From contig NZ_PHUG01000001.1 in NCBI RefSeq assembly GCF_002813325.1, positions 3,720,001 through 3,784,000 on the forward strand: DNA of 64,000 bases. The letters run 5' to 3'. Below, one piece after another: positions 1-64,000 of this stretch. Under the pieces are notes generated by a model. The model did no database searches and was not told where the DNA came from. It saw only the letters and a list, made by a program, of their open reading frames with translations. Numbering within the stretch: the stretch's first letter is position 1; each line of letters opens with the position of its first letter. The stretch is from Janthinobacterium sp. 64. Its GTDB lineage: Bacteria > Pseudomonadota > Gammaproteobacteria > Burkholderiales > Burkholderiaceae_D. Made by a program: the position numbers and the translations under genes.

Positions 1-2
1 CG

Positions 3-1445
3 ATCCAGGCCGGCACGCCGTGGACGGGCCTGGTCAAGAACCGCTGCAAGAACGGCGATTTTTACTGGGTGCGCGCCAACGTCACGCCGATCCGCGAAGC
101 GGGCAAGACCATCGGCTACATGTCGGTGCGCGTGAAGGCCGACAAAGATCAGGTCAAGGCGGCCGAGGAAGCCTACGCGGCGATCCGCAATAAAGAAGGC
201 GGCAACATCGTCATCAAGAACGGGCAGATCGTGCGCCCGGGCCTGGCGCACCTGCTGCACAAGCTGACGCACATGTCGCTCAACCTGCGCATCTGGGCCG
301 CCACGTCCATCGTCAACTGTTTGCAACTGCTGGTGTGCGTCATCAGCCTGTTCGCCAGCGGCGGCAAGATCACCAATTACGCCATCTTCGGCGCCACCCT
401 GTTCGGCTTCCTGATCAACGTTTTCCTCTGGTATACCTTGCGCATGTCCGTGCTCAAGCCGCTGGGCAAGGCCCTGAACGGCGCGCGGGCGATTGCCGCC
501 GGCGACCTGTCGGGCAGTTTCGAGACGGACAGCACGGATGAAATGGGACAATTGCTGCGCGCGCTGCAACAGATGAACAGCAATCTGATCGCCACCATCC
601 GCGACGTGCGCATCAACGTGGAAACCATGGCCGTGGCCACCAAGCAAATCGCCGTCGGCAATATGGACCTCTCGGGCCGCACGGAATCGCAGGCCGCCAG
701 CCTGGAAGAAACCGCCTCAAGCATCGAGGAATTCTCGTCGACGGTGAAACAGAACGCGGACAACTCGGTGCAGGCGAACGAGCTTGCCGTGGCCGCCTCG
801 AAAGTAGCGGTGCAGGGCGGCGAGATCGTCGCCGAAGTGATCACCACCATGGACGACATCAACACCTCGTCGAAGAAAATCGTCGACATCATCGGCCTGA
901 TCGAAGGCATCGCCTTCCAGACCAACATCCTGGCCCTGAACGCGGCCGTGGAAGCGGCCCGCGCCGGCGAGCAGGGCCGGGGCTTTGCCGTCGTGGCGGG
1001 CGAAGTGCGCAACCTGGCGCAGCGCTCGTCCGTCGCAGCCAAGGACATCAAGCAACTGATTGAAATTTCCGTCGGCAAGGTGGGCGCCGGCATGCTGCAG
1101 GTGAACCGCGCCGGCGCCACCATGGAGCAGGTGGTCAGCTCCGTCAAGCAGGTGACGGCCATCATGCAGGAAATCTCCATCGCCTCGCGCGAACAGAGCA
1201 TCGGCGTCGACCAGGTCAATCAGGCCATCGCCCACATGGACCAGGTGACGCAGCAAAATGCGGCCCTGGTGGAAGAAGCCGCCGCAGCCGCCACGCGCCT
1301 GGCGGAAGAAGCAGCCAGCCTGTCGCAAGCCGTAAGCCTGTTCAATTTCGGCAAGATGCCGCCACCGCGCCGCGTCGCCATGCCTGGCGGCAAGGGCGGC
1401 GCCGCGAACGCCGGCAAACCCGCCATGAAACGCCTGGCCGCCTAA
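3..1445 (+). CDS. Aer-like PAS methyl-accepting chemotaxis protein (5' truncated)
   Basis: The reading frame is open from base 3, so the true start lies outside the window and an internal GTG at 69 is not the start. The first visible residues ([20 protein letters not shown]) are the end of an Aer-type PAS domain that usually binds FAD and senses redox or oxygen. Two hydrophobic segments follow (around 281-365 and 385-440 nt), then a HAMP region. The cytoplasmic signalling hairpin carries the conserved tip with [20 protein letters not shown]. The protein would act at the inner membrane and signal through CheW/CheA. It sits 25 bp upstream of hemN and the cbb3 oxidase genes, which fits an aerotaxis role. 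The C-terminus is Ala- and Pro-rich, with no CheR/CheB-binding pentapeptide seen. The ligand and cofactor are inferred. Confidence 0.9.
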
Positions 1446-1470
1446 CACCTTTCAAGACCTTACACACACC

Positions 1471-2919
1471 ATGCCTACACTACTCAGCAGTGCTTCCGCC
1501 GACCTGGACGCCGTCGTCGAATTCGACCCGGTCATCATCGGCAAGATGAGCCAGTCCGGCCCCCGCTACACGTCCTACCCGACCGCCGACCGTTTCAATG
1601 CCGAATTTGGCTATGGCAACTTCCTCGAAGCGCTGGCCGCATTGCGCATGCGCGGCGGCCGCCGTCCGCTGTCGCTGTACGTGCACGTGCCGTTCTGCGA
1701 CACCCTGTGCTACTACTGCGCCTGCAACAAGATCATCACCAAAGACCGCAGCAAGGCCGCCACCTATCTCAGCTATCTGAAACAGGAAATCGCCATGCAG
1801 GGCAAGCTGTTTGCCGGCATGAACCAGATCGAACAGCTGCATTTCGGCGGCGGCACGCCGACTTACCTGAGCGAAAAGCAGATGGAGGAGCTGATGCTGC
1901 ATTTGCGCCAGCATTTCGAGTTCGCTTCCGACGAGGACGGTGAATATTCGATCGAGATCGACCCGCGCACCGTCTCGCGCGAACGCGTGTTTTCGCTGCG
2001 CGCGCAAGGTTTCAACCGCATCAGCCTGGGCGTGCAGGATTTCGACGCCGATGTGCAAAAAGCCGTCAACCGCATCCAGCCGGAAGCGGAAACGGTGGCC
2101 ATCATGCAGGCCGCGCGCGACGCCGGTTTCCGCTCGATCAGCATCGACCTGATCTACGGCTTGCCCAAGCAAAACCTGGAGACGATGACGGAAACGCTGC
2201 GCAAGGTGATCAACGCCAGCCCCGACCGCATCGCCCTGTACCACTACGCGCACATGCCGCATCTGTTCAAGCCGCAGCGCCGCATCCTCGACGCCGACAT
2301 GCCTGACAGCGCCACCAAGCTGGCCATGCTGGGCCTGTGCATCGCGCGCCTGACGGCTGCCGGCTATGTGTACATCGGCATGGACCATTTCGCCAAGCCG
2401 ACGGACGACCTGGCCGTGGCGCAGCGCCAGGGCCGCTTGCACCGCAACTTCCAGGGTTATTCGACGCGCGCGGAAGCCGATTTGATCGCCTGCGGCGTGT
2501 CGGCCATCAGTTCCGTCGGCGCCGTCTACAGCCAGAATGAAAAGACGCTCGACGCCTACTATGAAAAGCTCGACGAAGGCGTGCTGCCGATCGCGCGCGG
2601 CATCAAGCTCGATACGGACGATTTGTTGCGCCGTATCATCATCCAGATGCTGATGTGCAATTTCGAATTGTCGATCGCCACCATCGAGCAAGCCCACCCC
2701 GTCAAGTTCCGCAGCTATTTCGCCGCCGAGCTGGAAAAGCTGCGCGAACTGGCGCGCGATGGCTTGCTCGTCATCGAGGAAGACTGGCTGACGGTGACGC
2801 CGAAAGGGCGCTTGCTGATCCGCAATATCTGCATGGTCTTCGACCGCCACCTGATGCAGGCCCGCGCCAACGCGACGCCGGACGCGGTGCAGCCGCTGCG
2901 CTACTCGAAAACCGTGTAA
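1471..2919 (+). CDS. hemN: Oxygen-independent coproporphyrinogen III oxidase
   Basis: A radical-SAM enzyme of 482 residues that decarboxylates coproporphyrinogen III to protoporphyrinogen IX without oxygen, in the cytoplasm. The N-terminal QSGPRYTSYPTADRF block is typical of HemN. The 4Fe-4S/SAM motif C76-x3-C80-x2-C83 (CDTLCYYCAC) has the extra cysteine at 85 seen in true HemN, and the HFGGGTPTYL motif follows. Length matches the family (about 460 residues). It is followed 9 bp later by a TauE/SafE gene and then ccoI, the usual company of hemN in FNR-controlled microaerobic clusters. No FNR box lies in the 25 bp upstream, so any such control would come from before the chemoreceptor gene. Confidence 0.96.
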   Translation: MPTLLSSASADLDAVVEFDPVIIGKMSQSGPRYTSYPTADRFNAEFGYGNFLEALAALRMRGGRRPLSLYVHVPFCDTLCYYCACNKIITKDRSKAATYLSYLKQEIAMQGKLFAGMNQIEQLHFGGGTPTYLSEKQMEELMLHLRQHFEFASDEDGEYSIEIDPRTVSRERVFSLRAQGFNRISLGVQDFDADVQKAVNRIQPEAETVAIMQAARDAGFRSISIDLIYGLPKQNLETMTETLRKVINASPDRIALYHYAHMPHLFKPQRRILDADMPDSATKLAMLGLCIARLTAAGYVYIGMDHFAKPTDDLAVAQRQGRLHRNFQGYSTRAEADLIACGVSAISSVGAVYSQNEKTLDAYYEKLDEGVLPIARGIKLDTDDLLRRIIIQMLMCNFELSIATIEQAHPVKFRSYFAAELEKLRELARDGLLVIEEDWLTVTPKGRLLIRNICMVFDRHLMQARANATPDAVQPLRYSKTV

Positions 2920-2928
2920 CGCCACCCG

Positions 2929-3699
2929 ATGAACGCCCTCAGCCTCGTGCCCATGTTCATGGTCGGCCTGGCCGGCAGCGTGCACTGCATCGGCATGTGC
3001 GGCGGCATCGTGGGCGCCCTGTCGATCAGCGGCGGTGCGCCGGCGGCGCCTGCCCGCCCGGTCATCGCCATCGCCGTGGCGCGCCCCGCATTGCAGACAA
3101 GCTTGCAGACTAACGTCTTACGCGTGCTGGCCTACAACGGCGGGCGCATAGGCAGCTACATGCTGGCCGGCGCCCTGGCCGGCAGCCTGGGGGGTGCGGG
3201 CATGCTGCACATGGCGTCACTGCAAGTGGCCGGCTACTGGCTGGCCAACCTGATGCTCGTCGCCCTGGGCCTGTACCTGATGGATGCCTGGCGCGGCCTG
3301 GCCCACCTGGAAGCGGCCGGCAACGTCGTCTGGCGCCGCGTGCGCCCCCTGTTAAAACCGCTGATGCCGATGGATACGCCACTCAAAGCGCTGGCCGTGG
3401 GCGGCCTGTGGGGCTGGGTGCCGTGCGGCATGGTCTACAGCGCCCTGCTGACGGCCATGCTGCAGGGTTCGGCGCTGCAAGGCGCGGCCGCCATGGCCGC
3501 CTTCGGCCTGGGCACCTTGCCCATGCTGCTGAGCATGGGTTTACTGGGCACGCGCCTGCGCGCGCAGATGCAGCGCCGTCCCGTGCGCATCGCCAGCGGC
3601 TTGCTAGTGCTGGGCTTTGGCCTGCTGGGCCTGCTGCGCGCCGCGAATGGCGTGTCGCTGGGCTGGCTCGACGCCCTGTGCGTCACGGGCCATCCATGA
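2929..3699 (+). CDS. Sulfite exporter TauE/SafE family membrane protein (cbb3-linked)
   Basis: A 256-residue polytopic inner-membrane protein with about six hydrophobic segments. Its N-terminus carries the signature GSVHCIGMCGG, found in the UreH/DsbD-like branch of the TauE/SafE family that sits beside cbb3 oxidase assembly genes. A second motif, GGLWGWVPCGMVYSALL, repeats the half-domain around residue 160. Members are thought to help with metal or thiol handling during oxidase or cytochrome assembly, but no precise reaction is established. It starts 9 bp after hemN and ends just before ccoI, so it is very likely co-transcribed. The name sulfite exporter is a family label, not a demonstrated function here. 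Confidence 0.85.
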   Translation: MNALSLVPMFMVGLAGSVHCIGMCGGIVGALSISGGAPAAPARPVIAIAVARPALQTSLQTNVLRVLAYNGGRIGSYMLAGALAGSLGGAGMLHMASLQVAGYWLANLMLVALGLYLMDAWRGLAHLEAAGNVVWRRVRPLLKPLMPMDTPLKALAVGGLWGWVPCGMVYSALLTAMLQGSALQGAAAMAAFGLGTLPMLLSMGLLGTRLRAQMQRRPVRIASGLLVLGFGLLGLLRAANGVSLGWLDALCVTGHP

Positions 3700-3721
3700 A
3701 AAGATGCATGAAAACCAACCT

Positions 3722-6163
3722 ATGAACGCTGTGTTACAACCGTCCGCCTGCTTCCATTGCGGCTTGCCCGTGCCAAGTGGCTCGAACTGGAACGTCACCA
3801 TCGACGCGCTGCCGCGCGCCATGTGCTGCCCCGGCTGCGAAGCGGTGGCGCAAACCATCGTCGACATCGGCCAGAGCGTGTACTACCGCGACCGCGACGA
3901 ATACGCCGTCAATGCAGCCGATGCGACCCTGGTGCCGCCCGAGCTGCGCCTGTACAGCAATGACGACGCGCAATTCGCACGCGACGCCAGCAGTTGCGAA
4001 GCGACCTTGTCCGTCGAAGGCATACGCTGCGCCGCCTGCGTCTGGCTGATCGAGCGCCAACTGACGCGCCTGCCCGGCGTGCAGGCCGCCAGCCTGAACG
4101 TCGCCACCGAGCGCCTGTACGTGCGCTGGAGCCGCGCCGAATGCGAGCCGGGCGACATCCTGCAAGCCGTGCGGCAAGTCGGCTACACGGCGTATCCATA
4201 TGACGCCGTGCGCCATGGCGAGCGCCTGCAAAAGGCCAGCAAGACCCTGGGCCGCCAGCTGTTCGTGGCGGGCCTGTCGATGATGCAGGTGATGATGTAC
4301 GTGGCGCCCGCCTACCTGGCCGCCGAGGACGGCACGCTGGACGACAGTATGGCCAGCCTGATGCGCTGGGCCAGCCTGCTGCTCACCTTACCGGCCATCT
4401 GCTATTCAGCCATGCCGTTTTTCCAGGGCGCCTGGGCCAGCCTGCGCGCGCGCACCCTGGGCATGGACGTGCCCGTCGCGCTGGGCATCCTGGCGGCCTT
4501 CTTCGGCAGCGTGGTGGCGACCTTTACGGGCCGCGGCGAGGTGTATTACGACTCGGCCACGATGTTCATCTTCCTGCTGCTGTGCAGCCGCTATTACGAG
4601 CTGCAGGCGCGCCGCAAGGCGGCCTCGGCGCTGGAGCGCTTGCAGCACGCCTTGCCCGCCTCGGCCTCGCTGATGGCGGGCTTTCCCGACCACCGCGCCA
4701 CCATCCTGGTGCCGGCCGGCACGCTGGATGTGGGCGACATCATTTTGGTCAAACCGGGCGAGGCGATCGCCGCCGACAGCGTCATCATCGAAGGCACGAG
4801 CGCGCTCGATTTATCGCTGCTGACGGGTGAGAGCGCGGCCCAGCGGCGCAAGACGGGCGACCAGGTGCCGGGCGGGGCCATCAACGCCAGCGCGGCGTTG
4901 ATCCTGCGCGTCTTGAAACCGGCGCGCGAAAGCACCTTGTCCGATTTATTGAAACTGATCGAGCGGGCCGGCAGCGGCAAGCCGCAGATCGCACAGTGGG
5001 CCGATAAAGTGGCCGCCTGGTTCGTGCTGGGCCTGCTGCTGTTCGCCGTCGCCGTGTTCGCTTTCTGGAGCTGGCACGATGCGTCGCGGGCCTGGCCCGT
5101 GGCGATTGCCGTGCTGGTCGTGTCGTGTCCCTGCGCGCTGTCTCTCGCCACGCCGACGGCGCTGGCGGCCGCCACCGACAGCCTGCTGCGGCGCGGCGTC
5201 TTGATCGTCCAGCCGCATGTGCTGGAAACCCTGCACCGCGCCACCCACATCGTCTTCGACAAGACGGGCACCCTGACCCTGGGCCGGCCCGTGCTGCAAC
5301 AGATCGAGGGACTCGGCAGCATGACGGAGGACGCCTGCCTGCAAGTGGCAGCCGCGCTGGAAGCGGGCAGCGCCCATCCGCTGGCGCAGGCGATCCTGAC
5401 AGCGGCCGAAGGCTTGCCAGGCCAGCAGCCGCGCGCGCATGCGGAACAATTGCAGGAAGTGCAGGGCCAGGGACTCGAAGGCGTGGTCAATGGCGTGCGC
5501 TACCGCCTGGGCAATGCGGCCTTTGTCGCCGCCATCGCCGGGCCGCCGCTGGGCGACACGGCCGTCGGCGTGCAGGGCATGACACCGCTGTACCTGGGCA
5601 TGCAGGGGCGCTGGCTCACGCGCTTTTTACTCAGCGATGCGCTGCGCCCGGAAGCGCGTGAAGTGGTCGCATATTTCCAGCGGCGCGGCAAGCAAGTCGT
5701 GCTGCTCAGTGGCGACCAGGAAGCGCTGACGCAAAGCGTGGCGACGGAACTGGGCATCAACACGGCGTGCGGCGAATGCCTGCCCGATGAAAAGCTCGAT
5801 TTCGTGCAGCAATTGCAGGCGACGGGCGCCGTCGTGGCGATGGTCGGCGACGGCATCAACGACGCCGCCGTGCTGAGCGGCGCCGACGTCTCGTTCGCCA
5901 TGGGTTCCGGCGCCGCGCTGGCGCAGGCGCATGCGGACACGGTGCTGCTGTCGAGCCAATTGGTTTCCGTGCTCGACACGGCGAAGACGGCGGCGCGCAG
6001 CATGCGCATTATCCGCGAAAACCTGGGCTGGGCCACCCTGTACAATCTGACGGCCATCCCGGCCGCCGCGCTGGGTTACCTCAACCCCTGGCTGTCCGGC
6101 GTCGGCATGGCTGCCAGCTCGGCGGTCGTCATCGCCAACGCCCTGCGCCTGCGGAAAGCCTGA
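3722..6163 (+). CDS. ccoI: Copper-translocating P1B-type ATPase for cbb3 oxidase assembly
   Basis: About 813 residues from the ATG at 3722; an ATG at 3704 is an alternative, and neither has a strong ribosome site. The N-terminal zinc-ribbon-like cysteines (CFHCG, CCPGC) and the heavy-metal-associated motif GIRCAAC (C103, C106) are those of FixI/CcoI. The TGES actuator loop (about residue 368), the CPC copper-path motif (469-471), the DKTGT phosphorylation site (D513) and GDGIND follow in order. It exports copper from the cytoplasm for the binuclear centre of the cbb3 oxidase. It lies between the TauE/SafE gene and ccoS (2 bp gap), the classical ccoI-ccoS arrangement. Confidence 0.95.
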   Translation: MNAVLQPSACFHCGLPVPSGSNWNVTIDALPRAMCCPGCEAVAQTIVDIGQSVYYRDRDEYAVNAADATLVPPELRLYSNDDAQFARDASSCEATLSVEGIRCAACVWLIERQLTRLPGVQAASLNVATERLYVRWSRAECEPGDILQAVRQVGYTAYPYDAVRHGERLQKASKTLGRQLFVAGLSMMQVMMYVAPAYLAAEDGTLDDSMASLMRWASLLLTLPAICYSAMPFFQGAWASLRARTLGMDVPVALGILAAFFGSVVATFTGRGEVYYDSATMFIFLLLCSRYYELQARRKAASALERLQHALPASASLMAGFPDHRATILVPAGTLDVGDIILVKPGEAIAADSVIIEGTSALDLSLLTGESAAQRRKTGDQVPGGAINASAALILRVLKPARESTLSDLLKLIERAGSGKPQIAQWADKVAAWFVLGLLLFAVAVFAFWSWHDASRAWPVAIAVLVVSCPCALSLATPTALAAATDSLLRRGVLIVQPHVLETLHRATHIVFDKTGTLTLGRPVLQQIEGLGSMTEDACLQVAAALEAGSAHPLAQAILTAAEGLPGQQPRAHAEQLQEVQGQGLEGVVNGVRYRLGNAAFVAAIAGPPLGDTAVGVQGMTPLYLGMQGRWLTRFLLSDALRPEAREVVAYFQRRGKQVVLLSGDQEALTQSVATELGINTACGECLPDEKLDFVQQLQATGAVVAMVGDGINDAAVLSGADVSFAMGSGAALAQAHADTVLLSSQLVSVLDTAKTAARSMRIIRENLGWATLYNLTAIPAAALGYLNPWLSGVGMAASSAVVIANALRLRKA

Positions 6164-6165
6164 AC

Positions 6166-6348
6166 ATGGAAGCACTGTATCTTCTCATCCCCTTGAGCGT
6201 CGTGGTCGTCTTCATCGCGCTGTGGGTGTATTTCACGGCCTCGGACAGCGGCCAGTTCGACGACCTCGTCGGACCGGGCCTGCGCGTGCTGCAGGACGAC
6301 GATACGCCGCCGGAAGCGGCCGCCCCGCCCGCGCCTCAGCGCGAATAA
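6166..6348 (+). CDS. ccoS: cbb3-type cytochrome oxidase assembly protein
   Basis: A 60-residue protein with one N-terminal transmembrane segment (LYLLIPLSVVVVFIALWVYF). The conserved SGQFDDLVGPG stretch follows, where the CcoS family has its F/LxDxxxP-like signature, and then an acidic, proline-rich tail. CcoS is needed to insert haem and copper cofactors into cbb3 oxidase. It starts 2 bp after ccoI. Its last 13 bases overlap the 3' end of the convergent lipoprotein gene, so the transition from the oxidase cluster to the type VI lipase module is abrupt here. Confidence 0.93.
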   Translation: MEALYLLIPLSVVVVFIALWVYFTASDSGQFDDLVGPGLRVLQDDDTPPEAAAPPAPQRE

Positions 6349-7658
6349 CCTTGCGACCCCGGCCGCGCATCGAAGCGCCGGCCCCACCACGGCAAGAACA
6401 CGGTGTTGCCACCGCGCGCGCGAAACCACGGCTGTTCGTGGTCGATGGGCCGCACCACGGCCGGCGGCGCCACCACCACGGCTGTCACACTTTCGCTGTC
6501 GCTGCTGCCCGCCACCAGCACGGGCCGGCCCACGTGGTTGGCATGGGCGATGGCCAGCGCCACGTTGGTCAGCGCCGTGCCGGCGCCCGTCTCGCCCAGC
6601 AAGGCTGGCATATTGAAGGTCTGCTTGTTGAAGTCGAAGTCGGGCAATTGCTGCGTCAGGCTTTGCGCCAGCGGGCCGAGCCGTTCTGACGAGACCGGAT
6701 AGGTGCTGCCGGCATCGTGGATGACGTAGCCGACGGCGTCGTCGTTCAATTGCGCGTTGCGGGCGGCAGCGTCGATGGCAGCGCTCCACGCCTGCACGGC
6801 GCGCGGGGAAGCGCCCTTGCCGGCGGTGAAATCGGCGACCTGGCGCGTGGCGGGAAAACCCAGCCAGGCCAACGGCGCGCGCTCGGTCTTGTAGCCGGGG
6901 CCGGCCAGCACCAGCAAGACCATGTTTTCATTGATCTGCTCATCCTTGGGCGGATAACTGGGCGCATCCCAGTTCATCACCCACACCGTCTTGTCGGGAT
7001 TGGCCTGCAGGTAGGCCAGCCCAGCCGCCAGGGACGTAAAGCCCGAGTTGGCGCCGCCCATGGTGACGCGCACGTCGGGCGGCGTGGCCGTGGTCCATGA
7101 ATCGGGGAAGGAGGGATTGCCGATGCTGAAGGCGCGCCTGATTGTATCCTGCACATATTCTCCGGCTTCTATGGGATCGAGACGTCCCGCAGGCAGCGCG
7201 TATTCGACGCGAATGCCGGCCAGTTCACGGCGCGTGGATTTGTCGGTCAGTGAATGGGCATTGTAAAAATACTCTCTACTGGAAAAATAGATGTCACGAA
7301 AGCGATAAATTAACTCGGCAACGTATTGCTGATGGTAGCCTTCAAAAGTTTCGCTACCCGTATTGCCGTACGCAATCATGCCGATCGATTGCACCTTACC
7401 AAAACGCACAGGATTCTCTTTCACTTTGCTATCGTCCTTGTTTGGCTTGGCCAGCCCCAGTGTCCACAGCAGTTGCCACTCGGTCGGATAGTCGCGCCGC
7501 TGCAGCGGATTGAGCCACTGCACACCGACCACCTGCGCCATGTAGGGTTGCTGTGGCGCGGCGGACTCGACTGCGGCAATCGGTATGGCTACCGGCGCCT
7601 TGTTGGCGCAGGCTGATAGCAGCATGGTCAGCATCGTTAGCATCAAAAAACGCTTCAT
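6336..7658 (-). CDS. Tla3/DUF2875-like lipoprotein, copy A
   Basis: A 440-residue lipoprotein. The ATG at 7658 follows a strong AGGAG and opens a signal peptide with lipobox LSAC (Cys17). The mature part is collinear, without gaps, with the upstream copy B. Nearly identical blocks include VVGVQWLNPLQRRDYPTEWQ and the whole C-terminal third, while patches around residues 55-160 differ. The sequence resembles DUF2875 proteins, which include Tla3, the adaptor for the type VI lipase Tle3. The neighbouring tle3-like gene supports this, but I cannot run a profile search. A role as adaptor or as periplasmic immunity protein is inferred. The stop overlaps ccoS by 13 bp. The nucleotide sequence of the last part is almost the same as copy B, suggesting recent duplication or gene conversion. 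Confidence 0.72.
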   Translation of the reverse strand: MKRFLMLTMLTMLLSACANKAPVAIPIAAVESAAPQQPYMAQVVGVQWLNPLQRRDYPTEWQLLWTLGLAKPNKDDSKVKENPVRFGKVQSIGMIAYGNTGSETFEGYHQQYVAELIYRFRDIYFSSREYFYNAHSLTDKSTRRELAGIRVEYALPAGRLDPIEAGEYVQDTIRRAFSIGNPSFPDSWTTATPPDVRVTMGGANSGFTSLAAGLAYLQANPDKTVWVMNWDAPSYPPKDEQINENMVLLVLAGPGYKTERAPLAWLGFPATRQVADFTAGKGASPRAVQAWSAAIDAAARNAQLNDDAVGYVIHDAGSTYPVSSERLGPLAQSLTQQLPDFDFNKQTFNMPALLGETGAGTALTNVALAIAHANHVGRPVLVAGSSDSESVTAVVVAPPAVVRPIDHEQPWFRARGGNTVFLPWWGRRFDARPGSQGYSR

Positions 7659-9013
7659 CGCTGCTCCTGTCGAGATTAGCGCGAGTACCCTTGCGACCCC
7701 GGCCGCGCATCGAAGCGCCGGCCCCACCACGGTAAAAACACGGTATTGCCGCCGCGTGCGCGAAACCACGGCTGTTCGTGGTCGATGGGCCGCACGACGG
7801 CCGGCGGCGCCACCACCACGGCTGTCACACTTTCGCTGTCGCTGCTGCCCGCCACCAGCACGGGCCGGCCCACGTGGTTGGCATGGGCGATGGCCAGCGC
7901 CACGTTGGTCAGCGCCGTGCCGGCGCCCGTCTCGCCCAGCAGCGCCGGCATGTTGAACGTCTGACGGTTGAAATCGAAGTCAGGCAATTGCTGCGTCAGG
8001 CTTTGCGCCAGCGGGCCTAGCCGTTCTGACGAGGCGGGATAGGTGCTGCCGGCATCGTGGATGACGTAGCCGATGGCGTCGTCATTCAATTGCGCGTTGC
8101 GGGCGGCAGCGTCGATGGCAGCGCTCCAGGCCTGCACGGTGCGCGGGGAAGCGCCCTTGTCGGCGGTGAAATCGGCGACCTGGCGCGTGGCGGGAAAGCC
8201 CAGCCACGCCAGCGGCGCGCGCTGCGTCTTGTAGCCGGGGCCGGCCAGCACCAGCAAGACCATGTTTTCATTGATCTGCTCATCCTTGGGCGGATAGCTG
8301 GGCGCATCCCAGTTCATCACCCACACCGTCTTGTCGGGATTGGCCTGCAGATAGGCCAAGCCCGCCGCCAGGGACGCAAAGCCCGCGTTGGCGCCGCCCA
8401 TGGTGACGCGCACGTCGGGCGGCGTGGCCGTGGTCCAGGAATCGGGGAAGGAGGGGTTGCCGATGCTGAAGGCATCGGTGATCGTTTCAACGATATATTT
8501 TCCCGCCGCGTCCGGAGCAAGGCGTCCAGCCGGCAAGGCATATTCGACGTGAATACCCGCCAGTTCACGCCGCGTGGATTTGTCAGTCAGCGAATGGGCA
8601 TTGTAAAAATACTCTTTGTTGGAAAAGTAGATATCCCGGAAAAGATAAATCAATTCTTCCACATACTTTTCATGATACCCATTGAATGTTTCCCGCCCCT
8701 TGTTGCCGGAAGCGATCATGCCAATCGATTGCACCTTGCCAAAGCGCACAGGGTTCTCTTTCACTTTGCTATCGTCCTTGTTCGGCTTGGCCAGCCCAAG
8801 TGTCCACAGCAATTGCCATTCGGTCGGATAGTCGCGTCGCTGCAGGGGATTGAGCCACTGCACGCCCACGACCTGCGCAATGTAAGGCTGCGCGGGCGCA
8901 GCAGGGATGACGGCGGCAACCGGTACTGCGACAAGCGCCTTGCTGGCGCAGGCCGAGGTCAGGAAAAGGACGGCAAGCGCCAGCAGGGCTGGCATCAATA
9001 ATAGTCGTTTCAT
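6336..9013 (-). repeat. Tandem duplication of lipoprotein genes
   Basis: The segment 6336-7658 is repeated at 7676-9013 in the same orientation, with a period of about 1340 bp. Bases 6350-6620 and 7690-7960 match at nearly every position. The parts encoding residues near 55-160 (about 7140-7440 and 8480-8780) differ much more and are richer in A and T. The mature proteins have equal length (424 residues from the lipidated Cys) and no indels. This looks like a tandem gene duplication whose 3' halves have stayed alike while the 5' halves diverged. Confidence 0.88.
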
Positions 9014-9148
9014 CAGCAATCCTTCTTCAAGAGGAGCGTCGACTGGAGCGGCCTGCAACATAGACCAGAGTGCGATACCAGACGCAAGACTGAAAACAAA
9101 TATGCTCCAGCCCAGTCTGCGCGGAAAGGTAGCAATCAAGTTACGCAT
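7676..9148 (-). CDS. Tla3/DUF2875-like lipoprotein, copy B, with possible N-terminal extension
   Basis: From the ATG at 9148, which overlaps the tle3 stop as TGATG, the product has 490 residues and starts with a membrane segment (around residues 13-31, GWSIFVFSLASGIALW). A second in-frame ATG at 9013 has its own AAGGA ribosome site and opens a lipoprotein signal with lipobox LTSAC, giving 445 residues. The second start matches copy A, so it is the likelier start of the lipoprotein. The first 45 codons could be a real extension, a small coupled peptide or a relic. The rest is collinear with copy A. It lies between the lipase gene and copy A in one operon. The Tla3/DUF2875 assignment rests on recalled family similarity and on context. 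Confidence 0.7.
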   Translation of the reverse strand: MRNLIATFPRRLGWSIFVFSLASGIALWSMLQAAPVDAPLEEGLLMKRLLLMPALLALAVLFLTSACASKALVAVPVAAVIPAAPAQPYIAQVVGVQWLNPLQRRDYPTEWQLLWTLGLAKPNKDDSKVKENPVRFGKVQSIGMIASGNKGRETFNGYHEKYVEELIYLFRDIYFSNKEYFYNAHSLTDKSTRRELAGIHVEYALPAGRLAPDAAGKYIVETITDAFSIGNPSFPDSWTTATPPDVRVTMGGANAGFASLAAGLAYLQANPDKTVWVMNWDAPSYPPKDEQINENMVLLVLAGPGYKTQRAPLAWLGFPATRQVADFTADKGASPRTVQAWSAAIDAAARNAQLNDDAIGYVIHDAGSTYPASSERLGPLAQSLTQQLPDFDFNRQTFNMPALLGETGAGTALTNVALAIAHANHVGRPVLVAGSSDSESVTAVVVAPPAVVRPIDHEQPWFRARGGNTVFLPWWGRRFDARPGSQGYSR

Positions 9149-11286
9149 CAGGAGGTCTCCGGGCGCTTGTACATACGCTCATCCACAATTTCCGAAGGCA
9201 TGCGCCCTGTGCTGCCATAACTTTGAACCCACGCCAATAACGGCTTTTTTTTAAACAAACCAAGCTTGAAATATTCAAGAAAAATTCTGTTTGAATTACC
9301 CCTTTTTTCCAACTCCTTCAACAATCGCCAATCCGCAATCACTCTCAACTCTCGCATCGCCTCCTCGCGGATATGCCCCACCCCAATCGCCACGTCATAC
9401 GCCAGCGCCTTTTCCGCGTGCTGCGGATTGGTCAGGATGGTGGAATGGTCGGTCGCATGCGTGTCGCAGGTGGCCGCCAGTTGCCCCTGGATTTCCTGCT
9501 TGCGCCATTCCAAGTATTCCGGCGTGGCGGTGGACAGGTCGTCTTCCATCATGGCCTTGCCGTCATTGCCGTCCAGCTTCTCGCGGCGGGCCTTCATGCG
9601 CAGGCGGGCGTGGTCTTCGTAGCGCAATGCCGCCTCGGTATCGCGGTCGCCCTGCGGCGTGCCGCCCACGCTTGTATCGGCATACGGCTCGCCTGCCGGG
9701 CGCGCCTTGCCCGCATGGCGGTGCGTGCCGGGCGGATCGAGATTCTGGTCGAACTGCGGGCTGGGTACGCCAAAGCGCACGGCCTGCGGGGTAAACACTT
9801 CCGGCAAGGCGGGCGCCGTCACGGGAATGCGCCAGTCGTCGGGCGGGATGGCGTGGATGGGGATCTTCAGCATCCGCATGAGGGCCGAGGTGGCGGCGGC
9901 CGTGCGCCTGGTCGCTGTCCTGCCCGCCTCGCTGCTGCTGGCGCGCGCACCCTTGTTGGGATCATATTTGGAAATCGGCGAATGCGGATGCCAGAAATCG
10001 GCGCTGCCCCGTGCGGGCTGGCGATAGTGATTGCTCCAATAATCATAATCGCCGTGCTGGCCAACGGGAAAGCCCTGCGCGAAGACGCGCTGGGTAAACA
10101 CGCCGTCGCCACGCGTGGCCTTGATCTCTTCGGCGCTGAGACCCAACCAGCCGATGCCCTGGATGGGCGTGGCGGAAATCACCTGGTCGTGCGGATTGCA
10201 ATACAGGGTGACGCGACCGCGCGTCGTCGGCTGCGGGCCGCAGGCATAGGCGGCCCGGTCCTTGTCCAGGGTGAAATCATGGCGCACGTTGGCGGCCATG
10301 CGTGCCAAGGCGGCAGACATGGGCGGCTCCTTGGCCTGGCCACGCACGATGTCGAAAAATGCCGCCAGGGTCTGGCGGCGCGCCTTGCCGCTTTGCCGGC
10401 CCGCATTGCCATCGACATCCCTGACTTGCCCCTGCAACCAGCCTTCGGTGTCGTTTCTGCGCAACAGGCTGTACGGAGGATTGCATAAAACATACGTATC
10501 GGCCACGCAACGGCCGCTTTTGCCTGCCGCATCTTTCACGTCAGCCATCTTGTTGCCCAGAAACGCGGCCGCCATGCCTACCATATTGCCCTGGCTGTGG
10601 CAGACGAGGGTAATCGACACATCGGCCTGCTGCCGGCGAATGGCCGCTACCAGATGCGCCAGGCGCAAAGCCGCCAGCACAAAGTAGGGGCGCGGCGGGC
10701 AGGCATACACGATGCGGTCGTTGACGGGATTGAGGTGTTCGATGTGTATCCACAGGAAGAGGGCGTCCGACAAGCCCTCGCCCCACAGATCCGGCAGCGA
10801 TGAGCAGCCATTCGCGAACGGGCCGCCGCCCCAGTAATCATGTTCGTTCAGGTAGACCGAATCGCCATACGCCTGCAATTCCTTGTCGCTGGCCTTGTAG
10901 CCCCAGCGAAACTGGATCACGGGCGAGAAATGCGCTGGCGGCGTGATAAAGGTGCTGGCCGTGTAGTCGGGGTCGACGTAGCCGTCATCGCTCAGTTCGC
11001 TCCGATAGCTCACCGGCGTCAGTTGCCCGCCCTGCGCCGTGGCGTGCGCCATGTGCTCGTCGCAGCGCTTCATGCGCGTGTTCAGGCCGGCGCACAGGCC
11101 TGCTTCGGCCGCGCGGTACCACTCGCCGTTGGAATTGACGCCATGCACGAAGATGACGATGCCCGGCAACGGCGCCGGCACCAGGCAAGCGAGCTTGCCG
11201 TGATCGAACAGGGTCGTGCCATCGGCCTTGCCGACGAGCAGGTCCGCCTGGGCATCCAACGGGTCGCAGCGTTCGGGGTCTTCCAT
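9148..11286 (-). CDS. tle3: Tle3-like type VI secretion lipase effector (DUF3274-type)
   Basis: About 712 residues from the ATG at 11286; an ATG at 11340 has no ribosome site. An alpha/beta-hydrolase core is visible. FVHGVNSNGEWY (residues 47-58) fits the oxyanion-hole strand, and the nucleophile elbow LVCHSQGNM has the catalytic Ser at 231. In most Tle3 proteins the elbow reads GHSQG, so a Cys replaces the first Gly. Further blocks such as YCNPHDQVIS fit the region of the catalytic acid. Tle3 enzymes are phospholipases delivered by type VI secretion to the periplasm of rival cells. No signal peptide is seen, as expected. No vgrG, PAAR or T6SS genes are nearby. The last 60-80 codons are much richer in A/T than the rest. 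Confidence 0.8.
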   Translation of the reverse strand: MEDPERCDPLDAQADLLVGKADGTTLFDHGKLACLVPAPLPGIVIFVHGVNSNGEWYRAAEAGLCAGLNTRMKRCDEHMAHATAQGGQLTPVSYRSELSDDGYVDPDYTASTFITPPAHFSPVIQFRWGYKASDKELQAYGDSVYLNEHDYWGGGPFANGCSSLPDLWGEGLSDALFLWIHIEHLNPVNDRIVYACPPRPYFVLAALRLAHLVAAIRRQQADVSITLVCHSQGNMVGMAAAFLGNKMADVKDAAGKSGRCVADTYVLCNPPYSLLRRNDTEGWLQGQVRDVDGNAGRQSGKARRQTLAAFFDIVRGQAKEPPMSAALARMAANVRHDFTLDKDRAAYACGPQPTTRGRVTLYCNPHDQVISATPIQGIGWLGLSAEEIKATRGDGVFTQRVFAQGFPVGQHGDYDYWSNHYRQPARGSADFWHPHSPISKYDPNKGARASSSEAGRTATRRTAAATSALMRMLKIPIHAIPPDDWRIPVTAPALPEVFTPQAVRFGVPSPQFDQNLDPPGTHRHAGKARPAGEPYADTSVGGTPQGDRDTEAALRYEDHARLRMKARREKLDGNDGKAMMEDDLSTATPEYLEWRKQEIQGQLAATCDTHATDHSTILTNPQHAEKALAYDVAIGVGHIREEAMRELRVIADWRLLKELEKRGNSNRIFLEYFKLGLFKKKPLLAWVQSYGSTGRMPSEIVDERMYKRPETS

Positions 11287-11461
11287 GGCGGGCCTTGGGC
11301 ATATCTGGACTCGCCACTGTAAGCCCTTGCCGTCATGCATGTGTTACGCCATATCAAGCCAGCTGTTGCAGGGATCTTGCATGGCTTTTTTGACCAGAAT
11401 TTGACCGAAATATCACTTTATTTCGATGCCAGTTCGCTACGCTTATTTCATCCGGGGAATT

Positions 11462-11475
11462 TTGATCCACATCAA
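11462..11475. promoter_or_regulatory. FNR/ANR box upstream of ccoN
   Basis: TTGATCCACATCAA is a perfect match to the palindromic FNR consensus TTGAT-N4-ATCAA. Its centre (11468.5) lies 41.5 bp from a start site near 11510, the class II FNR activation geometry. The fnr-type gene at 16778-17536 supplies a likely regulator. Confidence 0.92.
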
Positions 11476-11497
11476 AGTTTTTTCGCGATCAAACACT

Positions 11498-11503
11498 TAC
11501 TCT
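11498..11503 (+). promoter_or_regulatory. Likely -10 element of the ccoN promoter
   Basis: TACTCT lies 22 bp after the FNR box, which places the start site near 11510 and the FNR box at -41.5. The hexamer is a modest match on its own. The spacing to the FNR box and the GTG start at 11544 supports it. Confidence 0.55.
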
Positions 11504-11543
11504 CTGGCCACCATCATAAATAGTAATTCCAGGGAGAGTCTTT

Positions 11544-12971
11544 GTGGATCAATCGCTGAACTATAACTACAAGATCGTGAAGCAATTCGCGGTCGCTACT
11601 GTGGTATGGGGCATCATCGGCATGCTGGTTGGCGTTATCATCGCCGCTCAGTTGGCCTGGCCTGCCCTGAACCTCGACATACCATGGCTGACATACGGAC
11701 GCTTGCGTCCGCTGCACACGAATGCGGTGATTTTCGCCTTCGGCATCTGCGGCCTGTTCGCCACCTCGTACTACGTTGTACAACGCACCTGCCAGGTGCG
11801 CCTGTTTTCCGACAAACTGGCCGCCTTCACCTTCTGGGGCTGGCAAGCGGTGATCCTGTGCGCCGTCGTCACCCTGCCCATGGGCCTGACGCGCGGCAAG
11901 GAATACGCCGAACTGGAATGGCCTATCGCCATCCTCATCGCCGTCGTCTGGATCGCTTACGCCATCGTGTTCTTCGGCACACTGATCAAGCGCAAGGTCA
12001 AGCACATCTACGTGGCCAACTGGTTCTTCGGCGCCTACATCCTGGCCGTGACGATTTTGCACGTGGTCAATGGCGCCGTCATGCCAGCCTCGTTCACCAA
12101 GTCGTATTCCGCCTATGCGGGCGTACAGGACGCCATGATCCAGTGGTGGTACGGCCATAACGCGGTGGGTTTCATCCTGACCGCCGGCTACCTGGGCATG
12201 GTTTACTACTTCATCCCGAAACAGGCCGAGCGCCCCGTGTACTCGTACCGTTTGTCGATCGTCCACTTCTGGGCGCTGATCTTCACCTACATGTGGGCGG
12301 GCCCGCATCACCTGCACTACACGGCATTGCCTGACTGGACGCAATCGATCGGCATGGTCTTCTCGCTGGTCCTCCTGGCACCAAGCTGGGGCGGCATGAT
12401 CAACGGCATCATGACCCTGTCGGGCGCCTGGCACAAGCTGCGCACCGATCCGATCCTGAAATTCATGATCGTCTCGCTGTCGTTCTACGGCATCGCCACC
12501 TTCGAAGGTCCGATGATGTCGATCAAGACCATCAACTCGCTGTCGCACTACACCGACTGGACCGTTGCCCACGTGCATGCGGGCGCCCTGGGCTGGGTGG
12601 GCTTCATCACCATGGGTTCGATCTACTATCTGCTGCCACGCCTGGCGGGCCGCACGCAGATGCACAGCACGCGTCTGGTCGACGTGCACTTCTGGGTGGC
12701 CACCATCGGCATCGTGCTGTACATCGCCGCAATGTGGATCGCCGGCGTGATGCAGGGCCTGATGTGGCGTGCGGTCAATCCGGACGGCACCCTGACCTAC
12801 ACCTTTGTCGAGAGCGTGAAAGCAACGTATCCGTACTACGTGGTGCGCGTGGCCGGTGGCCTGCTGTACCTGTCGGGTATGTGCATCATGGGCTACAACA
12901 CCTGGATGACCTTGCGCGGCAGCAAACTCCCCGTCGCCCGCATTCCAGAACTGAACGCGGCGCACGCCTGA
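11544..12971 (+). CDS. ccoN: cbb3-type cytochrome c oxidase subunit I
   Basis: A 475-residue polytopic haem-copper oxidase subunit with about twelve hydrophobic segments. It carries the conserved histidines of the low-spin haem and the haem-copper centre, for example in [23 protein letters not shown] and [16 protein letters not shown]. It reduces oxygen to water with high affinity and pumps protons. The start is a GTG with a good AGGGAGAG ribosome site 5 bp upstream; the protein begins [15 protein letters not shown], as in other betaproteobacterial CcoN. It opens the ccoNOQP operon and is preceded by a perfect FNR box. Confidence 0.97.
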
Positions 12972-12986
12972 TAGGAGCGAAAGCAA

Positions 12987-13601
12987 ATGAAATTTTCACA
13001 TGCATGGATTGAGAGAAACCCCTGGCTGCTGATCGCCCTGGTCACGGTAGTGATCAGCATCGGCGGCGCCGTCGAGATCGTTCCCCTGTTCTTCCAGAAG
13101 AGCACGACGGAGCCGGTCGCCGGCCTGAAGCCGTATTCGCCGCTGCGCCTGGCGGGCCGCGACATTTACGTGCGCGAAGGCTGCTACAACTGCCACTCGC
13201 AGATGGTGCGTCCGCTGCGCGCGGAAACGGAACGCTATGGCCACTATTCGGTCGCTGGCGAGTTCGTCTACGACCGTCCGTTCCAGTGGGGTTCCAAGCG
13301 CACGGGGCCGGATCTGGCCCGCGTGGGCGCCCGCTACAGCGACGAATGGCACCGCACGCACTTGAACAACCCGCGCGACGTGGTGCCCGAGTCGAACATG
13401 CCGGCCTACCCATGGCTGGCGAAGACCAAGCTGGTGCCTGACGACATCATGCCGAAGATGCGCGCCCTGCAACGCCTGGGCCAGCCGTACAGCGATGCGG
13501 AAATCACCGCCGGCCCGGCGCAGCTGCAGGACAAGACGGAAGAAGACGCCCTGGTCGCCTATCTGCAAGGCCTCGGTACATTAATCAAAACAAGGAATTA
13601 G
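12987..13601 (+). CDS. ccoO: cbb3-type cytochrome c oxidase subunit II (mono-haem c)
   Basis: A 204-residue protein with one N-terminal membrane anchor (about residues 13-34) and a periplasmic cytochrome c domain. The single haem site is C66-x2-C69-H70 in [14 protein letters not shown], and a distal Met ligand is likely in SNMPAYPWL. It passes electrons from CcoP to CcoN. It begins 15 bp after ccoN and ends 1 bp before ccoQ. The family's [18 protein letters not shown] stretch is present and the length is usual. Confidence 0.97.
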
Positions 13602-13602
13602 C

Positions 13603-13803
13603 ATGGCAATCGAAAACCTGTTTGACAGCGCCAGCAGCGTCATGACGGTGGTTTCCTTTACGACGTTCGTAGGCATCCTGTGGTGGACGTTCAGCCGCAG
13701 CAACAGCGACTTCGACGCGGCGGCGCGCCTGCCGTTCGACGACGAAGCGCTCGACTACGCGGCCGATGCCGCACCGGCACAAGGGGAGCGCAACCATGGC
13801 TGA
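13603..13803 (+). CDS. ccoQ: cbb3-type oxidase small subunit
   Basis: A 66-residue protein with one membrane segment (SVMTVVSFTTFVGILWWTF) followed by an acidic tail. Size, topology and position between ccoO and ccoP identify CcoQ, which stabilises the oxidase complex. The start ATG lies 1 bp after the ccoO stop, and its 3' end overlaps the ccoP start by 8 bp, indicating translational coupling. Confidence 0.92.
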   Translation: MAIENLFDSASSVMTVVSFTTFVGILWWTFSRSNSDFDAAARLPFDDEALDYAADAAPAQGERNHG

Positions 13804-14716
13804 CTTTACCAATGGCTTCTGGAATATCTACATCGTCGTGTTGTCCTTGCTGGGCATCATCGGCTGCGGCGTGCTGCTGTACTCGCAGTCGAAAATCAAA
13901 GTGGTCGAAGGCGCGCCTGCCGACGGCACCACGGGCCACGTCTGGGACGAGGACTTGAAGGAACTCAACACGCCGATGCCGCGCTGGTGGATGTGGTTGT
14001 TCTACATCACCATCGTCTTCGCCCTGGCGTATCTGTTCCTGTATCCGGGCCTGGGCAACTATGCCGGCAGCCTGGGCTGGAAATCGACGGGCCAGTACGA
14101 GGAAGAGCTGAAGAAGGCGGAAGCCGACTACGGTCCCCTGTTCAACAAGTACCTGAGCCAGGACATCAAGACGGTGGCGGCCGATCCGCAGGCACTGGCC
14201 ATCGGCCAGCGCTTGTTCCTGACCTACTGCGCGCAATGCCACGGTTCGGATGCGCGCGGCAACAAGGGCTTCCCCAACCTGACCGACAAGGACTGGCTGT
14301 ATGGCGGTGAACCCGACATCATCAAGACCACCATCCTGCATGGCCGCAATGGGCAGATGCCACCGATGGGCGCCGCCCTGGGCTCCGAAAAGGATGTCGA
14401 GAACGTGGCCCATTACGTGCTGAGCCTGTCCGGTTCCACCTCGGACCCCGTCAAATCCGTGCTGGGCAAGGCCAAGTTCGGCGCCTGCATGGCCTGTCAT
14501 GGCGCCGATGCGAAGGGCAATCAGATGCTCGGTTCGCCTAACCTGACGGACAAGATCTGGCTGTACGGCGGCAGTGCTGATACCATCATGGAAACCGTAC
14601 GCAAGGGACGCAGCAACACCATGCCGGCCTTCAGCGATTTCCTCGGCGAGTCCAAGGTCCACGTGCTGTCAGCCTATGTCTGGAGCCTGTCGAATCCCCA
14701 GACGCCCGTGAAATGA
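13796..14716 (+). CDS. ccoP: cbb3-type cytochrome c oxidase subunit III (di-haem c)
   Basis: A 306-residue subunit. The ATG at 13796 has an AAGGGGAG ribosome site and starts MADFTNGFWN, as in the family. Two membrane segments (residues 9-29 and 64-84) precede two cytochrome c domains with haem sites C145-x2-C148-H149 (CAQCH) and C231-x2-C234-H235 (CMACH). It takes electrons from the bc1 complex or soluble cytochromes and passes them to CcoO. The two haem domains share repeated GNKGFPNLTDK-like and GNQMLGSPNLTDK blocks. It is followed 4 bp later by ccoG. Confidence 0.97.
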   Translation: MADFTNGFWNIYIVVLSLLGIIGCGVLLYSQSKIKVVEGAPADGTTGHVWDEDLKELNTPMPRWWMWLFYITIVFALAYLFLYPGLGNYAGSLGWKSTGQYEEELKKAEADYGPLFNKYLSQDIKTVAADPQALAIGQRLFLTYCAQCHGSDARGNKGFPNLTDKDWLYGGEPDIIKTTILHGRNGQMPPMGAALGSEKDVENVAHYVLSLSGSTSDPVKSVLGKAKFGACMACHGADAKGNQMLGSPNLTDKIWLYGGSADTIMETVRKGRSNTMPAFSDFLGESKVHVLSAYVWSLSNPQTPVK

Positions 14717-14720
14717 TGTA

Positions 14721-16103
14721 ATGGAACCTCAAGTCATCAAGATGTATGCGGCCCGCGAGCAGATCTACCCTCGCGAGGCCAAAGGACGCTACGCTACCTG
14801 GCGATGGGTATGCGTATGGCTTACCCAGCTGGCGTTCTACGGCTTGCCGTGGTTGACCTGGAATGGCAGGCAAGCCCTGCTGTTCGATTTGACCACGCGC
14901 AAGTTCTACATTTTCGGCGTCGTGCTGTGGCCCCAGGATTTCATCTATCTGGCGGCCCTGCTGATCATCTGTGCGTATTTGTTGTTCCTCGTCACGGCCA
15001 TTGCCGGGCGGGTGTGGTGCGGGTTCTCTTGCCCGCAAACGGTATACACGGAAATCTTCCTGTGGGTCGAACGCCGTATCGAGGGCACGCGCAGCGCGCG
15101 CATGGCCCTCGACAAGCAGGGACCCTCCGTGCGCAAGGCCTTCAAGAAGACGGCCAAGCACCTGGCATGGGGCGCCATCGCCCTGTGGACGGGCTTTACC
15201 TTTGTCGGCTACTTCACGCCGATCAAGGAACTGGCGCGCGAGGTGACCACCCTCAATTTCGGTCCCTGGGAATGGTTCTGGGTCTTGTTCTACAGCCTGG
15301 CAACCTACGGCAACGCGGGCTGGCTGCGCGAGCAGGTGTGCAAATACATGTGCCCCTACGCGCGCTTCCAGAGCGCCATGTTCGACCAGGACACCCTGAT
15401 CATCACCTACGATGCCAAGCGCGGCGAACCGCGTGGCGCCATCAGCAAGAAGGCTGGCAACAACGACAAGCTGGGCGACTGCATCGACTGCACCCTGTGC
15501 GTGCAGGTGTGTCCGACCGGCATCGATATCCGCAACGGCCTGCAGTATGAATGCATCGGCTGCGCCGCCTGCGTCGATGCCTGCAACAGCGTGATGGACA
15601 AGGTCGACCGGCCGCGGGGACTGGTACGCTACAGTACCGACCATGCGATGGAAAACAACTTCAGTTCGAAGCAGATACGCCAGCGCGCCATGCGCCCGCG
15701 CGTCTTGATCTACACTTCCATCCTGGCCCTGATCATCATCGCCGTGTGTACCTCGCTGGCGCTGCGCACGCCCCTGAAAATGGACGTGATCCGCGACCGC
15801 GGTTCGATGGGACGCGAAGTGGAAGACGGCATGATCGAAAACGTCTACCGCTTGCAGATCATGAACACCTCCGAGCAAAGCCAGCATTTCAAGATCAGCG
15901 CTTCCGGTTTGCCGGGCCTGACCTTGCTGACGCGCGAAGAAGTGACCTTGCAGCCGACGGAAACGCTGGGTTGGCCGATCCGCCTGCGCGTACCGCACGG
16001 CGTGGGCGAGAAGGGTTCGAACAAGATTGCGATCGAACTGCAATCGCTGGACGACCCATCGCTGCATGTGCGTGAAAGCGCGGTATTCATCGTGCCGCGG
16101 TGA
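14721..16103 (+). CDS. ccoG: cbb3 oxidase accessory ferredoxin-type membrane protein
   Basis: A 460-residue RdxA/FixG/CcoG family protein. Several membrane segments (residues about 28-50, 76-98, 157-177, 331-351) surround a polyferredoxin region with two cysteine-rich 4Fe-4S motifs, CIDCTLCVQVC and CIGCAACVDAC. A CPQTVYTEIFLWVER block with an upstream cysteine is also conserved. A C-terminal periplasmic immunoglobulin-like domain follows. CcoG is thought to reduce copper(II) for delivery to the oxidase. It directly follows ccoP. A pair of palindromic repeats separates it from the fixH-type gene. Confidence 0.95.
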   Translation: MEPQVIKMYAAREQIYPREAKGRYATWRWVCVWLTQLAFYGLPWLTWNGRQALLFDLTTRKFYIFGVVLWPQDFIYLAALLIICAYLLFLVTAIAGRVWCGFSCPQTVYTEIFLWVERRIEGTRSARMALDKQGPSVRKAFKKTAKHLAWGAIALWTGFTFVGYFTPIKELAREVTTLNFGPWEWFWVLFYSLATYGNAGWLREQVCKYMCPYARFQSAMFDQDTLIITYDAKRGEPRGAISKKAGNNDKLGDCIDCTLCVQVCPTGIDIRNGLQYECIGCAACVDACNSVMDKVDRPRGLVRYSTDHAMENNFSSKQIRQRAMRPRVLIYTSILALIIIAVCTSLALRTPLKMDVIRDRGSMGREVEDGMIENVYRLQIMNTSEQSQHFKISASGLPGLTLLTREEVTLQPTETLGWPIRLRVPHGVGEKGSNKIAIELQSLDDPSLHVRESAVFIVPR

Positions 16104-16112
16104 TGTTGATTC

Positions 16113-16139
16113 GGGGTCGGACCCTCTGGGTCCGACCCC
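16113..16139. repeat. REP-like 27-bp palindrome, copy 1
   Basis: The arms GGGGTCGGACCC and GGGTCCGACCCC flank the 3-nt loop TCT. This is one of three palindromes in the window with the shape GGGGTC-NN-ACCC-N3-GGGT-NN-GACCCC. It lies 10 bp after the ccoG stop and could form a strong RNA hairpin that trims or terminates the upstream transcript. Confidence 0.85.
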
Positions 16140-16210
16140 GGTATGTCGCCGTAGGGGTAGCATCAAACATGCGTTAGCTTTACTGTATTTTCAACCCAGA
16201 AGCAAAAGCT

Positions 16211-16237
16211 GGGGTCAGACCCAAAGGGTCTGACCCC
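16211..16237. repeat. REP-like 27-bp palindrome, copy 2
   Basis: The arms GGGGTCAGACCC and GGGTCTGACCCC flank the loop AAA. It lies 98 bp from copy 1, so the two form a BIME-like pair inside the ccoG-fixH gap. The hairpin ends directly at the AAGGAG ribosome site of the next gene (start 16250), so it could affect its translation. Confidence 0.85.
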
Positions 16238-16249
16238 AAGGAGAACAAA

Positions 16250-16774
16250 ATGTCCGACAGTCTGAAACTGCAAGCCCCCGCTGCCCCGTGGTACAAGCAT
16301 CGCTGGCCTTGGCTGCTGATGATCGGTCCCGGCCTGTCCGTGGTCGTCGGCAGTTTCATGGGCTATATCGCGTTTACGCAGCCCGATGCGCTGGTGGTGG
16401 GCGACTATTACAAGCAGGGCAAGGCAATCAACCAGGATTTGAAGCGCGACACGATCGCCAGCGACCTGGCGATGGATACCAGCCTGTCCTATGATGTGGC
16501 GTCAGCGCGCCTGAGTGGTTCCGTGCACAGCTTCGGCAAGGCTTACCAGGGTCCGCTGCAGCTGCACCTGGCGCATGCGACCCTGCCGGAAAAGGATATC
16601 AAGCTGCTGGTGCAGCCCGATGCGGCCGGCAATTTTTCCGTAGCGCTGCCGATGCTCGAGCGCAGCCGCTGGCAGGTACTGGTAGAAAACGACAAACGCG
16701 AGTGGCGCCTGTCCGGCATCTGGACCTGGCCGCTGCAGCGCAGCATCGCGCTGCACGCCGATGAAGAGCTGTAA
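16250..16774 (+). CDS. fixH: FixH/CcoH family cbb3 assembly protein
   Basis: A 174-residue protein with one N-terminal membrane segment (about residues 20-42, WPWLLMIGPGLSVVVGSFMG). The FixH signature PDALVVGDYYKQGKAIN follows, and then a periplasmic beta-rich domain. FixH/CcoH binds CcoN and the assembling oxidase and is linked to copper insertion by CcoI. It has a clear AAGGAG ribosome site that abuts a REP-like hairpin. It converges on the fnr gene with 3 bp between the stop codons. The family is certain from the motif and the context. Confidence 0.9.
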   Translation: MSDSLKLQAPAAPWYKHRWPWLLMIGPGLSVVVGSFMGYIAFTQPDALVVGDYYKQGKAINQDLKRDTIASDLAMDTSLSYDVASARLSGSVHSFGKAYQGPLQLHLAHATLPEKDIKLLVQPDAAGNFSVALPMLERSRWQVLVENDKREWRLSGIWTWPLQRSIALHADEEL

Positions 16775-16777
16775 GCC

Positions 16778-17536
16778 TTATTTACAGACGTCCGTGCCGG
16801 CGGTAATAGCTTTTAATTTGGCGGGCTGCAAGATCTCGATCTCGCGATTGGAGACGCGCAGCCAGCCTTCCTTCTTGAATTTCGACAATAAACGGCTGAC
16901 GCTCTCGATGGTCAGCCCCAGGTAATTGCCGATTTCCTCGCGCGACATGCGCAGCTGGAATTTGCTGGGCGAATAACCGCGCGCTTCATAGCGCGAGGCC
17001 AGGTTGACGATAAAGGCGGCAAAACGCTGGGTCGCCTGCATATTGCCCAGCAACAGCATGACGCTTTGCTCGCGCGTGATTTCCTGGCTCATCATGCGAT
17101 GGAAATGGCGCAACAGGGTCGGCATATTGCCCAGCAATTGTTCCAGGCTGGAAAACGGAATTTCACACACTTCGCTGTCTTCCAGCGCCACCGCATTACA
17201 GTGGTGGCGGTCGGCGCTGATGGCGTCCATGCCCAGCAGTTCACCCGCCATCTGGAAACCCGTCACCTGCTCTTCGCCGCCCGGATTGATCTGGTAGGTC
17301 TTGAAGTGCCCCAGGCGGATCGCATACAGGTTCTGGAACGAGTCGCCGATGCGGAACAGCGAGGCACCGCGCACGATCTTGCGGCGGCGGCCGATAATCT
17401 GGTCCAGCCTGTCCATGTCGCCCACATCGAGGCCCATTGGCAGGCACAATTGATGCATGCTGCAGGTCGAGCATCGCGCACGCAACGCTTCCACGGTCAC
17501 GGTGGGCATGGTGGGAGTGAGTAGCGCTTCAGTCAT
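16778..17536 (-). CDS. fnr: Oxygen-sensing FNR/ANR-type transcription regulator
   Basis: A 252-residue Crp-Fnr family regulator. The ATG at 17536 has an AAGG ribosome site. The N-terminal cysteines C22, C25 and C31 (RCSTCSMHQLC) and the internal C113 (RHHCNAV) are the four ligands of the oxygen-labile 4Fe-4S cluster. A cyclic-nucleotide-like beta-roll and a dimer helix follow. The winged helix SREEIGNYLGLTIESVSRLL contains the E-SR recognition residues that read TTGAT half-sites. It probably activates the ccoN promoter, whose FNR box is perfect. It is convergent with the fixH-type gene. Confidence 0.96.
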   Translation of the reverse strand: MTEALLTPTMPTVTVEALRARCSTCSMHQLCLPMGLDVGDMDRLDQIIGRRRKIVRGASLFRIGDSFQNLYAIRLGHFKTYQINPGGEEQVTGFQMAGELLGMDAISADRHHCNAVALEDSEVCEIPFSSLEQLLGNMPTLLRHFHRMMSQEITREQSVMLLLGNMQATQRFAAFIVNLASRYEARGYSPSKFQLRMSREEIGNYLGLTIESVSRLLSKFKKEGWLRVSNREIEILQPAKLKAITAGTDVCK

Positions 17537-17775
17537 GTCGGTACCTTTTAGAAAATGCAATAACAAGTTTACTGCATACAGGGTTGCCGTGTGCCAATTT
17601 CACTGCATTTCCGCTCAATAAACGACGTTCTGACTTTGATTATATGGCAACATCGTCAAAAGCCCATGCGGGGCGGGCAATTTGCGTGGTGCCGCTTGCC
17701 AAGCTGGGGCATTGATAGGAAAATTCCTGACAGCATTATCTGCCGCCTGTAGCGCCCGGTACTGAAAAGGAAATC

Positions 17776-20700
17776 ATGAAGCCTCTCGGCATCAAAGCAA
17801 AAGTCGCGCTGGCCACCAGCCTGACCTCGATCGCCATGATCGCGCTGGTCACCATGCTACAGGTACAGCGCATGCGCGCCGACTTCACGCGAGTACTGGT
17901 GAGCCAGCAGTCTGCCCTGATCACCCGCACCGCTGCCGAACTCGACGACAAGCTGGGCATGCTGCTGCAGATCGTCACGCTGACGGCCAGGCAGCAGCCG
18001 CCGGCATTGATCGCCCAGCCCGCCCAATTGCGCGAATACTATTCGCGCCGCTCGATGCTGGTACTGTTCGACGACGTGCTGGTGCTCGATGCGCAAGGCG
18101 CCGTCGTCGCTGACATGCCGCTAGTCACGGGCCGCGCCGGCATCAACGTGGCCGAGCGCGAATATTTCCAGACCGTCTTGCGCACGCGCCAGCCCATGAT
18201 CACCGAGCCGATGCTGGGCAAATCGAGCGGCATGCCCATCGTGCAGATGGTGGCGCCCGTGCTCACGGCCGATGGCCAGGTGGCCGGCGTGGTGATCGGC
18301 GTGCTGCGCCTGTACAAAGACAACTTGCTGGGCCGTTTGCGCACGGAAAAGATCGGCAAGAGCGGCTATTACTTCATCCTCACGCGCGGCGCCGTGCCGC
18401 GTTACGTGCTGCACCCCGATACCAGCCGCTTGCTGCAGCCGCGCCTGCCGAACGCCAACCGGACAACCACCGAGTTGCTGAAGCAAGATGGCGAAGGCAG
18501 CATGGTCAGCACCAACAGCCGCGGCATCACGGCCGTCAACAGCTTCAAGCGCCTGAAATCGGTGAACTGGCTGCTGGCCGCCTCGCTGCCCCTCGACGAT
18601 GCCTTCGAACCGTTCGATGGCGTGCTCTACCGGCTGGTGCTGTGGAGCACCCTCGCCTCGCTGCTGGCCGCGTTTGTTCTGGGCTGGGTCACCGTGCGCC
18701 TGCTGTCGCCGCTGGTGCGCCTGCGCGACACCTTGCTGGCCCTGCGTACCAGCGGCAGCCGCTTCACCCCCGTGCCGGTGCAGCAGCGCGACGAAATCGG
18801 CGAACTGACGGAAGCGTTCAACGGCCTGATGAGCGAACGCGACCGCCTGCAGCAGGAACTCGAAGCGCGCGCGGCGGAACTGGAACAGGAGCGCGACCGG
18901 GCCGAGGCGGCCAACCGGGCAAAGAGCGATTTCGTGGCCAACATGAGCCATGAAATCCGCACGCCCCTCAATGCCGTGCTGGGCATGGTGTACTTATTGG
19001 GCAATACCAGGCTCGATACGGAACAGCGCAAGTATCTGACCATGGTGCGCGTGGCGGGCCAGTCGCTGCTGGGCATCCTCAACGATGTGCTCGACTATTC
19101 GAAGATCGAGGCGCGCCGCATGGAATTGTCGCCCGTCGAATTCGACCTCGACGAGGTCATGAACACGCTGGCCACGACGATGACGATGAATGCGGGCGAA
19201 AAGGAGCTGGAACTGGCCATCGCCGTCGAGCCCGACGTGCCGCGGCGCCTGGTGGGCGACGCCCAGCGCCTGCAGCAAATTCTCGTCAACCTGGCCGGCA
19301 ACGCCATCAAGTTCACGGAAAGCGGCGAAGTGGTGGTGGCCGTCAGCCTGGCCGAGAGCAAGAGCGAGAGCGGCCGCGCCTGGCTGCGCTTCGAAGTGCG
19401 CGACACGGGCATCGGCATGACGGAACTGCAGCAACAGCAACTGTTTGCCGCATTTTCGCAGGGTGACCAGAGCATCACGCGGCGCTTCGGCGGCACGGGC
19501 CTGGGCCTGGCCATCAGCAAGCAGCTGATCCACATGATGGGCGGCGACATCGCCGTGGCCAGCAGCGAAGGCAAGGGCAGCCGCTTCTGGTTCAGCGTGC
19601 CCTTCGAGATGCTGGCGCAGCCGGCCGAAACGCGGCGCACGCCGGCCCTGGGCCAGCTGCGCCTGCTGGTGGCCGACGACAACCGCACCACGCGCGAACT
19701 GATCGTCAAGCTGATCGAGGCCTGGGGCTGGCTGGCCGACGAAGTGGACTCCGGCTTTGCCGCCATCGAACTGTACCGCGAACGCCTGGCGCAGCAGCAA
19801 CCGTACGACGTGGTGCTGGCCGACTGGCACATGCCCGTCATGGACGGCCTGGCCACGGCCAAGGCCATCCGCCAGGCGGCCAGCGGCCAGCGCCAGCCCA
19901 TCGTGGTGATGGTCAACGCCTTCGCCCGCAACCACCTGGAAGAAATCTCCAGCGCGGCCGAGGCCGATGTCGTGCTGATGAAGCCGATCACGGGTTCGAG
20001 CCTGTTCGACGCCCTGCACCAGGCGCTGATCGCCAAGAACGACGGCGGCGAACAGCGCATCCTGCACCAGCCGCTGGGTACGGAACTGGCCGGCGTGCAT
20101 TTCCTGCTGGTGGAAGACAATCATTTGAACCAGGCCGTGGCGCGCGGCATCCTCGAACACATGGGCGCCACCCTGGACGTGGTCGGCGACGGCTTGCAAG
20201 CCGTGGAACGGCTGCGCACGGAAGCGCTGCGCTACGATATCGTGCTGATGGACATGCAAATGCCCGTCATGGACGGCTTCAGCGCGACCCACATCATCCG
20301 CACGGAACTGCGCTTGAACTTGCCCGTGATCGCCATGACCGCCGGCGTGCTGGCGTCCGAGCGCGAGCGCTGCATGACGGCAGGCATCAGCGACTTCATC
20401 GCCAAGCCCGTGGTGGTGGAAGAGATGATGGCAGTCATCCTGCGCCACCTGCCCAAGCGCCCGCCCGTGCAGACGGCCGAGCCGGTGACTGTTGCCGATG
20501 AGGAAGTATTTTCCATGGCGCCGCTGATGCGCGTGATGGGCCGCGATGCGAAGGGGCGCGGCGTGCTGCGGCGCATGGTGGAAGACGCCCTGAACAAGGG
20601 CATGACGCCCGTGCGCGACGCCGAAACCGCGTTGCAATCGGGCCGCCACAGCGACGTGGCGCGCATCCTGCACGGCGTGCGCGGCTCCGTCGGCACCCTG

Positions 20701-20856
20701 GGCACGAAACGCCTGATCCGCGCCGCGTTCGCCACCGAGGAAGCCATCGACGCGGGCCGCCTGGACGAGGTGCCGGCGCTGCTGGCGCACACGGCGCAGG
20801 AGCTGGAACTGGTGCTGGCGGCGGCGGCGAATTGGTTGTCCAGGCTGAAGGATTAA
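17776..20856 (+). CDS. Hybrid sensor histidine kinase (Cache-HAMP-HisKA-HATPase-REC-REC-Hpt)
   Basis: A 1026-residue inner-membrane kinase. A first membrane helix (about residues 9-28) is followed by a periplasmic double-Cache sensor (30-280), a second helix (286-307) and HAMP. A coiled coil leads into the phosphoacceptor block [16 protein letters not shown] with His392. The ATPase domain has [20 protein letters not shown] and [13 protein letters not shown]. Two receiver domains follow, with phosphoacceptors Asp683 ([10 protein letters not shown]) and Asp826 ([10 protein letters not shown]), and a C-terminal Hpt domain with His966 ([10 protein letters not shown]). This BarA-like layout supports a His-Asp-His relay to an unlinked regulator. 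The ligand is not known. It stands alone, divergent from fnr and convergent on modE. Confidence 0.93.
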
Positions 20857-20865
20857 GCTCGCTTG

Positions 20866-20928
20866 AACCCAAGAGATAAATGCCGGGGTCGTACCCTCAG
20901 GGTACGACCCCAGTCCTTGCTTTGGGTT
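20866..20928. repeat. REP-like palindrome, copy 3, with extended outer arms
   Basis: The 27-bp core at 20885-20911 has arms GGGGTCGTACCC and GGGTACGACCCC around TCA. Outer arms AACCCAA (20866-20872) and TTGGGTT (20922-20928) extend the symmetry. It fills the gap between the convergent kinase and modE genes and touches the modE stop, a position suited to a two-way terminator or transcript stabiliser. Confidence 0.8.
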
Positions 20929-21752
20929 TAGGCGGGCACGCCCAGAATCACGCTCGACGCCTTGAACATCGCCGTCACGCTGCTGCCGATGGCGATGCCC
21001 AGATCGGTACTGCTCTGATTCGTGATGATGGCGGCAATCGTGCCGCCGCGCGGCAAGTCCAGCACCACTTCCGTATTGACGGCGCCCGTCTGCACGCGCG
21101 TCACGGTGCCGGCCAATTGGTTGCGCGCCGAAAAGCGCGCCCCTTCGCTGTCGGCCACGAGGATGATCGACGAGGCCTTGATCAGCGCAAACGCTTCCGC
21201 GCCCGGCGCCAGGCCCAGGCTCTCGCTGCTGCCCTGCGTGACGATGGCAACGATGTGCTGGCCACCGGGCAACTCCAGGGTCACTTCATCGTTGACGGCG
21301 CCCTGTTTCAGTTCGGCCACCTTGCCCAGGAATTGATTGCGTGCCGTGGTTTTCATGGCCATTCTCCGTATGAGTAACAAATCGTCGGCGATGCCTTCCG
21401 CCTGGCTGCCCAGCTGGCGCAGGTAGCGCGCATGCTCGCGCTCGATGATGCGAAAATTGTCGACCAGCTGGCGCCCACGCTGCGTCAGCCGCGTGCCGCC
21501 GCCACCCTTGCCGCCCGTCAAGCGCTCCACCAGCGGCTCGCCAGCCAGGTTGTTCATCGCGTCGATGGCATCCCAGGCCGCCTTGTAGCTCATCTTGACG
21601 AGCTTGGCCGCCTGCGTGATGGAGCCGCACTCGGCGATGGCGCCCAGCAATTCCACCCTGCCGGCGCCGCCCAGATTTTCTCCGCCCACCGTCATCCATA
21701 CCGAACCTTGCAGGCCGATTTCCGCTGCCGCTGATTTATCCAATGCGTTCAC
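20928..21752 (-). CDS. modE: Molybdate-responsive regulator ModE with two Mop domains
   Basis: About 274 residues from a GTG at 21752, chosen because the residues that follow align with the N-terminus of known ModE; this start lies inside the end of modC. A winged helix-turn-helix (AECGSITQAAKLVKMSYKAA) and a basic loop (GGKGGGGTRLTQRG) form the LysR-like DNA-binding domain. Two tandem Mop/TOBE domains follow, starting at TTARNQFLGKV and FSARNQLAGTV, and bind molybdate. It represses molybdate uptake when molybdate is plentiful. It is the last gene of modABC-modE and is likely autoregulated through the operator upstream of modA. Confidence 0.92.
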   Translation of the reverse strand: MNALDKSAAAEIGLQGSVWMTVGGENLGGAGRVELLGAIAECGSITQAAKLVKMSYKAAWDAIDAMNNLAGEPLVERLTGGKGGGGTRLTQRGRQLVDNFRIIEREHARYLRQLGSQAEGIADDLLLIRRMAMKTTARNQFLGKVAELKQGAVNDEVTLELPGGQHIVAIVTQGSSESLGLAPGAEAFALIKASSIILVADSEGARFSARNQLAGTVTRVQTGAVNTEVVLDLPRGGTIAAIITNQSSTDLGIAIGSSVTAMFKASSVILGVPA

Positions 21753-22446
21753 CCAATGCCATGTGGTCTTCCCTGTTATCGATCTGTCCGTCGCGCAAGT
21801 ACAGCACGTGTTCGCCCAGGATGCGCGCATCTTCCGGATCATGGGTGATCAGGATCATGGGCACGTCCAGGCGCTGCTGCCACTGGCTCAGTTCCAGGCG
21901 CATTTTGACACGCAGCGCCGGATCGAGGGCGGCAAATGGCTCGTCGAGCAGCAGCGCGCTCGGTTCGGCCACGAGTGCCCTCGCCAGCGCCACCCGCTGG
22001 CGCTGGCCTCCGGACAACTCGTCGGGGAACTGATGCGCCAGTTCCTGCAAGTGGAAAGCATCGAGCCAATGCTCGACCTTCTGCAATTTTTCGCGCGCGC
22101 GCGGATTGAACCAGCCCCGGCTCAGGCCAAAACCCACGTTCTGGCGCACCGTCAGGTGCGGGAACAGCGCGTAATCCTGGAACAGGTAGGCGACATTGCG
22201 CTGCTGCGGCGGCAAATTGATGCCGGCGGCCGAATCGAACAGGGTGCGTCCATTCAGGCGGATATGGCCTTCGTCCGGCGTAAAGAGTCCGGCAATGGCT
22301 TTCAACGTCATGCTCTTGCCAGCGCCGGAGGGGCCATACACGGCGATGCGCTGGCTGGTCGAGGTGCATTGCACGTGCATGTCGAAGCGGCGTTTTCCGG
22401 AGTGCAAGGTGGCGCGAATGTCGAGGTCGAGTTGCATGGGCGTCAT
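21736..22446 (-). CDS. modC: Molybdate ABC transporter ATP-binding protein, short form
   Basis: A 236-residue ABC ATPase with Walker A YGPSGAGKSMT, Q-loop FQDYALFPHLT, signature LSGGQRQRVALARAL and Walker B LLLDEPFAALD. It powers molybdate import through ModB. Escherichia coli ModC is about 350 residues with a C-terminal Mop domain; here the protein ends right after the nucleotide-binding domain, so that domain is missing. It starts 2 bp after modB with an AAAGGA ribosome site and overlaps the probable start of modE. Confidence 0.93.
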   Translation of the reverse strand: MTPMQLDLDIRATLHSGKRRFDMHVQCTSTSQRIAVYGPSGAGKSMTLKAIAGLFTPDEGHIRLNGRTLFDSAAGINLPPQQRNVAYLFQDYALFPHLTVRQNVGFGLSRGWFNPRAREKLQKVEHWLDAFHLQELAHQFPDELSGGQRQRVALARALVAEPSALLLDEPFAALDPALRVKMRLELSQWQQRLDVPMILITHDPEDARILGEHVLYLRDGQIDNREDHMALGERIG

Positions 22447-22448
22447 CC

Positions 22449-23126
22449 TCAGCGTCCTTTGTGCGCGACGCGCCCGGGCGCCAGGCGGCCAGCCGACAGC
22501 AGCACCACGATGCAGACAACCGAGATGATCACGACCAGCGTATTGGCCACGTCATCCTGGCCCGCCTGCACGGCTTCATACACGGCCACCGACAGGGTCT
22601 GCGTCTTGCCGGGGATGCTGCCGGCCACCATCAGCGTGGCGCCGAATTCGCCCAGCGCGCGCACAAAACCCAGCAGCACGCCGGCGAGGATGCCGCGCCA
22701 GGCCAGCGGCAAAGTCACGCGGAAAAAGATGGCCATTTCCGAGATGCCCAGCACGCTGGCCGCCTGCTCCAGTTGCCCGTCGACGGCCTCGAAGGCGGCG
22801 CGCGCGGGCTTGAAGACGAGGGGAAAGGCCACCACGGTGGAAGCGATGACGGCGCCCTGCCAGGTAAAGATGAGGTTGATGCCGAAGTTGTCCTGCAGCC
22901 AGATGCCCAAGGTGCCGCGCCGGCCCAGCAGCACCAGCAGGTAATAGCCGAGCACGGTGGGCGGCATCACCATCGGCAGGGTCAAGAGGGCGTCGAGCAG
23001 CTCGCGCCCGGGAAAACGCGTGCGCGCCAGCAGATAGCCCGTACCGATGCCGAGCAACAAATTGAGCGCCGTGGCCCAGGCCGCTACTTTGAGCGACAGG
23101 GCCAGCGCGGTCCAGGCGATATCCAT
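22449..23126 (-). CDS. modB: Molybdate ABC transporter permease
   Basis: A 225-residue inner-membrane permease with about five to six membrane segments. The ABC-coupling EAA loop reads EQAASVLGISEMAIFFRVTLP, then RALGEFGATLMVAG, both typical of ModB. It forms the molybdate channel with ModC. It lies 15 bp after modA and 2 bp before modC, so the three form one operon. Confidence 0.95.
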   Translation of the reverse strand: MDIAWTALALSLKVAAWATALNLLLGIGTGYLLARTRFPGRELLDALLTLPMVMPPTVLGYYLLVLLGRRGTLGIWLQDNFGINLIFTWQGAVIASTVVAFPLVFKPARAAFEAVDGQLEQAASVLGISEMAIFFRVTLPLAWRGILAGVLLGFVRALGEFGATLMVAGSIPGKTQTLSVAVYEAVQAGQDDVANTLVVIISVVCIVVLLSAGRLAPGRVAHKGR

Positions 23127-23141
23127 GTGCCGTCGTTTGCT

Positions 23142-23900
23142 TTATGGCTTTTTAAATCCGTACTTGGCGAGGATGGCTTGCGCCGGCGCCGTCTGCAGGT
23201 AGCTGACGAAGCGCTTCGCTTCGGCCGCATTGCCGCTGCCCTTGATGGTGGCGATCGGGTACAGCACGGGTGCGTCCAGAGGCACCTCCAGCACCACGTT
23301 GACCTTGTCTTTCATGATGGCCGCGTCGGTGGCGTAGACAAAGCCCGCGTCGACTTCGCCGCGCGCCACATAGTCGAGCGACTGGCGCACGTTCTGCGTG
23401 CCGATGGCTTTAGGTTGCACGGCGTCCCACAGCTTGGCCTTCTTCAGCGCGCCTTCGGAGTAACGGCCGACGGGCACGCTGGCCGGGTTGGCGATCGCCA
23501 CGCGGGTCACGCCCTTGTGCGTCAGATCGGTCAGGCTCTTGATGCCCAGCTTGCTATCGTGCGGCACGATCAGCACCAGGCTGTTGCCGACGAAATCCTG
23601 GCGGTCGGCCGGCAGCACCAGGCCCTGCTTTTGCGCCGCATCCATGGTTTCCTGGTCGGCCGAAGCAAACACATCCACGGGCGCGCCCTTGACGATCTGC
23701 TGCAGCAGCACGCCCGAGGCGGCAAAGTTCAAGGACACCTTGCTGCCCGGATATTGCGCCTCATAACTTTGCGCAGCCTCCTTGAACGCATTCGTCAGGC
23801 TGGCCGCAGCCGACACCACCACTTCGCCGGCAACGGCGGAGGTGGCGGCGCTAGCGAGCAGAGCGGTGCCAAGCAGGCGGGCGAGGGAGGTGAGGCGCAT
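23142..23900 (-). CDS. modA: Molybdate-binding periplasmic protein
   Basis: A 252-residue protein. The ATG at 23900 opens a Sec signal peptide (MRLTSLARLLGTALLASAAT, cleavage near AVAGE). The mature start EVVVSAAASLTNAFKE is the ModA signature that holds oxyanion-binding serines, and FAASGVLLQQI and DVFASADQETM follow. It captures molybdate or tungstate for ModB. A ModE-like operator lies 37 bp upstream. Confidence 0.96.
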   Translation of the reverse strand: MRLTSLARLLGTALLASAATSAVAGEVVVSAAASLTNAFKEAAQSYEAQYPGSKVSLNFAASGVLLQQIVKGAPVDVFASADQETMDAAQKQGLVLPADRQDFVGNSLVLIVPHDSKLGIKSLTDLTHKGVTRVAIANPASVPVGRYSEGALKKAKLWDAVQPKAIGTQNVRQSLDYVARGEVDAGFVYATDAAIMKDKVNVVLEVPLDAPVLYPIATIKGSGNAAEAKRFVSYLQTAPAQAILAKYGFKKP

Positions 23901-23936
23901 GATCGTATCCTTGTAAAGTGAACGGTGAACAAGGAG

Positions 23937-23960
23937 CGTAATATACACGCATATACAACG
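23937..23960. promoter_or_regulatory. ModE-like operator upstream of modA
   Basis: On the minus strand the 24-bp site reads CGTTGTATA-TGCGTG-TATATTACG. It has the same length and dyad form as the Escherichia coli modA operator (CGTTATATT-N6-TACATAACG, from memory). It sits 37 bp before the modA start, as expected for repression by the ModE encoded in the operon. Confidence 0.75.
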
Positions 23961-24009
23961 TTCTGCCATGGCGCAAGTCAAGACGGCTGAACTTGCTTCA
24001 AGCGCAGTC

Positions 24010-25023
24010 TTAAGCGGCCACTTTCTCACTGTCCAGGTCATCCTTGCGCCGCGCATAGCGCTGCGCAATCACGGCGCAAATCATCAATTGAATCTGGTGA
24101 AACAGCATCAGCGGCAAAATCACCATGCCCAGCGAATGCGTGGCAAACAGCACCTTGGCCATCGGTACGCCGCTGGCCAGGCTTTTCTTCGAACCGCAAA
24201 AGACGATGGCGATCTCGTCTTCCTTGTTAAAACCCAGGCGGCGGCTGATGAACGTCATCAGGCCCAGGACCAGCGCCAGCAGCAAGATGCTGAACACGCC
24301 CAGCGCCACCAGCGTTTCCACCGAAATCGTGTGCCACAGGCCTTCGCTGACGGCTTCGCTGAAGGCCGTGTAGACCACCAGCAAGATTGAACCCTGGTCA
24401 ACGTATTTCAGGGTGGCTTTATGGCGGTCGACCCAGCGACCGATCCAGCGGCGCAGGAACTGGCCAGCCAGGAAGGGCAGCAGCAGCTGCATGACGATGG
24501 ACAGCACGGCATCGACCGACGACTTGCTTGCCCCGCCTTTCGCCACCAGCAAGCCGACCAGGATGGGGGCAAGAAAAATGCCGATGAAATTCGAGGCCGA
24601 GGCGCTGCAGATGGCGGCCGGCACATTGCCGCGCGCCATGGCCGTCAGCGCGATCGACGACTGCACGGTCGACGGCAGGGCGCACAGAAACAAGATGCCC
24701 ACGTACAACTCGGGTGTGAGAAAAGTCAGCGCCAGCGGCCGCAGGGCCAGGCCCAGCAAGGGAAACAAAATGAACGTGCTAGCCAGCACCAGCAAATGCA
24801 GGCGCCAATGCATGACGCCGGCCACCACGGCTTCGCGCGACAGCTTGGCGCCATGCAGGAAGAACAGGGCGCCGATGGCGACGGTGGTGACGTGGCCGAA
24901 GACCACGGCCGTCTGGCCCGTGCAGGGCAGGAAACTGGCCAGCGCCACGGTGACGAGCAGGGCGATGGTGAAATTATCGGGTTTCAGATTGCGCAACAGG
25001 GCAGCGGGAGAAAAAGAAGACAT
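24010..25023 (-). CDS. Bile acid:sodium symporter family transporter (YfeH/SLC10A7-like)
   Basis: A 337-residue protein from the ATG at 25023, with about ten membrane segments. GALFFLHGAKLSREAV, FLCALPSTVQSSIALTAMARGN and FCGSKKSLASGVPMAK are signature blocks of the SBF-like YfeH branch of the bile-acid symporter family. It probably exchanges an organic anion with sodium or protons; the substrate cannot be told from sequence. It precedes modA on the same strand, 109 bp away, but the ModE operator in between suggests separate transcription. Confidence 0.85.
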   Translation of the reverse strand: MSSFSPAALLRNLKPDNFTIALLVTVALASFLPCTGQTAVVFGHVTTVAIGALFFLHGAKLSREAVVAGVMHWRLHLLVLASTFILFPLLGLALRPLALTFLTPELYVGILFLCALPSTVQSSIALTAMARGNVPAAICSASASNFIGIFLAPILVGLLVAKGGASKSSVDAVLSIVMQLLLPFLAGQFLRRWIGRWVDRHKATLKYVDQGSILLVVYTAFSEAVSEGLWHTISVETLVALGVFSILLLALVLGLMTFISRRLGFNKEDEIAIVFCGSKKSLASGVPMAKVLFATHSLGMVILPLMLFHQIQLMICAVIAQRYARRKDDLDSEKVAA

Positions 25024-25167
25024 GCGGTAGCCTGGTAGCGGCCCAGCCTTGCAACACTGCGCCATGGATGACAAAAAGCGCCGGAAACGGCGCCAGTGCT
25101 GGCTATTCTAACCCTATTGCCGAGCTACCTGCCTGTCAGCTGGCGTGGCTTGTGGACACAATGGCAC

Positions 25168-25195
25168 AAAAAAATGCCCTGTCCGCAGACAGGGC
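25168..25195 (-). terminator. Intrinsic terminator of the BON-domain gene
   Basis: On the minus strand the stem GCCCTGTC/GACAGGGC (8 bp, loop TGCG) at 25195-25176 is followed by A and then a run of seven T (25174-25168). It lies about 42 bp after the stop of the gene at 25238-25600. Confidence 0.88.
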
Positions 25196-25237
25196 AACCC
25201 GGAGTAAAGTACAGCGCGAGGCGTTACCGCGAGGGGA

Positions 25238-25600
25238 TTAACCGGCGGCTTTGACTTTCAGCTCGTTCTTGATTTCTTTCACGCCGCTCACGGAAGCGAC
25301 GATCTGCACGACGCGGTCACCCGCTTCGGCACTCGGCACGTCGCCCGACAGGACGACCACACCTTGCTGGGTTGCTACCTTGACTGGCAGGGCAGCGGCT
25401 TGCGCATCGGCGCTCAGGGCGGCCTTGGCCGAGGAAGTGATGGTTTCATCAGGGACGGCAGCGGCAGCGTTGGCGGCCACGACGGTGTCAGCAGGAGCTT
25501 GTGCTTTTGGGGCGGAGTCAGCTGCATGCGAAGCGGTGATCGAGGCGCCCGACAGAACGATAGCGGCAACCAGGGTATTGAACAGTTTCGATGTTTGCAT
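25238..25600 (-). CDS. Periplasmic BON-domain protein, probable GlrR/sigma-54 target
   Basis: A 120-residue protein. The ATG at 25600 has a GAGG ribosome site. A signal peptide (LVAAIVLSGASITASHAA) is followed by an Ala-rich linker and one BON domain (about residues 55-118) with the typical VKVATQQGVVVLSGDVPS and VKEIKNELKV strands. BON proteins of the OsmY type are periplasmic and linked to envelope or osmotic stress. The upstream region has a perfect sigma-54 promoter, an IHF site and two GlrR-type boxes, and glrR itself ends at 25878. It is monocistronic, with its own terminator. The biochemical role of the protein is unknown. Confidence 0.9.
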   Translation of the reverse strand: MQTSKLFNTLVAAIVLSGASITASHAADSAPKAQAPADTVVAANAAAAVPDETITSSAKAALSADAQAAALPVKVATQQGVVVLSGDVPSAEAGDRVVQIVASVSGVKEIKNELKVKAAG

Positions 25601-25687
25601 GGTAGTTCCTCTCAATGAAGTTAAAAGCTTCTTACTTGGCTATAGCAATAAACAGCAACACTATGAAGCGTCACATCTACCCATACA

Positions 25688-25702
25688 GCAAGCACCGTGC
25701 CA
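25688..25702 (-). promoter_or_regulatory. Sigma-54 (-24/-12) promoter of the BON gene
   Basis: On the minus strand TGGCACG-GTGC-TTGC, followed by T, matches the RpoN consensus TGGCACG-N4-TTGCW exactly. It predicts a start site near 25676 and a leader of about 76 nt before the ATG at 25600. Confidence 0.9.
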
Positions 25703-25721
25703 GCTTTTAATTTCCCTTCAA

Positions 25722-25734
25722 AATCAATAACTTA
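25722..25734. promoter_or_regulatory. IHF consensus site
   Basis: AATCAATAACTTA fits WATCAA-N4-TTR with no mismatch. It lies between the sigma-54 promoter and the activator boxes, centred near -52, where DNA bending would bring GlrR to the polymerase. Confidence 0.65.
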
Positions 25735-25795
25735 CATTCGACATCGATTTTTCCAGCGCGTTTCCGCCGGATCTGGCCCGAAAATCGGGGCTTTT

Positions 25796-25813
25796 TGTCG
25801 CCAGACAGCGACA
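25796..25813. promoter_or_regulatory. GlrR (QseF) box 1
   Basis: TGTC-GCCAGACAGC-GACA is an exact TGTC-N10-GACA site, the motif bound by GlrR in enterobacteria. It is centred about 128 bp upstream of the predicted start site of the BON gene. Confidence 0.8.
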
Positions 25814-25872
25814 AGGTCTCGCAACAATATCAATGTTTTAAGATAAGTCGTTGATTATGAATACTTTATTTT

Positions 25873-25890
25873 TGTCGCTATTCAGCGACA
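25873..25890. promoter_or_regulatory. GlrR (QseF) box 2, overlapping the glrR stop
   Basis: TGTC-GCTATTCAGC-GACA is a second exact TGTC-N10-GACA site, centred about 205 bp upstream of the predicted BON start site. It contains the glrR stop codon (25878-25880), so the last glrR codons are part of the enhancer. Confidence 0.8.
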
Positions 25891-27245
25891 GGGTCGCCAT
25901 CGCCGCGGAACAGGGCCGGCGTCAGCTCGTATTTCTGTAATAAACGGTAGAACTCCGTGCGGTTGCGGTCGGCCAGGCGGGCCGCGTCGGCCACGTTGCC
26001 ATCCGTCAGGCGCAGCAATTGAATCAGGTAGTCGCGCTCGAAGCGCTGCTTGGCTTCGTTGTAGCTGAGCGCTTCCAGGGACGGCACGCGCAGGGCCCGC
26101 TGCACCAGCGACAAGGGCACCAGCAGCGCCGTCGCCAGCGCGCACACTTGCTCAACGACATTGACCAGCTGGCGCACATTGCCGGGCCATGGCGCGCTGA
26201 CCAAGGCCGTGAGGGCATCGGGCGCGAAACCATTCAAGGGTTTTTGATACTTGGCCGCCAGCTTCTGCAGGAAATGGTTCGCCAGCAGGGAGATATCTTC
26301 GCGGCGCTCGGCCAGCGGCGGCAAGGTCAATGTCACCACGTTGAGGCGGTAATACAGGTCTTCGCGAAATTGCCCCTCGGTCATCGCCACGTCGAGGTCG
26401 CGGTGCGTGGCGGACAGCAAGCGCACGTCCACCGGCCGCGTCTGGTCCGCGCCGACGGGCCGCACGGCCCGCTCCTGCAGCACGCGCAGCAGTTTCACCT
26501 GCAGCGGCAGCGGCATGTCGCCGATCTCGTCCAAAAACAGGGTGCCGCCATCGGCCGCCTGGAACAAGCCTTCGCGGTTGCCGACGGCGCCCGTAAACGA
26601 GCCCTTCACGTGGCCGAACAATTCCGATTCCAGCAGTTGCTCGGGAATGGCGCCGCAGTTGACGGCGATGAACGGCGCCTTGGCGCGGCGGCTGGCGTTG
26701 TGCAGCGCGCGCGCCAGCAACTCCTTGCCCGTGCCACTGGGGCCACGGATCAAAATGCTGGCATCGGACCCGGCCACCAGCTTGGCCTCGGCCAGCAGCT
26801 CGGCCATCTGTGAACTACGGCTGATCAGCTCGGCACGCCAGCTTTCGTCACCGGACGCTGGCGCCGGCATGACGGTGGACAAGTTAATCGCATATGCCAC
26901 TTTTTCCATGAGCAGCTTGCCGTCGAACGGTTTCGTCAGATACGCAAACGCGCCGCGCGCCGTCGCCTCGACGGCGTCGGGAATGGTGCCGTGGGCTGTG
27001 AGCAAGATGACGGGCAGGGCCGCATGCTGGCGGCGGATTTCATCGAACAGGGCCAGGCCGTCGCGGCCCGGCAATTGCACGTCGGTAATGACCAGGGCCG
27101 GCAATTCCACGGCCAGGCGCGCCAGCGCCGCTTCCGCGCTGCCCACGGCCGTCACGCGATAATTGCCCGCCTTCAGGCGGATGGTCAGCAGGCGCAGCAG
27201 GTCGGGGTCGTCGTCGACCAACAAGATGTGGGCGTGCTCGCTCAT
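25878..27245 (-). CDS. glrR: Sigma-54-dependent response regulator GlrR/QseF type
   Basis: A 455-residue NtrC-family activator. The receiver domain has acidic residues D11-D13 and phosphoacceptor Asp55 (LVITDVQLPG). The AAA+ domain has Walker A GPSGTGKE, the GSFTGA loop that contacts sigma-54 and Walker B GGTLFLDEIGD. The C-terminal helix-turn-helix is NVADAARLADRNRTEFYRLL. The operon order kinase-lipoprotein-regulator is that of glrK-qseG-glrR. Its start overlaps the qseG-like stop as ATGA. Two exact GlrR-type boxes, an IHF site and a sigma-54 promoter lie just downstream, before the BON gene. Confidence 0.93.
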   Translation of the reverse strand: MSEHAHILLVDDDPDLLRLLTIRLKAGNYRVTAVGSAEAALARLAVELPALVITDVQLPGRDGLALFDEIRRQHAALPVILLTAHGTIPDAVEATARGAFAYLTKPFDGKLLMEKVAYAINLSTVMPAPASGDESWRAELISRSSQMAELLAEAKLVAGSDASILIRGPSGTGKELLARALHNASRRAKAPFIAVNCGAIPEQLLESELFGHVKGSFTGAVGNREGLFQAADGGTLFLDEIGDMPLPLQVKLLRVLQERAVRPVGADQTRPVDVRLLSATHRDLDVAMTEGQFREDLYYRLNVVTLTLPPLAERREDISLLANHFLQKLAAKYQKPLNGFAPDALTALVSAPWPGNVRQLVNVVEQVCALATALLVPLSLVQRALRVPSLEALSYNEAKQRFERDYLIQLLRLTDGNVADAARLADRNRTEFYRLLQKYELTPALFRGDGDPVAE

Positions 27246-27784
27246 TTCGGCGCTCCCGCGGCAGGGCGCACGGACAGGCTGCGCTCGATGTTTTTCAGTG
27301 CTTCGAGTTTTTCATTGAGCAAGTCGTTGCGGCGCTGGGCGTCGCGCAGCTGCCCGTTGAGCTTGTCGATGCTCTCGTCCTGGCGGCGCAGTTCCGCATA
27401 CTGGCTGCCCAGCAATTGCGCCAGCGGCGCCAGCAGTTGCGCGTCCTTGCCCGTGGCCGTGGCCAGCGGTTCCAGCAACGCTTGCGCGCGGGCCAGGTCG
27501 CCGGGGCCGCGCAAGGCCGCTTGCAGCATGGCGCGGCGTAGCGTGTTGTGCGGCGCATGGTCGGCCTTCGCCAGGTCCAGCTGCGCTTTCACCAGGTCCG
27601 ACGGCGTCATCAGGCGCAAGGCGCTTTGATACGCGAGCAGTTCGGTCAGCTGGGGGTCCATCACCACCACCACGCGCGGCGGCGTTTGCACCAGCACGGG
27701 CGTCTGGGTGGAAGGCTTGGCGGCGCAAGCGCCCAAGAGCAATGCACAGGCGGCCATGCCGGCCAGGGAAATTCTCGTCATCAT
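27242..27784 (-). CDS. qseG: QseG-like lipoprotein of the GlrKR system
   Basis: A 180-residue lipoprotein with lipobox LLGAC (mature Cys near residue 20). The mature part is helical and charged, with a C-terminal coiled coil (ELRRQDESIDKLNGQLRDAQ). It lies between kinase and regulator and overlaps both as ATGA (27781-27784 and 27242-27245). In enterobacteria QseG is an outer-membrane lipoprotein that binds and activates the QseE/GlrK kinase. Sequence conservation of this family is low, so the name relies on size, lipobox and position. Confidence 0.75.
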   Translation of the reverse strand: MMTRISLAGMAACALLLGACAAKPSTQTPVLVQTPPRVVVVMDPQLTELLAYQSALRLMTPSDLVKAQLDLAKADHAPHNTLRRAMLQAALRGPGDLARAQALLEPLATATGKDAQLLAPLAQLLGSQYAELRRQDESIDKLNGQLRDAQRRNDLLNEKLEALKNIERSLSVRPAAGAPK

Positions 27785-29193
27785 AAGGGCAGTTCTATCC
27801 GAAAATGCGCGCCGGCGGGGCGCGGTAAAAGAGTGACGCTGCCATCGTGGGCGGCGATATATTCGCGCACGATGGACAGGCCGATGCCATTGCCGTTGCG
27901 CGCGCCGGCCGCCTGGCGCACTCCCTGGTAAAACGGTTCAAAAATACGCGCGGCATCCTCGGGCGCCACGCCGGCGCCCTCGTCGATGCAGTCGATGCGC
28001 ACGCGGCGGCCTTCGATGGACAAGCTAAAGCGCACGGTGCCGCCTTCCGGGCTGAAGCGCACGGCATTCGACAGCAGATTCGCCAGGGCGGTGGCCAGCT
28101 TGTCGCGGTCGGCTTGCACGATCAGGGATACGCCCTGCACCTCGACCGTCAAACGGCGCGCCAGCCATTGCAGGCGCTGCCCGGCCACCACATCTTGCAG
28201 CAAGACGAGCAAATCGACCTTGCTGTGCGCCAGATGCTGGGCGTCAAAAGCGGCGGTATTGTAGCGCAGCAAGTCCTCGATTTGCGTTTGCAGGGACGCC
28301 GTGTTTTGCTGCAGGATGCCGGCGATTTCGCGCTGGCTATCGCTGAGCTTGCCCGCCACCTCATCTTCCAGCAAGGCCACGCCTTCGCGCAGGGCCGCCA
28401 GCGGGGTTTTCAGCTCATGCGAAATGTGGCGCAGAAAACGTTCCTTGTCGGCATCAAGATCGGCCAGACGCTGGCGCAGCCAGTCGAGCTGCTGGCCCAG
28501 GCGGCGCGTGTCGGCCGGGCCGCCGACGACGATGGGCTGGTCGTAGCGCTTGTCGCCGAGGCGCCCGATGGCCGTCTCGATGCGGCGCAACGGGCGCGAC
28601 AATAGAAAACCGAAGCAGGTGGCCAGCACGGCTGCCAGCAGCACGGCGCCGCCGACCAGCATGCCCAGCACGCGGCGCTGGCGCTCCAGCTCGGCCAGCA
28701 GGGCATCGTTGCGGCTGCCGATTTCCGTCTTGCTGTCGCGCGCCAGGCGGTCATTGATCTGCGCCATGCGGGCAAACGCGCGGTACACGACGGCATGGCC
28801 ATCGCGCTTGCGGCGCTTGCCGGCTTGTAAAACTTCCCAGGCCGATTGCGCCTGCGCAGTCCATTCGTCGGCCAGCTGCGGAGCGAACTCGGGCGTGGCC
28901 CGGTTCAGCACTTGCAGCGCCGCCGTCGCTTCGTCGCGGGCCGCCGCGTAGCGTTCGCGGAACACGGGATCATCGAGCACGAGGAACTGGCGCGCGCTGC
29001 GCTCCATGGCCAGGGTGCGCTCGGACAGGCGCTGCGACTGTTCCGTCAGGGCAATCGCCTGCGCGGCCGTCTCGCGCCCCAGCCGCGCCAAGTGTTCCAG
29101 GGTCAGCAAGGCTTGCACGGAGGTGGCCGTCAAAATGCCCGTCGTCAAAATGAAGGCGGCAAATAACAGTTGGCGAAAGGAAAGTCGGGACAA
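27781..29193 (-). CDS. glrK: Sensor histidine kinase GlrK/QseE type
   Basis: About 470 residues from a TTG at 29193 with a GAAGG ribosome site 8 bp upstream; no suitable ATG exists nearby and the next upstream in-frame starts give implausible extensions. It begins LSRLSFRQLLFAAFIL, a typical GlrK start with a first membrane helix. A periplasmic helical bundle (about residues 35-170), a second helix and HAMP follow. The phosphoacceptor block is RHISHELKTPLAALREG. The ATPase motifs are NLLSNAVRFSPEGG and GNGIGLSIVREY. It would phosphorylate GlrR under envelope stress or an unknown cue. Confidence 0.88.
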   Translation of the reverse strand: MSRLSFRQLLFAAFILTTGILTATSVQALLTLEHLARLGRETAAQAIALTEQSQRLSERTLAMERSARQFLVLDDPVFRERYAAARDEATAALQVLNRATPEFAPQLADEWTAQAQSAWEVLQAGKRRKRDGHAVVYRAFARMAQINDRLARDSKTEIGSRNDALLAELERQRRVLGMLVGGAVLLAAVLATCFGFLLSRPLRRIETAIGRLGDKRYDQPIVVGGPADTRRLGQQLDWLRQRLADLDADKERFLRHISHELKTPLAALREGVALLEDEVAGKLSDSQREIAGILQQNTASLQTQIEDLLRYNTAAFDAQHLAHSKVDLLVLLQDVVAGQRLQWLARRLTVEVQGVSLIVQADRDKLATALANLLSNAVRFSPEGGTVRFSLSIEGRRVRIDCIDEGAGVAPEDAARIFEPFYQGVRQAAGARNGNGIGLSIVREYIAAHDGSVTLLPRPAGAHFRIELPL

Positions 29194-29490
29194 GATAGGC
29201 GCCTTCGGTTCAGTCTGGGTGACAAAAGGCGCATGGTACGCTAAGCGTTCATTCGCAGACGCCACCCACCCGCGAATGATCAATTTTGCAACACTGTCGC
29301 TTTTCCGGCCGCCAGCAAGGCCCCGTCGGCGGCGCGCGAATACTCCTAGTACAATAGGGAAAAACTTCACGCAGGCATCAAAGTGACCCTCCGCCTTGGC
29401 GACAGGCCCTGGCATTGCGCCACTTTGCCCCCACATGTGATGCAGCCCCACCGACTATCCGTTTCACCTACTGAAGAGATCCCATACCGC

Positions 29491-32361
29491 ATGAGCACAT
29501 TTGAAAAAGTCAGCAGCAACTTCATTCCAGTCTTGCAGGCAACCATCGAACAATATGTCGAGCCAGCAACGGGCATGCGCCATATCCACATGCATACCGA
29601 GCAGGCTGAGATGGTGTTCCTGGTGGCCTTTCCCACTGTGCCCGAAGTGAGCGACGGACGCGCCCACATCCTGGAACACCTGGCCTTGTGCGGCTCGTCG
29701 CGCTACCCGGTGCGCGACCCGTTTTTCTCGATGCTGCGCCGCTCGACGGCCACCTTCATGAATGCGATGACCTATCCGGACCGCACCGTGTACCCGTTCG
29801 CCAGCACCGACCGCAAGGATTTCTTCAACCTGCTCGACGTGTACCTCGACGCGGCCTTCTTCCCCAACCTCGATTACCTGAATTTCCGCCAGGAAGGCTG
29901 GCGCCATGCGTTCGAAGGCGACAAACTCGTGTACCAGGGCATCGTCTTCAATGAAATGAAGGGCGCTTTCAACAGCCCCATGCGCGCGCTCGACAGCGGC
30001 ATCGCCAGCGCCTTGCTCAAGGGCACGACGTATGAAGTGGAATCGGGCGGCGATCCGCTGAATATCCCCGAGTTGACGCATGACATGCTGAAAGAATTCC
30101 ACGCCAGCCATTATCACCCGTCGCAAGCCGTGATCATGACTGCCGGCAATATCGAAGCGTCGGCCGTGCAGGAACAGGTAAGCGAGCGCGTGTTGTCCAA
30201 GCTCAGCGGTTTCTCCGCACGCCGCCTGCCGCAGCTGGCCCCTGCCTGGACGGCGCCGCAGGAAAATATTGTGAAAATTCCGTCGCAGGAAGCGCGCGAC
30301 GATGAATTCGGCCTGCAATTTGCCTGGCTGATGGGCGAATCGAGCGACCCCATCGCCTACTACCACGCGCATCTGCTGTCGCACGGCTTGCTGGGCGAAT
30401 CGTCGGCACCCGTCATGCGCGCCATGGAATCGGCCGGCTATGGCCGCCCATCGGACATGAATGGCCGCGACGCGGGCATCCGCCAGATGGTGTTCCACAT
30501 CGGCATGGAAGGTTTAACCAAAGAACAGATCGCCGACGCGCACCAGCGCATCTGGACGGCGCTGGAAGAGACGGCGCAAGAGGGCATTCCCGCCGCCGTG
30601 CTGCACGCCGCCTTGCGCGACATCAAATACAGCCAGCGCGAAATCAGCAGCGGCCGCATGCCGTACGGCCTGGGCCGCTTGCTGCACGCCTTGCCGCTGG
30701 CCATGTATGGCGGCGACGTGATGGACGCCTTCGACAATGCGGCCATCCTGGAAACCTTGGAACAGCAGATCGACGATCCTGAATTCTTCAAGCAACTGGT
30801 GCGCGAACTGATCGCCAACCCGACCCGTTTGACGACGCACGTGGTACCCGACAGCGCCTACTTCACGGACCGCGCCGCCCAGGAAGACGCGAAACTGGCG
30901 GCCTTGCAGGCGACGCTGACGGATGCCGAGCGCGAGCACATCGTGGCCGAGTCCGCCGCGCTGGAAGCGCATCAGCAACTGCCATCGAATTCGGAAGTGC
31001 TGCCGCGCATCCGCCCTGGCGACGTCAGCGCCGCGCCGCGCCCGGCCCTGCCGATTCCCCCCGCCGTCGACGGCGCCGTGGCGTTTTCCATTGCCTCGAA
31101 CGGCATTAGCTATGCCAATGTGCTGTACGACGTGTCGGGCTTGCCGGAAGCGTCGTGGCCATGGCTGCGTCTGTACACGGACCTGGCGCCGGAACTGGGC
31201 GTGGGCGACATGTCGTTCGACGACGCCAGCGCCTGGCGCCAGAGCATGGTCCCATCGTTCCACATCGGCCTGGAAGCCATTCCCCGCCCGCAACAGGCGA
31301 TGCGCGTGGAATTGTCGTTCTCGGCCAGCGGCTTGCGCGAAGAACACGCGGCGATCGCCGCCGTGCTGTCGGCCTGGATCGCCAAGCCCCGCTTCGATGA
31401 AGAAGAGCGCCTGGCTTTCCTGATCGAAAGCCTGGTGCAAGACAAACTCTCCAGCCTGGCCGAATCGGGCAACCGCTACGCCATGCTGGCCTCGGCAGCT
31501 CCCCTGTCGCCCACGCGCCGCTTCGACGACATCGTCGGCGGCCCGGCTGCACTGCCGTTCTACCGCCGTTTGCAGCAGCTGAGCAAGACGTCGGCAGGCT
31601 TGCAGGAAATCGCGCGAGAGCTCGACACCCTGCACGCGCACATCATCGCCCAGCAGCCGACCGTGCTGTGCGCGGGCCTGGAGCACGATGGCATCACCCT
31701 GGCCCGCTTGCTGGAATTGCCAGCGGCCAGCGTCGACACGGCTGTCCCTACGGCAACGGAAGCGCCAGCAGCCTTGCCGCTGGCCAACACTGCCCTGCAT
31801 GCGACGAGCCAGATCAACCATTGCTTCGTTTCCTGGGCCGTGCCCGGCGTGCACAATCCGGACGCCTCGGCCCTGGCTGTCGCCGCTGAACTGATGACCA
31901 ACCAGGTGCTGCATACGGCCCTGCGCGAAAAAGGCGGCGCGTATGGCGGCAGCGCCAGCTACGCGGCCGGCGCCGGCACGTTTACATTGAGCTCCTACCG
32001 CGACCCGCGCCTGGCCGGCACGTTCGCCGACTTCGGCACGACGCTCGATCAAATCCTCGACGGCGATTTCTCGCAGGAGCAGGTGGAAGAAGCCATCATC
32101 TGCGTCATCAAGGGCCTCGACAAGCCGCATTCGCCGTACGCGGAAGCGCTGACGGCGTGGAACATGCAGCAGCGCGGCACGACGGAAGCCGTGCGCCAGC
32201 AATTCCGCACCGGCGTATTAACTTGCACCCTGGCGCAGATCAAGGCCGTCACGCGCATCTGGCTGAAAAACGGCCAGCCTAGCCGCGCCGCGTTTGCGGG
32301 CAATACGACGCAAGACCTGGCAGGCCTGGACGTGGTCGACCTGTTGGCGCTGGCCAGCTAA
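29491..32361 (+). CDS. M16C insulinase-family metalloprotease (PreP-like)
   Basis: A 956-residue peptidase. The ATG at 29491 opens STFEKVSSNFIPVLQATIE, the usual start of the family. The inverted zinc motif HILEH is at residues 59-63, with a third ligand Glu expected near YQGIVFNEMKGAF. Four homologous M16 half-domains and a central hinge fit the length of presequence-protease-type enzymes, which degrade unfolded peptides inside a closed chamber. No signal peptide is seen, so it is cytoplasmic. A C-terminal block, LREKGGAYGGSA, carries the R/Y substrate-binding residues. The 297 bp before it (29194-29490) separate it from divergent glrK; a TACAAT hexamer at 29350-29355 is a possible -10. Confidence 0.93.
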   Translation: MSTFEKVSSNFIPVLQATIEQYVEPATGMRHIHMHTEQAEMVFLVAFPTVPEVSDGRAHILEHLALCGSSRYPVRDPFFSMLRRSTATFMNAMTYPDRTVYPFASTDRKDFFNLLDVYLDAAFFPNLDYLNFRQEGWRHAFEGDKLVYQGIVFNEMKGAFNSPMRALDSGIASALLKGTTYEVESGGDPLNIPELTHDMLKEFHASHYHPSQAVIMTAGNIEASAVQEQVSERVLSKLSGFSARRLPQLAPAWTAPQENIVKIPSQEARDDEFGLQFAWLMGESSDPIAYYHAHLLSHGLLGESSAPVMRAMESAGYGRPSDMNGRDAGIRQMVFHIGMEGLTKEQIADAHQRIWTALEETAQEGIPAAVLHAALRDIKYSQREISSGRMPYGLGRLLHALPLAMYGGDVMDAFDNAAILETLEQQIDDPEFFKQLVRELIANPTRLTTHVVPDSAYFTDRAAQEDAKLAALQATLTDAEREHIVAESAALEAHQQLPSNSEVLPRIRPGDVSAAPRPALPIPPAVDGAVAFSIASNGISYANVLYDVSGLPEASWPWLRLYTDLAPELGVGDMSFDDASAWRQSMVPSFHIGLEAIPRPQQAMRVELSFSASGLREEHAAIAAVLSAWIAKPRFDEEERLAFLIESLVQDKLSSLAESGNRYAMLASAAPLSPTRRFDDIVGGPAALPFYRRLQQLSKTSAGLQEIARELDTLHAHIIAQQPTVLCAGLEHDGITLARLLELPAASVDTAVPTATEAPAALPLANTALHATSQINHCFVSWAVPGVHNPDASALAVAAELMTNQVLHTALREKGGAYGGSASYAAGAGTFTLSSYRDPRLAGTFADFGTTLDQILDGDFSQEQVEEAIICVIKGLDKPHSPYAEALTAWNMQQRGTTEAVRQQFRTGVLTCTLAQIKAVTRIWLKNGQPSRAAFAGNTTQDLAGLDVVDLLALAS

Positions 32362-32373
32362 GCGCGCCGTACC

Positions 32374-32408
32374 GGATTCAATACCGCAACTATTGCGGTA
32401 TTGAATCC
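32374..32408. terminator. Perfect 16-bp hairpin between convergent genes
   Basis: The arms GGATTCAATACCGCAA and TTGCGGTATTGAATCC flank the loop CTA. The loop is the stop codon (TAG) of the minus-strand VOC gene, whose last five codons form one arm. There is no T-run on either side, so it may be a two-way terminator with help, or a transcript stabiliser. Confidence 0.6.
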
Positions 32409-32797
32409 GCTTCCATGAACATCAACTCCCATTGATGCCCATCAAGATCCTGGAAACTGTGCCCATACATGAAGCCGAAATCCATCGGCTCCTTGTAGAG
32501 GCTGCCGCCCGCCTGGACGGCTTTCGCCACCAGCGCATCGACTTCGCCGCGGCTCTCGGCCGACAAACACACGAGTACTTCCGTCGCCACGGTGGTATCG
32601 CACAGTTGCTTGGGCGTGAACTGCTTGAATTTATCGTGCGTCAACAGCATCACGAAAATGTCATCGGTGACGATCATGCACGTCGCCGTTTCATCCGTGA
32701 AATGGGCATTGAAGCTGAAGCCCAGCGCCGTGAAAAACGCCACGGAGCGTTCCAGCGACTGGACGGGCAGATTGACAAAGATTTTGCGGGCCATCAT
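32390..32797 (-). CDS. VOC (glyoxalase/bleomycin-resistance) family protein
   Basis: A 135-residue vicinal-oxygen-chelate protein with two beta-alpha-beta-beta-beta modules. It starts MARKIFVNLPVQSLERSVAF and contains GFMYGHSFQDLDGHQWELMFME, the usual metal-site region, with a Glu near the end. This branch (VOC proteins of the YaeR/extradiol-like set) is common in Proteobacteria, and the substrate is unknown. The start may be either of two adjacent ATG codons at 32797 and 32794. Its stop lies in the loop of a perfect hairpin. Confidence 0.85.
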   Translation of the reverse strand: MMARKIFVNLPVQSLERSVAFFTALGFSFNAHFTDETATCMIVTDDIFVMLLTHDKFKQFTPKQLCDTTVATEVLVCLSAESRGEVDALVAKAVQAGGSLYKEPMDFGFMYGHSFQDLDGHQWELMFMEADSIPQ

Positions 32798-32851
32798 GTC
32801 TCCTTGTAGGTCGAATGCGTACAGCGTGCCCGCCGATTCTACACCGGCTTG

Positions 32852-33748
32852 TTACGTGCCAGCGCGTCCCACGCTCTTCGGCGCACAGCCAAAATAGCGG
32901 CTGAACGCGGCGCTGAAATTGGACGGATGGCGATAGCCCGTTTGCCAGCCCGCCTGCGCCACCTGACACCCATTTTCCAGCAGTAACTTTGCCCGCTGCA
33001 TGCGCAGCGCCAGCAGGGTGCGCTGCGGACTGTCGTTGTAGCGGTAGCGCCATCCCTGCTTGAGTTTGAACAAGCTCAGGCCCGCTTGCGCACACAGGTA
33101 ATCGAGCGTGAGGTCTTGCGCCATCTGTTCCTGCATCAGCGCATGGACGCGCTCCAGCTTGATGATATCGGCCTCGGACCAGCGCGGCACAGGAGCGGAC
33201 GCGGGCGCGGGACGCAGTGCACGCAACTGTTCCGCCAGGATACTGAGCACGCTGATATGCACGGCCAGCGGGTCCGTCGCGCGCAGCAGCGAGCGCGCGT
33301 GCAGGGCGGCAGTGGGTGTGGTGGCCGCATGCGCCAACTGGCGCGCGCCGCCGTGGGGCAGCAGGGAAGTCAAGCCTTCCGGCCAGTAGCGCGCCAGCGC
33401 CTCTTCGCCGACCAGCACGCGCAATTGCGCCGCCCGTTGATGCGCCTCGAAACGGCGCTCGCCGCTGACGTGGTGAAACGCCGTCACCGTCGTATGCCCT
33501 CCCCGGAAATGCAATTGTTCGCCATCGCGCGTGACGTAGCCGGATGCGCCTTCCAGGCCGATGGTAATGACCAGGCCACCCGCATCGTCATGCTGCGATG
33601 GCTCGACGAGCGCAAGGCGCGGGCGGTAGTCGGAATGCACGAGCAGCAAGCCCTGGTCGACCTGGCGCTGGTCGGCGCGGCACTCTTTCAACCCCGGGTC
33701 CAGCTGGCGCCGCGTCCAGCCTGCCGCTTCCCTGTCCTGTTCCCTCAT
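32852..33748 (-). CDS. PchR-like AraC-family regulator
   Basis: A 298-residue regulator from the ATG at 33748, with a strong GGGGAG ribosome site. The C-terminal AraC domain has two helix-turn-helix motifs: LDYLCAQAGLSLFKLKQGWRY and QVAQAGWQTGYRHPSNFSAAF. The sequence LFKLKQGWRYRYNDSP is characteristic of PchR/YbtA-type regulators that respond to siderophores. The N-terminal 200 residues form a ligand domain of low similarity. It is divergent from an O-methyltransferase gene, with a Fur box between them, so it is probably repressed under iron-rich conditions. Confidence 0.87.
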   Translation of the reverse strand: MREQDREAAGWTRRQLDPGLKECRADQRQVDQGLLLVHSDYRPRLALVEPSQHDDAGGLVITIGLEGASGYVTRDGEQLHFRGGHTTVTAFHHVSGERRFEAHQRAAQLRVLVGEEALARYWPEGLTSLLPHGGARQLAHAATTPTAALHARSLLRATDPLAVHISVLSILAEQLRALRPAPASAPVPRWSEADIIKLERVHALMQEQMAQDLTLDYLCAQAGLSLFKLKQGWRYRYNDSPQRTLLALRMQRAKLLLENGCQVAQAGWQTGYRHPSNFSAAFSRYFGCAPKSVGRAGT

Positions 33749-33808
33749 CGCTCCCCCTGTTTTCCGCGCGCCGTCGCGCATACGAAATGCGCCGTGCCGC
33801 ATACAAAT

Positions 33809-33827
33809 GCAAATGATAATTATTCTC
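33809..33827. promoter_or_regulatory. Fur box between AraC and methyltransferase genes
   Basis: GCAAATGATAATTATTCTC matches the 19-bp Fur consensus GATAATGATAATCATTATC at 15 of 19 positions. It lies 61 bp before the AraC start and 50 bp before the methyltransferase start, so it could control both divergent promoters. Confidence 0.75.
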
Positions 33828-33877
33828 ATTGTTGCATAAAATAGGCGCACACGCCCATCTCGTCGAAAGGAACTTTC

Positions 33878-34915
33878 ATGTTATTCACGTCACAGCATGC
33901 CTTACAGCCTTACTGGGACCTGGCCGTCGCGCCCGTGCAGGCGGACGGGCTGGCCGCCGCCCTGGAACTGGGTATTTTCGAGATGCTGGCCACGCCGCAC
34001 ACGCCGGCGCAGCTGGCCGACACCCTGTCGCTGCACGCGCCGCACACGGCGCTGCTGCTGGAACTGCTCTGGAGCATGCAGGTGCTGGAACGCGACGGAG
34101 CCGATGCCGATGCAGACACACAGCGCTACCGCTGCACGGCCGCCACCTTGCAGTATTTCTGCCGCAACTCGGTGGCCTTTTGCGGCGACGCCTGGCTGTA
34201 CCGGCTGCATGCGCTGCGCCACTTCGCCACACAGCTCAGTACGCTGGTGCGCGAGGGTGGCAAGGCCGCGCCCTACAGCACGGCAAATGGAGTCAACTGG
34301 GCCGTTGCCGCGCAGCAGCAGATCGGCCAGGAACAACGCGCCGTCACCATGCGCGCGGCCCTGTCCGCGATGCAACGGATCGCCCCGTTTGCAGACGGCA
34401 ACACGCCGCTGCGCCTGCTCGACCTGGGGGGCGGACCGGGCTGGGTTGCCATTGCGCTGGCGCAAGCTCATGCGGGCTTGCACGGCTGCGTTTTCGACTG
34501 GCCGGAAACGGTGGCCGTGGCGGCCGCCAACATCGCCCATGCGCAACTCTCTGACCGCCTGGAGACGGTGGGCGGCGACCTGGACAGCGACGATATCGGC
34601 AACGGTTACGATCTCATCTGGTGCTCGTTCGTGCTGCATTTCGTGCCCGACATGGCGGCGGCCTTGCGCAAGATCCATGCGGCCTTGAAACCGGGCGGCG
34701 TGTTCGTCTGCGTGCAAGCGGAAATCGCCCCGGCAGCCGTTGATGCGGCGCGCGTGCTGCCGTATTACTTGCCGATGCGCATGCTGGGCCGCACGGTGAC
34801 GCGCCAGGGGGAATTGGCGCAATTGCTGCGCGACACGGGCTGGCGGCAAGTGGAGCAGCACGGCGCCAGCGATTTTCCCATGGCGCCCGTGCAAGTGCTG
34901 ATTGCGCGCAGTTGA
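33878..34915 (+). CDS. SAM-dependent O-methyltransferase (acetylserotonin/plant COMT-like)
   Basis: A 345-residue enzyme of the Methyltransf_2 type. An N-terminal winged-helix dimerisation domain (about residues 15-95, VQADGLAAALELGIFEML) precedes a Rossmann domain with the SAM motif LLDLGGGPGWVAIALA, an acidic loop VFDWPETV and the catalytic-His region CSFVLHFVPD. It methylates a small-molecule hydroxyl. The ribosome site AAAGGAA precedes the ATG. The Fur box and the divergent PchR-like regulator suggest an iron-linked role, but no siderophore gene or receptor is adjacent. The substrate is unknown. Confidence 0.85.
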   Translation: MLFTSQHALQPYWDLAVAPVQADGLAAALELGIFEMLATPHTPAQLADTLSLHAPHTALLLELLWSMQVLERDGADADADTQRYRCTAATLQYFCRNSVAFCGDAWLYRLHALRHFATQLSTLVREGGKAAPYSTANGVNWAVAAQQQIGQEQRAVTMRAALSAMQRIAPFADGNTPLRLLDLGGGPGWVAIALAQAHAGLHGCVFDWPETVAVAAANIAHAQLSDRLETVGGDLDSDDIGNGYDLIWCSFVLHFVPDMAAALRKIHAALKPGGVFVCVQAEIAPAAVDAARVLPYYLPMRMLGRTVTRQGELAQLLRDTGWRQVEQHGASDFPMAPVQVLIARS

Positions 34916-34927
34916 ATGGCAGGCGTT

Positions 34928-35827
34928 TTACGCCGCATCTTGCTGCAGCGATTCGATGATCAGGCCGGCCAGGCGCTCGACGGGCGGCCTGGACACGCTG
35001 GACGCGCGCAGCAGTTCCAGCGACAACGGGGGCAGGGCGGGCAAGCCCGCCGCCGCGTGATCGAGCGCGCACACGGACGAGGGCAGGCCGTACGCCGTGC
35101 GCACCGTCACGCCCAGCCCGGCAGCGGCCGCCGCCCACAGTCCCGCCAGGCTGGGGCTGGTAAACGCCGTGCGCCAGGCGATGCCGGCATGGTCCAGCGC
35201 CTGCGTGGCGCAGCGCTGGAACAGGCAGTCGCGGTCGAACGTAATCAACGGCAGCGGTTCGCCCGATTCGGGCCGCCAGGCCAGGCTGGACGAGGCGATC
35301 CAGCGCATGGCCGGTTCGGCGATATGCTGGCGCTGCTGCGGCGGATACTCGGCCACGTCGGCGATGCAGGCGCCGCCCCACAGCAGGGCCAGGTCCAGCT
35401 GGCCCATGGCCAGCCCTTGCATCAAAGCCGTGTTGCGCGCCACGTGCGCCTCGATGCGCACTTTCGGGTGCGCGCGGGCAAAGCGCCCCAGCACGTCGGG
35501 CAGCAAGGCTTCGCCAAAATCCTCCTGCAAGCCGAGCCGTATCCAGCCTTCCAGTTCCGCGCCGCGCAAGGCGACGGCCGCCTCGTCATTGAGTTCCAGC
35601 AGGCGGCGCGCATAGCCGAGCAGGACTTCGCCGGCCGGCGTCAGCGCCAGCCCCCGGCCATCCTTGCGGAACAGCGGCATGCCGGCCTGCTCCTCAAGTT
35701 TTTTCAGCTGCGCGCTGACGGCCGAGGTGGAACGGCCCACCTTGTCGGCCGCGCGGGCAAAGCTGCGCAGCTCGATGCCAGCCACATAGCTGCGCAGGAA
35801 GGCGATGTCGAAATTCAGCAGGCTCAT
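34928..35827 (-). CDS. LysR-family regulator of the divergent MFS gene
   Basis: A 299-residue LysR regulator. The N-terminal helix-turn-helix reads SFARAADKVGRSTSAVSAQL, followed by the linker helix and a type-2 periplasmic-binding-like effector domain. It is divergent from an MFS transporter, with a palindromic T-N11-A box in between, the usual geometry of a LysR regulator and its target. The effector is unknown. It is convergent with the methyltransferase (12 bp gap). Confidence 0.9.
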   Translation of the reverse strand: MSLLNFDIAFLRSYVAGIELRSFARAADKVGRSTSAVSAQLKKLEEQAGMPLFRKDGRGLALTPAGEVLLGYARRLLELNDEAAVALRGAELEGWIRLGLQEDFGEALLPDVLGRFARAHPKVRIEAHVARNTALMQGLAMGQLDLALLWGGACIADVAEYPPQQRQHIAEPAMRWIASSSLAWRPESGEPLPLITFDRDCLFQRCATQALDHAGIAWRTAFTSPSLAGLWAAAAAGLGVTVRTAYGLPSSVCALDHAAAGLPALPPLSLELLRASSVSRPPVERLAGLIIESLQQDAA

Positions 35828-35875
35828 GGTAGCAATTCAATCGTCCGGTTTTGTGGGATGGTGCAACGTAAATTA

Positions 35876-35888
35876 TCTGATATTCAGA
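35876..35888. promoter_or_regulatory. LysR-type T-N11-A box
   Basis: TCTGATATTCAGA is a perfect 13-bp palindrome of T-N11-A form in the LysR-MFS divergent region (48 bp before the LysR start, 51 bp before the MFS start). Confidence 0.6.
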
Positions 35889-35939
35889 ATGATCGTACTG
35901 CGCAACACTGTCAGGGTCAACCACTTTCCTGTCCCTGCC

Positions 35940-37205
35940 ATGAGCACCAATTGCCAAGCTATTCCTGTTCCTGTCCCCGTCACTGCGCCCGCACTGGGCA
36001 ATGCCCACCGCTGGAAAGTGCTGGCCGTCGGTGTGGCGGCCAATGCCAGCTTTTCCGCCGCCGCCAACGGCATGCCCACCACGGCCATCTGGCTGCGCAG
36101 CGGCTATCACCTGAGTAATACGCAACTGGGGGTGGCGCTGGGCGCCATGGGCCTGGGCGTGGCCCTGACCGAATTGCCGTGGGGTATGGCCACCGACCGC
36201 TGGGGCGACCGCCCCGTGCTGCTGACCGGCTTGCTGGGCACCATGCTCGCGCTGTTGACCTTGCTGCTGTGGATCACGCCCGCTGACGGGTCCGTGCCGC
36301 CCTTATGGGCGCTGGCGGCCGGGCTGGCGCTGGTCGGCGTGCTGGGCGGCAGCGTGAATGGCGCCAGCGGCCGCGCCGTGATGCGCTGGTTCGGCCCGGG
36401 CGAACGGGGTTTCGCCATGAGCATCCGCCAGACGGCCGTGCCCATGGGCGGCGGCCTCGGCGCCCTCGTCCTGCCCAGCCTGGCATCGTCCTATGGCTTC
36501 ATGCCCGTGTTTGGCGCCCTGGCCCTCGTATGCGGCCTGTCGGCGTTTTTTACGTGGCGCTGGATGCATGAGCCCGATTTCTCTGCCGAGGCCGCCACAG
36601 GGCCGCACAACGCGTCCACGGGCCTATCTGCAGTGAAGACGCCGCTGCCATTAAAAAATCGCAAAGTCTGGCGCATGGTGGCGGCCATCGGCTTGCTGTG
36701 CGTGCCGCAGTTTGCCGTGCTCAGCTATGCCACCGTGTTCCTGCACGACCATGGCCACCTGGGCCTGGCAGCCATCACGGCCGTGATGGTGGCCCTGCAG
36801 GCGGGCGCCATGGTGATGCGCATCTGGAGCGGGCGCCACACGGACCGCCACGCGAACCGGCCCGCTTACTTGCGCGGCTCGGCCTTGGTGGCGCTGGCCT
36901 CGTTCATTTTGCTGGGATGCATCGCCTGGCTGCAGGCGCCGGGCTGGCTGCTGATGGCCGCCGTGGTGCTCGCCGGCATCGCCGTGTCCGCCTGGCATGG
37001 CGTGGCCTACACGGAACTGGCCACGGAAGCGGGCGGCGCCAATGCGGGCACGGCCCTGGGCATGGCGAACACGGCCGTATATGCGGGCCTGTTCCTCACG
37101 CCGATCGCCATCCCGCATTTGCTGGCGGCCAGCAACTGGTCCGTCGTGTGGTGGCTGGCGGGGCTGGTGGCGCTTGCTACCCGCCCCTTGTTTCCGAAAG
37201 ACTAG
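35940..37205 (+). CDS. MFS transporter (YfcJ/CynX-like, 12 TM)
   Basis: A 421-residue major-facilitator protein with about twelve membrane segments from the ATG at 35940. The loop between helices 2 and 3 has the MFS motif GMATDRWGDRPVLL, and the second half carries a weaker copy, WSGRHTDRHANRPAYL. The long central loop (about residues 205-235) is typical. It is probably an uptake or efflux carrier for a small metabolite. It is divergent from its likely LysR regulator. Its last 4 bp overlap the next convergent gene. Confidence 0.88.
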   Translation: MSTNCQAIPVPVPVTAPALGNAHRWKVLAVGVAANASFSAAANGMPTTAIWLRSGYHLSNTQLGVALGAMGLGVALTELPWGMATDRWGDRPVLLTGLLGTMLALLTLLLWITPADGSVPPLWALAAGLALVGVLGGSVNGASGRAVMRWFGPGERGFAMSIRQTAVPMGGGLGALVLPSLASSYGFMPVFGALALVCGLSAFFTWRWMHEPDFSAEAATGPHNASTGLSAVKTPLPLKNRKVWRMVAAIGLLCVPQFAVLSYATVFLHDHGHLGLAAITAVMVALQAGAMVMRIWSGRHTDRHANRPAYLRGSALVALASFILLGCIAWLQAPGWLLMAAVVLAGIAVSAWHGVAYTELATEAGGANAGTALGMANTAVYAGLFLTPIAIPHLLAASNWSVVWWLAGLVALATRPLFPKD

Positions 37206-37861
37206 GACAGCACCCTGATCCGGTACACGCAGCGCATGGCGTTGGCCAGCACGTGCTGCTCGCGCACGATGCTGGCGTGCGGTCCCACCACTTCCTGGAA
37301 CAGCTGCAGTTCGGAGCGGCAAAAGCCCTGGCAGGTGCGCGCGGCGGCGCAGATGGGGCAATGGTCTTCGATCAGCAGCCAGTCCTCGCCGTCCGCTTCC
37401 ACGCGCGCCATATAGCCCTCCTCATCGCGCACGGCCGCCAGTTGCTGCAAGCGCGTGGGCAAATCCGGCGCCGAGCACGCCAGCGCATACGCGCTGCGGC
37501 TTTCCTCTTCGCGCTGCGTGATCAATTTGTCCAGCCCCGCTTCGCCGAACAGCTGGCGCACCGAACCGATCAGCTTGATCGTCAGCTGCGCATGCGTGTC
37601 GGGAAAGCGCGCATTGCCCGCTTCCGTCAAGACCCAGTTCTGGCGCGGCCGGCCGGCGCCCGCCTGCGCTTCCTGGCGTCCCTCGATCAAGCCCGCCGCC
37701 ACCAGCTTTTGCACTTGCTGGCGCGCCGCCTCGCCCGTCATGTCCAGGGTCTTGGCCAGGGTCGCCGTGGAGACGGGTCCCTTGGTCTTGATGAAATACA
37801 GGATGCGCTCCGTCGTTTGCGGCGCTTCGCTATTATCCAAACGTTTACTTGTGTAATTCAT
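37202..37861 (-). CDS. Winged-helix regulator with C-terminal cysteine cluster (SufR-like)
   Basis: A 219-residue regulator from the ATG at 37861. The N-terminal winged helix reads VSTATLAKTLDMTGEAARQQV, followed by a wing with GRPRQNWVLTEAG. The C-terminal half ends in a cysteine cluster, DHCPICAAARTCQGFC. This layout resembles SufR-type DeoR/ArsR regulators that bind an Fe-S cluster. Its promoter side faces the DUF2165 gene and the RND efflux operon, so it may control them and respond to redox or metal state. The cluster and targets are inferred. Confidence 0.78.
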   Translation of the reverse strand: MNYTSKRLDNSEAPQTTERILYFIKTKGPVSTATLAKTLDMTGEAARQQVQKLVAAGLIEGRQEAQAGAGRPRQNWVLTEAGNARFPDTHAQLTIKLIGSVRQLFGEAGLDKLITQREEESRSAYALACSAPDLPTRLQQLAAVRDEEGYMARVEADGEDWLLIEDHCPICAAARTCQGFCRSELQLFQEVVGPHASIVREQHVLANAMRCVYRIRVLS

Positions 37862-37985
37862 TTCGCTCAACTATCATGAGGCCAGTTAACCAACTAATTG
37901 CTTGCATAATAGGCCGGTAGCTCCCCGCTGTCGAGGAGTTTCCACGTCCGCGTGCCGGCAAGACACTCTTTGGACTGGATTTCTT

Positions 37986-38468
37986 ATGCAGCTGCAGCAC
38001 TCGATCTGGCTGTTTCACGCCATCCTCGCCACCGGCCTGGCCACCTGGCTAAGCCTGGCCGCCATCAACAACCTGCACGCCTTTCACGGCTCCGTCTGGG
38101 CCATCGGCAACACCATGCGCATGGACCCGCTGCGCCAGGACCCGACCATCCAGACGCCGCTGCTGCGCCGCGCGCTCACGTCCTTGACCCTGCACCGGCT
38201 GTCGCTGGGCGTGGTGCTGGCCTTGCAGCTGCTGGCCGCCATTGCCGCCTGGACGGGCGTGACACTGTTTCTCGGCGGCGGCCTGGCCGCTGCCTTGCCC
38301 TGGCTGAACCTGGCCTTGTGCGCCATGGCCGCCTTTTTGCTGCTGATGCACCTGGGCGGCCTGTGGTTCGGCTACTGGATCGCGCAGGAAGGCTTGCAGA
38401 CGACGCATTTGGTGCTGCTGCTGTGGACCATCGCGCTGTTTGTACTTTTCAACGCGCAGCGGACCTGA
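37986..38468 (+). CDS. DUF2165-family small integral membrane protein
   Basis: A 160-residue protein from the ATG at 37986 with about four membrane segments (residues 8-26, 72-92, 95-116, 135-155). The conserved NNLHAFHGSVWAIGNTMRMD block and the loop pattern fit DUF2165. Function is unknown. It lies 48 bp before the RND adaptor gene on the same strand and may be part of that operon. Confidence 0.72.
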   Translation: MQLQHSIWLFHAILATGLATWLSLAAINNLHAFHGSVWAIGNTMRMDPLRQDPTIQTPLLRRALTSLTLHRLSLGVVLALQLLAAIAAWTGVTLFLGGGLAAALPWLNLALCAMAAFLLLMHLGGLWFGYWIAQEGLQTTHLVLLLWTIALFVLFNAQRT

Positions 38469-38516
38469 TCAGCCTCCGCTGCGCCTCTTCTTCCCCGCTG
38501 TAAAAAGGACTTCATC

Positions 38517-39617
38517 ATGCATACGAAACTCGTCGGCGCTTCCGCGCTGGCCATCACCCTGGCCGTCGCTGGCGCCGCGCTGTACCCGCGCGCGGATTCC
38601 CATGCGGCCGATGCCGCCGCCACTGCCGCCACCAAGGTGGCGCTGGTGCCCGTCGTGCTGGGCACGCAGGAACGCTACTTCGCCGGCGTGGGCGAGCTGG
38701 AAGCGGCGCGCCAGGTGCAGGTGGCCGCCGAAACGGGCGGACGCGTCACGCAGATCCGCTTCGCATCGGGCCAGCAGGTGGCAGCTGGCGCCGTGCTGGT
38801 ACAACTGAATGACGCCCAAGAACAGGCGATGCTGCTGCGCCAGCGCGCGCAGCTGAAAAACGCGGAAAGCAGCCATGCCCGCACGGTGCAGATGGTGAAG
38901 GAAAAAGCGGCCACGCAGGAGCAGCTCGATAGCGCCCTGGCCGCGCGCGACGCGGCCCTGGGCGACGTGCGCCAGACGCAGGCGCTGATCGCGCAAAAAA
39001 CCATCCGCGCGCCGTTCGCCGGGCAGCTGGGCATCCGCAAGGTGCACGCGGGCCAGTACCTGAACACGGCCGATACGGTGGCCAGCCTGATCGACACGAA
39101 GTCGCTGCTGGTGAACTTCGCGCTCGATGAACAGAGCAGCGCGAAACTGGCGCCGGGCCAGGCCGTGCAAGTGCTGGTGGACGCCTATCCCGGCGACATC
39201 TTCACGGCGAAGATCAACGCCATCGATCCGCTGATCGCCCGTTCGCGCATGGTGCAGGTGCAGGCGGCGCTGACCAATCCGCGCGGTGCGCTCAAGGCAG
39301 GCATGTACGCGAATGTGCGCGTGGCGCGCGAAGCAGGAAAACAGCTGACGGTACCGGAAACGGCCGTGACCTACAGCGCGTATGGCGACACGGTCTTCGT
39401 CGCGCAGCAGGAAGGAAAACAGCCGCTCACCGTCAAGCGCGTGGGCGTGAAACTGGGCGAGCGGGCAGGGGGCCGCGTGGCCATTCTTGACGGTTTGCGC
39501 GAAGGCCAGCGCGTGGTCGCTTCGGGCCAGCTGAAACTGGCCGACGGCATGGCCGTGCAAGCCGTCGCCAATACCCTGGACGAAGTAAAACGCGCCGCGC
39601 CCAAGGCCGGCTCGTAA
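38517..39617 (+). CDS. RND efflux periplasmic adaptor (MFP) subunit
   Basis: A 366-residue membrane-fusion protein with an N-terminal signal/anchor (residues 8-25). The lipoyl half-motifs QVQVAAETGGRVTQIRFASG and IRAPFAGQLGIRKVHAGQ surround a helical hairpin, followed by the beta-barrel and membrane-proximal domains. No lipobox is seen. It links the inner-membrane pump to the outer-membrane channel. It is closest in style to MexH-type adaptors. It precedes the pump gene by 15 bp. Confidence 0.93.
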   Translation: MHTKLVGASALAITLAVAGAALYPRADSHAADAAATAATKVALVPVVLGTQERYFAGVGELEAARQVQVAAETGGRVTQIRFASGQQVAAGAVLVQLNDAQEQAMLLRQRAQLKNAESSHARTVQMVKEKAATQEQLDSALAARDAALGDVRQTQALIAQKTIRAPFAGQLGIRKVHAGQYLNTADTVASLIDTKSLLVNFALDEQSSAKLAPGQAVQVLVDAYPGDIFTAKINAIDPLIARSRMVQVQAALTNPRGALKAGMYANVRVAREAGKQLTVPETAVTYSAYGDTVFVAQQEGKQPLTVKRVGVKLGERAGGRVAILDGLREGQRVVASGQLKLADGMAVQAVANTLDEVKRAAPKAGS

Positions 39618-39632
39618 AGGAAAGGCATCACC

Positions 39633-42600
39633 ATGAAATTTACCGATTTATTCGTACGCCGCCCCGTGCTGGCGCTGGTGATCAGCACCTTGATACTGAT
39701 GCTGGGCGTGATCGCCATGCTGCAGCTGCCGATCCGCCAATACCCGATGCTCGAATCGTCCACCATTACCGTGAAAACTACGTATCCGGGCGCCTCGGCG
39801 GAACTGATGCAGGGTTTTGTCACGCAGCCGATTGCGCAAGCCGTGTCATCCGTGGAAGGCATCGACTACCTCACCTCGTCGTCGGTGCAAGGCAGCAGCA
39901 CGGTCACCGTGCGCATGGAATTGAACCGCGATTCCACGCAGGCGCTGACGGAAGTCATGGCCAAGGTCAACCAGGTGCGCTACAAGCTGCCCGAAGGGGC
40001 GTTTGACCCCGTCATCGAGCGCGCGGCTGGCGATTCGTCTGCCGTCGCCTATGTCGGCTTTGCCAGCGAAAGCGTCTCCGCGCCCGCGCTGACGGACTAC
40101 CTGGCGCGCGTGGTGCAACCGATGTTCGCCACCATCGACGGCGTGGCAAAGGTCGACGTGTATGGCGGCCAGCAACTGGCCATGCGTTTGTGGATCGACC
40201 CGGCGAAACTGGCGGCGCGCGGCTTGACGGCGGCCGACGTGGCCGACGCCGTGCGGCGCAATAACTACCAGGCCGCGCCCGGCAAAGTGAAGGGACAATT
40301 CGTCGTCTCGAACATCAGCGTCAACACGGATCTGACCAGCGTGGCGGAGTTCCGCGACATGGTCGTCAAGCAGGGCGGCGATGACGGCACCGCCCTCGTG
40401 CGTCTGAAAGACGTGGGCACGGTGGAACTGGGCGCGGCCGCCACGGAGACGAGCGGCATCATGGACGGCGTGCCGGCCGTGTATCTGGGCCTGTCGCCCA
40501 CGCCGGGCGGCAACCCGCTGGTGATCGTCGACGGCATCAAAAAGCTGCTGCCCGAGATCCAGAAAACCCTGCCGCCCGGCGTGAAAGTCGAGCTGGCGTT
40601 CGAGACGGCGCGCTTCATCCAGTCGTCCATCGACGAGGTGGCGCACACGCTGCTCGAAGCGCTGCTGATCGTCGTCATCGTCATCTACCTGTGCATGGGT
40701 TCCCTGCGCTCCGTGCTGATTCCCGTCGTGACGATTCCGCTGTCGATGCTGGGTGCGGCCGCGCTGATGCTGGCCTTCGGTTTCAGCATCAATTTGCTCA
40801 CCTTGCTGGCGATGGTGCTGGCCGTGGGCCTGGTGGTCGACGACGCCATCGTCGTGGTGGAAAACGTGCACCGGCATATCGAGGAAGGCAAGACGCCCGT
40901 GGCCGCCGCCCTCGTCGGCGCGCGCGAAGTGGCCGGTCCCGTGATCGCCATGACGATCACCCTGGCCGCCGTGTATGCACCGATCGGCATGATGGGGGGA
41001 CTCACGGGCGCACTGTTCAAGGAATTCGCGCTGACCCTGGCCGGCGCCGTGGTGGTGTCGGGCGTGGTGGCGCTGACCTTGTCTCCCGTGATGAGCTCCC
41101 TGCTGCTGCAGCCCAAACAATCGGAAGGGCGCATGGCGCGCGCCGCCGAGCATTTCTTCGAGGGCCTCACCAGCCGCTATGCGCGCCTGCTGGACCGCTC
41201 GCTGCACCACCGCTGGCTCAGTGCCGGTTTCGCCGCGCTGGTGATGGTCAGTTTGCCGTTTCTGTACCTGCTGCCGCAGCGCGAACTGGCGCCGGCGGAA
41301 GACCAGGCCAGCGTGCTGACGGCGATCAAGGCGCCACAACACGCCAACCTCGATTACGTGGAGCGCTTCTCGTACAAGCTCGATGCCATCTACAAAAATA
41401 TCCCCGAAACGGACTCGCGCTGGATCATCAACGGCGGCGAAGGGCCGGCATCGAGCATCGGCGGCATCAACCTGACGCCGTGGGCGGAACGCGCGCGCAA
41501 CGCGGCCGTCATCCAGGCCGAACTCCAGCACGCCGTGGGCGACGTGGAAGGCACCAGCATCTTTGCCTTCCAGCTGGCGCCCTTGCCCGGATCGAGCGGC
41601 GGCTTGCCCGTGCAGATGGTCTTGCGCAGCGCGCAGGATTACGCCACCCTGTTCCGCACCATGGAAGACGTCAAGCAGCGCGCGCGCGCAAGCGGCCTGT
41701 TTGCCGTCGTCGACAGCGACCTCGATTACAACAACCCGGTGGTCAAAGTGAGCGTGGACCGTTCCAAGGCGAACAGCCTGGGCATCCGCATGCAGGACAT
41801 CGGCGAGTCGCTGGCCGTGCTGGTGGGCGAAAATTATCTGAACCGCTTCGGCATGGATGGCCGCGCCTACGACGTCATCGCACAGAGCCCGCGCGAACAG
41901 CGGCTCACGGCGCAAGCGCTGACGCAGCAGTACGTGCGCGCCGACGACGGCAGCCTGCTGCCCCTGTCCGCCGTCGTCTCGGTGAGCGAACAGATCGAAC
42001 CGAACATGCTGACCCAGTTCAATCAGCAAAATGCGGCCACCTTCCAGGGCGTGCCGGCGCCGGGCGTGACCCTGGGCGACGCCGTCGCCTTCCTCGATGG
42101 CGTGGCCAAGACCCTGCCGCCCGGTTTCAGCTACGACTGGCAATCGGACGCGCGCCAGTTCGCCACGGAAGGCAATGCGCTGCTGCTGGCCTTTTTGGCG
42201 GCCGTCGTCGTCATCTACCTGGTGCTGGCGGCGCAGTATGAAAGCCTGACGGACCCGTTGATCATTTTGATCACCGTGCCCCTGTCGATCTGCGGCGCGC
42301 TGATTCCGCTGGCCCTCGGCTACGCCACCGTCAACATCTACACGCAGATCGGCCTCGTGACCCTGATCGGCTTGATCAGCAAGCACGGCATTTTGATGGT
42401 GGAATTCGCCAATGAATTGCAGGTGCATGAAGGGCTCGACCGCCTCAGCGCCATCCGCAAGGCGGCGCAAATCCGCTTGCGTCCGATTTTGATGACGACG
42501 GCCGCCATGGTGGTGGGCCTGGTGCCGCTGCTGTTCGCTTCCGGCGCGGGCGCCAACAGCCGCTTCGGCCTCGGCGTGGTGATCGTCTCGGGCATGCTGA

Positions 42601-42725
42601 TCGGCACCTTCTTTACGCTGTTCGTGCTGCCCACCGTGTACACCTTTCTGGCCCGCCGCCACACGGCCGACCATGCCACGCCGCGCGCGCGCGAGCTGTC
42701 GCAGGCGCTGAAGGAATCCGTATGA
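39633..42725 (+). CDS. RND multidrug efflux permease (MexI-like)
   Basis: A 1030-residue HAE1-type proton-driven pump. It starts MKFTDLFVRRPVLALVISTL and has about twelve membrane segments and two large periplasmic loops. Helix 4 carries the proton-relay pair in AVGLVVDDAIVVVENVHRHI, and helix 10-11 carries the GLISKHGILMVEFANELQ block. It expels drugs or toxic metabolites. It overlaps the outer-membrane gene by 4 bp (ATGA). Antisense frames across it are shadows of GC-rich coding. Confidence 0.95.
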   Translation: MKFTDLFVRRPVLALVISTLILMLGVIAMLQLPIRQYPMLESSTITVKTTYPGASAELMQGFVTQPIAQAVSSVEGIDYLTSSSVQGSSTVTVRMELNRDSTQALTEVMAKVNQVRYKLPEGAFDPVIERAAGDSSAVAYVGFASESVSAPALTDYLARVVQPMFATIDGVAKVDVYGGQQLAMRLWIDPAKLAARGLTAADVADAVRRNNYQAAPGKVKGQFVVSNISVNTDLTSVAEFRDMVVKQGGDDGTALVRLKDVGTVELGAAATETSGIMDGVPAVYLGLSPTPGGNPLVIVDGIKKLLPEIQKTLPPGVKVELAFETARFIQSSIDEVAHTLLEALLIVVIVIYLCMGSLRSVLIPVVTIPLSMLGAAALMLAFGFSINLLTLLAMVLAVGLVVDDAIVVVENVHRHIEEGKTPVAAALVGAREVAGPVIAMTITLAAVYAPIGMMGGLTGALFKEFALTLAGAVVVSGVVALTLSPVMSSLLLQPKQSEGRMARAAEHFFEGLTSRYARLLDRSLHHRWLSAGFAALVMVSLPFLYLLPQRELAPAEDQASVLTAIKAPQHANLDYVERFSYKLDAIYKNIPETDSRWIINGGEGPASSIGGINLTPWAERARNAAVIQAELQHAVGDVEGTSIFAFQLAPLPGSSGGLPVQMVLRSAQDYATLFRTMEDVKQRARASGLFAVVDSDLDYNNPVVKVSVDRSKANSLGIRMQDIGESLAVLVGENYLNRFGMDGRAYDVIAQSPREQRLTAQALTQQYVRADDGSLLPLSAVVSVSEQIEPNMLTQFNQQNAATFQGVPAPGVTLGDAVAFLDGVAKTLPPGFSYDWQSDARQFATEGNALLLAFLAAVVVIYLVLAAQYESLTDPLIILITVPLSICGALIPLALGYATVNIYTQIGLVTLIGLISKHGILMVEFANELQVHEGLDRLSAIRKAAQIRLRPILMTTAAMVVGLVPLLFASGAGANSRFGLGVVIVSGMLIGTFFTLFVLPTVYTFLARRHTADHATPRARELSQALKESV

Positions 42726-44110
42726 AAAATTACCGCTATCTTGTCTCTCTTTTCCCCGTGCTGGCCGGCTGCGCCATCAGTCCCGCCTATGTCGCACCTG
42801 GCACGCCCGCCATCCATTTGGCCAGCCCGCAGCAAGCGCAATTCGCACCCGGCACGAGCACCGTCAGCGAAGCCGCCTGGTGGACGTTTTTCGACGATGC
42901 GCGCCTGTCGCAGCTGATCGCCAGCGCGCTCGAACACAACCTCGATATCGCCCAGGCGCAGGCGAACCTGCTGGCCGCGCGGGCCGTCTTCGACGAACGC
43001 CGGCTCGATGAACTGCCTGCCGTCACGGGACAGGCCGGCTGGCAGCGCCAGGTGCGGCAAGACACGCCAGACAGCCGCGCCGCCAGCGCCAGCACGCGCG
43101 TAGGCTTCGACGCGCAATGGGAGATTGACCTGTTCGGCCGCCTGGCGCACATGAGCCGTTCGGCGCAGGCGCGCGCCGACGCGGCGCAGGCGGACTTGCG
43201 GCAGGTGCAGCTGACGATTGCCGCCGACGTGGCGCGCAATTACTACGAGGCGCTGGGCTACCAGCACAACCTGGCGCTGACACAGGCGCAGGTGCACAGC
43301 TGGCGCGACACGGTGGCATTGACCGACGCGCGCATCCGCGCCGGCAGCGGCTTGCCGGAAGAGCGCCACAACGCGCTGGCCAACCTGGCGCGCAGTGAGG
43401 CGATGCTGCCGCCCTTGCAGGCGGGTTTGCGCCAGGCGCAGTACCGGCTCGATGTCTTGAGCGGACAAGCGCCTGGCGCCATCGCGCTGGCCACCACGCC
43501 GCGCCAGCAGGCGCCGCTGGCGGGCCAGCTGCCGCTCGGCGACGTCAACCGCCTGATCAAACAGCGTCCCGACGTGGTGCGCGCCGAGCGCCTGCTGGCC
43601 GCCTCCAGCGAAGACGTGGGGGCCGCCACGGCCGACCTGTATCCGCGCCTGAGCCTGGGCGGTTTCCTGGGCTTCTTCGCGCTGCGCGGCAGCGGCGTGT
43701 TCGACGGCGGCGCGCGCGCGTTCGAGGTGGCGCCATCGGTCAGCTATCCGGCCTTCCGCCTGGGCAGCGTGCGGGCACGCTTGCGCGGTACGCAGGCCGA
43801 AGCGCAAGGCGCGCTGGCGCGCTATGAACAAACGATACTGATGGCGCAGGAAGACGTGGAAAACGCCGTCACCCAGCTGGCCGAAAACCAGACGCGGTTG
43901 GCCGCATTGTTGGAATCGGCACGCCATGGCAACGCGGCCCTCGGCATCGCCAGCACGCGTTATCAAGGCGGTACCGGCAGCTACCAGGCGGTGCTGGAAA
44001 ACCAGCGCGCCTTGTTCGATATCCGGCGCGAAGCGCTGCTGGCGGAAACGGCGTCCTACATCGATGCGATTGCCCTGTACAAGGCGCTGGGATGGGGGCA
44101 AACTATGTAG
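42722..44110 (+). CDS. RND outer-membrane efflux lipoprotein (OprM/NodT family)
   Basis: A 462-residue TolC-type channel with a signal peptide and lipobox LAGC (Cys near residue 17). The mature start AISPAYVAPG and two OEP repeats with long helices (EHNLDIAQAQANLLAARAVF; GTQAEAQGALARYEQTILMA) are typical. It forms the exit duct of the pump encoded just upstream, with which it overlaps by 4 bp. Confidence 0.94.
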   Translation: MKNYRYLVSLFPVLAGCAISPAYVAPGTPAIHLASPQQAQFAPGTSTVSEAAWWTFFDDARLSQLIASALEHNLDIAQAQANLLAARAVFDERRLDELPAVTGQAGWQRQVRQDTPDSRAASASTRVGFDAQWEIDLFGRLAHMSRSAQARADAAQADLRQVQLTIAADVARNYYEALGYQHNLALTQAQVHSWRDTVALTDARIRAGSGLPEERHNALANLARSEAMLPPLQAGLRQAQYRLDVLSGQAPGAIALATTPRQQAPLAGQLPLGDVNRLIKQRPDVVRAERLLAASSEDVGAATADLYPRLSLGGFLGFFALRGSGVFDGGARAFEVAPSVSYPAFRLGSVRARLRGTQAEAQGALARYEQTILMAQEDVENAVTQLAENQTRLAALLESARHGNAALGIASTRYQGGTGSYQAVLENQRALFDIRREALLAETASYIDAIALYKALGWGQTM

Positions 44111-44135
44111 CATTTTTTGCTCATGAGGAGATGCG

Positions 44136-44711
44136 ATGTTCACGCAAGGCAGCTGGCTCAATGCACCGGAAAACTGGTCCGCCGACGACGCGCAATTGTG
44201 CGTGACGACGGATGCCCACACGGATTTCTGGCGCAAGACCTCATACGGTTTTATCCGCGACAGCGGCCACTTTTTCGGCATGCAAATCGACGGTGATTTC
44301 ACGGCGCAGCTGCATGTGGCGGCGCAGTATGCGGCGCTGTACGACCAGGCCGGCATGATGGTGCGCATCGATGCGGACAACTGGATCAAGTGCGGTGTCG
44401 AATTTTCCGATGGCCAGCTCTTGTTGAGCACCGTGCTGACGGTCGATACCTCCGATTGGGCCGTCAGCATCGCGCCCGCCATGCCGGACGGTTTCTGGCT
44501 GCGCGTGACGGTGGAAAAGGGTGCCATCCGCGTGCAGTATTCGACCGATGGCCAGCGCTGGCCGCTGCTGCGCCTGGCGCCATTTCCCATGGCATCGCGC
44601 TATCTCGTCGGCCCCATGTGCTGCACGCCGGAACGCGCTGGACTTGAAGTCGTGTTTTCGCAGTTTTCCACCGGCCCGGCGCTGCAAAAGGACTTGCACG
44701 ATCTCACTTAG
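44136..44711 (+). CDS. DUF1349 (concanavalin-like) protein
   Basis: A 191-residue cytoplasmic beta-sandwich protein of the DUF1349/YurQ-like type. Blocks such as DFWRKTSYGFIRDSGHFF, YDQAGMMVRIDADNWIKCGVEF and the closing PERAGLEVVFSQF are typical. Members have a lectin/glucanase-like fold and no settled function. It follows the efflux operon by 25 bp on the same strand and could be co-transcribed. Confidence 0.8.
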   Translation: MFTQGSWLNAPENWSADDAQLCVTTDAHTDFWRKTSYGFIRDSGHFFGMQIDGDFTAQLHVAAQYAALYDQAGMMVRIDADNWIKCGVEFSDGQLLLSTVLTVDTSDWAVSIAPAMPDGFWLRVTVEKGAIRVQYSTDGQRWPLLRLAPFPMASRYLVGPMCCTPERAGLEVVFSQFSTGPALQKDLHDLT

Positions 44712-44729
44712 AACGCCACTGCGCCTTGC

Positions 44730-45629
44730 TTAGCTGAGCGCCGTATCGAGCACCATCATCAGCAGAAAACCGGACACCAGCGCGGCGCTGGCAAAACCGC
44801 CATTGCCGCTGCGCTGCGCCTCGGGAATGGCGTCGTGCACGATGACGAACAGCATGGCGCCGGCGGCCGCCGCCAGGCCCCACGGCAACAGGGCGGACGA
44901 CAGGCCGATCAGGGCCAGGCCGGCCAGCGCCGCCACCGGTTCGACCAGTCCGGAGGCGGCGCCCATCGCCACCGACAAACGGCGGCCGTAGCCCACGCTG
45001 CGCAGCGCCAGCGCCACGACCAGGCCTTCGGGCACGTCCTGGATGGCGATGCCGGCAGCCAGCGCGTTGGCCTTGTCCAGATCGATGCCCGCATAGCCGA
45101 CGCCGATCGCCAGCCCCTCGGGCAGGTTGTGCAAGGTGACGGCCAGCACAAAAATCCACACTCTTTTCAGGCTGCCGGCGGCGACGGACGCCCCACGCTG
45201 CACGCGTTCGCGCACCACCAGGTTGAGCGCGACGATCAGCAGCATGCCCAGGCCCATGGCGAAGGCCACCAGCAGGCTCGCGTGCATGGACGTTGCCACG
45301 CGCTGCCGGGCCGCCGCCAGCGCCGGCAGCACCAGAGAAAACGCGGTGGCTGCCAGCATCACGCCGGCGCCAAAACCGAGGAAGCAGTCGTAGCTGCGCT
45401 GCGAGAATTTGTGCGACAGCAGCACCGGCACGGTCCCCAGCGCCGTGGCGGCAGCGGCCATGGCGCCGCCGATCAGGGCCGACGCCAGGCTCGCATGGCG
45501 CAGCGCCAGCTGGGCCGTCAGCGCATACAGCAGCAACCACAGCGCGCCGCCGCAGCACAAGGCAACGCCCAGTGCATGGGGCCAGGACCAGTGCCTGGCC
45601 AGGGTTTGCAGCGCACGCGGCGTGTTCAC
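44730..45629 (-). CDS. ZIP-family divalent metal transporter
   Basis: A 299-residue ZIP transporter with about eight membrane segments. The metal-binding helices 4 and 5 have the signatures LHNLPEGLAIGVGYAG and AIQDVPEGLVVALALRS. It imports zinc, iron or manganese. The adjacent manganese catalase gene, on the same strand and 24 bp upstream, suggests manganese, but the motifs alone do not decide this. A histidine-rich loop is absent. Confidence 0.88.
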   Translation of the reverse strand: MNTPRALQTLARHWSWPHALGVALCCGGALWLLLYALTAQLALRHASLASALIGGAMAAAATALGTVPVLLSHKFSQRSYDCFLGFGAGVMLAATAFSLVLPALAAARQRVATSMHASLLVAFAMGLGMLLIVALNLVVRERVQRGASVAAGSLKRVWIFVLAVTLHNLPEGLAIGVGYAGIDLDKANALAAGIAIQDVPEGLVVALALRSVGYGRRLSVAMGAASGLVEPVAALAGLALIGLSSALLPWGLAAAAGAMLFVIVHDAIPEAQRSGNGGFASAALVSGFLLMMVLDTALS

Positions 45630-45653
45630 GCTGGTGAAGCCCGGCCTGCGGCG

Positions 45654-46562
45654 CTACAAGGGCATGGACGGGGTGCCGCCATCGCGGCCGTTCGGGCGCA
45701 TGCCCAGTTCCGCGCCCGTCAGCGGGTCGGCGTCCGGATTCGAAGCCGTGCGCGCGGCCATTTGCTGCACGGTGGCCAGTTCGTCCTTCGGCAATTTCAC
45801 TTCCGCCTCGCCCGTGCCGCCGTCGACGGCCATCTGCTGGCGCGGGTCAGAAATATACTGCCACTTGCCGCCCTGGTTCCACGGCCCCCGCTCCTCGCCC
45901 GGCCCCTGCGACATATTGAAATACACGTCCGCATACTGCGGATCGCCCGGCAATTTGCCAGGAGGGAAATTGGGCTCGATCGAATACAGGGCTTTTTCAA
46001 ACGACTTCTGGTGCGCCACTTCGCGCGTCATCAGGAAGCCCAGCGCTTCCTTCACGCCCGGATCGTCCGTCAGGTTGATCAGGCGCTCGTAGACGATCTT
46101 GGCGCGCGCCTCGGCGGCGATGTTCGAGCGCAGATCCGCCGTCGGTTCGCCGATGGTGTCGATGTAGGCGGCCGTCCACGGCACGCCGGCCGAATTGACC
46201 AGCGGGGCGCCGCCGCCGTACAGCACCTGCGTCACGTGGCTGTCGTTGCCCGCGCCCGTGATATTGCGGTATAGCTCGGCCGCCTGGTCGACGCCCTCGG
46301 CCAGCCGGCCCTTGGCGCCCTTGTTGAGCATGACGACGATATTGCCGATCACTTCCAGGTGGCTCAGTTCTTCCGTGGCGATATCGAACAGCATGTCCTT
46401 GCGGCCCGGATCGTCCTCCGACAAGGCTTGCGTGAAATAGCGGCAGGCGGCGGCCAGCTCGCCCTGCGGGCCGCCGAATTGTTCCAGCATCAGGTTGGCC
46501 AGCCCGGGATTGGGCTGCTCTACCCTGACCGTGTATTGCAGTCGCTTGTTGTGTGCAAACAT
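45654..46562 (-). CDS. Manganese (non-haem) catalase
   Basis: A 302-residue ferritin-like protein that breaks down hydrogen peroxide with a di-manganese centre. Metal ligands are visible in the pattern ELAAACRYFTQAL, ATEELSHLEVIGN and the second pair AAEARAKIVYERL with MTREVAHQKSFEKAL. Length and C-terminal tail fit the family. It sits between a ZIP transporter and a small hydrophilic protein, all on the minus strand. Confidence 0.94.
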   Translation of the reverse strand: MFAHNKRLQYTVRVEQPNPGLANLMLEQFGGPQGELAAACRYFTQALSEDDPGRKDMLFDIATEELSHLEVIGNIVVMLNKGAKGRLAEGVDQAAELYRNITGAGNDSHVTQVLYGGGAPLVNSAGVPWTAAYIDTIGEPTADLRSNIAAEARAKIVYERLINLTDDPGVKEALGFLMTREVAHQKSFEKALYSIEPNFPPGKLPGDPQYADVYFNMSQGPGEERGPWNQGGKWQYISDPRQQMAVDGGTGEAEVKLPKDELATVQQMAARTASNPDADPLTGAELGMRPNGRDGGTPSMPL

Positions 46563-46591
46563 GGTGTTCTCCTCATTCGCAGCACGCCGGT

Positions 46592-46948
46592 CTACTCGTG
46601 CTGATTCAGTGATCTGTGGATGTCCTTCGACTCGTTGCGGCCCGGCCGGTCATCGGCCAGCTTGCCCGCTTCGCTCTGCGGCCGCTGCGCCGCGCCCTTG
46701 ACGTGGGCGTTGTCGTCAGATTGCGTCAGGGTGGGCAGGTTTTCCTGCTCCACCGGGTCAGGCCGGCCCTGCGGCGTGATGACGTCATTGGCCCAGTGGC
46801 CGCTGTTGGCATTGCCGCTGGCCAGCTTGCCGCCACCCTGGTTGGCGTAGGCATCGCCCTGCGACTGATTGACGTCGGTCTTGTCCATGCGCGTGTTGCG
46901 CCCCTGGTCGGCGGGGTGCTGCGGGGTGTTGCCGTGTTGGTCCTGCAT
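46592..46948 (-). CDS. Small disordered hydrophilic protein
   Basis: A 118-residue protein from the ATG at 46948 with a GAGGAGA ribosome site. It is rich in Asn, Gln, Asp and Gly (NQSQGDAYANQGGGK, GNANSGHWANDV), with no hydrophobic segment and no recognised domain. Its composition resembles stress-induced hydrophilin-type proteins. It lies 29 bp before the manganese catalase gene, so both may be expressed together. The function is unknown. Confidence 0.65.
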   Translation of the reverse strand: MQDQHGNTPQHPADQGRNTRMDKTDVNQSQGDAYANQGGGKLASGNANSGHWANDVITPQGRPDPVEQENLPTLTQSDDNAHVKGAAQRPQSEAGKLADDRPGRNESKDIHRSLNQHE

Positions 46949-47055
46949 GCGCTTCTCCTCGGTTGGTGGATGAAGACCCATGCTACTGGCGCGCGACCGC
47001 CGGCAAGATAGGCGCGCGGCGGGCCCGCGTGTAGGAAAGTGACTCGCGCAGCGCC

Positions 47056-47523
47056 TCAGCGCCGCCGCAGCCACAGCGCGCCGGCGGCCAGGCCGATGCC
47101 GAAGGCGCCGTACACCAGCAGCAGCGAGGGACGCGACAGGCGCATTTCGTAGCCGGGCTGCAAACGGTGCGGCGTCAGCTGGTAATCCGTGAAACAGGCC
47201 ACGGCCGTCGCGCCGGCCGCCGCCGCGACGGTGGACGCCACCCGGCGCCGGTCGAGGATGTGGGCCGCATAGCGCTCGAACAGCACGCCCCAGAACATGG
47301 CGCTGCAATGGTGGATGACATAGCCGACCAGGGTGTGCCGGAACGTGGCGTCGTCGCGGCGCGCCGCCTGGTCGCCCCACAGCCAGTGGCTGACGGCGTT
47401 GACGGCGGCGAATACGCTGCCCGTTTCGCGCCGGCCACACAGGGCCAGGGCGGCGGCGGACAAGAGGGAGGCGAGGCTGCCCGAGAGGGCGCCGTGACGC
47501 AGGGTGGCAGGCAAGGCTGGCAT
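47056..47523 (-). CDS. Hypothetical membrane protein
   Basis: A 155-residue protein from the ATG at 47523 with a GGGAG ribosome site. About four hydrophobic segments are seen (residues 14-29, 72-82, 99-112, 133-150). HHCSAMFWGVLFERYAAH and FTDYQLTPHRLQPGYEMRLS are the most distinctive parts. I do not recognise a named family with certainty. It is upstream of the hydrophilic protein and catalase genes, and divergent from the epimerase gene. Confidence 0.65.
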   Translation of the reverse strand: MPALPATLRHGALSGSLASLLSAAALALCGRRETGSVFAAVNAVSHWLWGDQAARRDDATFRHTLVGYVIHHCSAMFWGVLFERYAAHILDRRRVASTVAAAAGATAVACFTDYQLTPHRLQPGYEMRLSRPSLLLVYGAFGIGLAAGALWLRRR

Positions 47524-47601
47524 GGTGGTTCTCCCATGGTAAATGCGGCAATGAACTGAAACGCAAAAGACGAATCCAACTCGCATCAGGAAAGGGCATC
47601 G

Positions 47602-48912
47602 ATGCGCATACTGCTGACGGGGGCGAGCGGTTTCATCGGAACACATGTTTCGACCGCGCTGCTGGCCGAAGGTTTCCAGCTCACGTGCACGACACGCCGC
47701 GCGCCGCCGCACGCGCACACAGGCAAGGAGCAGCGCGTGCGCCTGATCGAGGCCGATTTTGCGCGCGACACGGCCAAGGCCGCGTGGCTGCCGCGCCTGG
47801 ACGGCATCGACGTCGTCATCAACTGCGTCGGCATCATCGCCGAGCATGGCGCGCAGACGTTCGCGGCCCTGCACACGCAGGCGCCGCGCGCCCTGTTCGC
47901 CGCCTGCGCCGAGAGCGAGGTACAACTGGTGATACAGCTGTCGGCCCTGGGCGCGGACGACGGCGCCGTCTCGCCCTACCACCTGAGCAAGAAGGCGGCC
48001 GATGATTTTCTCGCCGGCCTGCCGCTGCGCGCCGTCATCGTGCAGCCTTCGCTCGTGTATGGCGACGACGGCGGCAGCGCGCGCCTGTTCCGCATGCTGG
48101 CCAGCCTGCCCGTGTATCCCCGCTTCGGCCGCGCGCCGCAGCCGGTGCAGCCCGTGCACGTGGACGACTTGAGCGACCTTGTCGTCGCACTGGTGCGCGG
48201 TGCGGGCGCGCTGGGTGGCCAGAAAACGCGCCGCGTGCCCGTCGTGGGACCGCAGGCGCTGCCGTTCACGGCCTACCTGGCGGCCCTGCGCGCGGCCATG
48301 GGGCTGGGACGGCTGCGCGTCGCGCCGCTACCGCGGCTACTGATGCCGCCCATGCTGCTGCTGGCCAGGCTACTGGGCTTTGCCATGCCGGACCGCGCCA
48401 CCCTGGGCATGCTGGATCGCGGCAATACGGCCGATGCGGGGCTCACGCGGCGTTTGCTGGGGCGCGCGCCGCGGCCCGTGGCGCAGTTCATCAGCGACGC
48501 GCGCGGCGCGGCCGTGCGCGCCCAGCTGGACTGGCTGCTGCCCGTGCTGCGCATGTCGATCGCCATCGTGTGGATCGCCACGGCCATCGTCTCGGCCGGC
48601 GTCTATCCACTCGAAGACAGCTATCGCCTGCTCGAACGCAGCGGCGTACCGCCGGATTGGGCGCCGCTGCTGCTGGCCGGTGCCTGCCTGTTCGACCTGC
48701 TGCTCGGCATGGCCACCGTGGCGCTGCGCCCGCCGTGGCGGCGCTGGCTATGGCCGCTGCAGGCCGCGCTCATCGTGTTCTATACCGTCTGGATCGCCGT
48801 CTTCTTGCCGGAATTCCTGTGGCACCCCTACGGCCCCCTGACGAAAAACCTGCCCATGCTGGCGGCCCTGTGGCTGCTGTACCAACTGGAGGAAAAGCCA
48901 TGGAATACCTGA
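47602..48912 (+). CDS. NAD(P)-dependent epimerase/NmrA-like protein fused to a DoxX-like membrane domain
   Basis: A 436-residue fusion. The N-terminal Rossmann domain begins MRILLTGASGFIGTHV (GxxGxxG) and has the active-site-like YHLSKKAADDFL (Tyr-x3-Lys). From about residue 300 the protein holds four membrane segments of the DoxX-like type (MSIAIVWIATAIVSAGVYPL onward). Such SDR-DoxX fusions are found next to DUF2269 genes, as here (13 bp overlap with the next gene). The substrate is unknown; a role in redox-lipid or quinone chemistry is speculation. Confidence 0.85.
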   Translation: MRILLTGASGFIGTHVSTALLAEGFQLTCTTRRAPPHAHTGKEQRVRLIEADFARDTAKAAWLPRLDGIDVVINCVGIIAEHGAQTFAALHTQAPRALFAACAESEVQLVIQLSALGADDGAVSPYHLSKKAADDFLAGLPLRAVIVQPSLVYGDDGGSARLFRMLASLPVYPRFGRAPQPVQPVHVDDLSDLVVALVRGAGALGGQKTRRVPVVGPQALPFTAYLAALRAAMGLGRLRVAPLPRLLMPPMLLLARLLGFAMPDRATLGMLDRGNTADAGLTRRLLGRAPRPVAQFISDARGAAVRAQLDWLLPVLRMSIAIVWIATAIVSAGVYPLEDSYRLLERSGVPPDWAPLLLAGACLFDLLLGMATVALRPPWRRWLWPLQAALIVFYTVWIAVFLPEFLWHPYGPLTKNLPMLAALWLLYQLEEKPWNT

Positions 48913-49364
48913 TCATCAAATGGCTGCACATCGTCTCGTCAACCCTGCTGTTCGGCACCGGCATCGGCTCGGCCTTCTACCTGCTGTTCGCCAGCCTGAG
49001 CCGCGACGTGCGTGCCATCGCCGTCGTCAGCCGCCACGTGGTGCGCGCCGACTGGCTGTTTACGGCCACGACGGTGGTGTTCCAGCCCCTGAGCGGCTTC
49101 TACCTGGCCCACCTGGCCGGCTTTCCCTTGAGCAGCCGCTGGATCGTCTGGTCCGTGGTGCTGTACCTGGTGGCGGGCGCCTGCTGGCTGCCCGTCGTGT
49201 GGCTGCAGATGCGCATGCGCAACATGGCGCAGGCCAGCGCGCGCGATGGCGTCGCCTTGCCCGCGCTGTACTGGCGCTACCTGCGTATCTGGGCGGCGCT
49301 GGGCGTGCCCGCCTTCTTCGCCCTCATCGTCGTGTTTTACCTGATGACGGCCAAGCCTGCCTGA
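48900..49364 (+). CDS. DUF2269-family membrane protein
   Basis: A 154-residue integral membrane protein with four membrane segments. It begins MEYLIIKWLHIVSSTLLFGT, the DUF2269 signature with a conserved His in the first helix. It overlaps the epimerase-DoxX gene by 13 bp, which implies a joint function and translational coupling. The function of DUF2269 is unknown. Confidence 0.83.
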   Translation: MEYLIIKWLHIVSSTLLFGTGIGSAFYLLFASLSRDVRAIAVVSRHVVRADWLFTATTVVFQPLSGFYLAHLAGFPLSSRWIVWSVVLYLVAGACWLPVVWLQMRMRNMAQASARDGVALPALYWRYLRIWAALGVPAFFALIVVFYLMTAKPA

Positions 49365-49420
49365 GCGCGCCGTTGCCACTCAGTGTTTGCGGCCCTGCTT
49401 CTTGCCGCCACGCTGCAGGA

Positions 49421-49828
49421 TCAATCCGCCCGCGCGGCCCACGTTTCGTGCAGGTGGCGCCACAGCAAGGCGCCATCAGGCGTTTTTTCATATACGACGG
49501 TGGACCAGCGCTCGGTGTTTTCCGCGCCCGGCAGCGACTGGAATTCGCGGTAGGACACGGTGGCGCCGGCAGCGCTTTCCTGGATCAACTGCAAGTCCGC
49601 AATGCGCATGGCGAGGCCCGGACGGCTGCCGCCGGCGCCCTGGAAAAACCTGCTCAAGCCAAGGTGATCGAGGCGCATTCCGCCCGGCGCGACCATCGTA
49701 AAATCGGGAGAAAAGCGCGCGAGTAAATCGGCGCAATGTTCCGCTGATGCCGCCTCGCCGGAAAGCCATGCGCGGATCAGCACATGCGTGGATAAAACGT
49801 CGTCAAAATACGGGTTCGTTGCAGTCAT
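49421..49828 (-). CDS. NTF2-like (SnoaL/DUF4440-type) protein
   Basis: A 135-residue cone-fold protein. An N-terminal helix (FDDVLSTHVLIRAWLSGEA), the strand FSPDFTMVAPGGMRLDHLGL and strands such as ATVSYREFQSLPG and RWSTVVYEKTPDG fit the DUF4440/SnoaL superfamily. The activity is unknown. It overlaps the end of the upstream MFS gene by 4 bp (ATGA), so it is co-translated with that transporter. Confidence 0.75.
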   Translation of the reverse strand: MTATNPYFDDVLSTHVLIRAWLSGEAASAEHCADLLARFSPDFTMVAPGGMRLDHLGLSRFFQGAGGSRPGLAMRIADLQLIQESAAGATVSYREFQSLPGAENTERWSTVVYEKTPDGALLWRHLHETWAARAD

Positions 49829-51246
49829 TTTTTTGCTACTCCATGGTGGTGTAAAAGGTCAAGAACGGCGCGGTTGTCGATACGCGCGCACAGCGCCAAA
49901 GGCAGCAGGCACGACGCGGCAGCCAGCGCAAAACACCAGTGAAAAACCTTCACCGCGCGCAGGTGCTGGGCGGGGTCGTCCAGCGATGCGATACCCTGCG
50001 CCGCCAGCAAGCCATTGAGCAGTACGCTGAGCAGCGCCACGCCCAGGCAAAAGCCCAGCTGGCGGTTGATATTCCACACGGCGCTGGCCTGGCTCAGCTG
50101 CCCATCCGGCGTGCGTAAAAAGGCCGTGCTTTGCGCCGTGCTGCTGCACAAGCCGCCGCCAAAGCCCATCACGGCATACGCGCCGGCCAGCCAGAACAGC
50201 TGATCGCCCGCCTCCACGCGCAGCAGCATCAGCATGCCCGCCGCCTGCAGCAGGGCGCCCGCGATGAACAAGGGTTGCGGACCCACGCGGCGGTAGCTTT
50301 TGCCGGTCAGCGAAATGGCCGCAAACGAGGCCAGTGCCCACGGCAGCATCAGCGCACCGGCCGTCGACGCCGGCATGCCCAGCACACCCTGCAGGTACAG
50401 CATGGCCAGCAGGCTCACGCCCATGAAAACGCCTGGCACCAGCAGATACATCAGCATGGCGATGCGTAGCAGCGGCTCGGCGGCCAAACGCAGATTCAGC
50501 AGCGGCGTGGACTTGCGCAGCGCGCCACGCACGTAGCCCCAGGCGCAGGCAACACCGAGCGCCAGCACGCCAGCGCCGGCCAGCAGCTCGCCCGGCGTGC
50601 CCAGCATGGTCAGACCCAGCAACAGCAAAAGGATGGCCGTGCTGCCCGCCAGCAGGCCGCTCACGTCGAGCCGGGGCACTTGCGCGCGCGACGGGTCGGG
50701 ACGCAGCCAGCAGGCGGCCAGCAGCAGCGCCAGCGCGGCAAACGGCACGTTCAAGTAAAAGATCCAGCGCCACGACAGGCTGTCGACGATGACGCCGCCC
50801 AGCGCGGGCGACAGGGCGGGCGCCAGCAAGCCCACCAGCATAATGACGGCGGACAGGCCGGGGCGCTCGGCAGGCTGATACAGCTGGTAGGTCATGCTTT
50901 GCCCCAGCGGGATGAGCAAGCCGCCACCCAAGCCCTGCACGCAGCGCCAGGCGATCAGCGCTTCGATCGATGGCGCCAGGCCGGCGCCGATGCTGGCGCA
51001 TAAAAAAGTTAGCAACGATGCCATGAACACGGTTTTGCTGCCATAATAGGCAGCAAGCCAGGCGCTGGCGGGGATGACGATGGTCAGGCCGAGAATGTAG
51101 CCGGTGCTGATCCAGGCCAGCTGCGCCACCGACGCGTGCAGGGCATGGCCGATGTCGGGGTAGGCGACGCTGGTGATGAACATGTTGATCAGGTCAACGA
51201 AAAACCCCAGCAGATAGATGGCCGCGACCTTTTTGCGATAGTCCAT
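49825..51246 (-). CDS. DHA2-family (EmrB/QacA-type) MFS drug transporter
   Basis: A 473-residue transporter with about fourteen membrane segments. The helix-5 antiporter motif is seen in APALSPALGGVIVDSLSWRWIFYLN, and WRCVQGLGGGLLIPLGQSM is typical of DHA2 drug exporters. It would expel hydrophobic compounds by proton exchange. It is divergent from a LysR gene, with a TGTCAAA-N5-TTTGACA dyad between them. Confidence 0.92.
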   Translation of the reverse strand: MDYRKKVAAIYLLGFFVDLINMFITSVAYPDIGHALHASVAQLAWISTGYILGLTIVIPASAWLAAYYGSKTVFMASLLTFLCASIGAGLAPSIEALIAWRCVQGLGGGLLIPLGQSMTYQLYQPAERPGLSAVIMLVGLLAPALSPALGGVIVDSLSWRWIFYLNVPFAALALLLAACWLRPDPSRAQVPRLDVSGLLAGSTAILLLLLGLTMLGTPGELLAGAGVLALGVACAWGYVRGALRKSTPLLNLRLAAEPLLRIAMLMYLLVPGVFMGVSLLAMLYLQGVLGMPASTAGALMLPWALASFAAISLTGKSYRRVGPQPLFIAGALLQAAGMLMLLRVEAGDQLFWLAGAYAVMGFGGGLCSSTAQSTAFLRTPDGQLSQASAVWNINRQLGFCLGVALLSVLLNGLLAAQGIASLDDPAQHLRAVKVFHWCFALAAASCLLPLALCARIDNRAVLDLLHHHGVAKK

Positions 51247-51318
51247 GGTGCTCCGAATGGCAAACGGCCAGCTTAAGCGCCCATCGTCATTTGCGTAACG
51301 GGCCAGCCCCGATTACAC

Positions 51319-51337
51319 TGTCAAACAAATTTTGACA
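51319..51337. promoter_or_regulatory. Inverted repeat in LysR/DHA2 divergent region
   Basis: TGTCAAA-CAAAT-TTTGACA is a perfect 7-bp dyad, located 72 bp before the MFS start and 36 bp before the LysR start. It is the likely binding site of the LysR regulator. Confidence 0.6.
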
Positions 51338-51373
51338 AACCTCTACAACCCGCATGCCTCCTCATTCTTATTT

Positions 51374-52276
51374 ATGATCAGTCTTGACCGCTTGGGTATT
51401 TTCATCGCCATCGTCGACGCCGGTTCGCTGACGGCGGCCGCCGCCGTGCTGGGCCAGAGCAAGGCCGTCGTCAGTTTTAACTTGAAGCAGCTGGAGGCGG
51501 AGCTGGGCGTGTCGCTGCTCACGCGCAGCACGCGCAGCCTGGCGCTGACGGACGTGGGGCGGCGCTTTTATGAGGATTGCCAGCGCGTGCTGAGCGAAGC
51601 GCAGGGCGCCATCGAAACGGCGCGCCAGGGCCACCAGGGCTTGCGCGGCACCCTGCGCCTGACCACCACCGTCGAATACGGCAGCCGCACGGTGATTCCC
51701 GCGCTGATCGCCTTTGCCGCCGCCCACCCGCAGCTGCAGATCCAGCATTCCTCGTCGTCCTCGCATGAAGACCTGATCTCGGGCCGCTACGACCTGGCCA
51801 TCCGCATGGGTTCCCTCAACGATTCGAGCTACCGCGCCGCGCTGATCGAGCCGTATGCGATCTGGCCCGTCGCCTCGCCCGCCTACCTGGCCAGCCTGCC
51901 TGCCAAGGGCATCGCCAGCCTCGACGAACTGCAGCGCGCGCGCTGGCTGGCCCACAGCCGCCTGGCCGCGCCGCTGCGCTGGGACGTGCAGACGCCGGAC
52001 GGCGCCGCCGCCTTTGCCGCGCAGGACGACGCCGCCATCCATTCCGACTCCGCCTCGGCCCTGCTGGGCTTTGCCCTGGGCGGCTGCGGCGTGGCCCTGC
52101 TGCCGCAGTGGCTGGTGGAGGCGGAAGTGCGCGCGGGGCGTTTGCGCCGCCTGCTGCCCGACGTCGTCTTTCCGCAGCAGGGCGTGTATGCCGTGTATCC
52201 GAACACCCAGCATATCGCGGAAAAGGTGCGCGCCTTTATCGACTTTTTGCGCGCTTTCGTCGGCACGCCCGCCTGA
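51374..52276 (+). CDS. LysR-family regulator of the DHA2 transporter
   Basis: A 300-residue LysR protein from the ATG at 51374. The helix-turn-helix SLTAAAAVLGQSKAVVSFNL, the linker and the effector domain with GRYDLAIRMGSLNDSSYRAA place it in the CrgA/DhcR-like branch. It is divergent from the DHA2 transporter, and a dyad lies between them. The inducer is unknown. Confidence 0.9.
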   Translation: MISLDRLGIFIAIVDAGSLTAAAAVLGQSKAVVSFNLKQLEAELGVSLLTRSTRSLALTDVGRRFYEDCQRVLSEAQGAIETARQGHQGLRGTLRLTTTVEYGSRTVIPALIAFAAAHPQLQIQHSSSSSHEDLISGRYDLAIRMGSLNDSSYRAALIEPYAIWPVASPAYLASLPAKGIASLDELQRARWLAHSRLAAPLRWDVQTPDGAAAFAAQDDAAIHSDSASALLGFALGGCGVALLPQWLVEAEVRAGRLRRLLPDVVFPQQGVYAVYPNTQHIAEKVRAFIDFLRAFVGTPA

Positions 52277-52391
52277 GGTTTCACGTGGTCAATATTTGAT
52301 CACTACAACGGTTTCCAAACGGCAAACGGGCGCCCCTTTCGTTTTGCACGGCCTACACTGACAGGACGTTGTTCATCGAATGGAGACCATC

Positions 52392-53219
52392 ATGGCACAT
52401 ACATTGGCAGCAGTTTTTACCGTGCGCGACATGGCCGAGCGCGCCCGGCACGACCTGATCACGGCGGGCTTCCCCGGCGCCAGCATCCGCCTGCACGATG
52501 CGGGCAGCGACGACTTTTCCACCACGGAAAATATCCGCCGCGACGACGGCGACAGCGACAGCATGCTCGACAGCATCAAACATTTCTTTACGGACCTGTT
52601 CGGCAGCCACGCCGACCGCCACATCTATGCGGAAGCCGTGCGGCGCGGGCATGTCGTGCTGACACTGGAAGGGGCGAGCGACGCCGATATTCAGCGCGCC
52701 ACCGATATCGTCGAGCGCTACGCGCCGCTCGACATCGATGCGCACGCCGAGCACTGGCGCGCCGGCGGCTGGCAAGGCGCGCCGCAGAACGACAGCGCGA
52801 TGCGCCAGGGCGCCAGCATGCAGTCAGGCGCGTCATCGCAGCAGGGCAGCATGAACGAGGCGCCAGGGTCGCAGCAATTTGCCAGCGACATGGCGTCGCC
52901 ACCACTGCCGTCCAGCGCGGGCGCCAATGTGCGCCGCTACCCCGGCGCCGACAACCTGCCCGGCACCAGCGACGACGACGAACAGTACTACCGCAGCCAC
53001 TGGAGCGCCACCTATGTCGCCACCGGCGCGCGCTTCGAGGACTACGATCCCGCCTACCGCTATGGCCATTCAATGGCCAGCAGCGACAGCTACCGGGGCC
53101 GCCCGTGGGACGAGGTGGAAGCGGACCTGCGTTCCACGTGGGAGCACACGTATCCGCAATCGGCGTGGGACAACTTCAAGGCGGCCGTCCGGCACGGCTG
53201 GGAACGCATCACGTCCTGA
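52392..53219 (+). CDS. Stress-type protein with N-terminal 17M-like domain
   Basis: A 275-residue protein. The ATG at 52392 is preferred because GGAG lies 7 bp upstream; an ATG at 52380 is the alternative. The N-terminal 110 residues (AHTLAAVFTVRDMAERARHD; GHVVLTLEGAS) resemble general-stress 17M-type domains. A Gln/Ser/Met-rich linker follows. The C-terminal 80 residues are rich in Tyr, Trp and acidic residues (YRSHWSATYVATGARFEDY; TWEHTYPQSAWDNFKAAVRH), a module known from stress proteins of Massilia-like and Deinococcus-like bacteria. No signal peptide. The function is unknown. Confidence 0.7.
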   Translation: MAHTLAAVFTVRDMAERARHDLITAGFPGASIRLHDAGSDDFSTTENIRRDDGDSDSMLDSIKHFFTDLFGSHADRHIYAEAVRRGHVVLTLEGASDADIQRATDIVERYAPLDIDAHAEHWRAGGWQGAPQNDSAMRQGASMQSGASSQQGSMNEAPGSQQFASDMASPPLPSSAGANVRRYPGADNLPGTSDDDEQYYRSHWSATYVATGARFEDYDPAYRYGHSMASSDSYRGRPWDEVEADLRSTWEHTYPQSAWDNFKAAVRHGWERITS

Positions 53220-53245
53220 TGCGCGAGGAGGGGAAGTGCCCTCGC

Positions 53246-54310
53246 TCAGCGCCCCTCATGCGTGAGCTTGAGGAAGTGGTTCAGGATGTGAAAGTGGTCT
53301 TCGAAGAATTGCTCTTCCATGGCCGGCAGCGCCGCCACGGGCACCCACTGCGCCAGCGCCGCATCGTCGGCCGCCGTCACTTCCGGCAACTGGCGCGTCT
53401 TCAAGTCAAAATAATGCGCATGTGTGATGGTGCGCCCGCGCTGGCTGCGGTCCGGGTGGTCGAACACCGCCACGCCGACCAGCGCCTCGACGAGGGTCGG
53501 CGCCAGCACGCCCAGTTGCGTCTCTTCCGCCAGCTCGCGCAAGGCGCCTTGCAGCAGGCGTTCGCGCGGCTCCAGGAAGCCACCGGGCAAGGCCCACAAG
53601 CCCTTGCCCGGATAGCCGCCGCGGCGCACGAGCAGCACGTGGCCGCCCGTCTGCACCAGCGCGTCGACGGTGGTGAAGATGGGCGGATACGGCGCCGCAC
53701 GCCAGCGCGCTTTATAGGCTTCGATGGCGCGGTATTCCTGCACCAGCGGCGCATACCACGGCAGCAAGGTCCACGCTTTGACATACTGGCCGATGGCGGC
53801 CGGCAGCAGCTGCGCCACGGCGCTCAGCGACACGTCCACGTCTTGCGCCTCGAACAGCACGTTGCGAATCGCCGTCGCACCGATGGGGGCACCGGGATCG
53901 ATCTCCAAATTGAGTAACTGCCAGTGCGGGAAATGGTGCAGGTAATAACTGGTGGCGTCCTTGAAGCAGGCCACCAGAGTCACACGCTGGGCCTTGGGCA
54001 CGGCGCCCGCCACGGCACGCCGCACGGCATCGGCCCACAGGCCATCGTCGTAGTAATCGCGCACGGCCACGTAATGCACGCGCGCGCGCTGCGCCTCGGG
54101 TAAGGTCGCGGCGATCATGGCGGCCCGTTCCTGCCACGTAAACGGGTTCTTCGGGCTGCGCGCATGGAAGGCCGAGCCGAGCACCACCACCACTTGCGCG
54201 GCCGTCGCCAGCGCCTTTTGCAGCAAGCCCGCATGGCCATTGTGAAAAGGCTGGAAGCGACCGATCAGGATGGCCGCGTCGGCGGAATAGGCGGGATAGG
54301 CGAGGGTCAT
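53246..54310 (-). CDS. Bifunctional NMN adenylyltransferase / Nudix hydrolase
   Basis: A 354-residue fusion. The N-terminal nucleotidyltransferase has the phosphate-binding GRFQPFHNGHAGLL (HxGH-type) and the closing IGATAIRNVLF (ISxTxxR-like). The C-terminal Nudix domain (from about residue 205) has the box GGFLEPRERLLQGALRELAEETQLG. It would make NAD from NMN and ATP and cleave ADP-ribose, as in the NadM-Nudix enzymes of Francisella and cyanobacteria. It overlaps the nadE stop by 4 bp (ATGA), so NAD synthesis and salvage steps are co-translated. Confidence 0.92.
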   Translation of the reverse strand: MTLAYPAYSADAAILIGRFQPFHNGHAGLLQKALATAAQVVVVLGSAFHARSPKNPFTWQERAAMIAATLPEAQRARVHYVAVRDYYDDGLWADAVRRAVAGAVPKAQRVTLVACFKDATSYYLHHFPHWQLLNLEIDPGAPIGATAIRNVLFEAQDVDVSLSAVAQLLPAAIGQYVKAWTLLPWYAPLVQEYRAIEAYKARWRAAPYPPIFTTVDALVQTGGHVLLVRRGGYPGKGLWALPGGFLEPRERLLQGALRELAEETQLGVLAPTLVEALVGVAVFDHPDRSQRGRTITHAHYFDLKTRQLPEVTAADDAALAQWVPVAALPAMEEQFFEDHFHILNHFLKLTHEGR

Positions 54311-56022
54311 GCGTCGTCTCCGGTAGGGTAGTGGGCGGCGATCGGCAATTGACGCCCGCTGCCAAAGGCGCGCGAACGCACGCGGATGATGGGCGCCGCC
54401 TGGCGCCGTTTGTATTCATTGCGGGCGACCAGGCCGAGGATGCGCGTCACGAGAACCCGCCCCTCATCCGTCTCGCGCAGCTGGTCGACCAGGGTCAGTG
54501 CTTGCGCGCTTTCTTGCGCCGGCAAACGCCGTCCCTCGATATGCCATTTGAGGACTTCATCGAGCACGGGATACGGCGGTAAGCTGTCCGTGTCGCGCTG
54601 GCCCGGCGCCAGTTCCGCCGACGGCGGTTTATCGAGCACGGCGACGGGGATCAGTGCGCGCCCGGCGCTGGCGTTGAGGTGGCGCGACAGGGCGAAGACC
54701 TCCGTTTTATACAGGTCGCCGAGCAGGCCCAGTCCCCCGTTCGTGTCGCCATACAGGGTGCAGTAGCCCACCGAGATTTCGCTCTTGTTGCCGGTGGTGA
54801 GCAGCAGGGCGCCAAACGCATTCGAGTATTCCATCAATATCGTGCCGCGCACGCGCGCCTGCAGGTTTTCCAGCGGCAGCCCTTGCAGCTTGCCGTCGAA
54901 GGCGGCCGCGTAGCCCGTTTCGTATTGCGCCACGATGTGGCGTATCGGGTGCGTGTAAAGGGTGATGCCCAGGTTGGCGCACAGGGCGACGGAATCGGTG
55001 ACCGAGCCGGCGCTGGAAAACACGGACGGCATGGTGATGGCCACGACGTTGTCGGCGCCGAGCGCCTCGACGGCCAGGGCCAGGGTCAGCGCCGAATCGA
55101 TGCCGCCCGAGCAGCCGACGACGACTTGCGTAAAGCGGCAGCGGCGCGCGTAGTCGCGCAAACCAAGCACGATCTGGCGCCGCGCAAACTCCACGGCAGG
55201 GATGCCTTCCGGGTCGGGCACGGGGAAAGGCTGACCATCGGGCCGCGTAAAACGGCCGCCGGCAAAGCGCAGCAACTGAAAATCTTCGACGAAGCGGGCC
55301 GCCTCGAATTGCAGGCCGTCGGTCGGCGAGAGCGCGAACGAGGCGCCGTCGAACACGAGTTGGTCCTGGCCGCCCACCTGATTGACGAAGAGCAGGGGCA
55401 GATTCACACGCGCGCAGGCGGCGCCAAACACGGCGTGGCGCTGCGCGCGCTTGCCGATGTCGGACGGGCTGGCGTTGATGCTGACGATCAGATCCGGCTG
55501 CGCCGCGTGCAGGGCCTCGAACGGGTTGACGGCGTAGGCGCGGCCGTCGTCGTTCCAGCCGTCTTCGCAAATCATGAAGCCGACCTTGCAGCCGGCGATA
55601 GCGAAGGTGCAGGCGCCGGGCGGACCCGGTTCGAAATGGCGGCCTTCGTCAAAGATGCCGTAGGTCGGCAGCAGCTGCTTGTAGTATTCGGCCACGATCT
55701 GCCCGTCGCGTATCGCCAGCAAGGCGTTGTACAGGGGCTTGCCGACGCCGGAGTTGGGCCGCGCCGTGCCGATGACGGTGACCAGCGCCGGCCAGCGCGT
55801 GGACGCTTCCAGCAGCTGATTCAGCGCCTGCTGCATGCCGCGCAGGAAGGCGGCGTCCTCGAACAGGTCGCCCGGGTAGTACGCGCACAGCGACAGTTCG
55901 GGACAGACGAGCAGGTCGGCGCCATCCTCGCTGGCGCGCTGCATGCGCGCGGTGATGGCGGCGACATTGGCGTCGAAGTCGCCCACGGTCGGGTTGAGCT
56001 GGGCGAGGGCGATGGTCAGCAT
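54307..56022 (-). CDS. nadE: Glutamine-dependent NAD synthetase
   Basis: A 571-residue two-domain enzyme. The N-terminal nitrilase-type glutaminase has the Glu-Lys-Cys triad in CPELSLCAYYPGDLFE, YKQLLPTYGIFDEGRHF and GFMICEDGW. The C-terminal synthetase has the PP-loop VVGCSGGIDSALTLALA. It converts deamido-NAD to NAD with glutamine as nitrogen donor. It is followed by the NadM-Nudix gene in the same operon. The preceding 107 bp (56023-56129) hold no clear gene. Confidence 0.95.
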   Translation of the reverse strand: MLTIALAQLNPTVGDFDANVAAITARMQRASEDGADLLVCPELSLCAYYPGDLFEDAAFLRGMQQALNQLLEASTRWPALVTVIGTARPNSGVGKPLYNALLAIRDGQIVAEYYKQLLPTYGIFDEGRHFEPGPPGACTFAIAGCKVGFMICEDGWNDDGRAYAVNPFEALHAAQPDLIVSINASPSDIGKRAQRHAVFGAACARVNLPLLFVNQVGGQDQLVFDGASFALSPTDGLQFEAARFVEDFQLLRFAGGRFTRPDGQPFPVPDPEGIPAVEFARRQIVLGLRDYARRCRFTQVVVGCSGGIDSALTLALAVEALGADNVVAITMPSVFSSAGSVTDSVALCANLGITLYTHPIRHIVAQYETGYAAAFDGKLQGLPLENLQARVRGTILMEYSNAFGALLLTTGNKSEISVGYCTLYGDTNGGLGLLGDLYKTEVFALSRHLNASAGRALIPVAVLDKPPSAELAPGQRDTDSLPPYPVLDEVLKWHIEGRRLPAQESAQALTLVDQLRETDEGRVLVTRILGLVARNEYKRRQAAPIIRVRSRAFGSGRQLPIAAHYPTGDDA

Positions 56023-56129
56023 GGTGATCCTTCAATCGGTTGCGCTTGAAACCACTATCCTGCCTGAAAAGTTTTCTGAGCGTACTGATGCAATCGTGCA
56101 AGCCCGCCAATCCCGCAACGATCAAGCAA

Positions 56130-56642
56130 CTACACGGTCTTGAGCCAGGCCCGCAAGCGCGTGCGCGCGTTCGCATACGGCGACGCCGTGTTGAACTGGA
56201 TCATGCGCCCCATCGTGTAATGCGTGTACCAGGGCTGGCCATACAATTGCGCATCGTCATGCGCGTCGATCAGCGCCAGCAGCTGGTCTTTCGCCTGCTC
56301 CAGGCGCAGCAGCAAGTCGTCCATGCCCAGTTCAGCATAGTCGGCATAGAAGCGCTGCGCCAGGGCACCCAGAGCGTTCCACGTGAAACCTTCGGCGGGA
56401 AAAGCGATGTCCTCGATGCGTTTGCCGTCGCGCAGCTGCGCGTGCCAATGCAAGACCAGCTCGTTCCAGCCCACCAGATAGGCGAGCAAGTCGCACACGC
56501 TCATGCGCGTGCCCTTCACTTGTCCTTCCAGCACAGGTTCGCGCGACAAGGCCGGTGGCACGCGCGCCAGCTCCTGCGTCAGCTTGGCGTACGTGGTGTT
56601 GATGGCGTCGACGAGTTCCTGCTTGCTGTTCGGGATCGCCAT
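56130..56642 (-). CDS. ClbS/DfsB (DUF1706) family protein
   Basis: A 170-residue DinB-like four-helix protein. It begins MAIPNSKQELVDAINTTYAK and has the typical CDLLAYLVGWNELVLHWH and FPAEGFTWNALGALAQRFY blocks. ClbS itself is a cyclopropane hydrolase giving self-resistance to colibactin; most family members are of unknown function. Its ATG shares one base with the ArsR-rhodanese stop (TGATG), so it is coupled to that regulator. Confidence 0.85.
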   Translation of the reverse strand: MAIPNSKQELVDAINTTYAKLTQELARVPPALSREPVLEGQVKGTRMSVCDLLAYLVGWNELVLHWHAQLRDGKRIEDIAFPAEGFTWNALGALAQRFYADYAELGMDDLLLRLEQAKDQLLALIDAHDDAQLYGQPWYTHYTMGRMIQFNTASPYANARTRLRAWLKTV

Positions 56643-57286
56643 CACGCCGCCTGCACGACAGGCAAGCCGGCTGCCTGCCAGTCGTCGTAACCGCTGCCCA
56701 GACGGCGCGCCTGCAAGCCGTGCTGGCGCAAGGCGGCCACGGCTTGCACGGACAGCACGCAATACGGGCCGCGGCAGTAGGCGGCGATCTCTGCGTTCGC
56801 GGGCAATTCGCCCAAGCGACGCTGCAAGTCATCAAAGGGAATATTGATCGCACCGGGCAAGTGGCCGGCGGCAAATTCCTGCGCGGGACGCACGTCGAGC
56901 ACGGTGATGCTGGCTTCCTGCAAGCGCGCCAGCAACTCGTCGCCCGTGATCGCTTCCACGTGGTCGCCCCGGCCCAGCGCCTGCAACTCGCTGCGCTGGT
57001 GCTGCGCATACAGCTCCAGCGCGGCCAGCAGCTGCATGACAGGGCCGCTACCGAGCCGGTACAGCACGCGCTTGCCGTCGCGCCGCGCCTGCACGAAGCC
57101 GGCGCGCCGCAACTGCTGCAAATGCTGGGAGGTATTGGCCACGGACAAGCCCGTCAACTCGACCAGCTGCTCCACCGCATATTCGCCGTGCGCAATCTGT
57201 TCGAGCAGGCGCAAGCGCGGCGCGCTGCCTAAAATATGGGCAAACCCGGCGGAACCGGTCAGCAATTCGATATCAGCATTTTTCAT
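56642..57286 (-). CDS. ArsR-type regulator fused to a rhodanese domain
   Basis: A 214-residue fusion from the ATG at 57286. The N-terminal ArsR winged helix has the recognition region LTGLSVANTSQHLQQLRRAG. The C-terminal rhodanese domain (about residues 115-210) has the active loop CRGPYC with catalytic Cys, and VLDVRPAQEFAAGHLPGAIN. Such regulators are expected to sense reactive sulfur or electrophiles by cysteine modification. A clean 26-bp palindrome lies 23 bp upstream, between this gene and the divergent DUF2938 gene. Downstream, the ClbS-type gene is coupled. Confidence 0.9.
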   Translation of the reverse strand: MKNADIELLTGSAGFAHILGSAPRLRLLEQIAHGEYAVEQLVELTGLSVANTSQHLQQLRRAGFVQARRDGKRVLYRLGSGPVMQLLAALELYAQHQRSELQALGRGDHVEAITGDELLARLQEASITVLDVRPAQEFAAGHLPGAINIPFDDLQRRLGELPANAEIAAYCRGPYCVLSVQAVAALRQHGLQARRLGSGYDDWQAAGLPVVQAA

Positions 57287-57309
57287 TGACACGATGCTAG
57301 CACCCTTAT

Positions 57310-57335
57310 AACATTCAAGCAATCAATTGAATGTT
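57310..57335. promoter_or_regulatory. Palindromic operator of the ArsR-rhodanese regulator
   Basis: AACATTCAA-GCAATCAA-TTGAATGTT is a perfect 9-bp dyad with an 8-bp spacer in the 59-bp region between the two divergent starts. Its form (ATTCAA-N8-TTGAAT) is typical of ArsR-family operators and it would block both promoters. Confidence 0.85.
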
Positions 57336-57345
57336 AGGAACAGCA

Positions 57346-57834
57346 ATGCAAATACTCTGGCTCGATGCACTGGCGATCGGCGTGGGCGCGACGGCGGTGA
57401 TGGATGTGTGGGCGGTGGCCCTGAAACGCTTTTGGTGCATCCCTTCGCTGAACTTTGCGATGGTGGGGCGCTGGCTCGGCCATCTGCCGCGCGGCAGCTT
57501 CAGCCACGTCAACATCGCGCAGGCGGCGCCCGTGCGCGATGAAGCGATCCTGGGCTGGACGGCCCACTACGTGATCGGCGTGCTGTTTGCGGCCGCGCTG
57601 CTGGCGCTGGTGGGGCAGGAGTGGGTGCAGGGGCCGACGTTCGCGCCGGCCCTGCTGGCGGGCCTGGTGAGCGTGGCCGCGCCATTTTGCATCTTGCAGC
57701 CGGGCATGGGCGCCGGCTTGGCCGCCAGCAAGACGCCGCACCCAAACGCCGCCCGCCTGCGCAGCCTGATGGCCCACACGGCGTTCGGCATCGGCCTGTA
57801 CCTGGCGGCGCTGCTGTGGTCGACTATCCGCTGA
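57346..57834 (+). CDS. DUF2938-family membrane protein
   Basis: A 162-residue protein with about four membrane segments. The ATG at 57346 has AGGAA 6 bp upstream and is preferred over an ATG at 57331 that lies within the operator. The start ILWLDALAIGVGATAVMDVW and FILQPGMGAGLAASKTP-like region (CILQPGMGAGLAASKTP) are typical of DUF2938. It is divergent from the ArsR-rhodanese gene and shares its operator. The function is unknown; a sulfur-related transport role is a guess from context. Its stop abuts that of the convergent MscS gene (TGATCA). Confidence 0.85.
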   Translation: MQILWLDALAIGVGATAVMDVWAVALKRFWCIPSLNFAMVGRWLGHLPRGSFSHVNIAQAAPVRDEAILGWTAHYVIGVLFAAALLALVGQEWVQGPTFAPALLAGLVSVAAPFCILQPGMGAGLAASKTPHPNAARLRSLMAHTAFGIGLYLAALLWSTIR

Positions 57835-60258
57835 TCAGTTCGTCAGCGGCGGCACGGGTGCAGGCGCCGGCGCAACGGCTGACATGGCCGGTGCCTCGGG
57901 CTGCGCCGGCACGGTGCTCAGCACCATCGTGCTGGGCTTGGCGATGGCGATGTGCGCATCGTCGAGGCGCTTGAGCAGTTCGAACAGCAGCGCGCTGCGG
58001 ATGCCCGACGTCAGGCGCGGCGACGCGGCAAAGCCGGTGGCGTTGAACAGCAACAGGCCATTATCGATGCCGTCGAGCTGCACATTCGGCGCCGGCGTAT
58101 CGAGCACGTCGGGATTGTCGACAAAGACGGACAGGATCAGCGCGCGCGCCACCTGTGCATCCGTGCCCAGCGGCAGCGGCAGCTTGACTTGCACCAGGCC
58201 CAGCGGATTGGCCAGGGTCACGTTGCGCACCGTCTTGGTAATGAATTCCGAGTTCGGCACGATCACCGTCGAGCGGTCGCCCAGCTGAATTTCCGTGGCG
58301 CGCACATTGATGCGGCGAATGTCGCCTTCCACGCCACCGAGCGAGACCCAGTCGCCCACTTTGACGGGACGCTCGGCCAATAAAATCAGGCCGGAAACGA
58401 AGTTCTGCACCACCGCCTGCAAGCCAAAGCCGATACCCACCGACAAGGCTGACGCCACCCATGCGATGCGTTCCAGGCCGATGCCGGCCGCCGACAGCGC
58501 CAGCGCCACGGCCAGCACGCCACCGATGTAGCCGAACAGGGTGATGAACGACACTTGCATGCCCGTATCGAGATTGGTGGTCGGCAAATAACTGTTTTGC
58601 AGCCAGCGCTTGAACAGGCCCAGCGCGACAAAGCCGACGAGCAGCACCAGCAGCGCCTGGATCAGCGCGGCGGGGCGGATCGCCACCTCGCCGATGGCCA
58701 GGCCATCCTGCAGCTTGCCGACGCGCTGGAACAGCTCGCCGGGACCTTCGCCGAACGGCGCCAGCAGCAGCATCAGGGCCAGCAGCACGACGATGGCGCG
58801 GCCGATGCCCGACAGCAGCACGGCCGCCTGGTCGCGCGCCTTGGGCGTGGCCAGCACGGGGTGGGCCGCGTCCGGCGGTGGCGGCGTCGAGGCCAGCAGC
58901 ATGCAGATATCGTCGACCAGCACCGTCAGCAAATACGTGCTGCACAGCACGACGATGACCCAGGCGATTTGCTTGGCAACAAAGCTGCCGAAGGCCACAT
59001 AACCGACCAGCAAGCTGATGACGCTGGACGCCAGCGCCAGCCACAGCAGCACCGTGACGCAGCGCAGCCACAGCGGCGTAACCAGCGTGGCGGGATCGGC
59101 CTCGCGCAACTGACGCCAGCAGCGCTCGGCGCGCATCAGGCCATAGGCGATGGTCGTGCTCATCACGAGGGCGACGATGCAATTGACGGCCACGGCCGTC
59201 GACAGGCCCGCATTGATGACGATGGTGACTCTTTCCGTCGCCCATACGAGCACGACGATGAAGGAAAACATCGATGGGAAATGACGCATGCGGTGCGCCA
59301 GCGCATCGGGCAGGGGCAGCAAACGCCACGAGACGCGGCGCGGCGACAGCAATGCGTGGCCCAGCCCCGCCGTAAAACCGGCAAAGCAGATGATGCCGAT
59401 CAGGCTGCTGAGGAACGTCGAGGTCTTTTCGGACAGGCCGCCCTCCCAGCGCAAGCCCATGGCCAGCAATTCCGCCACCAGGCCCGGCGTGGCCAGCGCC
59501 AGCACCAGCACGGCCAGCGCATGCAGCGAGCGGCGCAAGCGGCCATGCGGCACGCGCGTGGACGTGATCACCAGCAGATAACGCGAAATCCAGACGCTGG
59601 CGCCGATCACGGCCACGATGGCGGCCAGCAAGCCGCCCCAGGCCGACCACGGCGTGGCGCTTGCCGCATTCGCCAATTCCAGCTCCAGTGCCCGCAGGCG
59701 CTGCAGATTCTGCGGCAATTCTGCATGCAACTGTTTCCAGAACGAGCCGGCGAGTATCGATGCCGTACGCTCGCCCAGGCGCGCCTGCAACTGCGCGCGG
59801 CGCGCCGTCGACACTTGCTCTGACGCCTGCGTCGCCTCCACGGCCAGCAGGCGCGCCAGTTTGACTTGCGCATCGAGCGCGCTGCTGGTGCGGTCCAGCT
59901 GGCTGCGCTGCGCCGCCACGTCAGGGGCATCTTTCGTACCCGCCGCCGGCTTGCCCAGCTCGGCCAGCCGCGCCTGCACGCTGGCGAGCGTGGGCGCGAG
60001 CGCATCGGCCACCTTGTCCGCCTCGGCGCTGGCCGCCAGCGCATCGGCGCGCATCTGCGACAGGGTCGCGTCATCGAGCTCCGCCTCGCCATCGAGCGCC
60101 TTCTGGATGGTCGTGATTTGCTTGCGCAAGCCATCGAGGCGCTGGTCGGCCGTGGCGGCATCGTCGACGGGCTGCGACCAGGCCGGTGGCGGAGCCAGCG
60201 AGCAGACCAGCAACAACGCCAGCAGGAAGGGAAAGAAACGGAGACGGAAAGAAGTCAT
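57835..60258 (-). CDS. MscS/MscK-type mechanosensitive channel (DUF3772)
   Basis: An 807-residue inner-membrane channel. A signal peptide (LRFFPFLLALLLVCSLAPP) leads to a long periplasmic coiled-coil region (DUF3772, residues about 30-185), then about ten to eleven membrane segments. The MscS core is near residues 590-690, with the pore helix SVGIGFGLQAVVQNFVSGL and the beta-domain RPVKVGDWVSLGGVEGDIRRI. It opens when the membrane is stretched and releases solutes after osmotic downshift. The C-terminus is Pro-Ala rich. It stands alone, convergent on the DUF2938 gene. Confidence 0.93.
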   Translation of the reverse strand: MTSFRLRFFPFLLALLLVCSLAPPPAWSQPVDDAATADQRLDGLRKQITTIQKALDGEAELDDATLSQMRADALAASAEADKVADALAPTLASVQARLAELGKPAAGTKDAPDVAAQRSQLDRTSSALDAQVKLARLLAVEATQASEQVSTARRAQLQARLGERTASILAGSFWKQLHAELPQNLQRLRALELELANAASATPWSAWGGLLAAIVAVIGASVWISRYLLVITSTRVPHGRLRRSLHALAVLVLALATPGLVAELLAMGLRWEGGLSEKTSTFLSSLIGIICFAGFTAGLGHALLSPRRVSWRLLPLPDALAHRMRHFPSMFSFIVVLVWATERVTIVINAGLSTAVAVNCIVALVMSTTIAYGLMRAERCWRQLREADPATLVTPLWLRCVTVLLWLALASSVISLLVGYVAFGSFVAKQIAWVIVVLCSTYLLTVLVDDICMLLASTPPPPDAAHPVLATPKARDQAAVLLSGIGRAIVVLLALMLLLAPFGEGPGELFQRVGKLQDGLAIGEVAIRPAALIQALLVLLVGFVALGLFKRWLQNSYLPTTNLDTGMQVSFITLFGYIGGVLAVALALSAAGIGLERIAWVASALSVGIGFGLQAVVQNFVSGLILLAERPVKVGDWVSLGGVEGDIRRINVRATEIQLGDRSTVIVPNSEFITKTVRNVTLANPLGLVQVKLPLPLGTDAQVARALILSVFVDNPDVLDTPAPNVQLDGIDNGLLLFNATGFAASPRLTSGIRSALLFELLKRLDDAHIAIAKPSTMVLSTVPAQPEAPAMSAVAPAPAPVPPLTN

Positions 60259-60526
60259 GCGGACCTATGGCTGAAAATGAGAAAAACGGCCGGATTGGCG
60301 GCGGCGCCGCTCATGGCGTGCTGCCCGGCGGGTGCCTGCCAATATAGCTGAAAACACCGCCAAGCCGCAGGATAAGCGGAAGCAGCGCGTGCCACGGGGA
60401 GAAACTAGGCATATTGCCCTATGGAAATATGATTCAAAAAGGTCTAGGATCGTCGTCCGCTTGGCGGCGCGGCAGCCATCTGCACGCCGCCGACCTTTTC
60501 ACCATTCCCTCCGTATTGAGACAGCC

Positions 60527-62149
60527 ATGAAGTTTTTATCCAACCTGAGCATCGGCACACGCCTCGCAGTGGGCTTTGGCGCCATCGGCGCCATGCTGAT
60601 CATCATCTCTTGCCTGGGCATTGCCATGCTGGGCAAGATCAACCAGGGCACCGGCCATATCGTGCACGACAGCATGCCCAAGATTGAACTCGCCAACAGC
60701 GTGTCGGCCAACATCAACGACATCGCCATTGCCCTGCGCAACATGATGCTCAGCGCCGATCCCGCCGACCAGCGCAAGCAGACCGACGCCATCCTGGCCG
60801 CGCGCCAGGCGGCGGCCGGCAATCTCGGCAAGCTCGCGAACATGCTCGATTCCGACCGTGAGCGCGAGCTGATGGCCAAGATGAACGACGCCAACACGCG
60901 CTACGCGCAGGGGCAAGAGGTGCTGCTGGAGCTGATCAAAAGCGGCACGCCGGACGACAGCAGCGCCTACCTGTACGGCCAGCTGCGCCCCGTTTTGCTC
61001 GTCTACAAGCAATTGATCGCTGAACAGATCAATTTACAAAACACCCTGGCCAACACGGCGGGCGACAACGCCAATGCCACGTATGCCAACACGCGCACCT
61101 TGCTGATCGGCATGTCGCTGGCGGCCTTGGCCATCGCGGCGGCCCTGGCGTATGGCATCACGCGCTCGATCACCGGTCCCGTCGCCACGGCGCTGCAGGT
61201 GGCCAACACGGTGGCCGCAGGCGATTTACGCAGCCAGATCACGGTGCAGTCACGCGATGAACTGGGGCAACTGTTGCAGGCGCTCAAGCGCATGAACGAC
61301 AGCCTGGCGCACACGGTAGGCACGGTGCGCGCCGGCACGGAAACGATCGCGTCGGCCTCGTCCGAAGTGGCGGCGGGCAGCCTGGACCTGTCTGCACGCA
61401 CGGAGCAGCAAGCCAGCTCGCTGGAAGAAACGGCGTCATCCATGGAAGAGTTGACCTCGACCGTCAAGCAGAATGCCGACAATGCGCGCCAGGCGCACGT
61501 GCTGGCCGACACGGCCTCGGGCGTGGCGCAGCGCGGCGGCGCCGTCATCGCGCAAGTGGTGGCGACGATGCGGCAAATCGACGCCTCGTCAAATAAAATT
61601 GCCGACATCATCGGCGTCATCGATGGCATCGCCTTCCAGACCAACATTCTGGCCTTGAACGCGGCAGTGGAAGCGGCACGCGCGGGCGAACAGGGCCGCG
61701 GCTTTGCCGTCGTGGCCACGGAAGTGCGCAGCCTGGCGCACCGTTCGGCGGCGGCAGCCAAGGAAATCAAGACCCTGATCGACGACTCGACCCACAGCGT
61801 GGCGGCCGGAAGCGAGCTCGTGCACCAGGCCGGCAACACCATGAGCGACCTGGTCGACAGCGTGCGCCGCGTGACCGACATCATGCAAGAAATCACCTCG
61901 GCCAGCGCGGAACAGACGGCCGGCATCGAGCAAATCAACCAGGCCATCAGCGAAATGGACAACGTGACCCAGCAAAACGCGGCCCTGGTGGAAGAGTCGG
62001 CCGCTGCGGCGGCGGCCATGCAGGAGCAGGCGGCGACCCTGGCGCAGGTGGTGAGCGTATTTAAACTGGACGGCGCGGCTGCGACGACCTTGCCGATGGC
62101 TGCCGCGCCCCAACGCGCCAGCGCACCGGCACAGTGGGAGGAATTTTAA
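60527..62149 (+). CDS. Methyl-accepting chemotaxis protein (4HB sensor)
   Basis: A 540-residue Tsr-type receptor from the ATG at 60527. Two membrane helices (about residues 11-33 and 190-210) flank a four-helix-bundle periplasmic sensor. A HAMP domain and the signalling domain with [20 protein letters not shown] follow. The receptor ends in a Pro/Ala linker and the pentapeptide-like QWEEF, a CheR/CheB-docking end of the NWETF type. It controls swimming in response to an unknown ligand. The 268 bp upstream contain no gene and no certain promoter. Confidence 0.95.
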   Translation: MKFLSNLSIGTRLAVGFGAIGAMLIIISCLGIAMLGKINQGTGHIVHDSMPKIELANSVSANINDIAIALRNMMLSADPADQRKQTDAILAARQAAAGNLGKLANMLDSDRERELMAKMNDANTRYAQGQEVLLELIKSGTPDDSSAYLYGQLRPVLLVYKQLIAEQINLQNTLANTAGDNANATYANTRTLLIGMSLAALAIAAALAYGITRSITGPVATALQVANTVAAGDLRSQITVQSRDELGQLLQALKRMNDSLAHTVGTVRAGTETIASASSEVAAGSLDLSARTEQQASSLEETASSMEELTSTVKQNADNARQAHVLADTASGVAQRGGAVIAQVVATMRQIDASSNKIADIIGVIDGIAFQTNILALNAAVEAARAGEQGRGFAVVATEVRSLAHRSAAAAKEIKTLIDDSTHSVAAGSELVHQAGNTMSDLVDSVRRVTDIMQEITSASAEQTAGIEQINQAISEMDNVTQQNAALVEESAAAAAAMQEQAATLAQVVSVFKLDGAAATTLPMAAAPQRASAPAQWEEF

Positions 62150-62171
62150 AATAGCGCGACAGCACATAGCA

Positions 62172-62218
62172 TGAACATAAGATTGAATTTAGCGACATTA
62201 AATTCAATTTTATGTTCA
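62172..62218. repeat. 47-bp AT-rich inverted repeat between the chemoreceptor and hipBA genes
   Basis: Two 20-base arms (62172-62191, starting TGAACATAAG; 62199-62218, ending TTTATGTTCA) pair except at one G-T position, around the loop GCGACAT. The arms are about 80% A/T, unlike the rest of the window. Neither side has a T-run, so it is not a normal terminator. It may be a regulatory or mobile-element-derived site. TGTTCAC recurs at 62279-62285. Confidence 0.8.
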
Positions 62219-62245
62219 CCTTGAAATTTAATTATTACCCTCATA

Positions 62246-62261
62246 TCCTTTCAATTAAGGA
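62246..62261. promoter_or_regulatory. Candidate HipB operator
   Basis: TCCTT-TCAATT-AAGGA is a 5-bp dyad 46 bp before the hipB-like start. Its core resembles the TATCC-N8-GGATA operators of Escherichia coli HipB. The match is partial. Confidence 0.4.
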
Positions 62262-62306
62262 CTACAATGTAAAAAATATGTTCACCTCCAGGTTCACTTC
62301 TCAATC

Positions 62307-62636
62307 ATGACAAAACGTGCCCGCCCGGAAGATGCCATGCCGACGCTCGTCAACGAGCGGCTCAGGATATGGGGCCAGTGCGTGCGCAAGCAGCGGGTGC
62401 AGCAAAACATCACGGCACGCGACCTGTGCGCCCGCCTCGACATTTCGCACCCCACCCTGCAACGCATGGAACGGGGCGAGGCATCCGTCAACGTGGGTCT
62501 GTTCCTGGCCGCCTTCCACGTGCTCGGCATCCTTGCCATCACGGCGCCGGAACCCGACGCGGCGCTGTGGCAAATGGACAGCGCCAACATCCGCAGCCGC
62601 CCCGCCGTAAACGAGCACGGCGATGGCTACTTCTAG
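62307..62636 (+). CDS. HipB-like XRE antitoxin
   Basis: A 109-residue protein with a helix-turn-helix of the XRE type (NITARDLCARLDISHPTLQRMERGEASVN). A C-terminal tail follows. It overlaps the HipA-like gene by 14 bp, the normal antitoxin-first order. It would bind HipA and repress the operon. The upstream region is unusually A/T rich and holds a large inverted repeat. Confidence 0.85.
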   Translation: MTKRARPEDAMPTLVNERLRIWGQCVRKQRVQQNITARDLCARLDISHPTLQRMERGEASVNVGLFLAAFHVLGILAITAPEPDAALWQMDSANIRSRPAVNEHGDGYF

Positions 62637-63867
62637 CCGTCCCCTGTTTGTCTATCTGCAGCGGCCCGACAACGGCGAATGGGTGGTGGCCGGTCGCTAT
62701 GTGCTCGATGCGCGTACCGGCATCGGCAGCTTTCTGTACGCGCCCAGCTATGCCGATGCAGGCTTGTCCTGGGCCATCGATCCCGTCAATCTGCCCTTTA
62801 TTCCCGACATGGAACACCTGGCGCGCCGCTATGGCGGCCTGCATGACGTGCTGCGCGACGCCAGTCCGGATTCCTGGGGGCAGATGCTGATACGCCGCGA
62901 ACACCAGCTGGGCGAAAAAACCACGGCGATCCAATTCTTGCGCCTGTCCGGCAACGGCGAGCGCTGGGGTGCGCTGGCCGTGGGCGACACGCCCAAACCG
63001 AACATAGCGCAACTGGCCAGCCCCAGACTGCATCACCTGGATGCGCTGGTGCAGGAAGTACTTGCGATTGCTGAAAGCCGTCCGGCAATCCATGCGCCCT
63101 TGCGCAAGCGCCTGTTCGCCACCCCCAGCATGGGCGGCGCGCGCCCCAAGGCAACCGTGCAGGACGGCAATGATTACTGGCTGGTGAAACCGGGCCTGAT
63201 GACCGATACGGTCGACCTGGCACTGCTGGAACACGCGACGATGCAATGGGGCAGGGCGGCCGGCCTGCGTTTCGCCGACACGCGCCACCATGCACTGACG
63301 GCCGAGCGCAGCGTGGTGCGCATCCGGCGCTACGACCGGCGCGGCGCGCGGCGCATCATGACGGTCAGTGCCGCTTCGCTGCTGCAAGTGCAATATCCAC
63401 CGGTGGAAGCGGCCGACAGCGATGGCGCCAGCTACCCCCGCCTGGCCGAAGAACTGCGGCGCATCGGCGCGCCGCCGGAAGACGGCATCGAACTGTTCGG
63501 CCGTATGGTCTTCAATGGCGTCGTCGGCAACAACGACGACCACCCACGCAACCACGCCGTCCTGTTCGACCTGGACGAGCAACGCTGGCGCCTCTCGCCC
63601 GCCTTCGATGTCGTGCCGGATACGGAAGACGACCCGCAATCACTGGTCATGCAAGTGAGCGCCGGCCGCCGCGACATCACGCGCGACGCCATGCTGCGCG
63701 ACGTGACCCGTTTCGGCTTCGCCACGCGCGGGCAGGCGGAGGAGTATCTCGATGCCTTGCTGGCGCGCATCGAGAAAGCTTTTGAACAGGTGGCGCCGCT
63801 GCTGAACGCAGCCTTGCGGGCGCGGATGGCGGAGCGGCTGCGAACAATGCTGCTGCGCCTGGCTTAG
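62623..63867 (+). CDS. HipA-like kinase toxin
   Basis: A 414-residue protein of the HipA type. The N-terminal couple_hipA region (VYLQRPDNGEWVVAGRYVLD) is followed by the kinase-like core. GGARPKATVQDGNDYWLVK holds the ATP-binding Lys, and the catalytic segment is FNGVVGNNDDHPRNHAVLFD, with the Asp of HxDxxxN-like HipA enzymes (NNDDHPRN), then the metal-binding AFDVVPD. HipA of Escherichia coli phosphorylates glutamyl-tRNA synthetase and causes dormancy; the target here is unknown. Size is near normal and all catalytic motifs look intact. Confidence 0.88.
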   Translation: MATSSRPLFVYLQRPDNGEWVVAGRYVLDARTGIGSFLYAPSYADAGLSWAIDPVNLPFIPDMEHLARRYGGLHDVLRDASPDSWGQMLIRREHQLGEKTTAIQFLRLSGNGERWGALAVGDTPKPNIAQLASPRLHHLDALVQEVLAIAESRPAIHAPLRKRLFATPSMGGARPKATVQDGNDYWLVKPGLMTDTVDLALLEHATMQWGRAAGLRFADTRHHALTAERSVVRIRRYDRRGARRIMTVSAASLLQVQYPPVEAADSDGASYPRLAEELRRIGAPPEDGIELFGRMVFNGVVGNNDDHPRNHAVLFDLDEQRWRLSPAFDVVPDTEDDPQSLVMQVSAGRRDITRDAMLRDVTRFGFATRGQAEEYLDALLARIEKAFEQVAPLLNAALRARMAERLRTMLLRLA

Positions 63868-63900
63868 GCGCGGGCGGGTTTTCGGTATTTCCGCCGCTTG

Positions 63901-64000
63901 TTAAGAGATTTCTCTCCGGATGATTTCCGCACCTGCACTGAGCGCATTCAACTTGCCTCGTGCTACCTGACGCGACAAGGGCGCCATGCCGCAGTTGGTG
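63901..64000 (-). CDS. C-terminal end of a MetE-type methionine synthase (partial)
   Basis: The last 32 codons and stop of a minus-strand gene that continues past the right edge. The visible residues include TNCGMAPLSRQVARGKLNAL. They match the zinc-ligand Cys-Gly end of cobalamin-independent methionine synthases (as in NPDCGLKTR of MetE), especially the short core-MetE type. Only the C-terminus is seen, so the exact family is uncertain. It is convergent with the HipA gene, 33 bp away. Confidence 0.55.
   Translation of the reverse strand, partial: TNCGMAPLSRQVARGKLNALSAGAEIIRREIS

Follow-up and report, generated by a model that had tools for sequence, protein, structure and literature searches.

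A predicted GlrR-dependent sigma-54 promoter before a BON-domain gene in Janthinobacterium, and related enhancer layouts across the Burkholderiales

The window, by which we mean the whole 64,000-nucleotide stretch analyzed from Janthinobacterium sp. 64 (contig NZ_PHUG01000001.1, positions 3,720,001 to 3,784,000), carries on its minus strand genes for a sensor kinase (glrK), a QseG-like putative lipoprotein, a response regulator (glrR) and a small BON-domain protein (Table 1). The regulator matched PF00072, PF00158 and PF02954 (HTH_8, 22.2 against a cut-off of 22), and GSFTGA was present in its aligned sequence. It shared 56% identity and the HTH stretch RNRTEFY with E. coli GlrR, and the corresponding motif [RK]NRT[ED]F[YH] was found in 122 of the 130 GlrRs that we compared. 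The GlrR model was the best of the NCBIfam models (588.5 bits, next 409.7), with a score under its equivalog cut-off of 763. The kinase was 32% identical to E. coli GlrK. The small protein encoded between them had no Pfam match, and its similarity to E. coli QseG was weak (27% identity, E 7e-6 in a single BLASTP comparison). The operon order of kinase, QseG-like lipoprotein and regulator is present, with the QseG match being the weak one, and RpoN is encoded in the genome.

Table 1. Genes and predicted control elements of the glrK-glrR-BON region (positions are those of the window)
Feature	Position	Strand	Description
glrK	27781..29226	-	HAMP-HisKA-HATPase sensor kinase; ORF open to 29451, start provisional
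QseG-like putative lipoprotein	27242..27784	-	Position between kinase and regulator; weak BLASTP match
glrR	25878..27245	-	REC-AAA(sigma-54)-HTH response regulator
Distal GlrR box (predicted)	25873-25890		TGTCGCTGAATAGCGACA (gene strand); exact TGTC-N10-GACA; spans glrR stop codon
IHF site 1 (predicted), between boxes	25844-25856		Exact consensus; 34 bp after distal box start
Extra IHF-consensus match, between boxes	25828-25840		Exact; less conserved (6/13 columns)
Proximal GlrR box (predicted)	25796-25813		TGTCGCTGTCTGGCGACA (gene strand); exact TGTC-N10-GACA
IHF site 2 (predicted)	25722-25734	reads on +	AATCAATAACTTA; exact; 32 bp upstream of promoter element
Sigma-54 promoter (-24/-12; predicted)	25688-25702	-	TGGCACGGTGCTTGC; sole exact match in window
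Predicted +1	25676	-	Placed 12 bases below the -12 GC
BON gene	25238..25600	-	120-aa precursor; one BON domain (PF04972, 1.3e-16)
Intrinsic-terminator-like stem-loop and T-run	25175..25196	-	3' of BON gene; consensus match alone

A sequence-only reading of this region had placed two exact TGTC-N10-GACA boxes, an IHF site and a perfect sigma-54 promoter, all facing the BON gene, between it and glrR. Both boxes and the promoter were recovered exactly as claimed. The length of the intergenic stretch (277 bp), the order of the elements and their direction were also right; placing everything between the genes needs a small correction because the distal box runs into glrR, whose last codons and stop make up 13 bp of it (glrR ends at 25878). 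The single IHF site that had been proposed is an exact match, and the account of IHF was incomplete, as it left unlisted the two further exact matches between the boxes. All three matches to the IHF consensus WATCAANNNNTTR in the 64 kb lie inside the glrR-BON control region. Read along the minus strand, the order is distal box, two IHF matches, proximal box, the IHF match at 25734-25722, sigma-54 element, predicted +1 and BON ATG. The starts of the two boxes are separated by 77 bp, and that of the proximal one is 111 bp from the promoter element; both boxes are instances of a longer palindrome, TGTCGC-N6-GCGACA.

The N-terminus of the BON protein was judged by eye to be signal-peptide-like and to have no lipobox Cys. 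The leader, from the predicted +1 to the ATG at 25600, would be 76 nt, and the 14 bases preceding the ATG, with GAGAGG, were invariant in nine same-genus sequences. Between promoter and ribosome site (25615-25687), 52 of 73 columns were kept in these nine sequences, two of which are set apart by a 10-bp indel. The genome had five BON matches, of which two seem to share an ORF, and the window BON gene is one of the five.

Within the window, TGTC-N10-GACA occurred three times against 0.59 expected and the IHF consensus three times against 0.50, and each of these counts was reached in 2 of 100 shuffles. Across the 6.3 Mb genome, TGTC-N10-GACA alone had 101 sites versus 81 for the reversed pattern. 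Four exact matches to TGTCGC-N6-GCGACA were listed, two of which are the window boxes and two of which lie inside a sigma-70-family ORF and an aspartate/ornithine carbamoyltransferase ORF; with up to one mismatch allowed there were 96 sites. Two places in the genome combined a box with a promoter-like element 70-100 bp further on, the BON gene and the inside of an MFS ORF, which leaves the predicted BON promoter as the sole promoter of this design outside genes by these criteria, in a scan that would miss degenerate sites.

The sequence-only reading had called for a conservation check and named absence of the boxes from close relatives as grounds for rejecting it; the two-box-plus-promoter pattern was present in all eight same-genus genomes sampled, its own included. 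The window GlrR had a 97% match in Janthinobacterium, in keeping with an origin of the window in that genus. In an alignment of nine sequences (the eight same-genus genomes and Janthinobacterium sp. TND4EL3), invariant columns numbered 17 of 18 in the distal box, 14 of 18 in the proximal box and 12 of 15 in the promoter, and 22 columns of the 61-bp spacer were kept, with box arms and promoter preserved. Within the family, the pattern was found in 19 of 145 genomes (none for a reversed control pattern), and 17 of the 19 matches were flanked by a GlrR orthologue and a BON gene. Of 97 family genomes, 14 had a GlrR orthologue at E <= 1e-120, and 13 of these 14 had a BON match downstream.

In the other two of the 19 genomes (G011, locus L019, and G091, locus L002) the pattern follows a different sigma-54 activator, with no BON match. 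There, from position 1613 in L019 and 1501 in L002, a TGTCAC-type box pair and a perfect sigma-54 element precede an ORF. The activator was 38% identical to the window GlrR, and its best model was a PEP-CTERM response regulator, scoring below the cut-off. These loci appear to have the same design of an activator followed by its own target, and were excluded from our counts as non-orthologous.

To extend the comparison to the order, we searched 250 genomes for GlrR with the protein as the only guide; it was present in 104. The order set held 110 of 111 loci, from 103 genomes, 53 genera and 37 families, with the locus of G255 left out as its glrR was cut off. An exact box at -40 to +320 of the glrR stop was found in 47 of the 110 loci (mean of 0.2 in sixty dinucleotide-preserving shuffled sets), two exact boxes in 25 (shuffle mean 0) and an exact promoter within +430 of the stop in 34 (shuffle mean 0.12). 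A box and a promoter in register, that is, each with at most one mismatch and 80-170 bp apart, were present in 56 of 110 loci, against a shuffle mean of 0.02. Based on these counts, the predicted design is kept in about half of the sampled GlrR loci of the order. Neither an exact box nor a box and promoter in register was found in 42 loci, which included every locus of families f6 (4), f15 (3), f24 (1), f37 (7) and f46 (3) and six of the seven f38 loci. By eye, several of these 42 loci adjoin dUTPase-like or CcmA-like ORFs.

A wider set of 130 loci included 17 selected for carrying boxes; its exact-box count (65/130) is biased for that reason, and 47/110 is the unbiased figure. Control regions of this set gave 0/130 (coding region) and 1/127 (distal), and 26 of its 65 exact-box loci had no IHF match even with a relaxed pattern. 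In the class at large the strict pattern occurred in nine of 274 genomes, seven of them outside the order. In four of these seven the next ORF encodes a small EF-hand protein (three over the Pfam cut-off, one below). Behind the promoter in other orders of the class, we saw a small protein with EF-hands only. In Dechloromonas and Propionivibrio (L152, L157) a box pair with a spacing of 65-66 was found some 3.5-3.7 kb upstream from the glrR stop; this place is presumably in front of the kinase gene and would correspond to that of glmY in enterobacteria.

The geometry of the elements was compared in 45 loci with a box pair and a promoter, a set that includes box-selected loci and in which the window's genus was counted once and other genera were not thinned. 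Box starts were 65-68 bp apart in 41 loci, 77-78 bp in three and 63 bp in one, and the spacing of 77 in the window's genus is therefore about one helical turn more than usual. Over the 45 loci there were 17 relaxed IHF matches within 50 bp before the promoter, 13 of them at exactly 32 bp, and 23 between the boxes, of which 16 were at exactly 34 bp. The distances from box to promoter fell into groups of 60, 70-72, 81-84, 91-94, 101-106, 111-113 and 135-136 bp. The Rayleigh vector for 39 family-distance values, in which families are non-independent draws and which make the p value no more than a guide, peaked at 10.5 bp with an R of 0.71 (0.12 at 8 bp and 0.28 at 12 bp); these values also include box-selected loci, for which the selection pattern limited the range of distances and not their phase. 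A working enhancer requires phasing of this kind, on one face of the helix.

The gene behind glrR differed between lineages. Downstream of glrR in the 110 order loci we found a BON/EF-hand gene in 29, a CxxCG/glycine-zipper gene in 22, MdoG/MdoH in nine, a small membrane protein in five, and another gene or none in 45; an exact box, or a box and promoter in register, was present in 26, 14, 9, 5 and 14 of these, respectively. The counts include two labels corrected by hand (L020 to BON, L042 to MdoH). MdoG was checked in both of its cases, MdoH in three of its seven with NCBIfam, and the rest were assigned by BLAST clustering. Over all loci, Pfam BON was found in 45 of the 48 members of the BON/EF-hand cluster and EF-hand in 13 of 48, while two glycine-zipper models matched nine and seven of the 23 members of the CxxCG/glycine-zipper cluster. 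This latter cluster of small membrane proteins, with an invariant CxxCG, is the second commonest cargo, with 23 loci (L055, L058-L061, L071, L090, L096 and others). At L062, L072, L083, L086, L106, L115 and L121, EF-hand-like and BON-like parts seem to be fused in a secreted-looking protein behind the promoter.

On a tree of the 130 GlrRs, the five labels (with "none" as one) needed 18 changes compared to 65.7 in shuffles, on a quick tree with 35 of 127 inner branches open and several long rows. The output labels are clustered on the GlrR tree, yet they have repeatedly changed, and seven label changes remain when only loci with an exact box, or a box and promoter in register, and a gene of a named class are counted.

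The same scan was applied to known targets of E. coli K-12. At glmY it recovered three exact boxes, with spacings of 33 and 63, and a sigma-54 element with one mismatch; one IHF match lay between boxes two and three and another 31 bp before that element. The proximal box of the window and the E. coli glmY box TGTCGCTTTCTGGCGACA are equal in 17 of 18 letters. At E. coli rpoE every box that it picked up had two mismatches, and no sigma-54 element was matched; rpoE is a known target, and the scan therefore misses real targets. The QseF/GlrR site consensus is given in a passage of PMC8745638 as TGTCN10GACA, and in a passage of PMC6075780 as TGTN12ACA, with three sites and IHF.

Based on these findings, we consider, with a probability of roughly 0.9, that the glrR-BON intergenic stretch drives the BON gene from a sigma-54 promoter under GlrR control. 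Most likely the predicted GlrR/IHF/sigma-54 target is genuine and belongs to a branch of the regulon outside enterobacteria. That such a target would form a branch other than glmY and rpoE had been suggested from the window, and the suggestion gained support from the pattern in 8/8 genomes of the genus and the 56/110 order loci in register; its attribution to GlrR is further backed by the identity with E. coli GlrR, the shared RNRTEFY and the fit of the boxes to the consensus quoted from PMC8745638.

In the mechanism that we propose, GlrK, helped by the QseG-like lipoprotein, would phosphorylate GlrR, which would then bind the two boxes. IHF would bend the DNA at two places, one between the boxes and one ahead of the promoter, and this bending would let GlrR touch the sigma-54 polymerase at 25688-25702. 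A single-gene mRNA of roughly 510 nt would start at 25676, and the small soluble BON protein would be exported to the periplasm and act on the envelope, perhaps in a chaperone-like or lipid/peptidoglycan-associated way like other BON proteins. The QseG-QseE activation step is known from enterobacteria (PMC12691602), and we infer activation of that type here, carried over from gene order and weak similarity.

Alternative explanations had to be weighed. An exported BON protein could, as the sequence-only reading also suggested, be a feedback partner, one that acts on GlrK or on the QseG-like lipoprotein and damps or sustains signaling, a role with which the genetic linkage is consistent. The system is said in PMC12691602 to lack a clear negative component. 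However, the gene in this slot differs between lineages, with the 18 label changes over 130 GlrRs described above, and such changing cargo disfavors a dedicated feedback partner; we regard this role as unlikely.

Less probable is that the control elements are there for an sRNA or leader RNA, as at E. coli glmY, with translation of the BON ORF being incidental. The best known GlrR target is an sRNA, GlmY (passage in PMC6075780), and 25615-25687 is fairly conserved in the genus. Against this, an sRNA was sought in 25000-26000 with Rfam and no match was found there even at E 1, while the E. coli control locus matched RF00128 (GlmY); furthermore, a conserved, signal-peptide-like BON ORF with a ribosome site lies behind the promoter, and protein ORFs lie behind the box and promoter in other lineages too.

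We think it more improbable still that another sigma-54 activator uses the boxes and that their adjacency to glrR is accidental. The box pair of L002 and L019 is similar (TGTCAC..GTGACA) and, with its promoter, follows a different activator, and therefore related designs exist for other activators. In contrast, the window box fits the published GlrR consensus and the E. coli glmY boxes, and among the 83 family genomes that had no GlrR orthologue at E <= 1e-120 the pattern was found only in G011 and G091, where it adjoins that other activator and no BON match. Finally, the chance that the control elements are fortuitous matches is next to negligible, since, common as TGTC-N10-GACA alone is in this genome, the shuffled order loci gave far lower counts than those observed, the coding-region and distal controls were almost empty, the spacings recur and the distances are phased.

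A wider proposal, which we offer tentatively and would put at somewhat short of even odds, is that outside enterobacteria the usual output of GlrR is an envelope protein gene, directly driven by sigma-54 and located beside the regulator's own operon. The enhancer would be fixed and helically phased, and the cargo would be swapped between lineages (BON, EF-hand/BON, EF-hand, glycine-zipper/CxxCG, MdoG/MdoH, small membrane proteins), with the GlmY sRNA as one derived replacement. GlrK-QseG-GlrR would then tune the capacity of the periplasm and outer membrane in general and would not be an amino-sugar regulator.

In the literature covered (titles, abstract starts and passages, with subscription titles thinly represented), the GlrK/GlrR (QseE/QseF) targets on record are glmY and rpoE, from enterobacteria only, and no link of GlrR/QseF/YfhA to BON/OsmY proteins or to Burkholderiales targets appeared among the matches listed, which does not prove its absence; one article that contains both GlrR and BON domain, PMC1084347, is by its title on type III secretion of E. 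coli. New in the present proposal are an envelope protein as a GlrR-type output and the position of the promoter downstream of glrR. The predicted glmY-like enhancer layout before envelope-type genes across the order hints at a role of the regulator beyond enterobacteria, which the layout opens to direct tests, in many cases at a single promoter next to glrR. Phased as it is, and with its changing cargo, the layout may also be viewed as a natural series in which the geometry of a sigma-54 enhancer is kept while the output gene is replaced.

The protein and its predicted promoter can be compared to known systems. The BON domain and the signal-peptide-like N-terminus are shared with OsmY and other BON-domain periplasmic proteins. 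OsmY has two BON domains and RpoS-type control, and other BON proteins are chaperone-like or lipid/peptidoglycan-associated; the window protein differs from OsmY in its single BON domain and in its predicted sigma-54 control. It scored 52.3 with the OsmY NCBIfam equivalog, under the cut-off of 174, and had one BON stretch only. The operon resembles E. coli glrK-qseG-glrR in having a kinase, a small lipoprotein-like gene and a regulator in the same order, and differs from the enterobacterial systems in that its predicted output is not GlmY. A figure legend in PMC12691602 gives purL, glnB and "non-conserved genes" as neighbors of the glr operon, whereas the slot downstream of glrR appears to be conserved in design here.

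The closest likeness is to the glmY promoter of E. coli and other enterobacteria, with its TGTC-N10-GACA boxes, IHF sites between boxes and before the sigma-54 element, and location adjoining the glrK-qseG-glrR operon (passages in PMC6075780 and PMC8745638). However, glmY is an sRNA gene upstream of glrK with three boxes, whereas the window has two boxes, 77 bp apart, downstream of glrR and, as output, a predicted periplasmic protein. The layout at the BON gene thus appears close to the E. coli glmY enhancer, with an envelope protein probably replacing the sRNA, as in many relatives within the order.
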